NCBI GenBank assembly: GCA_023665825.1
Contig: JAMPDE010000001.1
Coordinates: 1-46,023, forward strand
DNA: 46,023 nucleotides
Reading direction: 5' to 3'
Origin: Alistipes senegalensis
GTDB taxonomy: Bacteria; Bacteroidota; Bacteroidia; Bacteroidales; Rikenellaceae
Below, one piece after another: positions 1 through 46,023 of this stretch. The position numbers were made by a program, and so were the translations under genes. The notes under the pieces are model-generated. The model worked only from the letters and a program-made list of their open reading frames with translations. It did not search any database and was not told the DNA's origin. How positions within the stretch are numbered: position 1 is the stretch's first letter; every line of letters begins with the position of its first letter.

Positions 1-80
1 GGACTGAATTTGTCCCTGTAAAGGACGAAAACGGTCAAACATTGCAAAATAGGGCATATGCGATGATAGTTACACAATAA
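1..80 (+). CDS. 3' end of an unidentified protein (partial)
   Basis: An open frame enters from the left edge, read in codons starting at base 3, and stops with TAA at 78-80. The visible tail ends in RAYAMIVTQ. A strong hairpin terminator follows at once, as expected at the end of a real gene. About 25 residues are visible, too few to name a family. The AT-rich composition matches the nuclease gene that follows, so both may belong to the same acquired segment. Confidence 0.5.
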   Translation, partial: TEFVPVKDENGQTLQNRAYAMIVTQ

Positions 81-101
81 AAATTAGAGTAAATTTATAT
101 G

Positions 102-136
102 AAGCCACATTGCAATTTCTGCAATGTGGCTTTTTG
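102..136 (+). terminator. Rho-independent terminator after the partial gene
   Basis: Perfect 11-bp stem GCCACATTGCA (104-114) and TGCAATGTGGC (120-130) around a 5-base loop, followed by TTTTTG. It begins 24 bases after the upstream stop codon and separates that gene from the promoter at 262. Confidence 0.85.
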
Positions 137-238
137 TTTTCGTAGAAAAATTAGAGAATAGCTACCATTACTACGAAATGCCAAAAGAGTTGACAATGAA
201 ATATCAATCTCAATTTTTGCAAAGAAAGCTTTAAATAA

Positions 239-269
239 TTGCAGAGTTATCATAGATTTTTTATCTTTG
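239..269 (+). promoter_or_regulatory. Bacteroidetes-type promoter of the OLD nuclease gene
   Basis: TATCTTTG at 262-269 matches the -7 consensus TAnnTTTG, and a TTG at 239-241 lies 20 bases upstream, the usual -33 spacing. Transcription would begin near 274-276. A possible TTG start at 267 would lie inside the promoter, so ATG 288 is chosen as the start. Confidence 0.7.
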
Positions 270-287
270 GAAGTCAAGTTTAATAAC

Positions 288-2036
288 ATGAAGAGAATCT
301 CAAAAGTAGAAATCAAAAACTTTCGATCTATTAAAACTGAAGTCATAGGTAATTTATCTGAATTGAACGTATTTTCTGGCTGTAACGATGTTGGAAAATC
401 CAATGTTCTGCGTGCATTGGATATGTTCTTCAACAAGAAAAACATTGATTTCTACGAAGAATTTAATATTGAACGAAAGGCAGAAATAAAACAATTACAC
501 CAACAACAAATTATAAGCATAAAAGTGTATTTTATCAATGACACTTATAGGAATTTGCCAGCAAATTTTTTCGTAAAGAGGACTTGGGATAAAAGCGGTG
601 AAATGTCTTCTCAATCTGATGATACAGAAACATGGAGAAAAAAGCAGAACGGGGTATCTTCGACTCAGGTCAGAACCGCACTTTCAATGTATCTTAATAA
701 ATTTCGATTCAAATATATTCCTGCCATTAAAGAAAATTCATGCTTTAATACTCTTTTGGTTGAATTATATAATGCTATTGTAGACAATAAAGCAGGAACT
801 GCTGCAGAATTTGAAGGAACATTGTCAGACTTTAATAGCAAACTAGCTGAGTTATCGCAGGAACTATCAGATTTTTTCTTAAAAACAGCAGGAATTCGTT
901 CTACTGTTGCAATTCCTACAACAGCTGGAGATTTGGCTAAAAGATTGGCTGTTTCCACCTATGCAGATGCAAATGGAGAAGATAAAATCCCATTGTTTAA
1001 TCGAGGTGACGGTATAAGAATGCATTACATTCCAGCTATTCTTAATTTTATTTCTGATTTAGAAAATAATAAATGGCATATATGGGCTATTGATGAACCT
1101 GAGACTTCGTGTGAATATTCCAAGTCAGCGGTATTAGCTAATGATTTTGTCGGGAAATATGCTATGAACAATCAAATATTCATCGCATCTCATTCTTTTC
1201 ATTTTATTTCATTGACGGGCGATAATGTAAGTAGATATCGAGTGTTTAGGAAAGATAATAAATCTCATATTCGTCTTATCAATACTGAATTGTTTGAGCA
1301 GGAAGAGCTAAAATCCGAACTGGGTATATTATCGTTACTGCATGGACTGCAAGAAGTATATGATAACTATCAAAGGGAAAGAGAACTTATTTCCGCAAAC
1401 ATAGATATCATCAAGCATGCGGAAAAACCATTACTTTTATTTGAAGGCGAATCGGATCGGATATTATTTCAAAAAGCATTTGGAAAATTATATCCTAATG
1501 AGCGACACAACTTTATTTATTCAGAACCAGCAGAACAAAAGAAAGGTGGTGCAGTAGTAGGAGAAGGAGCTAACGCATTGGCTGGATTTCTTTATTCCCA
1601 TATTCCTAAAATTGGGGATGCGCTAAATGGTAAAAAGATTATAGCTATTTTCGATAATGATAAAGAAGGTGTAGAGCAATACAACAAAATAGCAAAAGAT
1701 TATGAAAAATCATATCAACTGATTGAAATAGATGGCATTTCAATTTTGAAGCACAAAAAATACAACGTATATGTTACAAAATTAATAGCCCCTAATTTTA
1801 GAAGCCGTTGGATTCATGAGCAGGCAAAATATTGCTATTTATCGGTTGAACTATTATTACAAGATAATTATATTCCAGAAATTAATAGAGATTATATTCC
1901 TGATACAACTCCATCTAAATATAGTTTTAAGGCAGGCAATAAGGTAAACTTTGCGAATAGCGTCAGTGATAATACCGATTTTTCTGGTTTTCGGGGAACA
2001 ATAGATTTGCTGATGAGTATCAAAAATGAAGAATAA
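288..2036 (+). CDS. OLD-family ATP-dependent nuclease (AAA ATPase + TOPRIM)
   Basis: A 582-residue protein with an N-terminal ABC/SMC-like ATPase. The Walker A is GCNDVGKS (31-38) and the Walker B with catalytic glutamate is DEPE (269-272). The C-terminal TOPRIM domain has its acidic residue in FEGESD (E386) and the DND motif at 456-458. This is the OLD nuclease plan, shared by phage P2 Old and the GajA subunit of Gabija defence. Such proteins nick or cleave DNA and often act against phage. No UvrD-like GajB gene follows: the next gene is an unrelated transporter on the opposite strand. A stand-alone class 1 OLD protein is therefore likelier than Gabija, although a partner upstream of the window cannot be excluded. 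The gene is strikingly AT-rich compared with everything to its right, which suggests transfer. The family call is firm; the defence role is inference. Confidence 0.85.
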   Translation: MKRISKVEIKNFRSIKTEVIGNLSELNVFSGCNDVGKSNVLRALDMFFNKKNIDFYEEFNIERKAEIKQLHQQQIISIKVYFINDTYRNLPANFFVKRTWDKSGEMSSQSDDTETWRKKQNGVSSTQVRTALSMYLNKFRFKYIPAIKENSCFNTLLVELYNAIVDNKAGTAAEFEGTLSDFNSKLAELSQELSDFFLKTAGIRSTVAIPTTAGDLAKRLAVSTYADANGEDKIPLFNRGDGIRMHYIPAILNFISDLENNKWHIWAIDEPETSCEYSKSAVLANDFVGKYAMNNQIFIASHSFHFISLTGDNVSRYRVFRKDNKSHIRLINTELFEQEELKSELGILSLLHGLQEVYDNYQRERELISANIDIIKHAEKPLLLFEGESDRILFQKAFGKLYPNERHNFIYSEPAEQKKGGAVVGEGANALAGFLYSHIPKIGDALNGKKIIAIFDNDKEGVEQYNKIAKDYEKSYQLIEIDGISILKHKKYNVYVTKLIAPNFRSRWIHEQAKYCYLSVELLLQDNYIPEINRDYIPDTTPSKYSFKAGNKVNFANSVSDNTDFSGFRGTIDLLMSIKNEE

Positions 2037-2120
2037 GACAGCTTATAATATCTTTGCGTTGTTCTGAATGTTTTTACATTGACTTTGGTACATTAAAGTA
2101 TATAATTGGGATACGAAAAA

Positions 2121-2162
2121 CATAACAACGGGCCGTCGTGTATGATGCACGACGACCCGTTT
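2121..2162 (-). terminator. Terminator of the era-TPR-MFS unit
   Basis: A 13-bp stem (2128-2140 with 2148-2160) lies 29 bases beyond the MFS stop. Read on the minus strand, every position pairs, one as G-U; read on the plus strand, the same position is a C-A mismatch. The minus-strand copy is followed by a T-rich run ending GTTTTT, so it chiefly serves the minus-strand gene. Confidence 0.8.
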
Positions 2163-2188
2163 CCTCATTTATCCGTTCGTAGTTCGGG

Positions 2189-3640
2189 CTACTTCTCGAT
2201 ATTCGGAAGTTCCAGTCCGTAACCTTTTTTGCGGTCGAATGCTTTCAGATAAATCGCGAGCAGGAATGCCGCAACACCGAAACCGGCGAAAATAACCAAC
2301 GGCACAGTATAATTGTACGGAATAAAGAACGTTTCAGGCAATTCGCCACCAGTCGATTTCGCTTCCTCGACAATCGCTTTCGCCGCAACGACTGCTGGAT
2401 TAGCCGCGTTCGACGAATCGAGCACGCTACCTATCAACAGCGGCACCAAGCAAAGGCCGATGTTCTGCACCCAGAAAATTAAGCAATAGGCACTTCCGAG
2501 CACTCGTTCTTCGATGATTTTCGGCACACTGGGCCATAAGGCCGCCGGAACTAACGCGAACGAAATCCCCAATACGACAATCGTTACATAAGCAATCAAT
2601 TTGCTGCCCGTCGCCGGTACGACGAATGCAAAGACGAGATGGCAGGCGATCAACAGTAATGCTCCCCAAATCAACATCGAAGCACCTTTGCCTTTGCGGT
2701 CGAGATAAGAGCCGAGAAAGGGAGTAATAACCGCGGCCCCGATAGGGAACCAGCGAAAAATATCCGATGCGACTTTGGCCGAAATGCCATGCAGGTTGCA
2801 CTGTAACATCTCCGCGCCATAGGCTTGGAAAGGGAAAATCGCCGAATAATAAAGTACGCACAACAGAGCGACCACCCAGAAAATATGGCTGGAAAAAATC
2901 AATCCGATATCCTTGATTTTGAATTGTTCGTCGGCATCTGCCTCACCTTTTTCCGTTCGATTTTGCCCGTCCAGTTTCTTGTCCATGACGCAGAAAACCA
3001 CGAAGAAAATAAGACCTATGAACAGCAACACCGTACAGAAAGCGACGGGAGCCGTGACCGACCCCATTTTCGCGGCGATCAACGGCGAAAGCGAGAAAAT
3101 CGCGAATACGCCCACCCGCGCAATCGCCATTTCGATGCCCATAGCCAATGCCATTTCCTTGCCTTTGAACCACTTGGCTATCGTCTTGGAAACGGTCGTG
3201 CCGGCCATTTCGCAGCCGCAACCGAAAATCATGAAGCCCAACGACGCCATTTTCGCGCTGGCAGGCAAAGCCACCCACCACGAATCGAGCCATGCGGCGA
3301 ATGCCGTTCCGGCGAAGGCTTCGCTGATGCCGTAAAGTTTGATGCAGGCACCGGCCAACATCAACGACGCCGAAAGGGTACCCGTAAACCGGATGCCCAT
3401 TTTGTCGAGAATGATGCCTGCGACAATCAGAAAACCACAGACATTCAGACTGTATTCAGCAGCCCGATAGGTACCGTAAGCCGTCGAACTCCAACCGAGT
3501 GCGGGTTCCAACAGGCTTTTAATCGGAGCCATGACGTCCACGAACATGTATCCGAAAAACATCATCAAGGCAATCAGGATAAGTGCCGACCACCGGACGA
3601 AGATCGAATCGTTGATTTTGCGTTGGATTGTTTCTACCAT
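2189..3640 (-). CDS. Major facilitator superfamily transporter
   Basis: A 483-residue, very hydrophobic protein with about twelve membrane segments. A charged cytoplasmic linker (roughly residues 222-248, rich in D, E, K and Q) sits between the two six-helix halves. Between helices 2 and 3 it has the MFS A-loop signature in the form GIILDKMGIR, with a matching YLDRKGKG in the second half. The family moves small solutes by proton symport or antiport across the inner membrane; the substrate cannot be read from sequence. It starts 20 bases after the stop of the TPR gene and so is probably cotranscribed with it and era. It ends at a strong hairpin. Confidence 0.85.
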   Translation of the reverse strand: MVETIQRKINDSIFVRWSALILIALMMFFGYMFVDVMAPIKSLLEPALGWSSTAYGTYRAAEYSLNVCGFLIVAGIILDKMGIRFTGTLSASLMLAGACIKLYGISEAFAGTAFAAWLDSWWVALPASAKMASLGFMIFGCGCEMAGTTVSKTIAKWFKGKEMALAMGIEMAIARVGVFAIFSLSPLIAAKMGSVTAPVAFCTVLLFIGLIFFVVFCVMDKKLDGQNRTEKGEADADEQFKIKDIGLIFSSHIFWVVALLCVLYYSAIFPFQAYGAEMLQCNLHGISAKVASDIFRWFPIGAAVITPFLGSYLDRKGKGASMLIWGALLLIACHLVFAFVVPATGSKLIAYVTIVVLGISFALVPAALWPSVPKIIEERVLGSAYCLIFWVQNIGLCLVPLLIGSVLDSSNAANPAVVAAKAIVEEAKSTGGELPETFFIPYNYTVPLVIFAGFGVAAFLLAIYLKAFDRKKGYGLELPNIEK

Positions 3641-3660
3641 AATTATCGTTTTGTTTGGAA

Positions 3661-5649
3661 TTAGTTATCGGCAGGTGCATACTGTTTCAGCAGGTCGTAG
3701 GCAGCCGTAATGCCCAGTTCGCCCGCTTTCGAGAGGTCGAGGCATCCCTTGCGTGTATCTTTCATGAAAATCTGCACGACGCCGCGATTGTAGAACGCTT
3801 CGGCGAACGCAGGATCGAGTTCGATGGCTTTCGTGTAATCCTCGAACGCTTCGGGCAGATTCCCCGACAAAGCCTGCAAATTGGCGCGATTGTAATACAG
3901 ATGTGCAAAATCGGGGAACAGTTTCGCAGCCTTGTTCAGGTCGGCAATCGCTTCGTCGTAGCTGTACGAACGTTTCGAGTTGTTCTGCAAGCGATTGGCA
4001 GGGTCGGAATCGATCGTGATTCGCTGATAGGAGTTGTCGATCGACGAGATGAAGTCGATCATCTCTGCCCGCGTCGTCGAACGGTTCATATAGAGGAACG
4101 GATTCGACGGATTCCGTTCGATAGCCGCCGTCAGCGTATTCACCGAATTGGTGTATTGCTTGATGAGCGACTGCGTGATGCCACGCAGGAAAAGAATCGT
4201 CCACGAATCGTCCGTTTTCATCGTTTCCGCATACTCACGGTCAAGCAGCAGCAACGAATCGGCGTCGATGTCGCACTCCCGCGAAGAAAGCACCATCCGG
4301 CCGTTTCCGATGCGGCGTTTGAAATCCTCGACCCGTTGCAGATGATAATGGACAACGGTCGGCACCGTATCGGGACGCATCAACGTGAATTTGAATAGCG
4401 GCAACAACCGTATTTCCTCCCGTCCGGTATTGCGGCCTGCGATGCGCTCGAAACCGCCGCCTGCCAACTTGCTGTCGAACGACAACAGCCGGTCGAAATG
4501 TTGGGTCGTATCGGCGTAAATGGAGTAGGTGCTGTCATTCAGCCGTTTGCGATATTCGGCGATTTTCCGTTGCGCCGTGTCGCGGTCTTGCTTCGCACCT
4601 TTGGGGTCGCGCAGAAATTCGCGCAACCGGCCGCGATAAATATAGGCATTGGCGAAATCGGGGTATAGTTCGATGGCCGACGTGTAGTCCTTGACCGCCT
4701 TTTCGAGGTCACCCAACTGCGCATGGACGCCCGCCCGGTTGTAATAGACCAGCACGTTGTTCGGCGAATAGAACGCCACCTTGTCGTAATCGTCCAACGC
4801 ACGGTTGTAGTCGCCGATTTGCGCCCGGAGCATCGCCCGATTGAAGTACGTCAGCGAGTTGGTCGAATCGAGCCGGATTACCTTGTCGAAGTCGGCCAGC
4901 GCCTGCATCGGCCGGTTCGTATCGGAATAGACCAGTGCCCGATTGAAATAGGAGAGCAGATAGGTCGAATCGCAACGGATAGCCATGTCGAAATCGGCTT
5001 CGGCATCGGTGTACCGCTTCTGCTGCATGTAGAGCCCGCCGCGACGGTTGTACCCGTTGGGGTCTTCGCGATTCGTGCGGATAGCCCTGTTGAAATTGTC
5101 GTAGGCCCGCACCGTGTCTTTCAGGTGGAGATAACTCAATCCGCGACAGATGAACGCATCGGCTACTTTGTTCTCCTGCCGGATGAACTGGTCGAAATCC
5201 TTGATAGCCAACTCGAACTGTTGATTCAGCAGCCGTGTAACGCCGCGACTGTAATAAGGGCCGGGCAGGTCGGGCCGCAGTTCGATAGCCTCTTTGAAAT
5301 CCTGCAAGGCATCGTCGTAATTACCCAACCGCGAGCGGGTAATAGCACGATAGGTGTAAGCCTGCGTATAAACCGGATTGTAGCGGATGGCGGTCGTAAA
5401 ATCGGCTTCCGCACCGATTAGGTCGTCGAGGTTGTATTTGGCGATGCCGCGCAGGAAATAGCCCTCGTAGGCATCTTCCTCGACCCGAAGCAGGGTATTG
5501 AGCGTGCGGATAGCCTCTTGGTAGTGGTTGTTCATCATGCACGTGCGCCCCATCCAGAAGAAATACTCCCGATTGTACTGCGCCCGTGCCTGCACGATGC
5601 CTGCCAGCATCGAAAACAACAACAGCCCCCTATAAAAAAACTTCCGCAT
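3661..5649 (-). CDS. Secreted or periplasmic tetratricopeptide-repeat protein
   Basis: A 662-residue protein beginning MRKFFYRG with a signal peptide ending near QARAQ. ATG at 5649 was chosen because it directly precedes the signal peptide. An upstream in-frame ATG at 5721 would overlap era by 41 bases and add a hydrophilic tail before the signal. From about residue 25 to 375 it is a nearly unbroken array of 34-residue TPR units (patterns such as AYxNRAxxxxxxGDYxxAxxDYxKA). A less regular segment (about 375-500) follows, then more TPRs to the end (AFYNRGVVQIF). TPR arrays bind proteins, and in Bacteroidetes exported ones often scaffold envelope complexes. The partner is unknown. It lies between era (31-base gap) and the MFS gene (20-base gap) on the same strand. 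Confidence 0.85.
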   Translation of the reverse strand: MRKFFYRGLLLFSMLAGIVQARAQYNREYFFWMGRTCMMNNHYQEAIRTLNTLLRVEEDAYEGYFLRGIAKYNLDDLIGAEADFTTAIRYNPVYTQAYTYRAITRSRLGNYDDALQDFKEAIELRPDLPGPYYSRGVTRLLNQQFELAIKDFDQFIRQENKVADAFICRGLSYLHLKDTVRAYDNFNRAIRTNREDPNGYNRRGGLYMQQKRYTDAEADFDMAIRCDSTYLLSYFNRALVYSDTNRPMQALADFDKVIRLDSTNSLTYFNRAMLRAQIGDYNRALDDYDKVAFYSPNNVLVYYNRAGVHAQLGDLEKAVKDYTSAIELYPDFANAYIYRGRLREFLRDPKGAKQDRDTAQRKIAEYRKRLNDSTYSIYADTTQHFDRLLSFDSKLAGGGFERIAGRNTGREEIRLLPLFKFTLMRPDTVPTVVHYHLQRVEDFKRRIGNGRMVLSSRECDIDADSLLLLDREYAETMKTDDSWTILFLRGITQSLIKQYTNSVNTLTAAIERNPSNPFLYMNRSTTRAEMIDFISSIDNSYQRITIDSDPANRLQNNSKRSYSYDEAIADLNKAAKLFPDFAHLYYNRANLQALSGNLPEAFEDYTKAIELDPAFAEAFYNRGVVQIFMKDTRKGCLDLSKAGELGITAAYDLLKQYAPADN

Positions 5650-5680
5650 CGACTGAATAACGTATTTGCGCCCGCATTTA

Positions 5681-6562
5681 TTATTCCTGCTCGTAGCCGA
5701 ACTCCCGCAACTTGCGCGCATTGTTACGCCAATCGTCGCTCACCTTGACCAGCAATTGAAGAAAAACTTTCTTGCCGACGAATTTTTCGAGGTCTTCGCG
5801 AGCCGCCTGCCCCACCTTTTTGAGCATCGACCCACCGCGTCCGATAAGGATGCCTTTCTGCGAATCGCGCGCCACGTGGATAATCGCCACGATGCGGTCG
5901 ATGGTCGGCTCCTCCTTGTAGCTTTCGATTGCGATTTCGCAGCAGTAGGGTATCTCCTTGTCGTAAAAACGGAGAATTTTTTCACGGATGATTTCCGATG
6001 CAAAAAAACGCATCGGTTTGTCGGTCAGCGTATCGTCGGCATAATACGAGGGTCCTTCGGGAAGCAGATCGAGAATCGTGCGGAATACACCCTCGACATT
6101 GAATTTCTCTTTGGCCGACACCGGCACGATACGCGCATCGGGCAGCTCCGCGTGCCATTTTTCGGTCAACGTTTCGAGGGCTTCGGGCGTCGTCAAGTCG
6201 ATTTTGTTCACCACGACGATTGTCGGGATGCCGCTCCTGCGGATATTTTCAAGCACGACCGCCGAACGGTCGGTCTGCTCGACGGTATCCGTAACATACA
6301 GAATCACATCGGCATCGGACAATGCGCCGTGCACGAATTTCATCATCGACTCCTGCAGCTTGTAGGCCGGTTTCAAGATGCCGGGCGTATCCGAATAGAC
6401 AATTTGGAAATCCTCGCCCGACACGACGCCCATGATGCGGTGTCGCGTGGTCTGCGCTTTGGCCGTGATAATCGACAACCGTTCGCCGACCAGCGCGTTC
6501 ATCAGCGTCGATTTACCGACGTTCGGATTGCCGATGATATTTACAAAACCCGACTTGTGCAT
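5681..6562 (-). CDS. era: GTPase Era, 16S rRNA-binding ribosome assembly factor
   Basis: A 293-residue protein with all Era landmarks. G1 is GNPNVGKS (11-18), the G2 region is QTTRHR, G3 is DTPG, G4 is NKID, and the KH RNA-binding domain at the C-terminus contains GRGGSMLKK. Era binds GTP and the 3' end of 16S rRNA and helps mature the 30S subunit, coupling growth to ribosome supply. The length is normal for the family. It is transcribed from its own TATCTTTG box just upstream and probably leads a run with the TPR and MFS genes. Confidence 0.97.
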   Translation of the reverse strand: MHKSGFVNIIGNPNVGKSTLMNALVGERLSIITAKAQTTRHRIMGVVSGEDFQIVYSDTPGILKPAYKLQESMMKFVHGALSDADVILYVTDTVEQTDRSAVVLENIRRSGIPTIVVVNKIDLTTPEALETLTEKWHAELPDARIVPVSAKEKFNVEGVFRTILDLLPEGPSYYADDTLTDKPMRFFASEIIREKILRFYDKEIPYCCEIAIESYKEEPTIDRIVAIIHVARDSQKGILIGRGGSMLKKVGQAAREDLEKFVGKKVFLQLLVKVSDDWRNNARKLREFGYEQE

Positions 6563-6583
6563 AATCGCATATTTAATGCGTTC

Positions 6584-6591
6584 AAAGATAC
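6584..6591 (-). promoter_or_regulatory. -7 box of the era promoter
   Basis: On the minus strand this reads TATCTTTG, an exact TAnnTTTG match, 21 bases before the era ATG. It faces away from the identical box at 6612-6619, and the two together form an inverted repeat. Confidence 0.7.
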
Positions 6592-6611
6592 AACTATTTC
6601 GAGAAATTTCC

Positions 6612-6619
6612 TATCTTTG
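6612..6619 (+). promoter_or_regulatory. -7 box driving the non-coding region right of era
   Basis: TATCTTTG on the plus strand, with a predicted start near 6625. No protein gene begins within 300 bases, so the first product is probably RNA (see the 6S-like element). Its -33 position falls on the -7 box of the divergent era promoter. Confidence 0.65.
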
Positions 6620-6625
6620 CGCATG

Positions 6626-6757
6626 TTAGTATAACGCTAAAACCTTTGCCCATGAAGAAATAACGAAACCGCAATTTTCAATCGTATTCGATTCTCCGTG
6701 CCGCCACTGCACTAAAAGCACCGGCACAAACATATAAAAGCGCATCGGCTTTTCTTC
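6626..6757. other. Non-coding stretch with two small hairpins
   Basis: No convincing gene is present. One hairpin pairs GTGCCG with CGGCAC around positions 6698-6727. A second pairs AAAAGC (6736-6741) with GCTTTT (6748-6753) and runs into CTTCTT, which resembles a weak terminator. A four-codon frame ATG AAG AAA TAA sits at 6652-6663. The stretch could be the 5' leader of the 6S-like RNA, a separate small RNA ending near 6757, or the remains of a gene start. Confidence 0.4.
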
Positions 6758-6904
6758 TTGCGTGTGAAAATTGGACACTTTCATTGCAAATGAGGAATTA
6801 AAGTTGATGCTCGCGTTGTTTTACGACGCGGGCATTTCTTCTATCTTATTTGCAAGGTTGTCCAATACCTCACACGCGGATAAAAGAATTTGTCCGCGTT
6901 TTTT
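6758..6904 (+). ncRNA. 6S-like RNA (rod with central bubble) with terminator
   Basis: Nested complementary segments build one long rod: GCGTGTGA 6760-6767 with 6870-6877, TTGGACA 6771-6777 with 6859-6865, and TTGCAAAT 6784-6791 with 6848-6855. Next comes an open bubble (6792-6806 facing 6836-6847), then a terminal stem 6807-6816 with 6826-6835 capped by a 9-base loop. A separate hairpin at 6875-6898 followed by six Ts ends the transcript. A closing stem, large central bubble and terminal stem are the architecture of 6S RNA, which mimics an open promoter and sequesters RNA polymerase. The 3' bubble edge reads TATCTTATTTG, reminiscent of the -7 box. The structure is seen directly; the 6S identity is inferred. 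Confidence 0.55.
6875..6904 (+). terminator. Terminator of the 6S-like RNA
   Basis: An 8-bp stem (6875-6882 with 6891-6898, including one G-U pair) is followed directly by TTTTTT at 6899-6904. It sits 38 bases before the next gene start. Confidence 0.8.
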
Positions 6905-6941
6905 ATGTTCATTCATTAACCCGAAATGTAAAAAACAAAAA

Positions 6942-7553
6942 ATGAAAACATCTTATTTATTCATTACCGGTCTAATCGCCGTCATTTGCAGCAGTTGCGC
7001 ATCCATTCATCCCGTAACGGACAATATCATCCAGCAAGTCGGAGGAAGCGAGCAGTTGACCAATTTCCAATACTATATTTCTCGCGACATCGTGCTGACG
7101 CGAGTTGAGCACGAGAAAGACGGAAATGTTACGGCGGGAGAAGCTAAAATCAACGAAACGATCAAAAAAGATAAGGTCAACATCAAAAAATCGACTCCGG
7201 GTGTTGTTCTCAACTCTTGGTATTACGACAATCTGAAATCTCACGTCCTTTACGTCGCATTCGAGGACGACGATAGTCAATTTTTACAATTCGCCCATGT
7301 TAAAAATGCGAACCCAAATGCGTACTATAGCTTGATGAATAGCATCCACCTTCAATCACAACAACGGATTATGTATGGAGATACCGAATATAGTTACTCT
7401 TTTCCCGAAAATTCCTCCATTTTGAAAAAAGTAGGAATAAAAAAGACAAAAAATCCTTACGGAGAAACACCGATACTATTGATAAAACTGAAAAAGAGCC
7501 AAAAAACAATCACAACAAAGCGAACTGCAAAAGGACGTAAAATCGGGCAATGA
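6942..7553 (+). CDS. Unrecognised small lipoprotein
   Basis: A 203-residue protein beginning MKTSYLFITG, with a short hydrophobic signal ending ICSSC; Cys19 is the likely lipid attachment site. An open frame continues further upstream, but those codons run through the RNA element and terminator, so ATG 6942 is the credible start. The mature part is lysine-rich and soluble-looking, with an acidic FEDDDSQFLQF patch; I recognise no domain. No TAnnTTTG box lies between the upstream terminator and the start, so its promoter is unclear and read-through is possible. Base composition is lower in GC than the neighbouring ffh and era genes. It converges on ffh across a shared hairpin. Confidence 0.7.
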   Translation: MKTSYLFITGLIAVICSSCASIHPVTDNIIQQVGGSEQLTNFQYYISRDIVLTRVEHEKDGNVTAGEAKINETIKKDKVNIKKSTPGVVLNSWYYDNLKSHVLYVAFEDDDSQFLQFAHVKNANPNAYYSLMNSIHLQSQQRIMYGDTEYSYSFPENSSILKKVGIKKTKNPYGETPILLIKLKKSQKTITTKRTAKGRKIGQ

Positions 7554-7569
7554 TTTCCGATTCTCAAAA

Positions 7570-7614
7570 TAATAATCGGCACGAAAGTATTGTTACTTCG
7601 TGCCGATTGTTTTC
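7570..7614. terminator. Bidirectional terminator between the lipoprotein gene and ffh
   Basis: Perfect 12-bp stem AATCGGCACGAA (7574-7585) with its complement at 7597-7608. A T-rich run follows on both strands (GTTTTC on plus, ATTATTTTG on minus), as expected between converging genes. Confidence 0.85.
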
Positions 7615-7627
7615 AAATGAATAAAAT

Positions 7628-8959
7628 CTATCTCCGCATCATGCCGCCCGGCATCTTGGGCATCCGCAAATTGCCGCCCGCAACGGCTTTCATCATCTTG
7701 CGCGTATCCTCGAACTGTTTCATCAGCCGATTGACTTCGGCCATCGTGCGGCCGCTGCCTTTGGCGATGCGTTCGCGACGCTTGCCGTTGATGATTTCGG
7801 GATGCTCGCGCTCGGCAGGCGTCATGGACGAGATAATCGCTTCGGTCGGTTTGAACGCATCGTCAGGGATATCAACGTCTTTCAACATCTTGCCCATACC
7901 CGGCAGCATCGAAGCCAAGTCTTTCAGATTGCCCATTTTCTTGACCTGCTGTATCTGGGCGAGAAAATCATTGAAATTGAACTGGTTTTTCACCAGTTTC
8001 TTTTTCAGTCGCCGGGCTTCCTCCTCGTCGAACTGCTCCTGCGCTCGCTCGACCAGCGAAACGACGTCGCCCATGCCCAAGATACGGTCGGCCATGCGTT
8101 CGGGGTGGAATACCTGCAAGGCATCCATTTTCTCGCCGGTCGAAAGGAATTTCAATGGTTTGTCGACCACCGACCGAATCGAAATCGCCGCACCGCCGCG
8201 CGTATCGCCGTCCAGCTTGGTCAGCACCACGCCGTCGAAGTCGAGCCGGTCGTTGAACTCTTTCGCCGTATTGACCGCATCCTGTCCGGTCATCGCATCG
8301 ACCACGAACAACGTTTCCGACGGTTTGACGGCCGCCTTGATCGCCGCAATCTCCTGCATCATCGCCTCGTCGACCGCCAAACGGCCCGCCGTATCGACAA
8401 TCACCACGTTGTAGGATTTCTGCCGCGCGTATTTGATGGCGTTTTCGGCGATTTGCACCGGATTGCGGTTACCTTCCTCCGTATAGACTTCCACACCGAT
8501 TTGCTCGCCGAGCACTTTCAGCTGGTCGATAGCCGCCGGACGATAAACGTCTCCCGCAACGAGCAGCACTTGGCGGCCCTTCTTGCTCTTGACGAACGAC
8601 GCCAATTTGCCGGAAAAAGTCGTTTTACCAGAACCTTGCAGACCGGCAATCAGCACGACGGCAGGCGTGCCGTTCAGCGCGATGTCGGTCGCCGTGCCGC
8701 CCATCAGCTCCGCCAGCGAATCGCGCACGATTTTGGTCATCATCTGGCCCGGCTTGACCGCCGTCAGCACATGCTGACCCAGCGCTTTTTGCTTCACCTC
8801 GTCGGTAAAAGTCTTGGCCACCTTGTAGTTGACATCGGCGTCGATCAGCGCACGCCGAATCTCTTTCAGCGTTTCGGCGACATTGATTTCCGTGATGCGG
8901 CCTTCGCCTTTCAGGATTTTGAACGACCGTTCGAGCTTATCGGTTAGGTTTTCAAACAT
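7628..8959 (-). CDS. ffh: Signal recognition particle protein Ffh
   Basis: A 443-residue GTPase of the SRP family. The four-helix N domain starts MFENLTDKLE. The G domain has GLQGSGKT (106-113), DTAGRL and TKLDGD. The methionine-rich M domain fills the last third and ends MPKMPGGMMRR. Ffh binds 4.5S RNA and the signal sequences of nascent inner-membrane proteins and delivers ribosomes to FtsY and SecYEG. Length and domain order are normal. It is transcribed alone, from a TATCTTCG box about 20 bases before the ATG. Confidence 0.97.
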   Translation of the reverse strand: MFENLTDKLERSFKILKGEGRITEINVAETLKEIRRALIDADVNYKVAKTFTDEVKQKALGQHVLTAVKPGQMMTKIVRDSLAELMGGTATDIALNGTPAVVLIAGLQGSGKTTFSGKLASFVKSKKGRQVLLVAGDVYRPAAIDQLKVLGEQIGVEVYTEEGNRNPVQIAENAIKYARQKSYNVVIVDTAGRLAVDEAMMQEIAAIKAAVKPSETLFVVDAMTGQDAVNTAKEFNDRLDFDGVVLTKLDGDTRGGAAISIRSVVDKPLKFLSTGEKMDALQVFHPERMADRILGMGDVVSLVERAQEQFDEEEARRLKKKLVKNQFNFNDFLAQIQQVKKMGNLKDLASMLPGMGKMLKDVDIPDDAFKPTEAIISSMTPAEREHPEIINGKRRERIAKGSGRTMAEVNRLMKQFEDTRKMMKAVAGGNLRMPKMPGGMMRR

Positions 8960-8980
8960 GATTTTCGCAATTTTCCGATG

Positions 8981-8988
8981 CGAAGATA
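8981..8988 (-). promoter_or_regulatory. -7 box of the ffh promoter
   Basis: The minus strand reads TATCTTCG, one base away from TAnnTTTG, 21 bases upstream of the ffh ATG. Confidence 0.5.
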
Positions 8989-9015
8989 CGAATTATTCCG
9001 CGTTCCTGCAATTCG

Positions 9016-9591
9016 TTACAGCCAGCCCGCTTCGTAGTAGACAACGATCTGTTCGATCATGCGGTCTTCGCCCTCCTTGTCGTATTCCGATTTCAGATTC
9101 TGTCCAAAGACACGCGACACGCCTTGCCAGAACCCCGCAACGAACCCGCCGCGAAACTCTTTCAGCACCTCGTAGGCCGTGTATTCCGTTTCGCGGTCGA
9201 TGAGTTTCAGCAACACGCGCCCCTGCGTGCGGGTCATGTGCTTCAATACCGGCGTATATTCCTCCTTGATTTCGTGATAGACCTGCTTGATGTACTCTTT
9301 CTGCGCCTTTTTGGTCGGAAGCCGGCATAGATCCTCCTCCATTGCGGCCATGCGCTTTTTGGCAATTTGGGCGATGGGGTAGACCTTCTTCACCGCATCG
9401 ACCAACCGCCGGTAACGCCGCAAATCGACCGGACGGCTGAAGACATAGACCGGCAGGACATGGATCATCGGAATGGTATCGCCGTTTTCGACCGCCCGCT
9501 CCTGATGCCAAAAACCGTGCTGCTGTTGCGCCCGCGTCTCGGCGAATGACGCCGACAACAGTAGAAACAAGATAATCCGCCCGATTCGCAT
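9016..9591 (-). CDS. DUF4294 family exported protein
   Basis: A 191-residue protein with an N-terminal signal (MRIGRIILFLLLSAS, cleavage near ETRAQ). The body is conserved and charged, with the run YRRLVDAVKKVYPIA and a C-terminus rich in aromatic and acidic residues (VVYYEAGWL). I match this to DUF4294, a family of about 200 residues largely confined to Bacteroidetes and without a known biochemical role. ATG 9591 is chosen because it starts the signal peptide and lies just after a promoter box; an in-frame extension upstream would cross the terminator of the barrel gene. Function is unknown; the location is probably periplasmic. Confidence 0.75.
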   Translation of the reverse strand: MRIGRIILFLLLSASFAETRAQQQHGFWHQERAVENGDTIPMIHVLPVYVFSRPVDLRRYRRLVDAVKKVYPIAQIAKKRMAAMEEDLCRLPTKKAQKEYIKQVYHEIKEEYTPVLKHMTRTQGRVLLKLIDRETEYTAYEVLKEFRGGFVAGFWQGVSRVFGQNLKSEYDKEGEDRMIEQIVVYYEAGWL

Positions 9592-9595
9592 GGTA

Positions 9596-9603
9596 CAAAA
9601 ATA
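9596..9603 (-). promoter_or_regulatory. -7 box of the DUF4294 gene, almost touching the ATG
   Basis: The minus strand reads TATTTTTG, a full TAnnTTTG match, with only four bases between it and the ATG at 9591. Transcription should begin at or within a base or two of the start codon, giving a leaderless or nearly leaderless message. Confidence 0.6.
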
Positions 9604-9651
9604 CGATTTTATTAACGTATAACGTAAGCGACCGAACGGATATTTTCCCTC

Positions 9652-9697
9652 GACCGAAAAACGGCCTTTGCCGCACCGCTTGCGACAAAGGCCGTTT
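9652..9697 (-). terminator. Terminator of the outer-membrane barrel gene
   Basis: Perfect 12-bp stem (9659-9670 with 9686-9697) just beyond the barrel gene stop. On the minus strand it continues into a TTTTTC run. Confidence 0.85.
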
Positions 9698-9718
9698 CGA
9701 TAATTTTTCGGAAAAACG

Positions 9719-12673
9719 TTACCGGAATCCGCCCGGAGGAGGCCCGCCCGGTCCACCGGGTCCCATCATCCGACGCTGACCGCCGGACGACGACTGTTCC
9801 ACACCATCGTAATCCTTGATGTTGCGCGAGCCCTTCTTGCCGAACCGCCGCAGGTTGTAGGAGAACTGCACCATGTAGTAACGGCCGATGACGCTGTTCG
9901 TGGCATTCTGCGTCCAGCCCGAACCGGTCGAACGGACGAACGCCTTGTTCTGGTTGAAAATGTCGTTCACGCCGAACATGATTTCGCCCCGCTTGTTGCG
10001 GAATACCTTCTTGCCGATATAGGCGTTGCACAGCAGGTAGCTGTCATTGTAATCGTTCGTAAAACCGAGATACTGCGTATAGGCCGCACTCGCCGTGAGC
10101 GTAAACCCGAGCGGGAATACCACTTTCAGGTTTCCTTGCGCCGAATGGTTGAAATAACGGTTTTTCGCATTGCTGCCCGTAAGAATGGAGTTGGTCGCCT
10201 CGTTGTAGGTGCCGTTCCACGACAAAGTGAAGTCGACATTCTCCGAGATATTGCTGCCCAACACGGCCCGGAAATCGTACCCCATGTTTTCGGCATCGTT
10301 GCGCTGGCCGTCGATCTGGCTCGGCATCTTCGTGTAGTTGATACCCGCCATCACATTGAAGTTGCATTTGAGGAAGCCGACAGGCAAACCGTAGCTCAAA
10401 TGCGTCCGCAGCCCCCAATAACCGTCCATATTGATCGGTCGGGTGTATTGCAGGTAGGAATACGCTTCACCGTCGATCGTCGTCGTTCCGTTGTACTGCA
10501 CGTTCGAGGTAATGTAGTCCGTCGCGGCATTCATCGAGAACATCCACATGAACGTCCGGCCTTTCTCGACATTCGAGTTGACGTAGTGGAAATTGACCGA
10601 ATGGTTGTACGAGGGGTTCAATTCAGGGTTACCGCTCGAAATGTTCTGCGCATTCGAGAGGTCGTAGATGCCCTGCAACTGCGTGACCGACGGATTGTTC
10701 GTATAGGACGAGACGAAGAGCCGCAGCGAATTTTCGCGGTTGATGTTCAGCTGGCCCATCATGAAATAGGTCACATCGTTGTAGTTGTGGCGGATTTTGG
10801 CGTTGTCGGTCTGCATCACCTGTCCGTCGAGCGACGAACGCTGATAGAAGACATTCGCCACGAAAGTGTTCCGATCTTTCGAGTAGCGGAATCCGGGACC
10901 CACGCGCTGGGTCAGGTAGTTGCTCTCGTAGGAGCTGGAAAGCGACGGCGAAGGCAACAGTCCGACAATGGAGTAATCCGGGCCTGTTTCGTAGCTCTTC
11001 TTGTCGCGCTCTTGGTGTTCGTATTGCGCACGATACTGCAAGCTGACCTGCGCATTTTTCGCTACCGGTTCCGTATAGGTGAACTCTCCGCGCAGGTTGT
11101 AGCTGCTCGACGGCGCCGCATTGTAGAGATAACGCGGGTCAACATAAGGTTTTACCTCGCCGGTTTCGGGGTCGACATAGGTCGTCGAAGTCCATGCGCC
11201 GTAACCGCCCTCCGACGGAACGACCGACTGATACCCCAGCAGGTTGGAAGTCGAAGTCGAATTATTCTTGTTATCCGAATAGGAAAAACTGCCATTCACG
11301 GTAATCGTGCGGCCATCCTTGCCCAGCTTCGCACGATACACGGCATTGGTACCTACACGATAGCCCGAACGGGTGGAGTTGCTGCCGTTCTCGATGCGGC
11401 TGTAACCTTTCTCGCCCCATTGCCAGCCGTTCGTCCAGCTCAACGGGTCGTTCGACTGGTAGCTGAAACTCGGACGAATCATCAGATTCTGATTCTGCGA
11501 GATTTTCCACTCCAACCGGCCGTTGAAACGGTGGTTGTACGATTTCGTATCGGAATATCCTACCGTCGACAACGTATCGGCATAGGGCGTTTCGTACCAT
11601 TTTTCGGCCGTCGAACGATTCTCCGTATCGGTATTATTGAAGAAGTAGCTCCCTTGGAACGACACTTGGTCGCGCTTGCCCCACGTATCGGAGTAATTCA
11701 CGCCGAGTGCGTTTACCGAAGCGACCCCGCTCTGCGGACGCACCATGTATTGTCCGACACCGCCGCGACGGCCGCCGCCACCGCTGCTGCCCGATACGCC
11801 GAGAATATCCTCGAACGAAAAATTCTGCTGATTGATGTTGTTGAAAAGTCCGATAAGCGAAATACGGCTGTCACCGCTGAAAATGTTGGCATTACCGCCG
11901 GCCACGTATTTGAACTTGTCTTCGGTTTTCGTGTCGGCATCGTATCCGAATCCAGCATAAAGCCGTCCGAATTGGCCCTGACGCATGCCCGGACGCGTCA
12001 CGATGTTCAACGCCTTGTAGCCCTCGCCGTCGTCCATACCCGAAAACTCGGCAGCATCGCTCAATTTATTATAAACTTCGATGCGGTCGACCGCTTCGGC
12101 AGGCAAGGATTTGATGGCAGTCGTCACGTCCTCGCCGAAGAACTCCTTGCCGTCGACGTAAATTTTCTTGACCTCCTCGCCCTGTGCCTCGACCGCACCG
12201 TCGGAAACAGTGATGCCGGGCATCTTCTTCAACAGCCCTTCGACATCCGAATCGTTGGCTACCTTGAAAGCGTTGGCATTGTAGCTCACCGTATCGCCTT
12301 TCTGCGAGGTGCGCAACGCCTTGACCTCCTTTACGACGGTTTCGATGCGCATGCCGGGCTGCAACGTCAGTTTACCGAGTTCCTGCTTGGCCGCCGATAC
12401 GCGGAATTTCGTTTCGAGGTTCTCGTAACCCAGAAACTCCACCGAGAGCACATACTCTCCGTATGCCAACGAGGGAATAGTCAGCGCCCCCTTGAATCCC
12501 GACGTAAAATAGTGCTTCTTCTCCGGTGCGGCGGTCGAAGCCACAGCAACGACAGCACCGGCAATCCCTTCGCCCGTATCGCCATCGACGATCGCAGCCG
12601 TAACTTTGCCCTGCTGGGCGAAAGCCGCCGCCGAAAGAAGCGCGAGCAAAACGGTCAGTAGTATCTTTTTCAT
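9719..12673 (-). CDS. Outer-membrane beta-barrel protein with carboxypeptidase-regulatory and plug domains
   Basis: A 984-residue exported protein. It has a signal peptide ending AAAFAQQ, then a CarboxypepD_reg-like beta-sandwich (about residues 22-105) and a plug-like region containing LLKKMPGITVSDG and IYVDGKEFFGED. A long aromatic-rich barrel follows to about residue 945. This is the layout of TonB-dependent-receptor-like barrels of the OMP_b-brl_3 type. No SusD partner is adjacent, so a glycan-uptake pair is unlikely; a role in metal or siderophore handling, or an unknown role, is possible. After the last strand there is a low-complexity Gly/Pro/Met tail (RRMMGPGGPGGPPPGG). The gene lies downstream of a Spy-like gene and a two-component system on the same strand, but has its own promoter and terminator. 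Confidence 0.85.
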   Translation of the reverse strand: MKKILLTVLLALLSAAAFAQQGKVTAAIVDGDTGEGIAGAVVAVASTAAPEKKHYFTSGFKGALTIPSLAYGEYVLSVEFLGYENLETKFRVSAAKQELGKLTLQPGMRIETVVKEVKALRTSQKGDTVSYNANAFKVANDSDVEGLLKKMPGITVSDGAVEAQGEEVKKIYVDGKEFFGEDVTTAIKSLPAEAVDRIEVYNKLSDAAEFSGMDDGEGYKALNIVTRPGMRQGQFGRLYAGFGYDADTKTEDKFKYVAGGNANIFSGDSRISLIGLFNNINQQNFSFEDILGVSGSSGGGGRRGGVGQYMVRPQSGVASVNALGVNYSDTWGKRDQVSFQGSYFFNNTDTENRSTAEKWYETPYADTLSTVGYSDTKSYNHRFNGRLEWKISQNQNLMIRPSFSYQSNDPLSWTNGWQWGEKGYSRIENGSNSTRSGYRVGTNAVYRAKLGKDGRTITVNGSFSYSDNKNNSTSTSNLLGYQSVVPSEGGYGAWTSTTYVDPETGEVKPYVDPRYLYNAAPSSSYNLRGEFTYTEPVAKNAQVSLQYRAQYEHQERDKKSYETGPDYSIVGLLPSPSLSSSYESNYLTQRVGPGFRYSKDRNTFVANVFYQRSSLDGQVMQTDNAKIRHNYNDVTYFMMGQLNINRENSLRLFVSSYTNNPSVTQLQGIYDLSNAQNISSGNPELNPSYNHSVNFHYVNSNVEKGRTFMWMFSMNAATDYITSNVQYNGTTTIDGEAYSYLQYTRPINMDGYWGLRTHLSYGLPVGFLKCNFNVMAGINYTKMPSQIDGQRNDAENMGYDFRAVLGSNISENVDFTLSWNGTYNEATNSILTGSNAKNRYFNHSAQGNLKVVFPLGFTLTASAAYTQYLGFTNDYNDSYLLCNAYIGKKVFRNKRGEIMFGVNDIFNQNKAFVRSTGSGWTQNATNSVIGRYYMVQFSYNLRRFGKKGSRNIKDYDGVEQSSSGGQRRMMGPGGPGGPPPGGFR

Positions 12674-12692
12674 TATTCAATAAATTTTCGCG

Positions 12693-12700
12693 CGAAGATA
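12693..12700 (-). promoter_or_regulatory. -7 box of the barrel gene
   Basis: The minus strand reads TATCTTCG, one base from TAnnTTTG, about 20 bases before the ATG at 12673. No TTG is visible at the -33 position; an inverted repeat occupies that area instead. Confidence 0.45.
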
Positions 12701-12707
12701 ATCCATT

Positions 12708-12732
12708 CCTCCGAGTTTCTTCGCTTCGGAGG
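12708..12732. promoter_or_regulatory. Inverted repeat at the -33 region, possible operator
   Basis: CCTCCGA (12708-12714) and TCGGAGG (12726-12732) form a perfect palindrome with an 11-base spacer. It lies immediately upstream of the -7 box of the barrel gene, where a -33 element is missing. This placement suits an activator site, perhaps for the nearby LytTR regulator, but that link is inference. Confidence 0.35.
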
Positions 12733-12743
12733 GGCGAATCGTC

Positions 12744-12800
12744 CAAAAAAGGGGGCCAGCCGCCGACTTATTTTCTCGATCCGGTGACCGGCCCGCCTTT
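12744..12800 (-). terminator. Terminator of the Spy-like gene
   Basis: Beyond the Spy-like stop, the minus strand has a large GC-rich hairpin pairing a GGGCC-containing arm with a GGCCC-containing arm, followed by TTTTTT. It separates the Spy-like gene from the barrel promoter. Confidence 0.6.
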
Positions 12801-12814
12801 TTCTCCTCGTATTA

Positions 12815-13267
12815 TTATTTCTTCTTGGCATCGCGGCATATGCCCTTGCCGTTTTTCTGTGTATCCTTGCAGCATCCGGCCTCTTTGCAGCACTTACCGT
12901 CCTTGTGCATCTTCGCAGGATTGTGCCCTTTGCGTTCGCCTTGCAGCTCCTGCCACTTCGCGAACTGTTCGGGCGTCAGAATGTTTTTCATTTTGTCCGT
13001 TTCGGCCTGCCGTGCGGCGCGCATCTGCTCGCGCTGCGCTTGCATCTCCTTAATCTGCTGCAAGTTCAGATCGTAAACTTGTTTGGCCTGCGCATCCGTA
13101 AGGGTGAGTTTCTCTTTCAGACGGTCGGCTTTGCGCTGGGCCATCTGTTCGGCCGTCGGACGTTCTTTCATCATCCGGCTTTGCTGTCCGTTCCGATTCT
13201 GGGCCGATGCGCCCGTCCCGATCAACAGGCACAAGGTCGCTGCGACTGCAAAAATGTTCATTTTCAT
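12815..13267 (-). CDS. Spy-like / DUF4890-like periplasmic protein with cysteine-rich tail
   Basis: A 150-residue exported protein beginning MKMNIFAV with a signal ending GASAQ. The mature part is a highly charged helical region. It carries two LTxxQ-type repeats (LTLTDAQAKQ and ILTPEQFAKW), as in Spy/CpxP-type periplasmic proteins and DUF4890, which buffer envelope stress or bind metals. The C-terminus is unusual: lysine-rich with paired cysteines (CCKEAGCCKD, then a single C), which could bind a metal. ATG 13267 is chosen because it begins the signal peptide and follows a TACCTTTG promoter. Neighbours are the two-component system upstream and the barrel gene downstream, suggesting one envelope-stress or metal-response locus. 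The function is inferred. Confidence 0.75.
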   Translation of the reverse strand: MKMNIFAVAATLCLLIGTGASAQNRNGQQSRMMKERPTAEQMAQRKADRLKEKLTLTDAQAKQVYDLNLQQIKEMQAQREQMRAARQAETDKMKNILTPEQFAKWQELQGERKGHNPAKMHKDGKCCKEAGCCKDTQKNGKGICRDAKKK

Positions 13268-13332
13268 AACGCTTTTTTGTTTTTGGTTGTTTTCCCGAAT
13301 CCGGCCTTTCCGGTTCGTTCGGAGCTCCGATG

Positions 13333-13340
13333 CAAAGGTA
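13333..13340 (-). promoter_or_regulatory. -7 box of the Spy-like gene
   Basis: The minus strand reads TACCTTTG, an exact TAnnTTTG match, between the response-regulator stop and the Spy-like start. It leaves a leader of roughly 60 bases. Confidence 0.65.
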
Positions 13341-13403
13341 ACGCCAAACGAAACGCCCCGAGCCGAAGTTCGGGGCAAACGACTGAAATGCAAGGTGAAA
13401 CGA

Positions 13404-14168
13404 CTATTCGGCAGGGTGAACTGCCGTCAACCAAACCTTGAATTCGGGAACGCGGGCTTTGGAAATGACGATCCGTTCGGGCGTTTCGACCGCCAGTTGA
13501 AGCGTCAGCCGGCTGCCGAACCACACGGCGATCTCTTTCACCGCCCGACGCGCGATGATGAACTGCCGGTTGGCCCGAAAGAAATCGCCCTCCGGCAACA
13601 GTCCCTGCAATGCTTCGAGCGTTTTGTCCAGCGGATAAACCGCCCCGTCGTAATCGTAGGCAGTCACTTTCTCGTTGCAGGTATAGCAGAATGCGATCTG
13701 CTCGCGCCGCAGCGGAATGATTTTGTCGCGCACATGCACCAAAAAGGTTTCCGCCGCACGGGCTCCTGCGGCCATCGAACGCACGCGCGAACCGTAATCG
13801 CTCCGCTCTGTGCCGGACAAACGACGCAACTTTTCGAGCGCATGCCGCACAGCATCGGCATTGATGGGTTTCAGCAGGTAGTCGATGCTGTTGACCTTGA
13901 ACGCTTCCAGCGCATACTGGTCATAGGCCGTCGTGAAAACGACCGGTGCCGTCACTTCCACCTCGCGGAAGATGCGAAACGAATCGCCGTCGGCCAAGTG
14001 GATGTCTGCGAAAAGCAGGTCGGGCTGCGGATTGTTGCGCAGCCAATCGACACTATCGACCACACTTTCGAGTGTCGCGACCACCTCGACGGCCGGAGCG
14101 ACCGATTTCAGAATCGCCTGCAAATTGACCGCTGCGGCAGTTTCGTCTTCGATAATCAACGCTTTCAT
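13404..14168 (-). CDS. LytTR-family response regulator
   Basis: A 254-residue protein with an N-terminal receiver domain: acidic pair near residues 7-8, phospho-acceptor Asp55 in FADIHL, conserved Lys in LLKPI. A C-terminal LytTR DNA-binding domain covers roughly residues 148-250 (FRANRQFIIARRAV). LytTR regulators bind DNA as beta-strand dimers on spaced direct repeats and are phosphorylated by LytS-type kinases. Its ATG overlaps the stop of the kinase gene by four bases (ATGA), so the two are translationally coupled partners. Likely local targets are the Spy-like and barrel genes downstream; this is inferred from position only. Confidence 0.93.
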   Translation of the reverse strand: MKALIIEDETAAAVNLQAILKSVAPAVEVVATLESVVDSVDWLRNNPQPDLLFADIHLADGDSFRIFREVEVTAPVVFTTAYDQYALEAFKVNSIDYLLKPINADAVRHALEKLRRLSGTERSDYGSRVRSMAAGARAAETFLVHVRDKIIPLRREQIAFCYTCNEKVTAYDYDGAVYPLDKTLEALQGLLPEGDFFRANRQFIIARRAVKEIAVWFGSRLTLQLAVETPERIVISKARVPEFKVWLTAVHPAE

Positions 14169-15481
14169 GACTGAACAGGGGATTGCAACGGCATGCGCAC
14201 CGCGAATTCACGCTCCGTATCGACGATTTCGACCTCGCTGCCCGTAATCAGCCGCCAGCGGTTGCACAGGTTGTTCAGGCCGATGCCGGTCGAGGGTTCG
14301 GGCGTGAGTTTGGGAACTTTGGAATTGGAAACCACGAGCCACGCCCCTTCGGTACGAATCGAGATGTGGAACGGATTGGCACGGGTAATCGTGTTGTGTT
14401 TCACGGCATTGCCGATGAGCGGCTGCAACGACAGCGCAGGCAGCCGCCAGTCCCGATATTCCGGTGCGACGTCCATGTCGATGAACAGCTTGTCGGCATA
14501 GCGGATTTTGAAGAGGTACCCGTACGCCTCGACGAATTTCAGCTCCTCGTCGAGCGTCATCAAAGTGCTTTGACCGTTCTGGATAATGTATCGGAACGTG
14601 TAGGAGAGCTGGTCGATATAGGTCAGCGCCTTTTCGTCCTCTTTTTCGCGCACGAGCATCGCCAGCGAATTGAGCGAATTGAAAAAGAAATGCGGATTGA
14701 TCTGTCCCACCAGCATGTTGTAGCGCGTCGTAAGGTTTTCGTTTTTCAGTTGTTCGTTTTCCAACACGACGGCCTGCCGCTGGGAAATCAACGTATAGAT
14801 GCGCGCATAGAGCAACGATGCCACGACGGCGAACGTCCATTTCAGCAGCAGCATGTAATCGAACATGCGCCCGGCCGAAAAATTCGGAACGATATGGCCC
14901 GAACGCCAGTCGATGACCGGCGCCACGAAATAGAGCGCGACGGCAACGACCATCCCCGCAACGGAAGCCCGAACGGCATGGCCTCCGTTTCGCCGCGCAG
15001 CGGTCATCACCGACAACAGCACGAACGAAAGCAAGAGATAGTAGAGCAGCTGCACCGAAACATCCGTTGTCGCCGAAGGACGGTTGAAAACCGTCCTGTA
15101 ATCGAAATCGGCACCGTTGCGCATCCGAATCTTGTGCAGCGTCGGATGTGCGCCATGTTTTCGATTCATCGGATTCAACGGCATCAAATCGACCACCAAA
15201 CGGTCGCTATCGGCCAGTCCGAGCCTATGAATACGATTCATCGGAGCATAAATGCTATCTCCGTTTTCATAAACGATGTAGCCGTGTCCGTCGGGTGTCA
15301 CGGACAAGATACCCTCATCGGGGCGTTCGACGATCTGCCGTCGGGTAGGAGCCGGCTGTTGCGTATCGCCCCGCTGCTCGACGATCAGCAACAGCACGTA
15401 AGAGAAATTGACCACCGTACTGATGGCCGCCGCGACCAGCAGGTTCAGTATCCAGTCCGAATAGCGCAGTTGCAGTTTCAT
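14165..15481 (-). CDS. LytS-type sensor histidine kinase with a Rho-like OB segment
   Basis: A 438-residue membrane kinase. Membrane segments lie at about 10-34, 143-160, 173-190 and 207-227. The kinase core has the phospho-acceptor in QINPHFFFNSL (His264) and an ATP-binding region with GNAVKHN and GIGLNN, the HPK7/LytS type (PF06580 plus HATPase). Between the first two membrane segments (about residues 56-120) the sequence follows the cold-shock-like RNA-binding domain of Rho: GILSVTPDGHGYIV, then IYAP, then RIHRLGL with a following acidic/hydrophobic strand. By the positive-inside rule this loop would be periplasmic. It sits nine bases after the carbonic-anhydrase gene and overlaps its response regulator by four. 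Confidence 0.92.
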   Translation of the reverse strand: MKLQLRYSDWILNLLVAAAISTVVNFSYVLLLIVEQRGDTQQPAPTRRQIVERPDEGILSVTPDGHGYIVYENGDSIYAPMNRIHRLGLADSDRLVVDLMPLNPMNRKHGAHPTLHKIRMRNGADFDYRTVFNRPSATTDVSVQLLYYLLLSFVLLSVMTAARRNGGHAVRASVAGMVVAVALYFVAPVIDWRSGHIVPNFSAGRMFDYMLLLKWTFAVVASLLYARIYTLISQRQAVVLENEQLKNENLTTRYNMLVGQINPHFFFNSLNSLAMLVREKEDEKALTYIDQLSYTFRYIIQNGQSTLMTLDEELKFVEAYGYLFKIRYADKLFIDMDVAPEYRDWRLPALSLQPLIGNAVKHNTITRANPFHISIRTEGAWLVVSNSKVPKLTPEPSTGIGLNNLCNRWRLITGSEVEIVDTEREFAVRMPLQSPVQS

Positions 15482-15490
15482 CGTCCGAGA

Positions 15491-16024
15491 TTATTCTTCG
15501 TCCTTGAACCACGAAGCGTACAGCATATAGTCGTGGGCCGTGCGCCGGATGATTTCCTCGCGCTGTTCGGGCGTCACGGACTTGACCTTGCGGGCCGGCA
15601 CTCCGGCGTAGACCGAATCGGGTTCCAATTGGGAGTTCGAGAGCACCAGCGCATTGGCGGCGATGATGCACCCCGACGGTACGACCGCGTTGTCGAGCAG
15701 GGTAGCGCCCATACCGATCAGACAGTTGTCGCCGATGCGCGCCCCGTGAATGATGGCATTGTGTCCGACCGAAACATCGTTGCCGATAATGGTTTGCGAC
15801 GGGTGTTTCGCTCCGTCGTAAATCGTGTGGAGCACCACGCCGTCCTGAATGTTCGTGCGGTCGCCGATGACGATTTTGTTCACGTCGCCGCGCAACACGG
15901 CATTGAACCAAATCGAGCAGTCGCGCCCGACCGTAACATCGCCCACGATGACAGCGGTATCGGCCACAAAGGTATTTTCACCGATGACGGGTTCGTGCCC
16001 GCGTACTTTTTTGATATAAGCCAT
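15491..16024 (-). CDS. Gamma-class carbonic anhydrase-like hexapeptide-repeat protein
   Basis: A 177-residue left-handed beta-helix protein. Hexapeptide repeats are visible throughout (VIVGDV, IVIGDR, CLIGMG). The three zinc-ligand histidines are in place at 66, 88 and 93, with Arg45, Asp47 and Gln60 as in gamma carbonic anhydrases. The family forms trimers with zinc or iron between subunits and interconverts CO2 and bicarbonate, although many members have unproven activity. ATG 16024 is chosen; it gives the standard family length and lies four bases after the mazG stop. It is cotranscribed with mazG upstream and the kinase downstream. Confidence 0.9.
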   Translation of the reverse strand: MAYIKKVRGHEPVIGENTFVADTAVIVGDVTVGRDCSIWFNAVLRGDVNKIVIGDRTNIQDGVVLHTIYDGAKHPSQTIIGNDVSVGHNAIIHGARIGDNCLIGMGATLLDNAVVPSGCIIAANALVLSNSQLEPDSVYAGVPARKVKSVTPEQREEIIRRTAHDYMLYASWFKDEE

Positions 16025-16028
16025 AGTC

Positions 16029-16805
16029 TTATTCCTCTTTTTTCGCCTCCTGCCACAATTCCTCCATACGTTCGAGCGGAAGCTCGTGCAGCGTATGGCC
16101 TTTGGCTTCGGCTTGTTGTTCCATATAATTGAAGCGCCGGATGAACTTCTTGTTCGTGCGCTCCAATGCGGCTTCGGGATCGACCCCATAGAGCCGGCAG
16201 GCATTGATCAGCGCAAAGAACAAATCACCGAATTCGCCCTCCAATTCCTCTTTGCGTCCCGCTTTCATTTCGGTTTCCACCTCACCGATTTCCTCCCGCA
16301 CCTTGTCCCAGACATCCTCCTTGTGCTGCCAGTCGAACCCCGTCGCAGCCGCCTTTTCGCCTACGCGGTAGGCCTTGACCATAGCCGGAAGCGAACGCGG
16401 AACACCGCCCAACGTACCGCTCTTGCGGTTTTTCTTGCGGAGTTTCAGCTCCTCCCATTTGACCTTCACTTCGTCGGGCGTATTGGCGTGAAGCTCGCCG
16501 TAAACGTGCGGATGACGGTATATCAATTTGTCGCACAAGGCATTGGCCACATCGCCGAAATCAAACGCGCCCTCTTCTTCGCCCAACTTGGAGTAGAAAA
16601 CCACATGCAACAGCAAATCGCCCAACTCCTCCTTGATACCCTCCATGTTTCGGTCGGAAATGGCATCGACCAGTTCGAACGTTTCTTCGATGGTGTTATT
16701 GCGCAGCGACTCGAAAGTCTGCTCGCGGTCCCAAGGGCATTCGCGACGCAAACGGTTCATCACTTCCAACAGACGGGCCGTAGCCTCCAAACGTTTGTCT
16801 TCCAT
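16029..16805 (-). CDS. mazG: Nucleoside triphosphate pyrophosphohydrolase MazG
   Basis: A 258-residue MazG protein of the full-length two-domain type. The metal-binding motifs of the first domain are E40-E41-x-x-E44 and E60-x-x-D63, preceded by the typical CPWDREQT. A second, similar helical domain is at the C-terminal half (EEIGEVETE, GEFGDLFFALIN). It hydrolyses NTPs and damaged or non-canonical nucleotides to NMP and pyrophosphate in the cytoplasm. It is first gene of the run mazG, carbonic anhydrase, kinase, response regulator, behind a TAACTTTG promoter. Confidence 0.94.
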   Translation of the reverse strand: MEDKRLEATARLLEVMNRLRRECPWDREQTFESLRNNTIEETFELVDAISDRNMEGIKEELGDLLLHVVFYSKLGEEEGAFDFGDVANALCDKLIYRHPHVYGELHANTPDEVKVKWEELKLRKKNRKSGTLGGVPRSLPAMVKAYRVGEKAAATGFDWQHKEDVWDKVREEIGEVETEMKAGRKEELEGEFGDLFFALINACRLYGVDPEAALERTNKKFIRRFNYMEQQAEAKGHTLHELPLERMEELWQEAKKEE

Positions 16806-16829
16806 TCTCTAACTTCGATTTACTTCTCG

Positions 16830-16837
16830 CAAAGTTA
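16830..16837 (-). promoter_or_regulatory. -7 box of the mazG operon
   Basis: The minus strand reads TAACTTTG, an exact TAnnTTTG match, 24 bases upstream of the mazG ATG. It is the only promoter box visible for the four-gene run down to the response regulator. Confidence 0.65.
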
Positions 16838-16885
16838 GGAAAATTCATAAAAAAACGCTTTTTTTGTCGAAAACAATCCGTATTC

Positions 16886-19027
16886 ATGAATCTTTTTCGA
16901 CCTGCGTTCATTCTCCTCGTTTTAGGAAGCAACCTCTTTCCGGCCTGCTCGCGGACTTTGCCCGAGCGATGCGTCATCGGCCCGTCGTCCCGCATAATCT
17001 GCACATCGGAACTCAAACCGGTTTCCGAATATCTCGCACAATACCTCCCTGCTCCGTCCGCGACGAAAGTCCCCGATACGAATGCCGTCATCCGATTGGC
17101 TATCGACACGGCACTCGCGAACGAAGCGTTCCGGCTCGAAATCCAGCCGACCGACGTTTCCGTCACGGGCGGCGGTTACGGCGGCGTATTCAACGGCGTG
17201 CAGGCGTTGTTCCGGTTGATGCCGCCCGAAATCTATGCCAAACAGCGGCCTGCACGGATCGAACTGCCCGATACGGTGTTGGCGGATGCACCGCGTTTCG
17301 CCTATCGCGGCATGATGCTCGATGTAGCCCGCACATGGCAGGGTCTCGATGCCGTCCGGCGGTTCATCGACCTGCTGGCCTACCACCGCATCAACAAACT
17401 GCACCTTCATCTGGCCGACGACGAAGGCTGGCGCATCGAAATCAAATCGCATCCCGAGCTGACCGAAATCGGCGGATTTCGCGGCGGCGATTCACCCGTA
17501 CGGGCCGTCTACGGCAAATGGGACGAGAAATACGGCGGCTATTTCACCCAGCAGGAGATGCGCGACCTCATCGACTATGCGGCCGTGCGCAACATCGAAA
17601 TCATCCCCGAAATCGACCTGCCGGGCCATAGCCGCAACATCGCGTCCGTGCATCCCGAAATCCGATGCAATTATCCGCCCGACACCGTTTCGACCAACGG
17701 TTACGACTACCGTTCGGCATGGTGCGTAGCCCGCGAGGAGAACTACGCGCTGCTTGCCGACATTCTGGGCGAAATCTGCGAGTTGTTTCCGTCGGAATAC
17801 ATCCATATCGGTGGCGACGAGGTCGACTTTTCGCAGTGGAAGCGTTGTCCCGACTGCCGCGCATTGATGCAGCACAAGGGGATGACCGAGCCGATGATGC
17901 TCGAAGAACACTTCATGAACCGGCTTACGGAGATACTCGCCGCTCACGGAAAACGACCGGGCGTCTGGAACGAAGCGGCCGCTTCGGGACGCTTCACCCA
18001 CGACTGCCGCGTTTACGGCTGGGAGCATCTCAAAGGCTGCCTCAACGTAACGGCCAAAGGGTACGAAACCGTCGTCATGCCGGGCGAATACTTCTATTTC
18101 GATATGCGCCAAACTCCCGAAGAGGACGGCCACGACTGGGCCGCGATTTTCGATGCCCGCAAGGTTTACGGCTTCGATTTCGCGAAACTCGGATTCGGCG
18201 AGGAGCAAATGCGGCACGTCATCGGGCTCGAAGGCACCTTTTTCAGCGAGGCTTACGTTTCGCACACCCCCGAGACACCCGACTACCTCGATTACATGTG
18301 TTATCCGCGCATCTGTGCACTGGCCCGCATCGCTTGGCGCAGCAACGACGAGGGGTGGGACGCATTCTACCGCGAACTCGTCGCAGAACATTACGACCGC
18401 ATGGCGGCTATGGGCATCCGCTTCCGGCTCTTTCCGCCGAAACTGACTTATCACGAAGGAAAATTGACCGCTGCGACGGACGACAACTCGCAGATTTTTT
18501 ACATCAAAGAGGGGGACACGGAAGAACATCGCTACAAACGACCGATTCACACCGACCGGCCGCATCTGTACCGGTTCTTCACCCGTTACCGCACGGCACG
18601 CAGTCCCTACGTGGCGGACAAATCCTATTACCGCACCGTCAAGCCCGCACTGACTATCACGACCTCGATGGGCGAAAGTTCGGGGCTGCCGTACTCCAAC
18701 GCTGAAAACTACAAAGGGTTATCGCGCACACGCCGCGCCTGCCGTCAGCAGGACTGGATTCGCTACGATTTCGCGGAGCCCGTTACGTGCCGCGAAATGT
18801 ACCTGCAAACGGGCAACCGCCAATTGCCGAAAACCATCGTTACGACCGGCTATGCGGAGGTCTCCTACGACGGAGAAACGTTCGAGCGGGCGGGCGAGTT
18901 GGAAAAGGGCAGCATCACCCTGCATCCCAACCGACCGATCAAGGCCGTGCGAATCATATCGACGTGCGACAATAACGGCACCCCTTACGTCACCATTCAG
19001 CCACCGAAAATCAAACCGGTTTTATAG
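16886..19027 (+). CDS. Beta-N-acetylhexosaminidase, GH20, lipoprotein
   Basis: A 713-residue enzyme. The signal peptide ends in a lipobox-like LFPAC, so it is probably anchored in the outer membrane or on the surface. A GH20b-type N-domain (to about residue 135) precedes the GH20 barrel. The barrel shows RINKLHLHLADDEGWRIEI and the catalytic Asp311-Glu312 pair in HIGGDEVDF. A C-terminal beta-sandwich resembling F5/8-type domains ends the protein. GH20 enzymes remove terminal GlcNAc or GalNAc from glycans by substrate-assisted catalysis, consistent with degradation of host mucin or glycoprotein glycans. It stands alone rather than in a SusC/D locus. Its stop is one base from the stop of the opposing TlpA-like gene. 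Confidence 0.93.
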   Translation: MNLFRPAFILLVLGSNLFPACSRTLPERCVIGPSSRIICTSELKPVSEYLAQYLPAPSATKVPDTNAVIRLAIDTALANEAFRLEIQPTDVSVTGGGYGGVFNGVQALFRLMPPEIYAKQRPARIELPDTVLADAPRFAYRGMMLDVARTWQGLDAVRRFIDLLAYHRINKLHLHLADDEGWRIEIKSHPELTEIGGFRGGDSPVRAVYGKWDEKYGGYFTQQEMRDLIDYAAVRNIEIIPEIDLPGHSRNIASVHPEIRCNYPPDTVSTNGYDYRSAWCVAREENYALLADILGEICELFPSEYIHIGGDEVDFSQWKRCPDCRALMQHKGMTEPMMLEEHFMNRLTEILAAHGKRPGVWNEAAASGRFTHDCRVYGWEHLKGCLNVTAKGYETVVMPGEYFYFDMRQTPEEDGHDWAAIFDARKVYGFDFAKLGFGEEQMRHVIGLEGTFFSEAYVSHTPETPDYLDYMCYPRICALARIAWRSNDEGWDAFYRELVAEHYDRMAAMGIRFRLFPPKLTYHEGKLTAATDDNSQIFYIKEGDTEEHRYKRPIHTDRPHLYRFFTRYRTARSPYVADKSYYRTVKPALTITTSMGESSGLPYSNAENYKGLSRTRRACRQQDWIRYDFAEPVTCREMYLQTGNRQLPKTIVTTGYAEVSYDGETFERAGELEKGSITLHPNRPIKAVRIISTCDNNGTPYVTIQPPKIKPVL

Positions 19028-19028
19028 G

Positions 19029-20549
19029 CTACTCCGCCAGCAGTCGGTCGAGTTTCGTGCGTATTTCCGGCGATTCGGGACGCGGCGCATCGAGGTCGAC
19101 CAACCGACCGTTGCGGTCGTAAAGAATCAGATGCGGAATACGACGGTTGTCGATTTCTTTCAGGAATCGGCAATCTTTCGCATTCAACACACGGAAACAA
19201 AAAGCGCCTGCTTCCGCGACACGGTGCTTGGCAACCGCACGTTTCCATTGGTCCGGCGTGTCGTTGATTGCCAGATAAACGAATGCGACATCCCGTGCGG
19301 CGTATGCCTTGCGCAGTTCCAACGCAGCCGACATTCCGGCACAGCAAGGGCCGCACCACGAAGCCCAGAAATCCACCAGCACGACTTTTCCACGCAACGT
19401 GTCGAGCAGATCGGCATAATCCATCCGGCTGCCCGCCGAATCTTCCAGCACCAAGTCGTTCGAATAGCCGTCCTTTATCCGAATTTTTCCGACAATCGGT
19501 TTCGGCGTAAAGGTCGAATCGCCGGACAGCCCCGCATAAACCGCATTGCATTGTCGCACGAACTCCGTCGGATAGTTCGCCCAGCCAAAGTCGTCGGACG
19601 AAACACGTTCCATCATCCACCGCAAGGCCGCGATACGCGCATAACGCGAGAGGGCAGTATCACCGGCTATCCGTTCGCAATCGGCCACCGTAAACCGATT
19701 CGGTAACAACCGCACAGCGAATCGGTGCGGGAAAGCATAGTGCATCAGCGAATCCGAAGCCAATATCCGGCGTAATGCCTCTTCCGGCACCCGCTTTTGC
19801 TTATTCAACCACGACGCATCGAGTTCGTCCGACGTCCCTTCATTCGGCAAATGGCGTCCGCGCAGGTAATCCGCATAGCGTTTCGTCAGCACACCGGTTC
19901 GTTCCAACGAATCCAACAGAGCGGCATAATCCGCCCGATAGACCCGATACACCTCGCACAAAGAATCGAGATTCGGACATCGAACGCGAAAATTATCCAA
20001 CATCTCTTTATATTTCGGATTCTTCCGATATTTCGGTTCGTGCAGCCCCCGCCACATAAGCCGATAGCTATGGTCGGTGCAGACGGTTCGCAGGCTGAAA
20101 CCTGTAGCGGCGTGCACGCTGCGCACATCCGATTCGGGCAGGTTGTACATCCATGTATTCCGTTCCGAGCGCAGGCTGCGGATATGCGGACGCAGATTCT
20201 CGCCATAGGTAAACAACACCGTATCGCCCGCTTCGAGCAGGTAGTAATTATCCTCGACCGCCTGATTCCGGTGCATGATTTCGGCATAGCCCCGATAGGT
20301 CGGAATCGTCAGCGTATCCCGCCCCGTTTGCGGCGGAAGATAATGACGCAGGACACACGTGCTGTCCACATAATCAACGATCGTTTCCGGCTGGCAAGAC
20401 GTATTGCCGAAAAAGCGGTCCGTCGATGTGTGGTCGGGACAATCCTCGAAAATAAGGGTTACGGTATCCGGTTCCGGCTGCAAACGTGCATCCGTACATG
20501 CAACGGCGGACAACACAAAGACCGCTATACCCAGCAAAGTTTTCTTCAT
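19029..20549 (-). CDS. TlpA-like thiol-disulfide lipoprotein
   Basis: A 506-residue protein starting MKKTLLGIAV with a lipobox at SAVAC. The N-terminal two-thirds (about 20-350) is an unassigned domain found in Bacteroidales redoxin lipoproteins. The C-terminal thioredoxin-like domain has WASWCGPC with the redox pair CGPC, and RRIPHLILYD supplies the cis-proline region. Such proteins reduce or oxidise disulfides outside the cytoplasm. ATG 20549 is chosen because it opens the signal peptide; an upstream in-frame start would overlap pheT and its terminator. No clear TAnnTTTG box lies in the 50 bases upstream, so expression could partly come from pheT read-through. Confidence 0.85.
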   Translation of the reverse strand: MKKTLLGIAVFVLSAVACTDARLQPEPDTVTLIFEDCPDHTSTDRFFGNTSCQPETIVDYVDSTCVLRHYLPPQTGRDTLTIPTYRGYAEIMHRNQAVEDNYYLLEAGDTVLFTYGENLRPHIRSLRSERNTWMYNLPESDVRSVHAATGFSLRTVCTDHSYRLMWRGLHEPKYRKNPKYKEMLDNFRVRCPNLDSLCEVYRVYRADYAALLDSLERTGVLTKRYADYLRGRHLPNEGTSDELDASWLNKQKRVPEEALRRILASDSLMHYAFPHRFAVRLLPNRFTVADCERIAGDTALSRYARIAALRWMMERVSSDDFGWANYPTEFVRQCNAVYAGLSGDSTFTPKPIVGKIRIKDGYSNDLVLEDSAGSRMDYADLLDTLRGKVVLVDFWASWCGPCCAGMSAALELRKAYAARDVAFVYLAINDTPDQWKRAVAKHRVAEAGAFCFRVLNAKDCRFLKEIDNRRIPHLILYDRNGRLVDLDAPRPESPEIRTKLDRLLAE

Positions 20550-20560
20550 AACTATTATAA

Positions 20561-20590
20561 AATAAAAAGAGGCGGAATAGCTCCGCCCCC
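20561..20590 (-). terminator. Terminator of pheT
   Basis: The minus strand has GGCGGA and TCCGCC arms (pairing 20571-20576 with 20582-20587) around a short loop, followed by TCTTTTTATT. It lies directly beyond the pheT stop. Confidence 0.85.
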
Positions 20591-20599
20591 TATCAGGAA

Positions 20600-23065
20600 T
20601 TATGCCCGCACTGTCGCACCGCATCGTTGCTCGAACTGCTTCGCGAGATTGGCCATGACCCGTTCGATGGTCTTGTCGTCGAGCGTGCGGCTCTTGTCCT
20701 CCAAAACGAAACTCAATGCATAGGATTTCTTTCCGGCAGGCAGTTTGTCGCCCTCGTAGACATCGAACAACGAAACGCTTTTCAGCAGCTTGCGCTCCGT
20801 TGCGAATGCGACCTCGCGCAAGGCGGCGAACGTCACCTGACTATCGACGAGCAGTGCCAGATCGCGTTTCACTTCGGGGAATTTCGAGAGTTCTTCGACG
20901 GTGATTTTCAGTTTCTTCGTCGACTTGACCAGCGCGTCGAAATTCGCCTCCAAGAAATAGACGGGCTGCTTGATATCCGACTGCCGGCAAATTTTCGCAC
21001 TCACGACGCCGATTTGCAACAGTTCTTTGCCATTCAGCGACAGAGAGAGCCCCTCGCTGAACAGATCATTGCGCAATTCGTCGGTCTGCAATGAATAGAT
21101 GTCGATACCGAATCGGCGCAACAATTTCTCGGCAACGGCCCGCAGCGTAAAGAATGACGCCGCCACCGGTTTCGCATCCCACGAAGCCGGAGTTGCCGTC
21201 CCCGTCATGGCAACAGCCAACCGATACTGCTCCGAATAGGCATTCAGCGGCTGCTCGTCCGTGCGTTTCGACGCATCGTAATAGTAACAGTTGCCGAATT
21301 CGTAGAGTTTCAAATCGCCGTTGCGGTGGTTCGCATTGAGCGCAACCGCTTCCAGCATGTTGAACAGCAGCGTTTGCCGCATGACGTTCAAATCGGCACT
21401 CAACGGATTCAAAATGCGCACACAGCGTTCGGCAGGGTAGGACTGCAACCCCTCGTAGTAAGCCCCTTTGGTCAGCGAGTTGGACATGATTTCCGAAAAG
21501 CCGTTCGCCGTCAGGAAATCGGCCGTCGCATTCATCAGCGCATTGCGATCGGGTTTCGGCGCATAGGAGAGGGTAGAACGCACCTGCTGGGGAATCTCGA
21601 CATTATTATAGCCGTAAATCCGCAGAATATCTTCGATAAGGTCGGCTTCGCGCTGCACATCGACCCGATAGGGCGGTACGGCGACCGTCAGCACGCCCTC
21701 TTTTTCGGCGAGCACCTTCACTTCCAGCGCGTCGATAATCGTTCGGACGGTCGCTTCGGGAATATGCTTACCCACCAACGCGTCGATACGGGCGAACGAA
21801 ATATCGAACACGAAATCCTGCGCCGGCGCAGCGCAAACATCCTCGATATCGCTCGAAATCGTACCGCCTGCCAGCTCTTTCAGCAGCAACGCGGCACGCT
21901 TGGCGGCATACACCTGCAAATTGGGGTCGATGCCGCGCTCGAAACGGAACGAAGCGTCGGTATTCAGGCCGAATCGTTTGGCCGTCTTGCGCACCCACAC
22001 GGGATTGAAATAGGCACTCTCGATGAAAACGTCGGTCGTCGTGTCGCCGATACCCGAATCCAATCCGCCGAAAACACCGGCAATGGCCATCGGACGCTCG
22101 GCCGAGCAAATCATCAGGTCGTGGTCGGTCAGTTTCCGTTCCACTCCGTCCAGCGTCACGAAAGGCGTTCCTTCGGCGCAAGTGCGGACGACAATTTCGC
22201 GGCCCTCGATTTTCGAGGCGTCAAAAGCGTGCAACGGTTGTCCGAGCTCGAACAACACGAAATTCGTAATATCGACCAGATTGTTTTTCGGATTGATTCC
22301 CGCCGCGCGCAGACAATTCTGCATCCACTCGGGCGAAGGGCCGATTTTGCAGCCCGTAACACTCACACCGGCATAACGGGGAACCGCCTCGCTGTTCTCG
22401 GCCCGAATTTTCATTTCCAGCGCATGGTTATCGACCGCGAAAGCCGAAACATCGGGCCATTTCACGCGCACATCTTTGCCATGCGCACGAAAATAGGCCG
22501 CCAAGTCGCGCGCGACACCAATATGCGAAGCGGCATCCACACGGTTTGGGGTCAGACCGATAGCAATCAAATAATCGTCCTCGACATGCAGGTATTCTTT
22601 GGCCGGCATCCCTACGGAAGCATCGGCCGGAAGTTCCATGATTCCGTCATGAGCGGCTCCGATGCCCAGTTCGTCTTCGGCACAGAGCATGCCGAGCGAT
22701 TCCACGCCGCGAATCTTGCTCCGCTTGATTTTGAACTCCTCGTCGCCGCCGTTGGGGTAGAGCACCGCGCCTACCGTAGCACAAAGCACTTTCAGTCCGG
22801 CCCGGCAATTCGGAGCCCCGCAAACGATTTGCAACGGTTCGCCCGCCCCGACATCGACCGTCGTAACGTGCAGGTGGTCGGAATCGGGATGCTCGACGCA
22901 GGTCTTCACCTCGCCGACGACCACTCCCTGCAAACCGCCTTTCACGGTCTCTATTTTGGAAAATCCCTCGACTTCCAGACCGATGTCGGTCAGAATCTTC
23001 GCCACCTCTTCAGCGGGCAGGTCGAGGTCGATGTAACGTTTGAGCCAGTTATACGAGATATTCAT
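20600..23065 (-). CDS. pheT: Phenylalanine-tRNA ligase beta subunit
   Basis: An 821-residue protein of normal length. The N-terminal EMAP-like tRNA-binding domain (about 39-150) is followed by the B3/4 editing region, the B5 domain, a catalytic-like core (FRFERGIDPN at its entry) and the C-terminal ferredoxin-fold anticodon-binding domain (LSKFPEVKRDLALLVD). With PheS it charges tRNA-Phe with phenylalanine and clears mischarged Tyr. pheS is not adjacent, which is usual in Bacteroidetes. It is transcribed alone from a TACCTTTG box and ends at a clear terminator. Confidence 0.97.
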   Translation of the reverse strand: MNISYNWLKRYIDLDLPAEEVAKILTDIGLEVEGFSKIETVKGGLQGVVVGEVKTCVEHPDSDHLHVTTVDVGAGEPLQIVCGAPNCRAGLKVLCATVGAVLYPNGGDEEFKIKRSKIRGVESLGMLCAEDELGIGAAHDGIMELPADASVGMPAKEYLHVEDDYLIAIGLTPNRVDAASHIGVARDLAAYFRAHGKDVRVKWPDVSAFAVDNHALEMKIRAENSEAVPRYAGVSVTGCKIGPSPEWMQNCLRAAGINPKNNLVDITNFVLFELGQPLHAFDASKIEGREIVVRTCAEGTPFVTLDGVERKLTDHDLMICSAERPMAIAGVFGGLDSGIGDTTTDVFIESAYFNPVWVRKTAKRFGLNTDASFRFERGIDPNLQVYAAKRAALLLKELAGGTISSDIEDVCAAPAQDFVFDISFARIDALVGKHIPEATVRTIIDALEVKVLAEKEGVLTVAVPPYRVDVQREADLIEDILRIYGYNNVEIPQQVRSTLSYAPKPDRNALMNATADFLTANGFSEIMSNSLTKGAYYEGLQSYPAERCVRILNPLSADLNVMRQTLLFNMLEAVALNANHRNGDLKLYEFGNCYYYDASKRTDEQPLNAYSEQYRLAVAMTGTATPASWDAKPVAASFFTLRAVAEKLLRRFGIDIYSLQTDELRNDLFSEGLSLSLNGKELLQIGVVSAKICRQSDIKQPVYFLEANFDALVKSTKKLKITVEELSKFPEVKRDLALLVDSQVTFAALREVAFATERKLLKSVSLFDVYEGDKLPAGKKSYALSFVLEDKSRTLDDKTIERVMANLAKQFEQRCGATVRA

Positions 23066-23103
23066 AATCGTTAAAGTGTTTTTCGATTCGTCATCAATTC
23101 AGG

Positions 23104-23111
23104 CAAAGGTA
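23104..23111 (-). promoter_or_regulatory. -7 box of pheT
   Basis: The minus strand reads TACCTTTG, an exact TAnnTTTG match, 38 bases upstream of the pheT ATG. Confidence 0.65.
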
Positions 23112-23162
23112 ACGATTTTTACGGAATTATGTTTGCTTTTTTAGTGCGATGCGCAAAGACGG

Positions 23163-24062
23163 CTATCGCGACCCGACCCACAAAAAGAGCATCCCGACGA
23201 GGATAAACGCCAAATCGATCGCTTTCGAGCGCAGGTTGTGCTCGTGGAAAAGCACCGCCCCGCACAAGAACGACACGACGACCGACCCGCGCCGAATCAT
23301 CGAAACCACCGAAATCATGGCGTCGGGATCGCGCAGGGCATACAGATAGGCGAAATCAGCCAACGACAGAAAAATCGAAATCAACGGGATGGCCCATTTC
23401 CAGCGGAACGGGGTCGTTTCCTCTCGTTTCGGCCACCATGCCACCGCGACGACGACCGACATCATCAGAAGCTGGTAAAGATTATACCAGCTCTGTACGA
23501 AAACCGCATCGAGCCGCGACATGATGAATTTATCGTACAACCCGCTCACGGCTCCCGTCAAAGCCGACAACGCCACGAACCAAATCCACCGGTTGTGCAC
23601 GAAATCGACCCCTTCGCGCCGGCTCGAACGGCTCAACAACACGAGCGAAACCATCGCCAGCACCACGCCCGTCCACTGATAAGCGTTCAACCGTTCGCCG
23701 AATACCAGCATCGCACCGACAAGCACCAACACCGGCCGTGTCGCATTGATCGGACCGACGATTGTAATCGGCAGATGCTTCATGCCGTAATAGCCGAATA
23801 TCCAAGAAACCAGCACAATGGAAGATTTTATTAAAACCAGAGCATGAGCTTGCAAACCGTTCGTCCCGATAGCCAGCACCGTTTCGTCGAACCATCCGAG
23901 ATGCAACTCTGCCGAAAGCAGCGCCGGCAGAAAAATCAACGTCGAGAAAAGCGTATTGAGCCACAGCACCGGCAACACGGCATTGGCCGTGAGCGATTGT
24001 TTTTTAGCCGCATCGTAAAAGCCGAGCAAGGCGGCCGAAGCGAAAGCCAACGACAACCACAT
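23163..24062 (-). CDS. EamA-family (DMT superfamily) transporter
   Basis: A 299-residue protein with about ten membrane helices in two similar five-helix halves, the EamA plan. The second half carries the usual short loops with basic residues on the cytoplasmic side. The helix before the midpoint contains the typical GPINATRPVLVLVGAML run. Family members export metabolites such as amino acids; the substrate is not evident. It is a monocistron with its own promoter box upstream. About 100 bases separate it from the pheT start downstream, with no strong terminator seen. Confidence 0.88.
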   Translation of the reverse strand: MWLSLAFASAALLGFYDAAKKQSLTANAVLPVLWLNTLFSTLIFLPALLSAELHLGWFDETVLAIGTNGLQAHALVLIKSSIVLVSWIFGYYGMKHLPITIVGPINATRPVLVLVGAMLVFGERLNAYQWTGVVLAMVSLVLLSRSSRREGVDFVHNRWIWFVALSALTGAVSGLYDKFIMSRLDAVFVQSWYNLYQLLMMSVVVAVAWWPKREETTPFRWKWAIPLISIFLSLADFAYLYALRDPDAMISVVSMIRRGSVVVSFLCGAVLFHEHNLRSKAIDLAFILVGMLFLWVGSR

Positions 24063-24127
24063 AATTTATTAAACGATTTTATTCAATTCAATTCATTCGT
24101 CCGACGCAGTAATGCGGAGCACGGCGG

Positions 24128-24135
24128 CAAAGGTA
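24128..24135 (-). promoter_or_regulatory. -7 box of the EamA transporter gene
   Basis: The minus strand reads TACCTTTG, an exact TAnnTTTG match, about 65 bases upstream of the transporter ATG. Confidence 0.55.
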
Positions 24136-24173
24136 AGCGATCCGGCGCGAAACGGCAAATCGAAAAAATATCG

Positions 24174-24255
24174 TATCTTTGGCTTCGCCTTAGATACTCC
24201 GTCTCGGCATAATCAAGCTATCGCTTGCTTCTGCACTCGACTTTTCGTATCTTTG
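24174..24255 (+). promoter_or_regulatory. Tandem TATCTTTG boxes with three mini-hairpins upstream of lepA
   Basis: Two identical CGTATCTTTG blocks carry -7 boxes at 24174-24181 and 24248-24255, 74 bases apart. Between them are three small inverted repeats: GGC-TTC-GCC (24181-24189), CCG-TCT-CGG (24199-24207) and CAAGC-TATC-GCTTG (24214-24227). The second box is the likelier lepA promoter. The whole block looks like a promoter-bearing intergenic repeat unit, but I see only one copy in this window. Confidence 0.5.
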
Positions 24256-24277
24256 AGCCACTATTTTCATGTACTCT

Positions 24278-26068
24278 ATGAAAAACATCCGTAATTTCTG
24301 CATCATAGCCCATATCGATCACGGCAAATCGACCCTTGCCGACCGGCTGCTCGAAAAGACCAATACGCTCAACCAGCGCGAAATGCAGGCGCAGGTGCTC
24401 GATGATATGGAACTCGAACGCGAAAAGGGCATCACCATCAAGAGCCACGCCATCCAGATGGAGTACACGGCCCGAGACGGCCAACGATACACGCTCAATC
24501 TGATCGACACGCCGGGACACGTCGACTTCTCCTACGAGGTTTCGCGAGCCATCGCATCGTGCGAAGGGGCCCTGTTGGTCGTCGATGCCACGCAGGGCAT
24601 TCAGGCCCAAACCATCTCGAACCTCTATTTAGCCGTCGAACACGACCTGACCATCATCCCCGTGCTGAATAAAGTGGACATGGAATCGGCGATGATCGAC
24701 GAGGTGAAAGACCAGGTCATCGACCTGATCGGCTGCAAGGACGAGGATATTCTACTCGCTTCGGGCAAAACCGGCATCGGTGTGGAGGAGATTCTGGAAG
24801 CGATCGTACGACGCATCCCCGCACCGCAGGGCGATGAAAACGCACCGTTGCAGGCATTGATTTTCGATTCCGTATTCAATCCGTTTCGGGGCATCATCGC
24901 CTATTTCCGCGTCTTCAACGGAACGCTCCGCAAGGGCGAACACGTCAAATTTTTCAACACCGGCAGCGAATACGACGCCGACGAAGTGGGCGTACTGAAA
25001 CTCAAACTGCAACCCCGCGACGAAATCCGTGCCGGAGACGTCGGGTATATCTGTTCGGGCATCAAAACGTCGTCCGACGTCAAGGTCGGCGACACGATCA
25101 CTTCGGTCGCGCGACCCGCGTCGGAAGCCATCGCCGGATTCGAGGACGTCAAACCGATGGTCTTCGCGGGCGTCTATCCGGTCGAGGCCGACCAATACGA
25201 AGACCTGCGCGCCTCGCTCGAAAAACTGCAACTGAACGACGCATCGCTCACATTCGAGCCCGAAAGTTCGCTGGCATTGGGATTCGGGTTCCGATGCGGG
25301 TTTCTCGGACTGCTGCACATGGAAATTATCCAAGAACGGCTCTACCGCGAGTTCGACATGGACGTCATCACGACGGTGCCGAACGTATCGTATCGCATCA
25401 CCACGACGCAGGGCGAGGAGTTGGAAGTACACAACCCATCCGGCTTGCCCGAAGTAACGAAAATCGCCAAAATCGAAGAACCCTACATTCTGGCGCAAAT
25501 CATCACCAAGACCGATTTTCTGGGCAACGTCATCAAATTGTGCATCGACAAGCGCGGCACGTTGAAAAACCAGACGTTCATCACGCAAGACCGCGTAGAG
25601 GTCAATTTCGACATGCCGCTGTCCGAAATCGTTTTCGATTTTTACGACAAGTTGAAAAGCATCTCGAAAGGCTACGCCTCGTTCGATTACCACCGCACGG
25701 GGTTCCAACCCTCGAAGCTGGTCAAATTGGATGTGCTGCTCAACGGCGAGCCGGTCGATGCACTCTCGTCGCTCATCTACGCCGACCACGCCTACGATTT
25801 CGGACGCAAGATGTGCGAGAAACTCAAAGAACTGATTCCGCGTCAACAATTCGACATCGCCATCCAAGCGGCCATCGGCGCGAAAATCATTGCCCGCGAA
25901 ACCGTAAAAGCCGTACGCAAGGATGTAACGGCCAAGTGCTACGGCGGCGACATCTCGCGCAAACGCAAACTGCTCGAAAAGCAGAAGAAAGGCAAAAAAC
26001 GCATGCGCCAGATCGGTAACGTCCAAGTACCCCAATCGGCATTCCTCGCCGTACTGAAAATGGATTGA
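24278..26068 (+). CDS. lepA: Elongation factor 4 (LepA), translational GTPase
   Basis: A 596-residue GTPase of normal length. G1 is AHIDHGKS (11-18), then [12 protein letters not shown] (G3) and NKVD (G4). The EF-G-like domains and the LepA-specific C-terminal domain end with [15 protein letters not shown]. LepA acts on ribosomes and helps initiation or 30S assembly. The ATG at 24278 matches the usual [18 protein letters not shown] start. An in-frame ATG three codons earlier (24269) is also possible and lies only 13 bases after the promoter box. The acyl-CoA ligase gene follows after seven bases. Confidence 0.96.
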
Positions 26069-26075
26069 CCTCGCT

Positions 26076-27989
26076 ATGAAAAAGACGCTCATCGACCTTT
26101 TTGAGAATTCGGTCGCGAAATACGGCGACAAAACGTTCCTGCTGGAAAAGCGGCACGGCCGGTTCGAGCCCACGACCTACGCCGAAACCCGCGAGCAGGC
26201 ACTCGAAGTAGGTGCCGGACTGGCAGCATCGGGTATTCGACCGGACGACAAGGTCGCGATTCTTTCCGAAGGTTGCAACGCATGGATTATCTCCGAACTG
26301 GGATTGTTCTACGCCGGAGCCGTCAGCGTGCCGTTGTCCGTCAAACTCGAAGAGTCGAATGACCTGCTGTTCCGCCTGCGCCATGCCGAAGTCAAGGCTA
26401 TTTTCGTATCGAAACAACAACTGACCAAAATACGCCGCATTCGAGCCGAATTGCCCGATGTACAACAGATCATCGTATTCGGTTCCATTCCTCTCGAAGC
26501 AGGCGAAACGGCCTACGGAACGCTCAAACGATTGGGGCGGGAATACCTGCGAGACCATCGCACGGAATTTCTGGAAATCGGTCGGGCCCTCACGAACGAC
26601 ACCTACGCCACGATTACCTACACGTCGGGAACGACTGCCGACCCGAAAGGCGTGATTCTGACCCACCGCAACTACACGGCGAATGTCGAACAATCGCTTT
26701 CGCGGGTCGATATTCCGTCGTGGTTCCGAACATTGATCATTCTGCCGCTCGACCATTGTTTCGCCCATGTCGTCGGATTCTATATCATGATTGCCTGCGG
26801 TGCGACGGTCGCCACCGTGCAAATCGGAGCCACTCCGATGGAAACCCTGAAACACATTCCAGAGAACATCCGCGAAGTGCGGCCCCATTTCCTGCTTTCG
26901 GTTCCGGCACTGGCCAAGAACTTCCGCAAATCCATCGAAAAATCCATCCAAGCGAAAGGCCGCACGGCCGAACGGTTGTTCCGGCTCGCCCTCCGCACCG
27001 CATACGCCTACAACGCAGACGGTTACAGCAAAGGAAAGGGATTCCGTTGTCTGTTGAAACCGCTCGTCGCGATGTTCGACCTCGTGCTGTTCCGAAAAGT
27101 GCGGCAGGCATTCGGCGGAGAAATGCGCTTTTTCGTCGGCGGGGGAGCCCTGCTCGACGCCGAACTGCAACGATTTTTCTACGCGATCGGTATTCCAATG
27201 TTTCAAGGATACGGCCTTTCCGAAGCGACGCCGGTCATTTCGACCAATTCGCCCAAATACCATTGGCACCGGTTCGGTTCTTCGGGTAAGATACTGATAC
27301 CATTGGAGTTGAAAATCGTCGACGAAACGGGGCAAGAAGTGCCGCACGGCCAAAAAGGCGAAATCATCATTCGCGGCGAAAACGTCATGGCGGGCTACTG
27401 GAAAAATCCCGAAGCGACGGCCGAAACCGTGCGCGACGGCTGGCTTCACACAGGGGATATGGGGTACGTCTCCGAAGATGAATTTCTCTATGTGCTGGGA
27501 CGGTTCAAAAGTCTGCTGATTTCGGCCGACGGCGAAAAATACAGCCCCGAAGGAATGGAAGAGGCGATCGTCGACAAATCGCCCCATATCGCCCAGATTC
27601 TGATTTACAACAATCAGTCGCCATTCACCGGTGCTATCGTCGTGCCCGACAAAGAGGCATTGCAGCGCGAACTGGATGCACGAGGCGTTCCCGCCGCAGA
27701 CCGAGCCCGCACGGCAGCCGAAATCCTCGATGCCGAAATCGGCCGTTACCGTGCCGGCGGAAGTTTCGCCGGCGAATTTCCCGAACGGTGGCTGCCGGCC
27801 GGATTGGCGATCGTCGACGAAGCGTTCACCGAGCAAAACGGATTGATCAACAGCACCATGAAAGTCGTGCGCGGCAAAGTCGAAAAGCATTTCGCCGACC
27901 GGTTGGAATACCTTTATACGCCCGAAGGCCGACGGTTCGACAATCCCCGCAATCTCGCTTCGCTCGAAAAAATCATCGGCGAGCGGTAA
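26076..27989 (+). CDS. Long-chain fatty acid-CoA ligase (AMP-binding)
   Basis: A 637-residue ANL-superfamily enzyme. The P-loop-like A3 motif TYTSGTTADPKG lies near residues 180-192. Further on come the YGLSEATPV (A5) and GWLHTGDMG (A7) motifs and a C-terminal subdomain with GRFKSLLISADGEKYSP, which includes the K/S-rich hinge. It activates fatty acids with ATP to acyl-AMP, then acyl-CoA, at the inner face of the membrane. The length and the soluble N-terminus fit the FadD15-like/FAA1 type common in Bacteroidetes. It is cotranscribed with lepA; the pairing is probably simple chromosomal neighbourhood. Confidence 0.92.
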   Translation: MKKTLIDLFENSVAKYGDKTFLLEKRHGRFEPTTYAETREQALEVGAGLAASGIRPDDKVAILSEGCNAWIISELGLFYAGAVSVPLSVKLEESNDLLFRLRHAEVKAIFVSKQQLTKIRRIRAELPDVQQIIVFGSIPLEAGETAYGTLKRLGREYLRDHRTEFLEIGRALTNDTYATITYTSGTTADPKGVILTHRNYTANVEQSLSRVDIPSWFRTLIILPLDHCFAHVVGFYIMIACGATVATVQIGATPMETLKHIPENIREVRPHFLLSVPALAKNFRKSIEKSIQAKGRTAERLFRLALRTAYAYNADGYSKGKGFRCLLKPLVAMFDLVLFRKVRQAFGGEMRFFVGGGALLDAELQRFFYAIGIPMFQGYGLSEATPVISTNSPKYHWHRFGSSGKILIPLELKIVDETGQEVPHGQKGEIIIRGENVMAGYWKNPEATAETVRDGWLHTGDMGYVSEDEFLYVLGRFKSLLISADGEKYSPEGMEEAIVDKSPHIAQILIYNNQSPFTGAIVVPDKEALQRELDARGVPAADRARTAAEILDAEIGRYRAGGSFAGEFPERWLPAGLAIVDEAFTEQNGLINSTMKVVRGKVEKHFADRLEYLYTPEGRRFDNPRNLASLEKIIGER

Positions 27990-28005
27990 AATTCAGTCCG
28001 AAAAC

Positions 28006-28035
28006 TTGAAAATTCAAAAAAGCGATGTACCTTTG
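28006..28035 (+). promoter_or_regulatory. Promoter of tRNA-Gly
   Basis: TACCTTTG at 28028-28035, preceded by TTG at 28006-28008 with a 19-base spacer. This is a textbook Bacteroidetes -33/-7 pair, 11 bases ahead of the tRNA. Confidence 0.75.
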
Positions 28036-28046
28036 TGCATCGTTAT

Positions 28047-28119
28047 GCGGAAATAGCTCAGTTGGTAGAGCATCAGCTTCCCAAGCTGAGGGTCGCGAGT
28101 TCGAGCCTCGTTTTCCGCT
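28047..28119 (+). tRNA. tRNA-Gly (anticodon CCC)
   Basis: A complete cloverleaf. The acceptor is GCGGAAA with TTTCCGC (28112-28118). The D arm is GCTC...GAGC. The anticodon stem TCAGC/GCTGA holds the loop TTCCCAA, giving anticodon CCC. The T arm is GCGAG-TTCGAGC-CTCGT. The discriminator base is U, as usual for glycine. CCA is not encoded. Confidence 0.95.
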
Positions 28120-28163
28120 CAATTTTGAAATGGTTTCGGCATTTTGCCAAAACACCAAAAAGC

Positions 28164-28205
28164 AAGCAGCCGTACCGGGAAAACCGATACGGCTGCTTCT
28201 TTTTT
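28164..28205. terminator. Bidirectional terminator after tRNA-Gly
   Basis: Perfect 11-bp stem AAGCAGCCGTA (28164-28174) with its complement (28188-28198), then CTTTTTTTC on the plus strand. On the minus strand it is followed by GCTTTTTGG, so it can also end the holin-like gene. Confidence 0.9.
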
Positions 28206-28224
28206 CACTGGGAATCCGCTACGA

Positions 28225-28581
28225 TTATTCGGATTCCGAATTCCGTTCCGAGCGGAACGAATTTCCGATCGCCCATATCCAAAGCAATTTGTCCACGATC
28301 CATTCGCAAGCGTTTTTCGCGATGCGTACCACCCGGAAAACACTCTTGACCCGCCCGGAGAGGACAGCCATAGGTTTCCGTATGAATACGAAATAAATCG
28401 CCGCAGCGACGACGGCAAGCAACGCGCCGAGCGTCAAGGTCGCGAATACGAACGAATCCATCCAAATCGTCAACCCCGCGACAGCCGATGCAACCAGCAA
28501 CAGAAAAGCGGTTCCGATCGTAACGAAGAATAACGACAACGATAAAACCAGTCTACCGACAGACGAGTTACGCATGGACAT
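28225..28581 (-). CDS. Two-helix membrane protein, holin-like (Phage_holin_3_6 style)
   Basis: A 118-residue protein. Two hydrophobic segments (about 11-40 and 44-67) are joined by a short turn, with a basic amphipathic tail after residue 68. This resembles the phage-holin-family (PF07332/3_6-like) membrane proteins that commonly follow a YtxH gene in Bacteroidetes, but the match is by shape rather than motif. An alternative ATG lies two codons downstream. It lies 21 bases after the ytxH stop, so the two form a small operon. No phage genes are nearby; the name does not imply lysis. Confidence 0.65.
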   Translation of the reverse strand: MSMRNSSVGRLVLSLSLFFVTIGTAFLLLVASAVAGLTIWMDSFVFATLTLGALLAVVAAAIYFVFIRKPMAVLSGRVKSVFRVVRIAKNACEWIVDKLLWIWAIGNSFRSERNSESE

Positions 28582-28602
28582 AAGCGACAGAAAACAAATC
28601 GT

Positions 28603-28812
28603 TTAGTTCTCGCAATCGCAGTGGCCGTGTTCGTCGCATTTGCAACGCAAACGCTCGAACTCCTCTTTCACCTTGTCCATTTCGTCATCGACAAAATCGC
28701 GAATGCGACGACGCAGTTCCGGGCCCGAATGGGGCGTAAAGAGCACGGCGATCGCCGAACCGATCAACGCACCGCCGAGAAGCGATGCAACGACAATACC
28801 TGTGTGTTTCAT
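28603..28812 (-). CDS. YtxH-domain small membrane protein
   Basis: A 69-residue protein. One N-terminal membrane segment of glycine-zipper style (SLLGGALIGSAIAVLF) is followed by TPHSGPELRRRIRDF, the YtxH signature, then an acidic amphipathic helix and a Cys/His-rich end (CKCDEHGHCDCEN) that could hold a metal. YtxH proteins are linked to envelope or general stress; their role is unclear. ATG 28812 gives the canonical start; longer in-frame starts would run back over the divergent SLOG promoter. Confidence 0.85.
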   Translation of the reverse strand: MKHTGIVVASLLGGALIGSAIAVLFTPHSGPELRRRIRDFVDDEMDKVKEEFERLRCKCDEHGHCDCEN

Positions 28813-28872
28813 AATGGCTATGTGTTTTTTGAAATCCGTTCCGAAAAGTGCAAAGTCCGCGCCAGAAATTCC

Positions 28873-28880
28873 TATCTTTG
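28873..28880 (+). promoter_or_regulatory. -7 box of the SLOG gene, five bases from the ATG
   Basis: TATCTTTG, an exact TAnnTTTG match, ends five bases before ATG 28886. It sets this start over longer upstream frames and predicts a leaderless or nearly leaderless message. Confidence 0.7.
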
Positions 28881-28885
28881 CAACC

Positions 28886-29395
28886 ATGACTTCACGGCCG
28901 ACAACTTGCGCCGCTTTCACCGGCCACCGCACCTATCGTCACGAAGCCGACGAATCGCTGCTCCGCACCATCCGTGCGTTGCACGACTCCGGCATACGCT
29001 CTTTTTTGAGCGGCATGGCCATAGGATTCGACTTGGCCGCAGCGGAAGCAGTTCTGAATTGTCGGGAATCGCTGCCCGATATCCGGTTAGTTGCCGTGAT
29101 TCCGTTTCGCGGGCAGCAGCAACGTTTTTCGGCGACCGACCGGGCTCGTTTCGACCGAATCGGCGCCGAAGCCGACGAAACGGTCGTATTGTCCGAAAGC
29201 TACCACAGCGGGGTGTATGCCGTGCGAAACGATTATTTAGTCGCCCATGCCGCTACGCTGATAACATGGTACGACGGCTCGGCGGGCGGAACCCGCTATA
29301 CCGTCGAGCAAGCCCTGTCGCGCGGCCGGCGGCTGATTCATCTGAACCCGGCCACACCGCCAGACGTTCGTCCGATGCCGGAATTGTTCCGATAA
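28886..29395 (+). CDS. SLOG-family (DUF1273/YpsA-like) protein
   Basis: A 169-residue Rossmann-like protein. FTGHRTYRHE opens it, followed by FLSGMAIGFDLAAAEAVL with the GxxxGFDxxAA nucleotide-binding signature, and YAVRNDYLVAHAATLITWYDG near the end. These are hallmarks of DUF1273/YpsA within the SLOG clade, thought to sense or bind nucleotide-derived ligands. YpsA of Firmicutes influences cell division; here the role is unknown. It is transcribed alone, divergently from ytxH. Confidence 0.82.
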   Translation: MTSRPTTCAAFTGHRTYRHEADESLLRTIRALHDSGIRSFLSGMAIGFDLAAAEAVLNCRESLPDIRLVAVIPFRGQQQRFSATDRARFDRIGAEADETVVLSESYHSGVYAVRNDYLVAHAATLITWYDGSAGGTRYTVEQALSRGRRLIHLNPATPPDVRPMPELFR

Positions 29396-29437
29396 CGATT
29401 GGGCCCCAACCGGTTTTTACCAGTCGAGGCCCAATCG
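29396..29437. terminator. Hairpin between the SLOG gene and the envelope operon
   Basis: Perfect 10-bp stem CGATTGGGCC (29396-29405) and its complement (29428-29437) begins one base after the SLOG stop and lies 23 bases from the opposing stop. Neither strand has a strong T-run directly after it, so it may protect RNA ends rather than terminate by itself. Confidence 0.5.
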
Positions 29438-29459
29438 AAAAAGTTCGACGGAAGAAAAC

Positions 29460-30278
29460 CTATCGCCGAACCTTGTCTTTCAGCAAGCGCACCGTAACTT
29501 GGAAATTGAGCTGCGGATAGACTTTGAAATCTTTCAGAAATTTGTTCACGTCGTTCAGTTCCTTATTATTCTCGGTCATGATGTTTTTAGACACGACTTC
29601 GGGATTACCGTGAAACAACGCGCCCAATTCAAAGCGGAACCCGACCCGCCCACGCGGGATCGGACGGCCGAATCCCAAACCGACGTACGGTTTCACGGAC
29701 TTGACCTTCAAATCGGCACTGACCGAACCGTCGGCATTCGTCATGACCTCGACATCGGCAATCTCGACCGGCACCTGCGTGATGTCGATACCGCAATCTT
29801 TCAGGGTCTTCATCGTCGCATCGTCGAACCTGCCGCTCACCGTAACCAGTTTGCCCGAACCGAAATAGAGACCGGCCGAAATGAAAAACGAAGAAGTACC
29901 TCGCCGGAACGGCACAATGTCGAACAACACGTGCCCCGAATTCATTTGCAGTTTGCCTTTCAATTGCAACTCCACGCTGTTCAGGCGGTCGGCAACCGAC
30001 GGCGACACTTCGGGCAAACCCGAAACGAGGTCGTTGAAATCGAAATCGTCATAGGTGAATTTCGCGCTGACCGGCGCAGTCGTGAAACCGGCCCGCAAAT
30101 AGACATGGCGGCACAGCGGGGTAGCGACCGATGCGCCGATTCCGGTCGTACCGGCACTCACACCGACCGCGAAGTTGCTGAACGGACGCCGTGCAAGCGG
30201 GTCGACTTCACGGCCTCCGGCATAAACGAAAGCAGTGCCGAACAGGAGCACAAGACTACAAAGAAGAAATTTTTTCAT
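29460..30278 (-). CDS. Outer-membrane beta-barrel-like protein of unknown role
   Basis: A 272-residue exported protein with signal peptide MKKFLLCSLVLLFG to about AFVYAG. The mature chain alternates hydrophobic and polar residues in strand-like stretches (HVYLRAGF, SSFFISAGLYFGSGKL, KPYVGLGFGRPI, GFRFELGALFHG) and ends QLNFQVTVRLLKDKVRR, consistent with a small barrel in the outer membrane. I recognise no named family. It lies 24 bases after the stop of the 195-residue secreted protein and is the last gene of a three-gene minus-strand run. Confidence 0.7.
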   Translation of the reverse strand: MKKFLLCSLVLLFGTAFVYAGGREVDPLARRPFSNFAVGVSAGTTGIGASVATPLCRHVYLRAGFTTAPVSAKFTYDDFDFNDLVSGLPEVSPSVADRLNSVELQLKGKLQMNSGHVLFDIVPFRRGTSSFFISAGLYFGSGKLVTVSGRFDDATMKTLKDCGIDITQVPVEIADVEVMTNADGSVSADLKVKSVKPYVGLGFGRPIPRGRVGFRFELGALFHGNPEVVSKNIMTENNKELNDVNKFLKDFKVYPQLNFQVTVRLLKDKVRR

Positions 30279-30302
30279 AGAGATGAAGTTAAGGGTTCTT
30301 GC

Positions 30303-30890
30303 TTATTCGTTTCGGAGCATCTTTATCTCCGGCAGACGCAAACCGATCATCGTTTCGAGATACTTGATGCGTTGTTTTTTCAATCCTTTGAGGAACGGCG
30401 CGATGTCGTCGCCATAGGCCCGGCGCGAATAAAAATTGAGCTGCAACGCTTTGCAGCCCTCGATTTCGACCACGCGATAGTGGTGCAGATCGAACTCGAC
30501 GACCGACACCTCGCCGCCCTCACCGGCACTTACCAAGAATTCGAGCATATATTCGCTTTCGTTGTCGTAAAGTTGGTAATTGCAGCACGCATCCGTCTTT
30601 TTGCGTTCTTCGAGTTCGGCGATTTTCGACTCCACCGCCATTTTCGCCGAAAGGCGGTCGTGAAAAATCAGACTGACCGTGAACATCTCGTTGTAGTGCT
30701 CCGGCACTTCGCCCTTCGGGAAATACTCCTGAAAATAGTAGACTTCGGTCGGGTGGGAACTCCAGCCGAACCGAAAATCGGTCTTACCGAAACGAATCGG
30801 GTCTCCGGCATCGAAATAAACCGTCGCAGGCTGTGCGCACAACGTCGACAGCGACAGCAAGGCAATCAGCAAAGAAAGCAGTTTTTTCAT
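30303..30890 (-). CDS. Unrecognised secreted protein
   Basis: A 195-residue protein starting MKKLLSLLIALLSLSTLCAQ, a clear signal peptide with cleavage after CAQ or nearby. The mature protein is mixed alpha/beta, with two adjacent cysteines (ACCNYQLYD) and a hydrophilic C-terminus. A TTG start six codons upstream (30908) would overlap the previous stop, but the ATG at the signal peptide is preferred. It sits between a membrane protein gene (14-base gap) and a barrel gene (24-base gap). No function can be assigned. Confidence 0.7.
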   Translation of the reverse strand: MKKLLSLLIALLSLSTLCAQPATVYFDAGDPIRFGKTDFRFGWSSHPTEVYYFQEYFPKGEVPEHYNEMFTVSLIFHDRLSAKMAVESKIAELEERKKTDACCNYQLYDNESEYMLEFLVSAGEGGEVSVVEFDLHHYRVVEIEGCKALQLNFYSRRAYGDDIAPFLKGLKKQRIKYLETMIGLRLPEIKMLRNE

Positions 30891-30904
30891 GAATTCGGCA
30901 GGAG

Positions 30905-31741
30905 TCAATAGAGTTCGATTTTCGCAACCAGTTCATCGGCTCGCCGGTCGTAGTCGGCGGCCGGAGTTTCGGAAGGACACGTATAATAAAAAGACAAACA
31001 ATGGTTGTCTTTGAAGAAATCGTAGGAAACGATGATGCAATCGGGATAGTTGCTGTTGCGTCCGCTGGTTTTCAGCATACGGATTCCGTTGATTTCCACG
31101 ATTTCCGGTTCGGCGATCATTCCGTCGTCGAAAAACTGCGCGTTGGCCTCTTTCAAGTGCTCGATCCGGTTTTCCGCCGTGTCCTCGCCCAGAGCCCCGA
31201 CATAGCTGATGATTGCGACCTCCTCGTCGGCATTGTAGGCGATCACCTCCGTCCGCGCATAGGTTTCGTCGGTTTCTGGAATCTGCCGCTCCTCGATTTC
31301 CGTGAATCCGGCCGGCAGGGTATAGCGCAGTCCGATTTCGGCGCAATCGTAATGCTGTTGGTGATCGATCAGCGGAACATCATCGGGATGGGTCAACTGA
31401 AAGCCGAAATAACCCACGCCGGCCAACACGATGGCCGCAGCCGCACCTGTCCAAACGGCCGAAGCATACTCTTTCGTCGCCCATTTGGTGCGAATCCAAC
31501 CGACCGCACCCTGCAACATCTGAACAGCGCCCCAGATTATGGCACCCGTAGTGATGACATACCGCCCGCCCGATTCGGTGAAGCGGTAGGAGAGTTCGCT
31601 CACCAGCAAGCCGCCCAAGCACCACAGCGCACCGTAAACCATGTTCTTACGGGCCTTGTTCAACGTATCGTCCCGCACGATTTCTTCCGCATTGTTTTCG
31701 GGTGTTTCAGCGTCGAACGCCCGTTCTTCGGTCTCTTTCAT
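30905..31741 (-). CDS. Unrecognised membrane protein with large C-terminal domain
   Basis: A 278-residue protein. An acidic N-terminus (1-34) is followed by about three membrane segments (roughly 35-54, 60-85 and 93-113). The hydrophilic C-terminal domain (115-278) begins ALTHPDD-like after the last helix and contains LRYTLPAGFTEIEE and GIRMLKTSGRNSNY. The last domain resembles PsbP- or DUF-type stress domains only in general form; I make no family call. It leads the three-gene run toward the barrel gene. No TAnnTTTG box is evident in the 80 bases upstream, which hold the terminator of the PFK gene. Confidence 0.7.
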   Translation of the reverse strand: MKETEERAFDAETPENNAEEIVRDDTLNKARKNMVYGALWCLGGLLVSELSYRFTESGGRYVITTGAIIWGAVQMLQGAVGWIRTKWATKEYASAVWTGAAAAIVLAGVGYFGFQLTHPDDVPLIDHQQHYDCAEIGLRYTLPAGFTEIEERQIPETDETYARTEVIAYNADEEVAIISYVGALGEDTAENRIEHLKEANAQFFDDGMIAEPEIVEINGIRMLKTSGRNSNYPDCIIVSYDFFKDNHCLSFYYTCPSETPAADYDRRADELVAKIELY

Positions 31742-31765
31742 CTGTTCGGATTTTAATGCTGTTTT

Positions 31766-31802
31766 TGAAAAAGGATTCGGCTGCTAATGCGGCCGAATCC
31801 TC
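31766..31802 (-). terminator. Terminator of the phosphofructokinase gene
   Basis: GGATTCGGC and GCCGAATCC arms pair across a short loop just beyond the PFK stop. Read on the minus strand, the hairpin runs into TTTTTC. Confidence 0.8.
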
Positions 31803-31826
31803 TTGATAACGAATTTGCCGTTCCGG

Positions 31827-33062
31827 CTATTTCCAGTTCAGAATCTTGTGGAAATCGAACTCTTCGGGATTAGGCAGATAGGCTTTAGCCGCTTCGTAGT
31901 CCGCAGGCTCGATGGCATTGAGAATGTTCTCGATAACGGAATGGAACTTGTCCGAATGAATGTCGACCAGACGCGGCGGAATTTTGCCCGTCATCGGGTC
32001 CTGCAAATCTTTCAGGTAAAGCGGAGCGACATTCCCCTCCGTATCGACATAGACCATGCAGCCCGTCTTGCCGTCCGAGAACAATTTGTAAACGCCGATA
32101 CCGAGTTCCGAGCAATAGGTCAGGTCGTAGGCGATCGGGGTCTGGCAACGAATTTCATAACCGAGTTCCACCGGACGGCTCTTGACCTTGATGCCCAACT
32201 CCTTGACCCGTTTTTCGATCAGTTCGTTGAAAATATGGGCTTTCGACACCTTGCCAAGTTCGGGATGCCCATGCTCGTCGTAGGTGAAGTGTACGCCGCT
32301 CTTGCGAATCTCCTCGTCGGACAGTGCATGGAACACGCCCTCCGAAATGACGGCGGCACCGTAATCCATTCCCATGATTTTGCGTTTCACGATCGACGAA
32401 ACGACCAGCCGCACGATCTTATCGACCGTGATTTCGGTTTTGTCGAACATTTCGGGAATGATAATCATCGGGTAGTGGCACGCCTCGCCGATACCGAACG
32501 CCAAGTGTCCGGCACTGCGGCCCATAGCCGCCAGCACGAACCAGTTGCCGCTCGTACGTGCATCGACATACACGGCGCGTGCGATAACTGCACCCTTGTC
32601 CTTCGCCGATTCGTAACCGAACGTCGGCGTGCCGTTCGGAAGCGGCAGGTCGTTGTCGATGGTCTTCGGCACATGGATATTAGCGATGGGGTACTTCTTC
32701 GCTTCGAGGAACTTGGCGATGCGGTTTGCCGTCGACGCAGTATCGTCGCCGCCTACGGTCACGAGCAGCTTCACGTTGTTCTCGGTGAAGAATTTCAGGT
32801 TGAAATTGTTCTCGAAATCGGAATCTTTCGGTTTGAAACGGCTCATTTGCAGGAACGAGCCGCCCTGATTGAAAATCCCGTCGGCCATCCGATAGTCGAT
32901 GTCTACCGTGCGGGGATCGGGAATGAACAATCCCGTATATCCCTCGTGCAGTCCGATCACGCGGTAACCCTTGCGCAGAAATGTTTTGGCGACACTGCCG
33001 ACCACCGTGTTCATGCCGGGAGCCGGTCCGCCGCCGGTCAGAATAGCGATTGCTTCTTTCAT
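31827..33062 (-). CDS. Pyrophosphate-dependent 6-phosphofructokinase
   Basis: A 411-residue PFK. GGGPAPGMN opens the nucleotide/phosphate site. The active site has GGDDT rather than the GGDGS of ATP enzymes, and PKTIDND rather than PGTIDND. The extra Asp and Lys are the established markers of PPi-dependent PFK, so it should use pyrophosphate to phosphorylate fructose-6-phosphate reversibly in glycolysis. ATG 33062 is chosen because it begins the conserved domain and follows a TATCTTTG box; upstream codons would extend through that promoter. Single-gene unit with its own terminator. Confidence 0.92.
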   Translation of the reverse strand: MKEAIAILTGGGPAPGMNTVVGSVAKTFLRKGYRVIGLHEGYTGLFIPDPRTVDIDYRMADGIFNQGGSFLQMSRFKPKDSDFENNFNLKFFTENNVKLLVTVGGDDTASTANRIAKFLEAKKYPIANIHVPKTIDNDLPLPNGTPTFGYESAKDKGAVIARAVYVDARTSGNWFVLAAMGRSAGHLAFGIGEACHYPMIIIPEMFDKTEITVDKIVRLVVSSIVKRKIMGMDYGAAVISEGVFHALSDEEIRKSGVHFTYDEHGHPELGKVSKAHIFNELIEKRVKELGIKVKSRPVELGYEIRCQTPIAYDLTYCSELGIGVYKLFSDGKTGCMVYVDTEGNVAPLYLKDLQDPMTGKIPPRLVDIHSDKFHSVIENILNAIEPADYEAAKAYLPNPEEFDFHKILNWK

Positions 33063-33128
33063 GTTGTTATTAAAATTTGAGTGATAACGTTCTGAAATGT
33101 CTTCTGTTATTTTTGAAAAATGCGCGTC

Positions 33129-33136
33129 CAAAGATA
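33129..33136 (-). promoter_or_regulatory. -7 box of the PFK gene
   Basis: The minus strand reads TATCTTTG, an exact TAnnTTTG match, 66 bases upstream of the PFK ATG. Confidence 0.65.
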
Positions 33137-33190
33137 CGCTTTTTTTCGAGATGCACGGTCTCCGAATCCGCATTTATTCCGCAACCATCG

Positions 33191-33228
33191 AAAAAAAGCG
33201 GGGCAATCTCCGCAAGGAAATCGCCCCA
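33191..33228 (-). terminator. Terminator of the cold-shock gene
   Basis: An 8-bp stem (33200-33207 with 33220-33227, one G-U pair) beyond the cold-shock stop. On the minus strand it is followed by GCTTTTTTTC. Confidence 0.9.
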
Positions 33229-33254
33229 TCCGAATGTGTAGCGTGTGCTATCGT

Positions 33255-33455
33255 TTACTTAACGATGGTCACATTCACGGCCTGCTCGCCTTTGGCGCCT
33301 TCGGCAACCTCGAACTCTACCGCCTGACCTTCGTTAAGCGACTTGAAACCTTCTGCCGCGATTCCCGAGTAATGCACGAAAATCTCCTTGCCGCTTTCTT
33401 CCGTAATGAATCCGTAGCCTTTCTTGCCATCGAACCATTTTACCGTACCTGTCAT
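33255..33455 (-). CDS. Cold-shock domain protein (CspA family)
   Basis: A 66-residue single cold-shock domain. It opens [17 protein letters not shown] with RNP1 KGYGFI and has RNP2 as IFVHYS (usual form VFVHFS). It binds single-stranded RNA or DNA and acts as an RNA chaperone. Length and charge are typical. A probable 5' leader of roughly 30 bases lies between its promoter box and the ATG. It is divergent from the rSAM-associated lipoprotein gene. Confidence 0.95.
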
Positions 33456-33489
33456 AAAACTGAAAATAATTAAAATGTTAAAGCATCGG

Positions 33490-33497
33490 CAAAGTAA
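33490..33497 (-). promoter_or_regulatory. Probable -7 box of the cold-shock gene
   Basis: The minus strand reads TTACTTTG, one base away from TAnnTTTG, 34 bases upstream of the ATG. Confidence 0.45.
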
Positions 33498-33560
33498 CGC
33501 AAAAAACCGACAGCGTCAAAACTTTTCGACCGATTTTTTCGTCCGGCGCAATAAAAATCG

Positions 33561-33568
33561 TATCTTTA
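33561..33568 (+). promoter_or_regulatory. Probable -7 box of the lipoprotein/radical-SAM operon
   Basis: TATCTTTA, one base from TAnnTTTG, 27 bases before the lipoprotein ATG. A TTTTTTCG run lies about 20 bases upstream as a possible -33 element. Confidence 0.5.
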
Positions 33569-33595
33569 ACCCGTTGAATTTTGCGACTTACGACC

Positions 33596-33874
33596 ATGAA
33601 CAGGAAACTGAAACTCGCATTGGCGGCCTTATTGGGCTTCTCGACGGCTTGTTCCACCGTAAAAAACGCTTCGTCGAAAAAGACGGACGATGCGGCCGTT
33701 CCGGCCGATACGGTCGAGGTCGCTCCTCGTGTCGTCGTCATGTACGGCGTCCGTCCGCCGGTTCAATCGACCGGGCACCGGTCGTTGAGTTCCGTCCTGC
33801 AAGAGAACGACACCGCAACGGAAGCGCAGGACGCATCGGCTGCGCAACAACCCGAAACTTCGCCCGAAAACTGA
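33596..33874 (+). CDS. Small lipoprotein, candidate substrate of the adjacent radical-SAM enzyme
   Basis: A 92-residue protein with signal peptide MNRKLKLALAALLGFSTAC; Cys19 is the likely lipidated residue. The mature part is short, low in complexity (rich in A, S, T, E, Q) and without a fold I know. The one distinctive element is MYGVRPP at residues 49-55. It is followed after 16 bases by a SPASM radical-SAM gene. This matches the rSAM/lipoprotein pairing defined in Bacteroidetes (TIGR04133 enzyme with TIGR04134 lipoproteins, which I recall carrying an MYG-type motif). If so, the motif region may be enzymatically modified before or after export. The membership is inferred from context and motif. 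Confidence 0.72.
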   Translation: MNRKLKLALAALLGFSTACSTVKNASSKKTDDAAVPADTVEVAPRVVVMYGVRPPVQSTGHRSLSSVLQENDTATEAQDASAAQQPETSPEN

Positions 33875-33890
33875 TCCGGCGTCTTTCTCC

Positions 33891-34967
33891 ATGTTTTCCC
33901 GACGCAAACCGGGTCTTCGGAAACGATGGGCCCTCGACCTTTTTTCCGACCTCTATTCCCAAACCGTCGCCGAACATCGGCTGAATACGCTTTTTTGGGA
34001 GTGTACGCTGCGGTGCAACCTCGCCTGCCGTCATTGCGGAAGCGACTGCCGTGTCGCTCCCGACGTGCCGGACATGCCCGCGTCCGATTTTCTGAAAGTG
34101 CTCGACGAACAAATCACGCCCCACGTCGATCCGGCTGAAGTGCTCGTCATCTTTTCGGGCGGCGAAGTCTTGGTGCGCGATGATTTGGAGGAAGTCGGCG
34201 CAGAAGTAACGCGGCGCGGCTACGCATGGGGCATGGTGACCAACGGCATGGCCCTGACGCCGCAACGTTTCGAGCGGCTGATGCAAGCCGGATTGCGGAG
34301 CATCTCCATCAGTCTGGACGGATTCGAGCAAGCACACAACTACCTGCGCGGCAATCCTTTGAGCTACGAACGGGCCTTGCAAGCCGTACGGCTCGTAGTC
34401 CGGGAACCTGCGTTGGCTTACGACGTAATTACCTGCGCCACAAGCGCCCTGATACCGCATCTGCAAGAGTTTCGCGACATGCTGATCGCCGAAGGCGTGA
34501 AACATTGGCGGCTTTTTTCGATTTTCCCGATGGGACGGGCCCGCGACGATGCCTCCCTGCGCATGAGCGACGAGGAGTTCCGCACGCTGCTGGAATTCAT
34601 CCGCCGCACCCGCCGCGAAGGACGCATCGACGTCAGCTATGCCTGCGAAGGTTTTTTGGGCAACTACGAAGCCGAAGTGCGCGACCATTTCTACCAATGT
34701 GCCGCCGGAATTTCGGTCGCATCGATTCGGGTGGACGGTTCGATTTCGGGCTGCACCTCCATCCGCGCGAATTTTCATCAAGGCAACATCTACCGCGACG
34801 ATTTCTGGGATGTGTGGGAACACCGTTTCGAGCCGTTCCGCAACCGCGAATGGGCCCGAAAAGGGGAGTGCGCCGACTGCCGGATGTTCCGCTACTGCAT
34901 GGGCGGCGGCATGCACCTGCACGATGACAACGGCGACCTGCTCTATTGCCATTACCGGAAATTATAG
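33891..34967 (+). CDS. Radical-SAM/SPASM enzyme of the rSAM/lipoprotein system (TIGR04133-like)
   Basis: A 358-residue enzyme. The [4Fe-4S]/SAM site is CNLACRHC (Cys42, Cys46, Cys49). FSGGEVL (GGE motif) and SISLDG follow in the TIM-barrel part. The C-terminal SPASM-like domain has Cys270, Cys288, then CADCRMFRYC (327, 330, 336) and Cys353, enough for auxiliary clusters. SPASM enzymes usually modify peptides or proteins (thioether links, C-C bonds, epimerisation). It sits 16 bases after the small lipoprotein gene, its presumed substrate, on the same transcript. The chemistry and true substrate are unknown. There is no obvious transporter or protease gene, consistent with Sec/Lol export of the lipoprotein. 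Confidence 0.88.
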   Translation: MFSRRKPGLRKRWALDLFSDLYSQTVAEHRLNTLFWECTLRCNLACRHCGSDCRVAPDVPDMPASDFLKVLDEQITPHVDPAEVLVIFSGGEVLVRDDLEEVGAEVTRRGYAWGMVTNGMALTPQRFERLMQAGLRSISISLDGFEQAHNYLRGNPLSYERALQAVRLVVREPALAYDVITCATSALIPHLQEFRDMLIAEGVKHWRLFSIFPMGRARDDASLRMSDEEFRTLLEFIRRTRREGRIDVSYACEGFLGNYEAEVRDHFYQCAAGISVASIRVDGSISGCTSIRANFHQGNIYRDDFWDVWEHRFEPFRNREWARKGECADCRMFRYCMGGGMHLHDDNGDLLYCHYRKL

Positions 34968-34984
34968 TTTTCTCCAAGAAAATT

Positions 34985-35014
34985 TTGTTCTTCCGGCGAT
35001 TTTTCGTTCCTTTG
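34985..35014 (+). promoter_or_regulatory. Promoter of the SPFH gene
   Basis: TTCCTTTG at 35007-35014, one base from TAnnTTTG, with TTG at 34985-34987 and a 19-base spacer. A leader of about 35 bases precedes the ATG at 35054. Confidence 0.55.
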
Positions 35015-35053
35015 TAATATCAAAATAATATCATTTCAAAATCTCAAACGACT

Positions 35054-36019
35054 ATGGAGAACAAAAACTTCACGTACACGGGCTGGAAAGCGAAAGGCAT
35101 TCCGATGCTGCTCCTCCTTTTAACGGCATTGGCAGCAAGCATTTTTCTAATCGTGCAGGGCGGAATTCTGCTCGCCGAAGAGGTTCGCATCGCACTCGGC
35201 GGTTGGCTGTTGGTTCTCGGCATCGTCGGTTTCATCATCACGTGCATCGGGCTGGGCGGCTTCATGCTGCTGGAGCCCAACGAGGCACGCGTCATCGTCT
35301 TTTTCGGCAACTATCGGGGCACATTCTACGAAACGGGCTACTGGTGGATCAATCCGTTCACTTCGGCGAAAAAGGTCTCCGTCCGGGCCCGCAACCTCAA
35401 TATCGACCCCATCAAGGTCAACGACAAAACGGGCAATCCGATTATGATCGGGCTGGTATTGGTTTGGCGCATCAACCGCGAAAACATATACAAGGCCATT
35501 TTCGAGATCGACTCCGCGTCGGGCTCATCCGTCGACGTCGCGGCAGCGACGACGGTCATGAAAAATCTGGAAAATTTCGTCCGTGTGCAAAGCGATGCCG
35601 CCCTGCGACAGGTGGCCGGTCTGTATGCCTATGACAATAACGGAGTTGCGGCAGACGAAGTCACCCTGCGCTCGAACTCCGAAAAAATCAACGAACAGTT
35701 GGAACAGACGCTCGGCGAACGGCTGTCGATAGCCGGTATCGAAGTTGTCGAAGCGCGCATCAACTACTTGGCCTATGCGCCGGAAATCGCCGCCGTGATG
35801 CTGCGTCGCCAGCAGGCTGATGCAATCATCGCCGCCCGCGAAAAAATCGTCGAAGGTGCCGTTTCAATGGTGCACATGGCCCTCGACCGGTTGAGCGAAA
35901 ACAAAATCGTCGAACTGGACGAAGAGCGCAAAGCCGCCATGGTCACCAATCTGCTGGTCGTTTTGTGCGCCGACGAATCGGCCCAGCCCGTCGTGAATGC
36001 CGGAACGATGTATCATTGA
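35054..36019 (+). CDS. SPFH/Band-7 domain membrane protein
   Basis: A 321-residue protein. Two hydrophobic segments (about 15-40 and 47-70) are followed by an SPFH domain beginning [18 protein letters not shown] helical, charged C-terminal region ([35 protein letters not shown]) is typical of prohibitin/stomatin-like scaffolds. Such proteins oligomerise into rings on the membrane and organise partner proteins or proteases. It is followed after 10 bases by a small ribbon-helix-helix-like gene, a recurring pairing in Bacteroidetes. A second SPFH protein, FloA, is encoded at 39639. Confidence 0.9.
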
Positions 36020-36029
36020 TTCGCGCAGA

Positions 36030-36221
36030 ATGGCCAAAGAGGGAAATACAAAAAATTTCGTACTGCGCGTGGATGCTGCGACGATGGAAGCATTGGAGCA
36101 ATGGGCCGACGACGAGTTCCGCTCGATCAACGGCCAGCTCCAATGGATCATTGCCGAAGCCCTGCGACGGGCAGGGCGCACCCCCAAGCGAGAAGTACCG
36201 ACGCAACCCGACAAAAGATAA
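36030..36221 (+). CDS. Small ribbon-helix-helix (Arc/CopG-like) protein
   Basis: A 63-residue basic protein. NFVLRVDAATMEALEQWADDE gives the beta-strand and first helix, and SINGQLQWIIAEALRRAGR gives the second helix of an RHH DNA-binding fold. Dimers of this fold usually repress their own operon, often as antitoxins. Here the partner is an SPFH membrane protein rather than a toxin. ATG 36030 is chosen because it begins the conserved domain; an in-frame ATG upstream lies inside the SPFH gene. A strong terminator follows. Confidence 0.78.
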   Translation: MAKEGNTKNFVLRVDAATMEALEQWADDEFRSINGQLQWIIAEALRRAGRTPKREVPTQPDKR

Positions 36222-36237
36222 CGCCACGCCCGCAAGT

Positions 36238-36272
36238 AAAAGCCCCGTCGAATGGCGGGGCTTTTATTTTTT
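36238..36272 (+). terminator. Terminator of the SPFH-RHH operon
   Basis: Perfect 10-bp stem AAAAGCCCCG (36238-36247) with CGGGGCTTTT (36256-36265), followed by ATTTTTTC. Confidence 0.92.
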
Positions 36273-36967
36273 CAGCGGTATTTTTCGCGCAACAGCGTCG
36301 CCAGTTCGGGCATTCCGTCGGCAGCACGTTTGCGAATGACAGTCAGCGGGTTCCGAATACCCGACACATCGGGTGTACCGGGATCGACCACGAAAATCGG
36401 TATCTCGGGCAGCACGTAACGCACCAACGAAGCGGCAGGGTAGACCGCCAACGAAGTCCCGACGACCACCATCAAATCCGCACGAGCCGCGATTTCGGCC
36501 GCCCGCTCGAACGCAGGCACCGCCTCGCCGAAAAAGACGATATGCGGCCGCAACAACGCCCCGTCGGAAGCCGTCGCATCCAACGATTGCTCCCAGCCAT
36601 CAAGCGCCACAATCAATTCCGGGTCGCGTTCGGAGCGCAGTTTTGTCAACTCTCCATGCAGGTGAGTTACGCGGATCGAACCGGCCCGCTCGTGCAGATT
36701 ATCGACATTCTGCGTGACAACTTCGACCGCAAAATCGCGCTCCAACTCCGCAATCGCCCGATGTCCGGCATTGGGTTCGGCCGCCAGCATTTCGCGGCGC
36801 CGTTCGTTGTAAAACCGCACCACCGTAGCACGATTCCGCGCCAACGCTTCGGGCGTACAGACATCTTCGATGCGATAATTCGCCCACAGCCCCTCCGCAT
36901 CGCGGAATGTGGCCAATCCGCTGTCGGCACTCACACCGGCCCCCGTAAAAACGACCAATTTTTTCAT
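36272..36967 (-). CDS. Sir2-family NAD-dependent deacylase without zinc cysteines
   Basis: A 231-residue sirtuin. It has GAGVSADSGLATFRD for NAD binding, TQNVDNLHERAG, and the catalytic histidine in THLHGE (His104). VVGTSL and VDPG close the Rossmann fold. Tyr53 and Arg56 (FYNERR) match the YxxR pair of class III, SIRT5/CobB-like enzymes that prefer succinyl or malonyl lysine. The small domain lacks the four zinc-binding cysteines; the only cysteine is in VCTPEA. This shorter, zinc-free version is seen in other Bacteroidetes. It removes acyl groups from lysines in the cytoplasm, yielding nicotinamide and O-acyl-ADP-ribose. Confidence 0.93.
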   Translation of the reverse strand: MKKLVVFTGAGVSADSGLATFRDAEGLWANYRIEDVCTPEALARNRATVVRFYNERRREMLAAEPNAGHRAIAELERDFAVEVVTQNVDNLHERAGSIRVTHLHGELTKLRSERDPELIVALDGWEQSLDATASDGALLRPHIVFFGEAVPAFERAAEIAARADLMVVVGTSLAVYPAASLVRYVLPEIPIFVVDPGTPDVSGIRNPLTVIRKRAADGMPELATLLREKYR

Positions 36968-36983
36968 CGTAAATCCGATTCAA

Positions 36984-37021
36984 CAAAAAAAGATTTCCGC
37001 ACATGCAGTGCGAAAATCTTT
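36984..37021 (-). terminator. Terminator of tRNA-Pro
   Basis: On the minus strand an arm beginning AAAGATTTTCGCAC pairs, with G-U pairs allowed, with GTGCGGAAATCTTT across a short loop, and continues into TTTTG. It starts 12 bases beyond the tRNA end. Confidence 0.85.
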
Positions 37022-37032
37022 CCGAAAATTCG

Positions 37033-37107
37033 TCGGGGAGACTGGATTCGAACCAGCGACCTCCAACTCCCGAAGCTGGCGCGCTAACCGGACTGCGCTA
37101 CACCCCG
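37033..37107 (-). tRNA. tRNA-Pro (anticodon CGG)
   Basis: Minus-strand cloverleaf. The acceptor is CGGGGTG with CTCCCCG, including a U6-U67 mismatch. The D stem is GCGC/GCGC. The anticodon stem CCAGC/GTTGG carries the loop TTCGGGA (anticodon CGG). The T arm is GCTGG-TTCGAAT-CCAGT and the discriminator is A. CCA is not encoded. Confidence 0.94.
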
Positions 37108-37136
37108 AACGATCGGCCTTCTCTTTCAAAGGCGCA

Positions 37137-37166
37137 CAAAGATACGCCGAATTTCCGAATTCACAA
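37137..37166 (-). promoter_or_regulatory. Promoter of tRNA-Pro
   Basis: The minus strand reads TATCTTTG (37137-37144) with a TTG 19 bases upstream, a complete -33/-7 pair about 30 bases before the tRNA. Confidence 0.75.
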
Positions 37167-37221
37167 AATTATTTTTCAAAATTATCGTGCGAATCGTTAA
37201 TTCTTCCGCATCACGGCACCG

Positions 37222-38661
37222 TCACTCCTTCACGCAACGCACCGACATGCCGTTCGCCCGTGCGTAAGCCGTCGAGGGTTCGGTGCCGACGGTCGTATTT
37301 TTCTTGTCGAACCAGAAATAGAATGCTGCCGATTCTCGATTCGGCGCAACATCCGCCGTCCAATACAGACCGACCCAAGGCTGCGCTTCTTCGGCCAAGT
37401 TACTACGGACGGCAACCGATTCGGGTGTAGCAGCAGGTTGATAGACATTCTGAATTTTGCCGTTCAGATAGACCCGACGACCGGCTGCCATAAACAGCGA
37501 ACTCGTCGTTCCGTCGGTCAACGGCCACCCGAACACGTCGTCAGCATCGGCCGTCGGCGTTCCTTCGGGAACCACACCGGCAAACACATCAGCCGGAGCG
37601 ACGCGCCACCCATACGGGCAGGGGTCGTTCGTTTTGTTCCAGTTTTCGGATGCCGCTTCCCACAACCAGTCGTAACCGTTCTCTTTTACGCCGGTAACGA
37701 AACTCAGCGGATTCAACCGTGCATATTCTTCCGTACCCGTCTCTGCCGACGCCTCGACGAACTTTATGGCCGTACTTTTATTATCACCGTCGTAGATAGT
37801 GGCCGATGTTCCGTTGTTCGCCCGATAGGAAGAGGACCCGATGAAAGGATCTTTCCGCCCCCACTGATAGAACAAGCCATAGGATGCGAGCCGCTCCTCG
37901 CCCGTTTCCGTAGAGTTGTCGAGCGCACCGAGATTCCGACCCATCAATTCGTACCCGTTCCACGCGACCGCATCTTCTTCGGGGGTATAAGCCACCGTCC
38001 AGACGTGCCAGCTCCACAGCAGCATACCGACCGCATCATAGGCTCCGATCACGGCATTGCCGCGCATGACTTCGTCCGTGTGGGTGGCATCCGCACCGAC
38101 ATAAAACGAGATGCGGCCCTCCTCCAAACAGAGATTCTGAATCAACCGTGTGGAACTTTGCCAAATCAAGCCGACACTGGCCGGCTGCACTTCGGAGCCG
38201 TCGCCCCGAACGGGCGCAAACGAATAGTGCGTATCCTTTTCACTGGCGATAAAGCAGTTCGCCGGCCCGGACAACGTTTTTTCGCTTGCAATTCCCACGA
38301 AAAGCGAAGCGCTTTTCAGTTTATTGCCAGAGGTATAACCATTGATCGTAATCGTACCCGACGAAGCGACGGTACCGTCGCCGGCCGATGCGGGCACAAC
38401 GACGGTCAAAGTCCGATTCGTCGCATCGAGCACCGTATTGTCGTCGCCCCAACCAGCAGGCCTGCTGGCGACGGAAAGCCGCTCGACCCCGCGCGCCGTG
38501 AACTCGATAGTCTGCGATTGTTCCGCGCCAGAAAAATAAACGGCCGACACTCCGAACGAAAGCACGGCATCCCCGTCATCGTCCTTGCTGCACGCCACGG
38601 CCGATACGCCCGCAAACAGCAGGAGAACCTTTCTGAAAAAATTTATAAGATTTCTTTTCAT
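37222..38661 (-). CDS. Surface lipoprotein with Fibrobacter-paralog (FISUMP)-type domain
   Basis: A 479-residue protein beginning MKRNLINFF with lipobox SAVAC followed by SKDDDGD, an acidic stretch of the sort that routes Bacteroidetes lipoproteins to the surface. The first half holds a BACON/Ig-like region (about 30-120). The second half carries GRNLGA, YGLFYQWGRKDPF, NDPCPYGWRV and the terminal GMSVRCVKE, the pattern of the Fibrobacter succinogenes major paralogous (TIGR02145) domain. Such proteins are abundant, variable surface proteins of unknown binding function. ATG 38661 is preferred because it directly precedes the signal peptide. Confidence 0.85.
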   Translation of the reverse strand: MKRNLINFFRKVLLLFAGVSAVACSKDDDGDAVLSFGVSAVYFSGAEQSQTIEFTARGVERLSVASRPAGWGDDNTVLDATNRTLTVVVPASAGDGTVASSGTITINGYTSGNKLKSASLFVGIASEKTLSGPANCFIASEKDTHYSFAPVRGDGSEVQPASVGLIWQSSTRLIQNLCLEEGRISFYVGADATHTDEVMRGNAVIGAYDAVGMLLWSWHVWTVAYTPEEDAVAWNGYELMGRNLGALDNSTETGEERLASYGLFYQWGRKDPFIGSSSYRANNGTSATIYDGDNKSTAIKFVEASAETGTEEYARLNPLSFVTGVKENGYDWLWEAASENWNKTNDPCPYGWRVAPADVFAGVVPEGTPTADADDVFGWPLTDGTTSSLFMAAGRRVYLNGKIQNVYQPAATPESVAVRSNLAEEAQPWVGLYWTADVAPNRESAAFYFWFDKKNTTVGTEPSTAYARANGMSVRCVKE

Positions 38662-38682
38662 AATCATCCGAAATACTCTTGG

Positions 38683-38690
38683 CAAAGATA
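38683..38690 (-). promoter_or_regulatory. -7 box of the FISUMP lipoprotein gene
   Basis: The minus strand reads TATCTTTG, an exact TAnnTTTG match, 21 bases upstream of the ATG. Confidence 0.65.
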
Positions 38691-38810
38691 GCACAAGCCA
38701 CGCGCAGAAACAAATTTATTCACCGCTTATTTCCGCCCGCGACATCGACCACGCTGCGGGTGGAACAATTTTTGCCCTCGCTGGACGAACGGAAAAAATC
38801 TCGAAACAGT

Positions 38811-39578
38811 ATGCGTCAGCCGAAAAAAGATGCGGAAAACGACCATTCCGACGAGCCGATTCGGATTACGATCACCGAGCGGGGGCCTTATCTGGTTTAC
38901 GGTCGGCCGCCGCTGTCCGCCCAATACATCATGCCCGACGAGAACAACGAAAGCTGGTACTTTCAGGAGGGCCGCCATTTTTCTACGGAAACGGAACCCA
39001 CCGCACTCTGTCGCTGCGGATCATCAAAACATCATCCCTACTGCGACGGTAGCCATGCGCAAGCCCGATGGAATCCTCGCCTTACAGCCGCCACGACGAC
39101 CCAGCCAGATGAAATCGAAACCATCGAAGGTGCGACGGTCGATTTGTTGGACATCAACAAATTCTGCGTATTCGCACGGTTTTGCCATCCGGCCGGAGAC
39201 ACATGGGACTTGGTCGAGCGTTCCGCGACGCCGGAAGCCCGGCGGCTGGCCATCCGGGAAGCCTCGATGTGCCCCAGCGGGCGATTGACCGCGCGGGACA
39301 GACGAACGTCGCAGCCGTTCGAATTCCGGTTCGAACCCGAACTCGGGCTTTTAGAAGACGACGCCATCGGTTCCAGCGGCGGGCTGTGGGTGCGCGGCGG
39401 CATCCCCATCCGACGCCCCAGCGGCGAAACCGACGAAATCCGCAACAGGGTAGTGCTGTGTCGCTGCGGACAATCGAGCAACAAACCCTATTGCGACGGC
39501 ACCCATGCGGCCGTCAAATGGCGCGACGGCATCGAAAGCGAACCGGTAGGCGAGACCCAGCCCGAAGAGGTCTATTAA
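38811..39578 (+). CDS. Double-CDGSH iron-sulfur protein with central ferredoxin-like segment
   Basis: A 255-residue cytoplasmic protein with two CDGSH [2Fe-2S] sites: Cys67, Cys69, Cys78, His82 and Cys217, Cys219, Cys228, His232. Both follow the CxC-X8-C-D-G-(S/T)-H pattern. Between them DINKFCVFARFCHP and CPSGRLT (Cys119, 125, 154) match the Fer4_19/DUF1271-type segment that precedes CDGSH domains in other bacteria. Such proteins may carry or store Fe-S clusters or electrons and respond to redox state. ATG 38811 is preferred; upstream in-frame codons run back into the divergent lipoprotein promoter. It ends within a long shared hairpin. Confidence 0.88.
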   Translation: MRQPKKDAENDHSDEPIRITITERGPYLVYGRPPLSAQYIMPDENNESWYFQEGRHFSTETEPTALCRCGSSKHHPYCDGSHAQARWNPRLTAATTTQPDEIETIEGATVDLLDINKFCVFARFCHPAGDTWDLVERSATPEARRLAIREASMCPSGRLTARDRRTSQPFEFRFEPELGLLEDDAIGSSGGLWVRGGIPIRRPSGETDEIRNRVVLCRCGQSSNKPYCDGTHAAVKWRDGIESEPVGETQPEEVY

Positions 39579-39620
39579 ACGAAGCATCCTTGCAGGTTTG
39601 TCTGCAAGGATGCTTCGTTT
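39577..39620. terminator. 19-bp hairpin between the CDGSH gene and floA
   Basis: The arms 39577-39595 and 39602-39620 are perfect complements over 19 bp with a 6-base loop. The first arm starts inside the CDGSH stop codon. It lies between convergent genes and probably ends both transcripts, although the T-runs on either side are short. Confidence 0.75.
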
Positions 39621-39638
39621 CCGAGCAATCGGCGACTT

Positions 39639-40616
39639 CTATTTTTTCTCCGGTTTGGCGATCGTCTCACGCATCGACGTATCGGCCATGATGTTCTTCA
39701 TCTTGTAGTAATCCATCACCCCGAGATTGCCGTTGCGGAATGCTTCGGCCATCGCCAGCGGCACTTCGGCCTCCGCCAGAATCACTTTCGCACGGGCATC
39801 CTGCGCTTTGGCCTTGTTCTCCTGCTCCAAAGCGACCGCCATAGCGCGACGTTCTTCGGCTTTCGCCTGCGCGATATTCTTATCGGCCTGCGCCTGATCC
39901 ATCTGCAACTGCGCGCCGATGTTCTTGCCGACGTCGATGTCCGCAATGTCGATCGACAGAATCTCGAAAGCCGTCCCGGCATCGAGCCCCTTTTCGAGCA
40001 CGACCCGCGAAATCGAATCGGGATTTTCCAACACGATTTTGTGCGAAGCGGCCGAACCGATAGACGAAACTATTCCTTCGCCGACACGTGCCAGCACGGT
40101 TTCTTCACCGGCACCGCCGACCAACTGCTTGATATTGGCACGCACCGTCACACGGGCTTTGGCAATCAACTGGATACCGTCTTTCGCAACGGCGGCGACC
40201 GGCGGCGTATTGATGACTTTCGGATTGACCGACATCTGCACCGCCTCGAACACGTCGCGACCGGCCAAGTCGATAGCCGTCGCCATGCGGAAATCGAGCA
40301 CGATGCCCGCTTTTTGGGCCGATACCAGCGCATGAACGACATTCGTCACGTTGCCGCCCGCCAGATAGTGCGCTTCCAATTCGTTGGGATTGAGCGACAA
40401 ACCGGCTTTCGTGCTCTCGATCATCGACGAAACGATCGTCGATGGCGGCACCTTGCGCCAGCGCATCAGAATCAATTGCAACAGGCTGATCCGCACGCCG
40501 GAAACCAGCGCCGAAAACCACAGCCCCACCGGTATGAAGTAAAATACGAGCCATACCGCGACGAGCGCCACGAAAATCACCAATGCAAGCATTCCCTGAT
40601 CCATAATTCCTTCCAT
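39639..40616 (-). CDS. floA: Flotillin-like protein FloA
   Basis: A 325-residue protein. A hydrophobic N-terminal hairpin (about 8-50) anchors it to the membrane without crossing fully. The SPFH/flotillin core includes [18 protein letters not shown] helical Ala/Glu-rich stretch ([21 protein letters not shown]) is typical of flotillin coiled regions. FloA forms membrane microdomain assemblies that organise signalling and secretion proteins. It follows the nfeD-like gene by nine bases, the conserved nfeD-floA pairing. An alternative start four codons downstream is possible. Confidence 0.94.
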
Positions 40617-40625
40617 ATTATTACC

Positions 40626-41090
40626 TTAATTTTCTATTTTTCGGACAATCACGCTAAAATTCTCGAATCCGACCACCTCCACCTCACTGCGCGGGTCGAT
40701 ATAGACATCCTGCGACTTGGCTTCGTAAACGCGGCCTTCGATTTCCACCTTGCCCATCGGCGACAAGCGGGAAACGCTCTTTCCGCGAACGCCGAGTTGC
40801 AACTCTTTTTCCGGTTCGGGCATCGACGAGGCGGGGATTTTCTGTTCCAACGAAAAACGCTGCCACGTCTTGGCCCGCAACGAAACGATGACCGCCACGA
40901 GCGACAGCACCAAAATCGCGCCGACAACAACACACCCAGTCAACGGATCATGGTCTCGAAACGCCAAATAGATCGAACTGCCGTAGCACACCAACGACAG
41001 CAATGCGCCGATGGAAATACCGGGCAAAAGAACCAATTCCGCAACCAGAAAAAGCAGGCCGAAGAAGATGAGCAGAATAATCAAAACCAT
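40626..41090 (-). CDS. NfeD-like membrane protein
   Basis: A 154-residue protein of the short NfeD type. Three membrane helices (about 1-19, 25-44, 52-71) are followed by a linker and a C-terminal OB-fold domain (about 95-154) with LGVRGKSVSRLSPMGKVEIEGRVYEA, the GxxGxaxtxLxPxGxVxxxG signature. NfeD partners stomatin/flotillin proteins; here floA is directly downstream. It has no protease domain. First gene of the operon, behind a TATCTTTA box. Confidence 0.92.
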   Translation of the reverse strand: MVLIILLIFFGLLFLVAELVLLPGISIGALLSLVCYGSSIYLAFRDHDPLTGCVVVGAILVLSLVAVIVSLRAKTWQRFSLEQKIPASSMPEPEKELQLGVRGKSVSRLSPMGKVEIEGRVYEAKSQDVYIDPRSEVEVVGFENFSVIVRKIEN

Positions 41091-41114
41091 AATGGGCGAC
41101 GGATTAATACGCCT

Positions 41115-41122
41115 TAAAGATA
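41115..41122 (-). promoter_or_regulatory. Probable -7 box of the nfeD-floA operon
   Basis: The minus strand reads TATCTTTA, one base from TAnnTTTG, 24 bases upstream of the nfeD-like ATG and just past the stop of the SPOR-like gene. Confidence 0.5.
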
Positions 41123-41136
41123 ATTATTTTTTTCGA

Positions 41137-42696
41137 TCATCGTGCCGCTTCCGCCACTTTTATTTCGAGTTCGGCATCCTTTCGGCGGATCGCTTCGGCC
41201 ACCGCTTCGGCCGTTTCCTTGTCGGGGAACAATCCCACGACGAAAAGATTCCGGCCAACTTTCGAGACTTCGGCATCTGCCGCAACCGCAACGATAGCCG
41301 CCCGAATCGGTTGGGAAAGCTCCGCCGCACCGAGCACCTCCACACGGAACATCGGCCCGTCCGTATCAGGCTGTTGCGAAAGATTGCGGACTGCGCCGTG
41401 CTTCCACACGACGATTTCAGGACGGATGAATCCTTTCTTTTTCAGCAGCTGCTGCGCGGCTTCCGCTTCCGCAAGCGTAGCGAATCCTCCGGCATAATAA
41501 TTCCATTTCCCGTCGTTGTCGATCAGGTACGAAAGCGGGTAAGCCCCTTTGAAAATCGACACCGGCCGTTTGGCATTGAACGTACCGAGCAGAATCCGAT
41601 AAATCGTACCTCGTGCGTATATCCGGCATTCGGGAATCGGATGCCGTGCGTCATAGTGCGGCGTCTTCGAGAAAGCGAGCGAATCGTAATCGACGAAAAA
41701 CCGCTCGACGATTTCGATTTCCGGCACGCAAAAATCGACCGCTTCCACTTGCTTCCTGACCACCGAAAGCGAATCGCGGGCCGCATCGAGTCCCAGTAAT
41801 CGGGCCATGTCCATCTCGTAATCGAGCGCCACGCCCTTACGCACGCAATAATCGGCCACCTTGTCCGAAATCGTCCGGTCACGCAGACCTGCCAGCCGTT
41901 GCATCGCTTCGGTCAGACGGCTTTCTTGCTCGGCAAGCAGACGGTCGTGGTCAATTTTGTCCAGCAAATAGCCGTAGGCATAGCTCTTATTGTCGAAAAC
42001 ATAGTTCCAAACCTTCGCCAATGAATCCGCCAACAGCCGATTCGTATCGGTCAACACATGGAAGCGTTTGTAAATCGCCACCGCCTCGTCCTCGACCGTT
42101 GCAGCCTCGTAAGAACGGGCCAAGAGAGCCAACGAATCGTAATTGGCGAAATAGCGGTTCACCAATTCCATCGCCCGAAATTCCAGACTTTGGGCCCGCA
42201 ACAACACCGCATATTCCGATTCGGGCAGATTTTCACGGAAATATCCGTTGTAAACCAAATTCCGCACCTTCGGCCCGACCGCCGGGAGAACCGCATCGGA
42301 TCCCGTATCGGCGACTTCCGTTTCGATCGAAGAATCGGCCCCTTCCAACCGAGCCAGCACCCATTCCTGTTCGAGGGCGTTGATTCGATCGACCAACCGC
42401 CCTTTGGCATTCCGAACGGCGAACATCCGGTTTTCCAACTGCAAAATCTCTTCCGAAATCCGGCTGCGCGCTTCGGGTTCGGTACGCAGCCGCGCACGCA
42501 GGAATTCCATCGCCATAGCAATCGAATCTTCGCGCAGCTGCAACAGCTTGTCCTCCTCCATCAGCGCGGCGTACTGCCGGTCGGATTCCAATCCCGCCGG
42601 CTCGGGATTCGCGACCGACTGCCGCGCATACATCCACCCCGACACGAAAAACACCGCGACGGCCGCCGATACGATTTTAGGCAATATGCGGGTCAT
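41137..42696 (-). CDS. Envelope protein with C-terminal SPOR-like repeats
   Basis: A 519-residue protein. The N-terminal hydrophobic segment (ILPKIVSAAVAVFFVSGWMYA) is a signal or anchor. A long helical, acidic middle follows. Two SPOR-like alpha/beta repeats lie near the C-terminus: YRILLGTF with YYAGGFATLAEAEAAQQLL, and FRVEVLGA with LFVVGLFPDKETAEAVAEAI. SPOR domains bind denuded peptidoglycan glycans at division sites. The start codon (42696) overlaps the TrkH stop as ATGA, which I prefer; an ATG three codons upstream (42705) is an alternative. It ends the mtaB-sensor-trkH operon. The SPOR call rests on pattern only. Confidence 0.75.
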   Translation of the reverse strand: MTRILPKIVSAAVAVFFVSGWMYARQSVANPEPAGLESDRQYAALMEEDKLLQLREDSIAMAMEFLRARLRTEPEARSRISEEILQLENRMFAVRNAKGRLVDRINALEQEWVLARLEGADSSIETEVADTGSDAVLPAVGPKVRNLVYNGYFRENLPESEYAVLLRAQSLEFRAMELVNRYFANYDSLALLARSYEAATVEDEAVAIYKRFHVLTDTNRLLADSLAKVWNYVFDNKSYAYGYLLDKIDHDRLLAEQESRLTEAMQRLAGLRDRTISDKVADYCVRKGVALDYEMDMARLLGLDAARDSLSVVRKQVEAVDFCVPEIEIVERFFVDYDSLAFSKTPHYDARHPIPECRIYARGTIYRILLGTFNAKRPVSIFKGAYPLSYLIDNDGKWNYYAGGFATLAEAEAAQQLLKKKGFIRPEIVVWKHGAVRNLSQQPDTDGPMFRVEVLGAAELSQPIRAAIVAVAADAEVSKVGRNLFVVGLFPDKETAEAVAEAIRRKDAELEIKVAEAAR

Positions 42697-44138
42697 CTCC
42701 ACCATTTTATGAAAAACAACTGTATCAAACCGAAAATTTCCAAACGGCCGAACAACATCAACAACGAATTGGATAATTTGAACAACGCGGGCAGCTGGGA
42801 AAAGTTGTCCATCGAGCCGACCGCACCGAATCCGGGCCCGACGTTGCCGATCGAGGCGATCGCACCCGAAAAACTGGTCATCAGGTCGATGCCGAACATC
42901 GTTCCGAAAAGGGTACCGATCAAAATCAGCATCAGATAGGTAACGATGAAGACCGTTACCGAATGCAATGCCTCGTTGTCCTGAATCGCACCGTCAAGTC
43001 GAATCCGAATGATCGCATTGGGGTGCTGCTGCTGGCTCAACCGCGCCCGAATCATTTTCAACGAGAGAACGAGCCGATTGATTTTCAACCCGCCCGAAGT
43101 GGAACCGGCGCACGCGCAGACGAACGAACCGAACAGCAGCAACACGATAGCGAACGAAGGCCATTGGTTGGTATCGGCCGTAGCGAAACCGGTCGTCGTA
43201 ACCAACGACACGAACTGAAACATGCCGCTGCGCAACGCCGAGAAGAAAGTAGGATAGAACCCTGCGGCGAAAATGCTGACGGCAATCAAAAAACCGCCTA
43301 CGAGCAGCATGCCCAGATACCAGCGGGTCACTTCGGAACGGAACATATTGTTGCGTTTGCCGGTCACCGTTGCGAATATCAGCCCGAAGTGCACGCCCGC
43401 CATCGCCATCGCACAGGTAAGCACCCAGTCGATAACCGGACTGTTGAAATAGGCGATCGAAGCGTTTTTCGTCGAAAATCCGCTCGTTGCACTGACCGAC
43501 ATGGCATGACACAGCGCATCGAACCAGTTCATGCCCGCCAATTTGAGCAGCAACATCGAAACGACGGTCAAACCCAGATAGACCACCAGCAGAATCATGA
43601 CGATTACCTGCGTGCGGTAGCGGAAATTGTCTTTGGCCAGCGTGGAGAGCTCGACATTGGTCAGGGTCAGTTTGTTGCGGCCCATCGACGGCAGAATGAC
43701 CAGCGCGAACATCACGACCCCGATACCCCCGATCCACGTCGTGGACATGCGCCAGAAAAGCAGGCCGCGCGGCAGCGATTCGATGTCGTTCAGCACGGTC
43801 GCACCGGTAGTCGTGAAACCCGAAACACTCTCGAACCAAGCATTGATCAACGAGAATTCGCCGCCCCAAATCAAATAGGGGAACGTCCCGACGACACAAG
43901 CCACCAACCATGCGCCGACGACGATGCAGAAACCCTCTTTGGTAGTCAGCTGCTCCTGCCGTTCGACGAAAATCAAGGGAAATACGCCCAGCAGCGTGGT
44001 CAGCAAAGCCGAAAGCAAGAGCGGATAAAAGGCCGAATCTATGTTATTGTACCAAGAAATTCCGGCCGACAACAACATGAATGCTGCGATGAACAGCATC
44101 ACCACTCCGATATAGCGTAAAACGACGTCCGCCCGCAT
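42693..44138 (-). CDS. Potassium uptake protein TrkH family
   Basis: A 481-residue protein with four M1-P-M2 repeats. The filter loops each carry the conserved glycine: SGFTTTGAT, SATSGFST, VTTTGFAT and SIGNVGPGFG. This is the TrkH/KtrB pore that lets K+ into the cell and normally needs a TrkA/KtrA regulator. No trkA is in the window. Upstream in the operon (11-base gap) is a two-helix sensor-like protein, and downstream is the SPOR-like protein, overlapping by four bases. Confidence 0.94.
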   Translation of the reverse strand: MRADVVLRYIGVVMLFIAAFMLLSAGISWYNNIDSAFYPLLLSALLTTLLGVFPLIFVERQEQLTTKEGFCIVVGAWLVACVVGTFPYLIWGGEFSLINAWFESVSGFTTTGATVLNDIESLPRGLLFWRMSTTWIGGIGVVMFALVILPSMGRNKLTLTNVELSTLAKDNFRYRTQVIVMILLVVYLGLTVVSMLLLKLAGMNWFDALCHAMSVSATSGFSTKNASIAYFNSPVIDWVLTCAMAMAGVHFGLIFATVTGKRNNMFRSEVTRWYLGMLLVGGFLIAVSIFAAGFYPTFFSALRSGMFQFVSLVTTTGFATADTNQWPSFAIVLLLFGSFVCACAGSTSGGLKINRLVLSLKMIRARLSQQQHPNAIIRIRLDGAIQDNEALHSVTVFIVTYLMLILIGTLFGTMFGIDLMTSFSGAIASIGNVGPGFGAVGSMDNFSQLPALFKLSNSLLMLFGRLEIFGLIQLFFIKWWR

Positions 44139-44149
44139 CTTCGTTCAGC

Positions 44150-44929
44150 TTACTTCTGTTTGGTCATCGAAATCAACGTGTCGATCCGTTCTTTCAGCGT
44201 CAGCACCTCGTCTTTCAGATCGCCTTTCACGACGAACGGGATGCGGAACGTCAGAAAATCGCCCAGCCCCTTGTTCATCCGCAAAATGGGATTGACGCAA
44301 TAAATCGACATGAAATAATAGAGCATCAGCACGATAGCGATCATCACGGCCAACGAAATGAGCACCGGCGTCACGGCCCGATAGGCATTCTTCCGCATCT
44401 GCTCCGCACGCGGAGCCAGCGAACTCTGGGTCGAGGTCATATACGCCTTGATTGCAGCCGTTACCCGGCCGTAAATAGGTTGGTATTCATTACCATACCA
44501 TAGTCCGGCCTTCGGGTTTCCCCGCAACGTCGCCGACGAATCGAGTTCCGATTCGCCGAACGCCAAATAGGCATCCGTCAACAGCCGCAGCTCCGTCGTG
44601 GCGAACGCCAGCGAATCAAGAAACGACTTATCGACCGCCTCGCTCCGTGCGATAGCCAGCGTGTTTTCCAAACGTTCCAAACTAGTCCGGCAAATGCTGT
44701 CGTACGACCGGTCGCCGAGCACCGAAAGATGAATGAACGCCGCATTCTGTTCGTGCGCGGCATCGAGCATCGTTTTCGCCAGCGTGATGTTCCGCCGGTT
44801 GGCCTCCAATATGTCGCCCGTATCGCGGCTCAAATGACTCAACTCCAAGAGCGACACCATACCCGAAAAAAAGAGCAGGCATACGATGCTCAAAAAACCG
44901 ACCGTCACCCGTTTACGCAATCCCGTCAT
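44150..44929 (-). CDS. Two-helix membrane protein with periplasmic four-helix-bundle-like domain
   Basis: A 259-residue protein with membrane segments at about 9-28 and 188-210. The intervening 160 residues are helical and periplasmic (ILEANRRNITLAKTMLDAA), like the 4HB ligand-binding domain of chemoreceptors and kinases. After the second segment comes a HAMP-like start (NPILRMNKGLGDFL) and a short tail. There is no kinase, methyl-accepting or output domain. It overlaps the mtaB stop by four bases and precedes trkH by 11, so it could sense conditions for the potassium channel. That role is inference. Confidence 0.75.
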   Translation of the reverse strand: MTGLRKRVTVGFLSIVCLLFFSGMVSLLELSHLSRDTGDILEANRRNITLAKTMLDAAHEQNAAFIHLSVLGDRSYDSICRTSLERLENTLAIARSEAVDKSFLDSLAFATTELRLLTDAYLAFGESELDSSATLRGNPKAGLWYGNEYQPIYGRVTAAIKAYMTSTQSSLAPRAEQMRKNAYRAVTPVLISLAVMIAIVLMLYYFMSIYCVNPILRMNKGLGDFLTFRIPFVVKGDLKDEVLTLKERIDTLISMTKQK

Positions 44930-46023
44930 AATTTTCTCTCATTTTCGCGCTCCGCTTCCGTGAGCGCATCTTTGCAAAGATAATTATTTTCGGCGAGGAT
45001 TTCTCCCGCCAAATCATGAAATTCGTCCATCGCACCCAATTTCACCCGACAAAGCGTGTTGACCCGCGTCCGGTCGTAGGGAGCCTTCACCCGCCGGTAA
45101 TTGCCCGTATAACCGAACATCATCCCGTTGCGGCGCGTGCTCTCGAAGAGCACCGTATCCTCCGTACCGACTGCTGCCGCGCAAAATTCGCCGTGCAACC
45201 GGCGGCAAAGGCTCTCCAATTCCTCCACGCGCCGCGTCGCGACCGATGCCTGCACTTTGTCGGGCAAATCGACCGCCGGCGTACCCGGCCGCTCCGAGAA
45301 AGGAAAGATATGCAGAAACGCCGGATGCAGCTCCGCCAGAAAATCGTACGTCCGCCGGAAATCCTCCTCCGTTTCGCCCGGAAAGCCGACAATCACGTCG
45401 ATTCCGATAAAGGCATCGGGCATCGCACGGCGCACGGCGGCGATGCGGTCGGCGAAACGGGCGGTCGTATAACGCCTGCGCATCAGCCCCAGTATCCGGT
45501 CGGAACCGCTCTGTATCGGAATATGGAAGTGGTGCTGGAACTTCGGCGAAGCGGCGCAGAACTCGATGATTTCGTCGGTCAGCAGATTCGGTTCGATGGA
45601 CGAAATGCGGTAGCGTTCGATTCCGTCCACCGCATCGAGCGCCCGCAGCAGGTCGACGAAGCGTTCGCCCGTCGTGCGGCCGAAATCGCCCGTATTCACC
45701 CCCGTGAGTACGATTTCTTTCTGTCCGGCGGCCGCGATTTTACGGGCTTCCTCCACCAAATCGGCAATCGGCATGTTGCGGCTCGACCCGCGTGCATAGT
45801 GGATGGTGCAGTAGGAACAGCAATAGTCGCACCCGTCCTGCACTTTCAGAAAGGCGCGCGTTCGGTCGCCGCTCGAAAAAGCGGCGAAAAACGACGTCAG
45901 GTCGTCCGTCTCGCAGCTGTACACCTGCGCCCGTCCCTTGCCCGGAAGTTCGCACACACGGCGGTACAGCTCGCCTTTGTCGTTGTTGCTCAACACCAGA
46001 TCGACCCCCTCGATAGCGGCGAT
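44926..46023 (-). CDS. mtaB: tRNA t6A37 methylthiotransferase MtaB (5' end outside the window)
   Basis: The frame runs open to the right edge, so the first residues are missing; 365 residues are visible. The radical-SAM motif is CDYCCSYC (CX3CX2C), near 45,815-45,840. It is followed by YARGSSRN and the MiaB/MtaB-type stretches EIVLTGVNTGDFG, RISSIEPN, HFHIPIQSGSD and GFPGETEEDF. A TRAM-like C-terminal part ends at the stop. The enzyme adds a methylthio group to t6A at position 37 of ANN-decoding tRNAs, using SAM and two Fe-S clusters. The missing N-terminus should hold the cysteines of the second cluster. The MtaB subtype rather than MiaB is judged from sequence style. Confidence 0.88.
   Translation of the reverse strand: MAAIEGVDLVLSNNDKGELYRRVCELPGKGRAQVYSCETDDLTSFFAAFSSGDRTRAFLKVQDGCDYCCSYCTIHYARGSSRNMPIADLVEEARKIAAAGQKEIVLTGVNTGDFGRTTGERFVDLLRALDAVDGIERYRISSIEPNLLTDEIIEFCAASPKFQHHFHIPIQSGSDRILGLMRRRYTTARFADRIAAVRRAMPDAFIGIDVIVGFPGETEEDFRRTYDFLAELHPAFLHIFPFSERPGTPAVDLPDKVQASVATRRVEELESLCRRLHGEFCAAAVGTEDTVLFESTRRNGMMFGYTGNYRRVKAPYDRTRVNTLCRVKLGAMDEFHDLAGEILAENNYLCKDALTEAERENERKL

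Follow-up and report, generated by a model that had tools for sequence, protein, structure and literature searches.

The DNA considered here is a stretch of 46,023 nucleotides from the Alistipes senegalensis contig JAMPDE010000001.1 (hereafter the window), in which a gene for a small lipoprotein immediately precedes a gene for a radical SAM/SPASM enzyme. Both open reading frames (ORFs), at 33596-33874 and 33891-34967 on the + strand, were confirmed in the window sequence and are separated by a gap of 16 bases (33875-33890). A first-pass annotation of this DNA had described a 92-residue lipoprotein with the motif MYGVRPP, followed after 16 bases by a SPASM radical SAM enzyme, and each of these elements is present. 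The features are as follows.

33561..33568, + strand: weak candidate Bacteroidetes-type -7 promoter element, TATCTTTA (located by eye; one mismatch from TAnnTTTG)
33596..33874, + strand: short lipoprotein of 92 amino acids plus stop, proposed substrate, not TIGR04134 (ORF, family searches, alignment)
33596..33649, + strand: lipoprotein signal peptide, residues 1-18, for which we infer a second role as enzyme recognition leader
33632..33640, + strand: LGF element of the signal peptide, residues 13-15 (common to both substrate kinds; absent in 88 background lipoproteins)
33650..33652, + strand: lipobox Cys19, the lipid anchor (sequence, alignment)
33740..33748, + strand: Met49-Tyr50-Gly51, proposed splice site with tyramine lost from Tyr50 (motif, alignment, PlpXY literature)
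33891..34967, + strand: TIGR04133 radical SAM/SPASM enzyme, 358 amino acids (ORF, NCBIfam and Pfam)
34014..34037, + strand: CX3CX2C radical SAM cluster motif, C42/C46/C49, in an HCGS context common to PlpX-family enzymes (sequence, alignment)
34698..34949, + strand: SPASM region, C270 to C353, with Gly340 in place of a canonical Cys (Pfam, alignment)

The candidate -7 element lies shortly 5' of the lipoprotein ATG. The Bacteroidetes -7 promoter consensus is TAnnTTTG, and a pattern scan of the window revealed no exact match to it before the lipoprotein gene. Across the window the consensus occurs at 30 sites, compared with 16.4 expected, and none of 100 shuffles reached this number. The gene pair is neighboured by genes for cold-shock, PFK, SPFH and RHH-like proteins. 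Farther along, the product of a gene at 38679-39578 combines a Fer4_19 domain with two iron-binding segments of the CDGSH type, and the next gene (39639-40616, opposite strand) encodes a FloA flotillin-like protein.

The enzyme is a clear member of TIGR04133, as the first-pass annotation had proposed, with a score of 609.6 bits over residues 9-358 against a cut-off of 425. The Pfam models Radical_SAM (PF04055) and SPASM (PF13186) both score above cut-off as well. The SPASM cysteines are C270, C288, C327, C330, C336 and C353. The canonical SPASM motif is CX2CX5CX3C, and its fourth and last cysteine is Gly340 in this enzyme, so the earlier statement that all cluster cysteines are present was wrong. 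In our alignment this position is Gly in nine and Ala in one of 10 TIGR04133 rows, and Cys in all five PlpX/GDL-like rows. Filing the enzyme under TIGR04103, which we take to be the PlpX family (IPR026482), was rejected because its score of 125 bits falls far under the cut-off of 725; this score is on par with the 127 bits obtained with the model for heme b synthase, AhbD. A search of the PDB returned nine sequences at E<=0.001, of which the best (51.6 bits) is a cytosylglucuronate decarboxylase and none is a splicease by name. Among the matches listed, the closest enzyme is 86% identical and comes from an uncultured Alistipes.

The lipoprotein consists of the signal peptide MNRKLKLALAALLGFSTA, lipobox Cys19, a low-complexity linker and the MYGVRPP motif at residues 49-55 (33740-33760), and it has no NCBIfam or Pfam match at E<=1. 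Its initial assignment to TIGR04134 did not survive HMM searches, in which this model (cut-off 39.8 bits) gave no match to the lipoprotein at E<=1 and none in the window's own genome at E<=0.001. The assignment is rejected, and the protein represents a distinct short kind. The TIGR04134 model has 150 positions versus the 92 amino acids of the window lipoprotein, whose Tyr follows the Cys by 31 residues, whereas the distance is mostly 1-14 residues in TIGR04134-like rows (68 of 87). The TIGR04134-like lipoproteins of relatives share with it an L-G-F signal element and an XYG motif. When 23 short lipoproteins are aligned, the sole invariant columns are G14, C19, M49, Y50, G51 and P55, with M1, K4, L13, F15 and V52 nearly invariant. 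The mean column identity is 27%, and the invariance of M, Y, G and one Pro against this background strengthens the earlier view that the motif is the natural target.

Lipoproteins upstream of other TIGR04133 genes were compared in two sets, which overlap in genomes and are counted apart. Set 1 comprises 61 TIGR04133 places (the window and 60 others), and set 2 comprises the best 80 of at least 577 loci; L137 and L237, whose contigs end upstream, were set aside. A signal-bearing XYG protein lies upstream in 57 of the 60 set 1 places with upstream DNA, the window included, and an XYG lipoprotein lies upstream in 76 of 79 such loci among the best 80 of set 2. XYA takes the place of XYG in L130, L133 and L135 (set 1) and in L229 and L241 (set 2), where L130, L133 and L241 were classed by eye and each carries a second, unrelated YG. 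The remaining case, L251, has neither an XYG nor an XYA lipoprotein in the roughly 3.6 kb before its enzyme gene and is the sole such case among 139 loci with upstream DNA (overlapping sets). This locus (L251:1-9050) is a TIGR04133-bearing stretch of a Bacteroidaceae metagenome-assembled genome from horse faeces. The claim that enzyme and lipoprotein form a recurrent unit is thus supported by both sets. Enzymes that regularly lack an adjacent motif lipoprotein had been named beforehand as the observation that would speak against the pairing; only the one locus in 139 is of this type, and the pairing is not refuted. In L259, the true lipoprotein motif is DMYGTPH. Under a stricter lipobox definition, 54 of the 61 set 1 places have a YG lipoprotein no farther than 1.5 kb away.

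The motif also stands out when proteins are chosen by position, irrespective of their motifs. Among the dipeptides in residues 15-110, YG ranks first and occurs in 101 of 116 distinct nearest upstream signal-like ORFs, a collection that contains interrelated sequences, a few ORFs that are unrelated and some with a wrongly chosen start; composition leads to an expectation of about 0.24 per protein. Among 154 distinct substrate rows, which were selected on Y[GA] and include a few false entries, the residue X before Tyr is most often M (91 rows), followed by E (31) and C (18), and the third position past Tyr is commonly occupied by P (101) or R (22). The Gly can be followed by V, T, C, S, I or P. 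In the MYG motif first noted X is variable, and the motif is better written XYG than strict MYG.

Two kinds of lipoprotein occur upstream of TIGR04133 genes, sometimes together: the short kind, in which Tyr lies at least 22 residues past the Cys, and the TIGR04134-like kind, which in Parabacteroides carries a CarboxypepD_reg domain. By our own count, a single enzyme is preceded by two to five different XYG lipoproteins at 14 of the 61 set 1 places. In some substrates (e.g. L103, L105, L107, L109, L124, L128, L136 and L075 from Treponema) the motif is CYG and its C is the lipobox Cys, so that splicing, as proposed, would act on the Cys that bears the lipid. Lipoproteins of 78-79 amino acids that adjoin TIGR04133 genes at L245:3755-3988, L249:3746-3982 and L250:3761-3994 each carry two MYG motifs (LMYGPPTPDW and SEMYGTPYKTF in L249), and one protein may thus be modified twice. 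In some Alistipes-related genomes, a second radical-SAM-like gene, identified by an in-frame CX3CX2C, resides between XYG/XYA lipoproteins and TIGR04133 (L058:432-1466, with similar ORFs in L116 and L229).

TIGR04133 scores above cut-off in 54 of 120 family genomes and is present at E<=1e-60 in 55, and 30 of these 55 fall within the 32 genomes listed for the genus, the window's own included. It scores above cut-off in two of 296 phylum genomes, one of which is again the window's own. In contigs representing one genome per species, at least 577 stretches encode TIGR04133 relatives, and the best 80 of these include Alistipes, Tidjanibacter, Tannerella, Parabacteroides, Butyricimonas, Paludibacter and Bacteroides clarus. 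Plasmid records add relatives in Parabacteroides distasonis and in the spirochaete Treponema saccharophilum, and on both plasmids a protein annotated as ‘radical SAM-associated putative lipoprotein’ adjoins the enzyme. A model of the short lipoproteins (A2; 23 rows built from enzyme-adjacent proteins, the adjacency of those rows being by construction) matches 28 of the 120 family genomes, all within the 55 enzyme-bearing genomes, with no match in any of the 65 enzyme-less ones. TIGR04134 is above cut-off in 38 of the 120 family genomes, 36 of which have the enzyme; the other two (G353 and G383, 84-85% complete) carry TIGR04134 without a detected enzyme. In one genome (G394), a short-kind lipoprotein gene (C3:23011-23298) and the enzyme gene (C16) lie on separate contigs, and the former might encode a substrate modified in trans. 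A phage origin was considered and rejected, as none of 29 pattern matches in viral contigs was confirmed as a relative.

The signal peptides of the substrates share an apparently new L-G-F element. In the 15 residues that precede the lipobox Cys, the pattern [LMIV]GF is found in 73 of 84 candidate substrates and in none of 88 background lipoproteins, an unmatched comparison in which the substrates come from many related genomes, were picked on Y[GA] near the lipobox and include some false entries (e.g. L118, L123 and L125), whereas the background comes from 846 kb of the window's genome alone, with the window lipoprotein dropped by an overlap filter. In set 2 (best 80 of at least 577), a looser LG[FML]-like signal together with an upstream XY[GA] is found in 77 of 80; this pattern misses L237, L244 and L251, of which L244 carries FGI and AEYG. 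Variants of the element in some substrates include FGM, LGL and LGA. Because the hydrophobic cores of signal peptides are normally not conserved in sequence, we infer that the enzyme recognises L-G-F, and the signal peptide may double as the leader of a ribosomally synthesized and post-translationally modified peptide (RiPP).

Published work names the XYG motif as the target of PlpX spliceases, with PlpXY described as acting naturally on MYG and LYG, accepting GYG and removing C8H9NO (PMC10533398, PMC11002830). In Nostoc, an enzyme scoring 853 bits to TIGR04103 (cut-off 725) adjoins a 71-residue partner and a Nif11 precursor ending in ALYGLPPELF, a sequence comparable with VVMYGVRPP in the window lipoprotein. 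Like PlpX, the window enzyme adjoins an MYG precursor with a Pro a few residues on. Unlike the PlpX substrate, which has a Nif11/NHLP leader, the substrate in the window carries the signal peptide of a lipoprotein, and the enzyme is only about 28% identical to the Nostoc enzyme and has Gly340 at one SPASM Cys. It also differs in having no RRE partner gene that we could find: Pfam, which misses the Nostoc partner-like protein too, detected no PlpY-like RRE partner beside the window pair, a weak test that a fused or distant RRE might escape.

Trees were built from 33 rows and then from 27, after five long-branch rows and L012 were dropped; they were midpoint-rooted and contained one TIGR04103 sequence and no AhbD, for which 148 phylum genomes yielded no sequence at E<=1e-100. 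TIGR04133 and PlpX/GDL each form a clade (100/100 for both), and under midpoint rooting the two fall within one 21-row group (88/98 with 33 rows, 99/96 with 27) that is apart from MftC, NirJ, TIGR04053 and TIGR04347. The best tree does not join TIGR04133 with PlpX, but a forced joint clade is not rejected (AU p=0.234). The HCGS sequence is found in TIGR04133 and PlpX/GDL rows, and a GxxGxYE block in most rows of the alignment. The 21-row group includes the Agathobacter/L003 and g49 enzymes, beside which no XYG substrate was found in the stretches read. The same wider group holds the maturases of GDL-motif peptides (TIGR03913), which are 47-48% identical to the Nostoc TIGR04103 enzyme. These are longer than the window enzyme (474-516 versus 358 amino acids), and their substrates are DUF1843 peptides of 56-64 amino acids that carry XY[G/A/M] near the N-terminus and have no signal peptide, in contrast to the window lipoprotein. 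The mycofactocin maturase MftC, whose target is a C-terminal Val-Tyr rather than an internal XYG, lies outside the group that holds TIGR04133. MftC is likewise a radical SAM/SPASM enzyme that acts on a Tyr of a small protein (PMC8326336).

From these sequence comparisons, we consider it rather probable that the two genes form a RiPP-like system of the splicease type that acts on a lipoprotein, excising tyramine to leave an alpha-keto-beta-Met. The enzyme would bind the prolipoprotein in the cytoplasm through its signal peptide (L-G-F) and excise the tyramine part of Tyr50 from Met-Tyr-Gly, with a loss of C8H9NO (about 135.07 Da). The Tyr carbonyl would then be joined to Met49, placing an alpha-keto-beta-methionine residue in the backbone. 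Sec export of the spliced protein, lipidation at Cys19 and removal of the signal peptide by the housekeeping lipoprotein signal peptidase would follow, and since this peptidase would remove the signal, no dedicated leader protease or transporter would be needed. The predicted product, a membrane-anchored protein of about 73 residues, would probably face the periplasm and bear its electrophilic ketoamide some 30 residues away from the lipid. That the family has no established product chemistry, as had been remarked, agrees with the published record as far as we found it for TIGR04133, but the XYG target and the relatives of the enzyme point to a PlpX-type splicease. The literature searched yielded no paper naming TIGR04133 or TIGR04134, no chemistry, and no paper joining a radical SAM RiPP leader peptide with signal peptidase II, although Scott et al. 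2022 may cover part of this ground. That article (Chem 8:2659), reportedly on ‘peptides and proteins’, is the likeliest source of relevant findings and could lower the novelty of the proposal.

Other explanations deserve consideration. The enzyme might modify the XYG Tyr by different radical chemistry, such as a crosslink to a neighbouring residue, a mycofactocin-like reaction, hydroxylation or epimerisation. AhbD, which is equally close by HMM score, is a decarboxylase, one SPASM Cys differs from PlpX, and such reactions are generally known among SPASM enzymes (for mycofactocin, see PMC8326336). However, an internal Tyr, a free X and a variable residue after Gly together follow the splicease rule. 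We know of no crosslink rule that this combination fits, and we regard different chemistry at Tyr as unlikely. A further reading is that the lipoprotein stays unmodified and serves as a partner (perhaps as an anchor or as the carrier of a cofactor), while the real substrate lies elsewhere. The genes are, after all, only neighbouring and co-occurring, the chemistry is proposed from sequence, and the short-lipoprotein gene of G394 lies on another contig than its enzyme. Yet in 14 of the 61 set 1 places several different XYG lipoproteins precede a single enzyme, a substrate-like pattern, and the short kind conserves its signal element, Cys and short motif amid otherwise variable sequence, which makes a pure partner role improbable.

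The L-G-F element might be shared through common descent or a membrane-targeting need rather than enzyme recognition, an explanation that is itself compatible with splicing. The short and TIGR04134 kinds could derive from one N-terminus through domain loss, and L141 and L142 have LGA and LGT in place of LGF. Against this, both LGF and EYGVREP are retained in L002, which lacks a lipobox Cys and whose enzyme (47% identical) comes from a different bacterial family within the phylum, and the element was missing from this place in every ordinary lipoprotein of the window's genome that was compared. We find descent or targeting a serious possibility, if a doubtful one, and continue to favour splicing guided by the signal peptide.

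The location of the product can be judged from its mature N-terminus. The lipoprotein export signal of Bacteroidetes is acidic and lies just after the Cys, as demonstrated by work in Capnocytophaga that also included signals of Bacteroides fragilis and Flavobacterium (PMC5080379). By this rule, which was established in other genera, the mature start of the window lipoprotein (CSTVKNAS) has no acidic export signal. Two or more acidic residues at positions +2 to +7 are found in one of 54 short-kind lipoproteins, 41 of 87 of the other kind and 37 of 88 background lipoproteins. Surface display is thus disfavoured, the first-pass description of a surface molecule loses its support, and the better guess is that the lipoprotein faces the periplasm.

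The pair probably makes an unusual, chemically reactive lipoprotein. Because spliceotide products inhibit proteases, as stated in PMC10373908 and PMC11117315, a tethered protease trap is the leading guess. By this analogy we weakly favour the covalent capture or inhibition of a protease as the most likely job, with X setting the specificity. CYG substrates do not suit this role, as their X is the very Cys that carries the lipid.

Although the gene pair was known by name, our sequence analysis gives a specific clue to its chemistry, adds a short partner family distinct from TIGR04134 and points to a likely signal-peptide leader. More tentatively, one might envisage widespread backbone-spliced lipoproteins, mainly in Bacteroidota, for which the signal peptide (L-G-F) would be the leader and the housekeeping signal peptidase the leader peptidase, with CYG yielding a lipid-Cys-ketoamide and other X residues a protease-trapping ketoamide. 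If this is true, CYG members (e.g. of Tidjanibacter and Treponema) would have a new lipoprotein N-terminus, the lipid-Cys-ketoamide, and X (Met, Glu, Ala or Leu) elsewhere would be the variable specificity residue of a membrane-tethered, protease-trapping ketoamide. If the splicease reading is right, the TIGR04133/TIGR04134 system of common gut bacteria would gain a definite, testable chemistry. Membrane lipoproteins would join the known spliced proteins that contain beta-amino acids, and the part of a RiPP leader would be played by a signal peptide. Reactive ketoamides would also be placed in the cell envelopes of Alistipes, Parabacteroides and Bacteroides, where they might take part in protease control.

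Near PlpX-like enzymes, DUF1843 peptides were observed that carry XYG, XYA or XYM close to the N-terminus (L076:3222-3935, L077:2028-2743 and L009:831-1254). Peptides of this type are a possible further family of splicease substrates.
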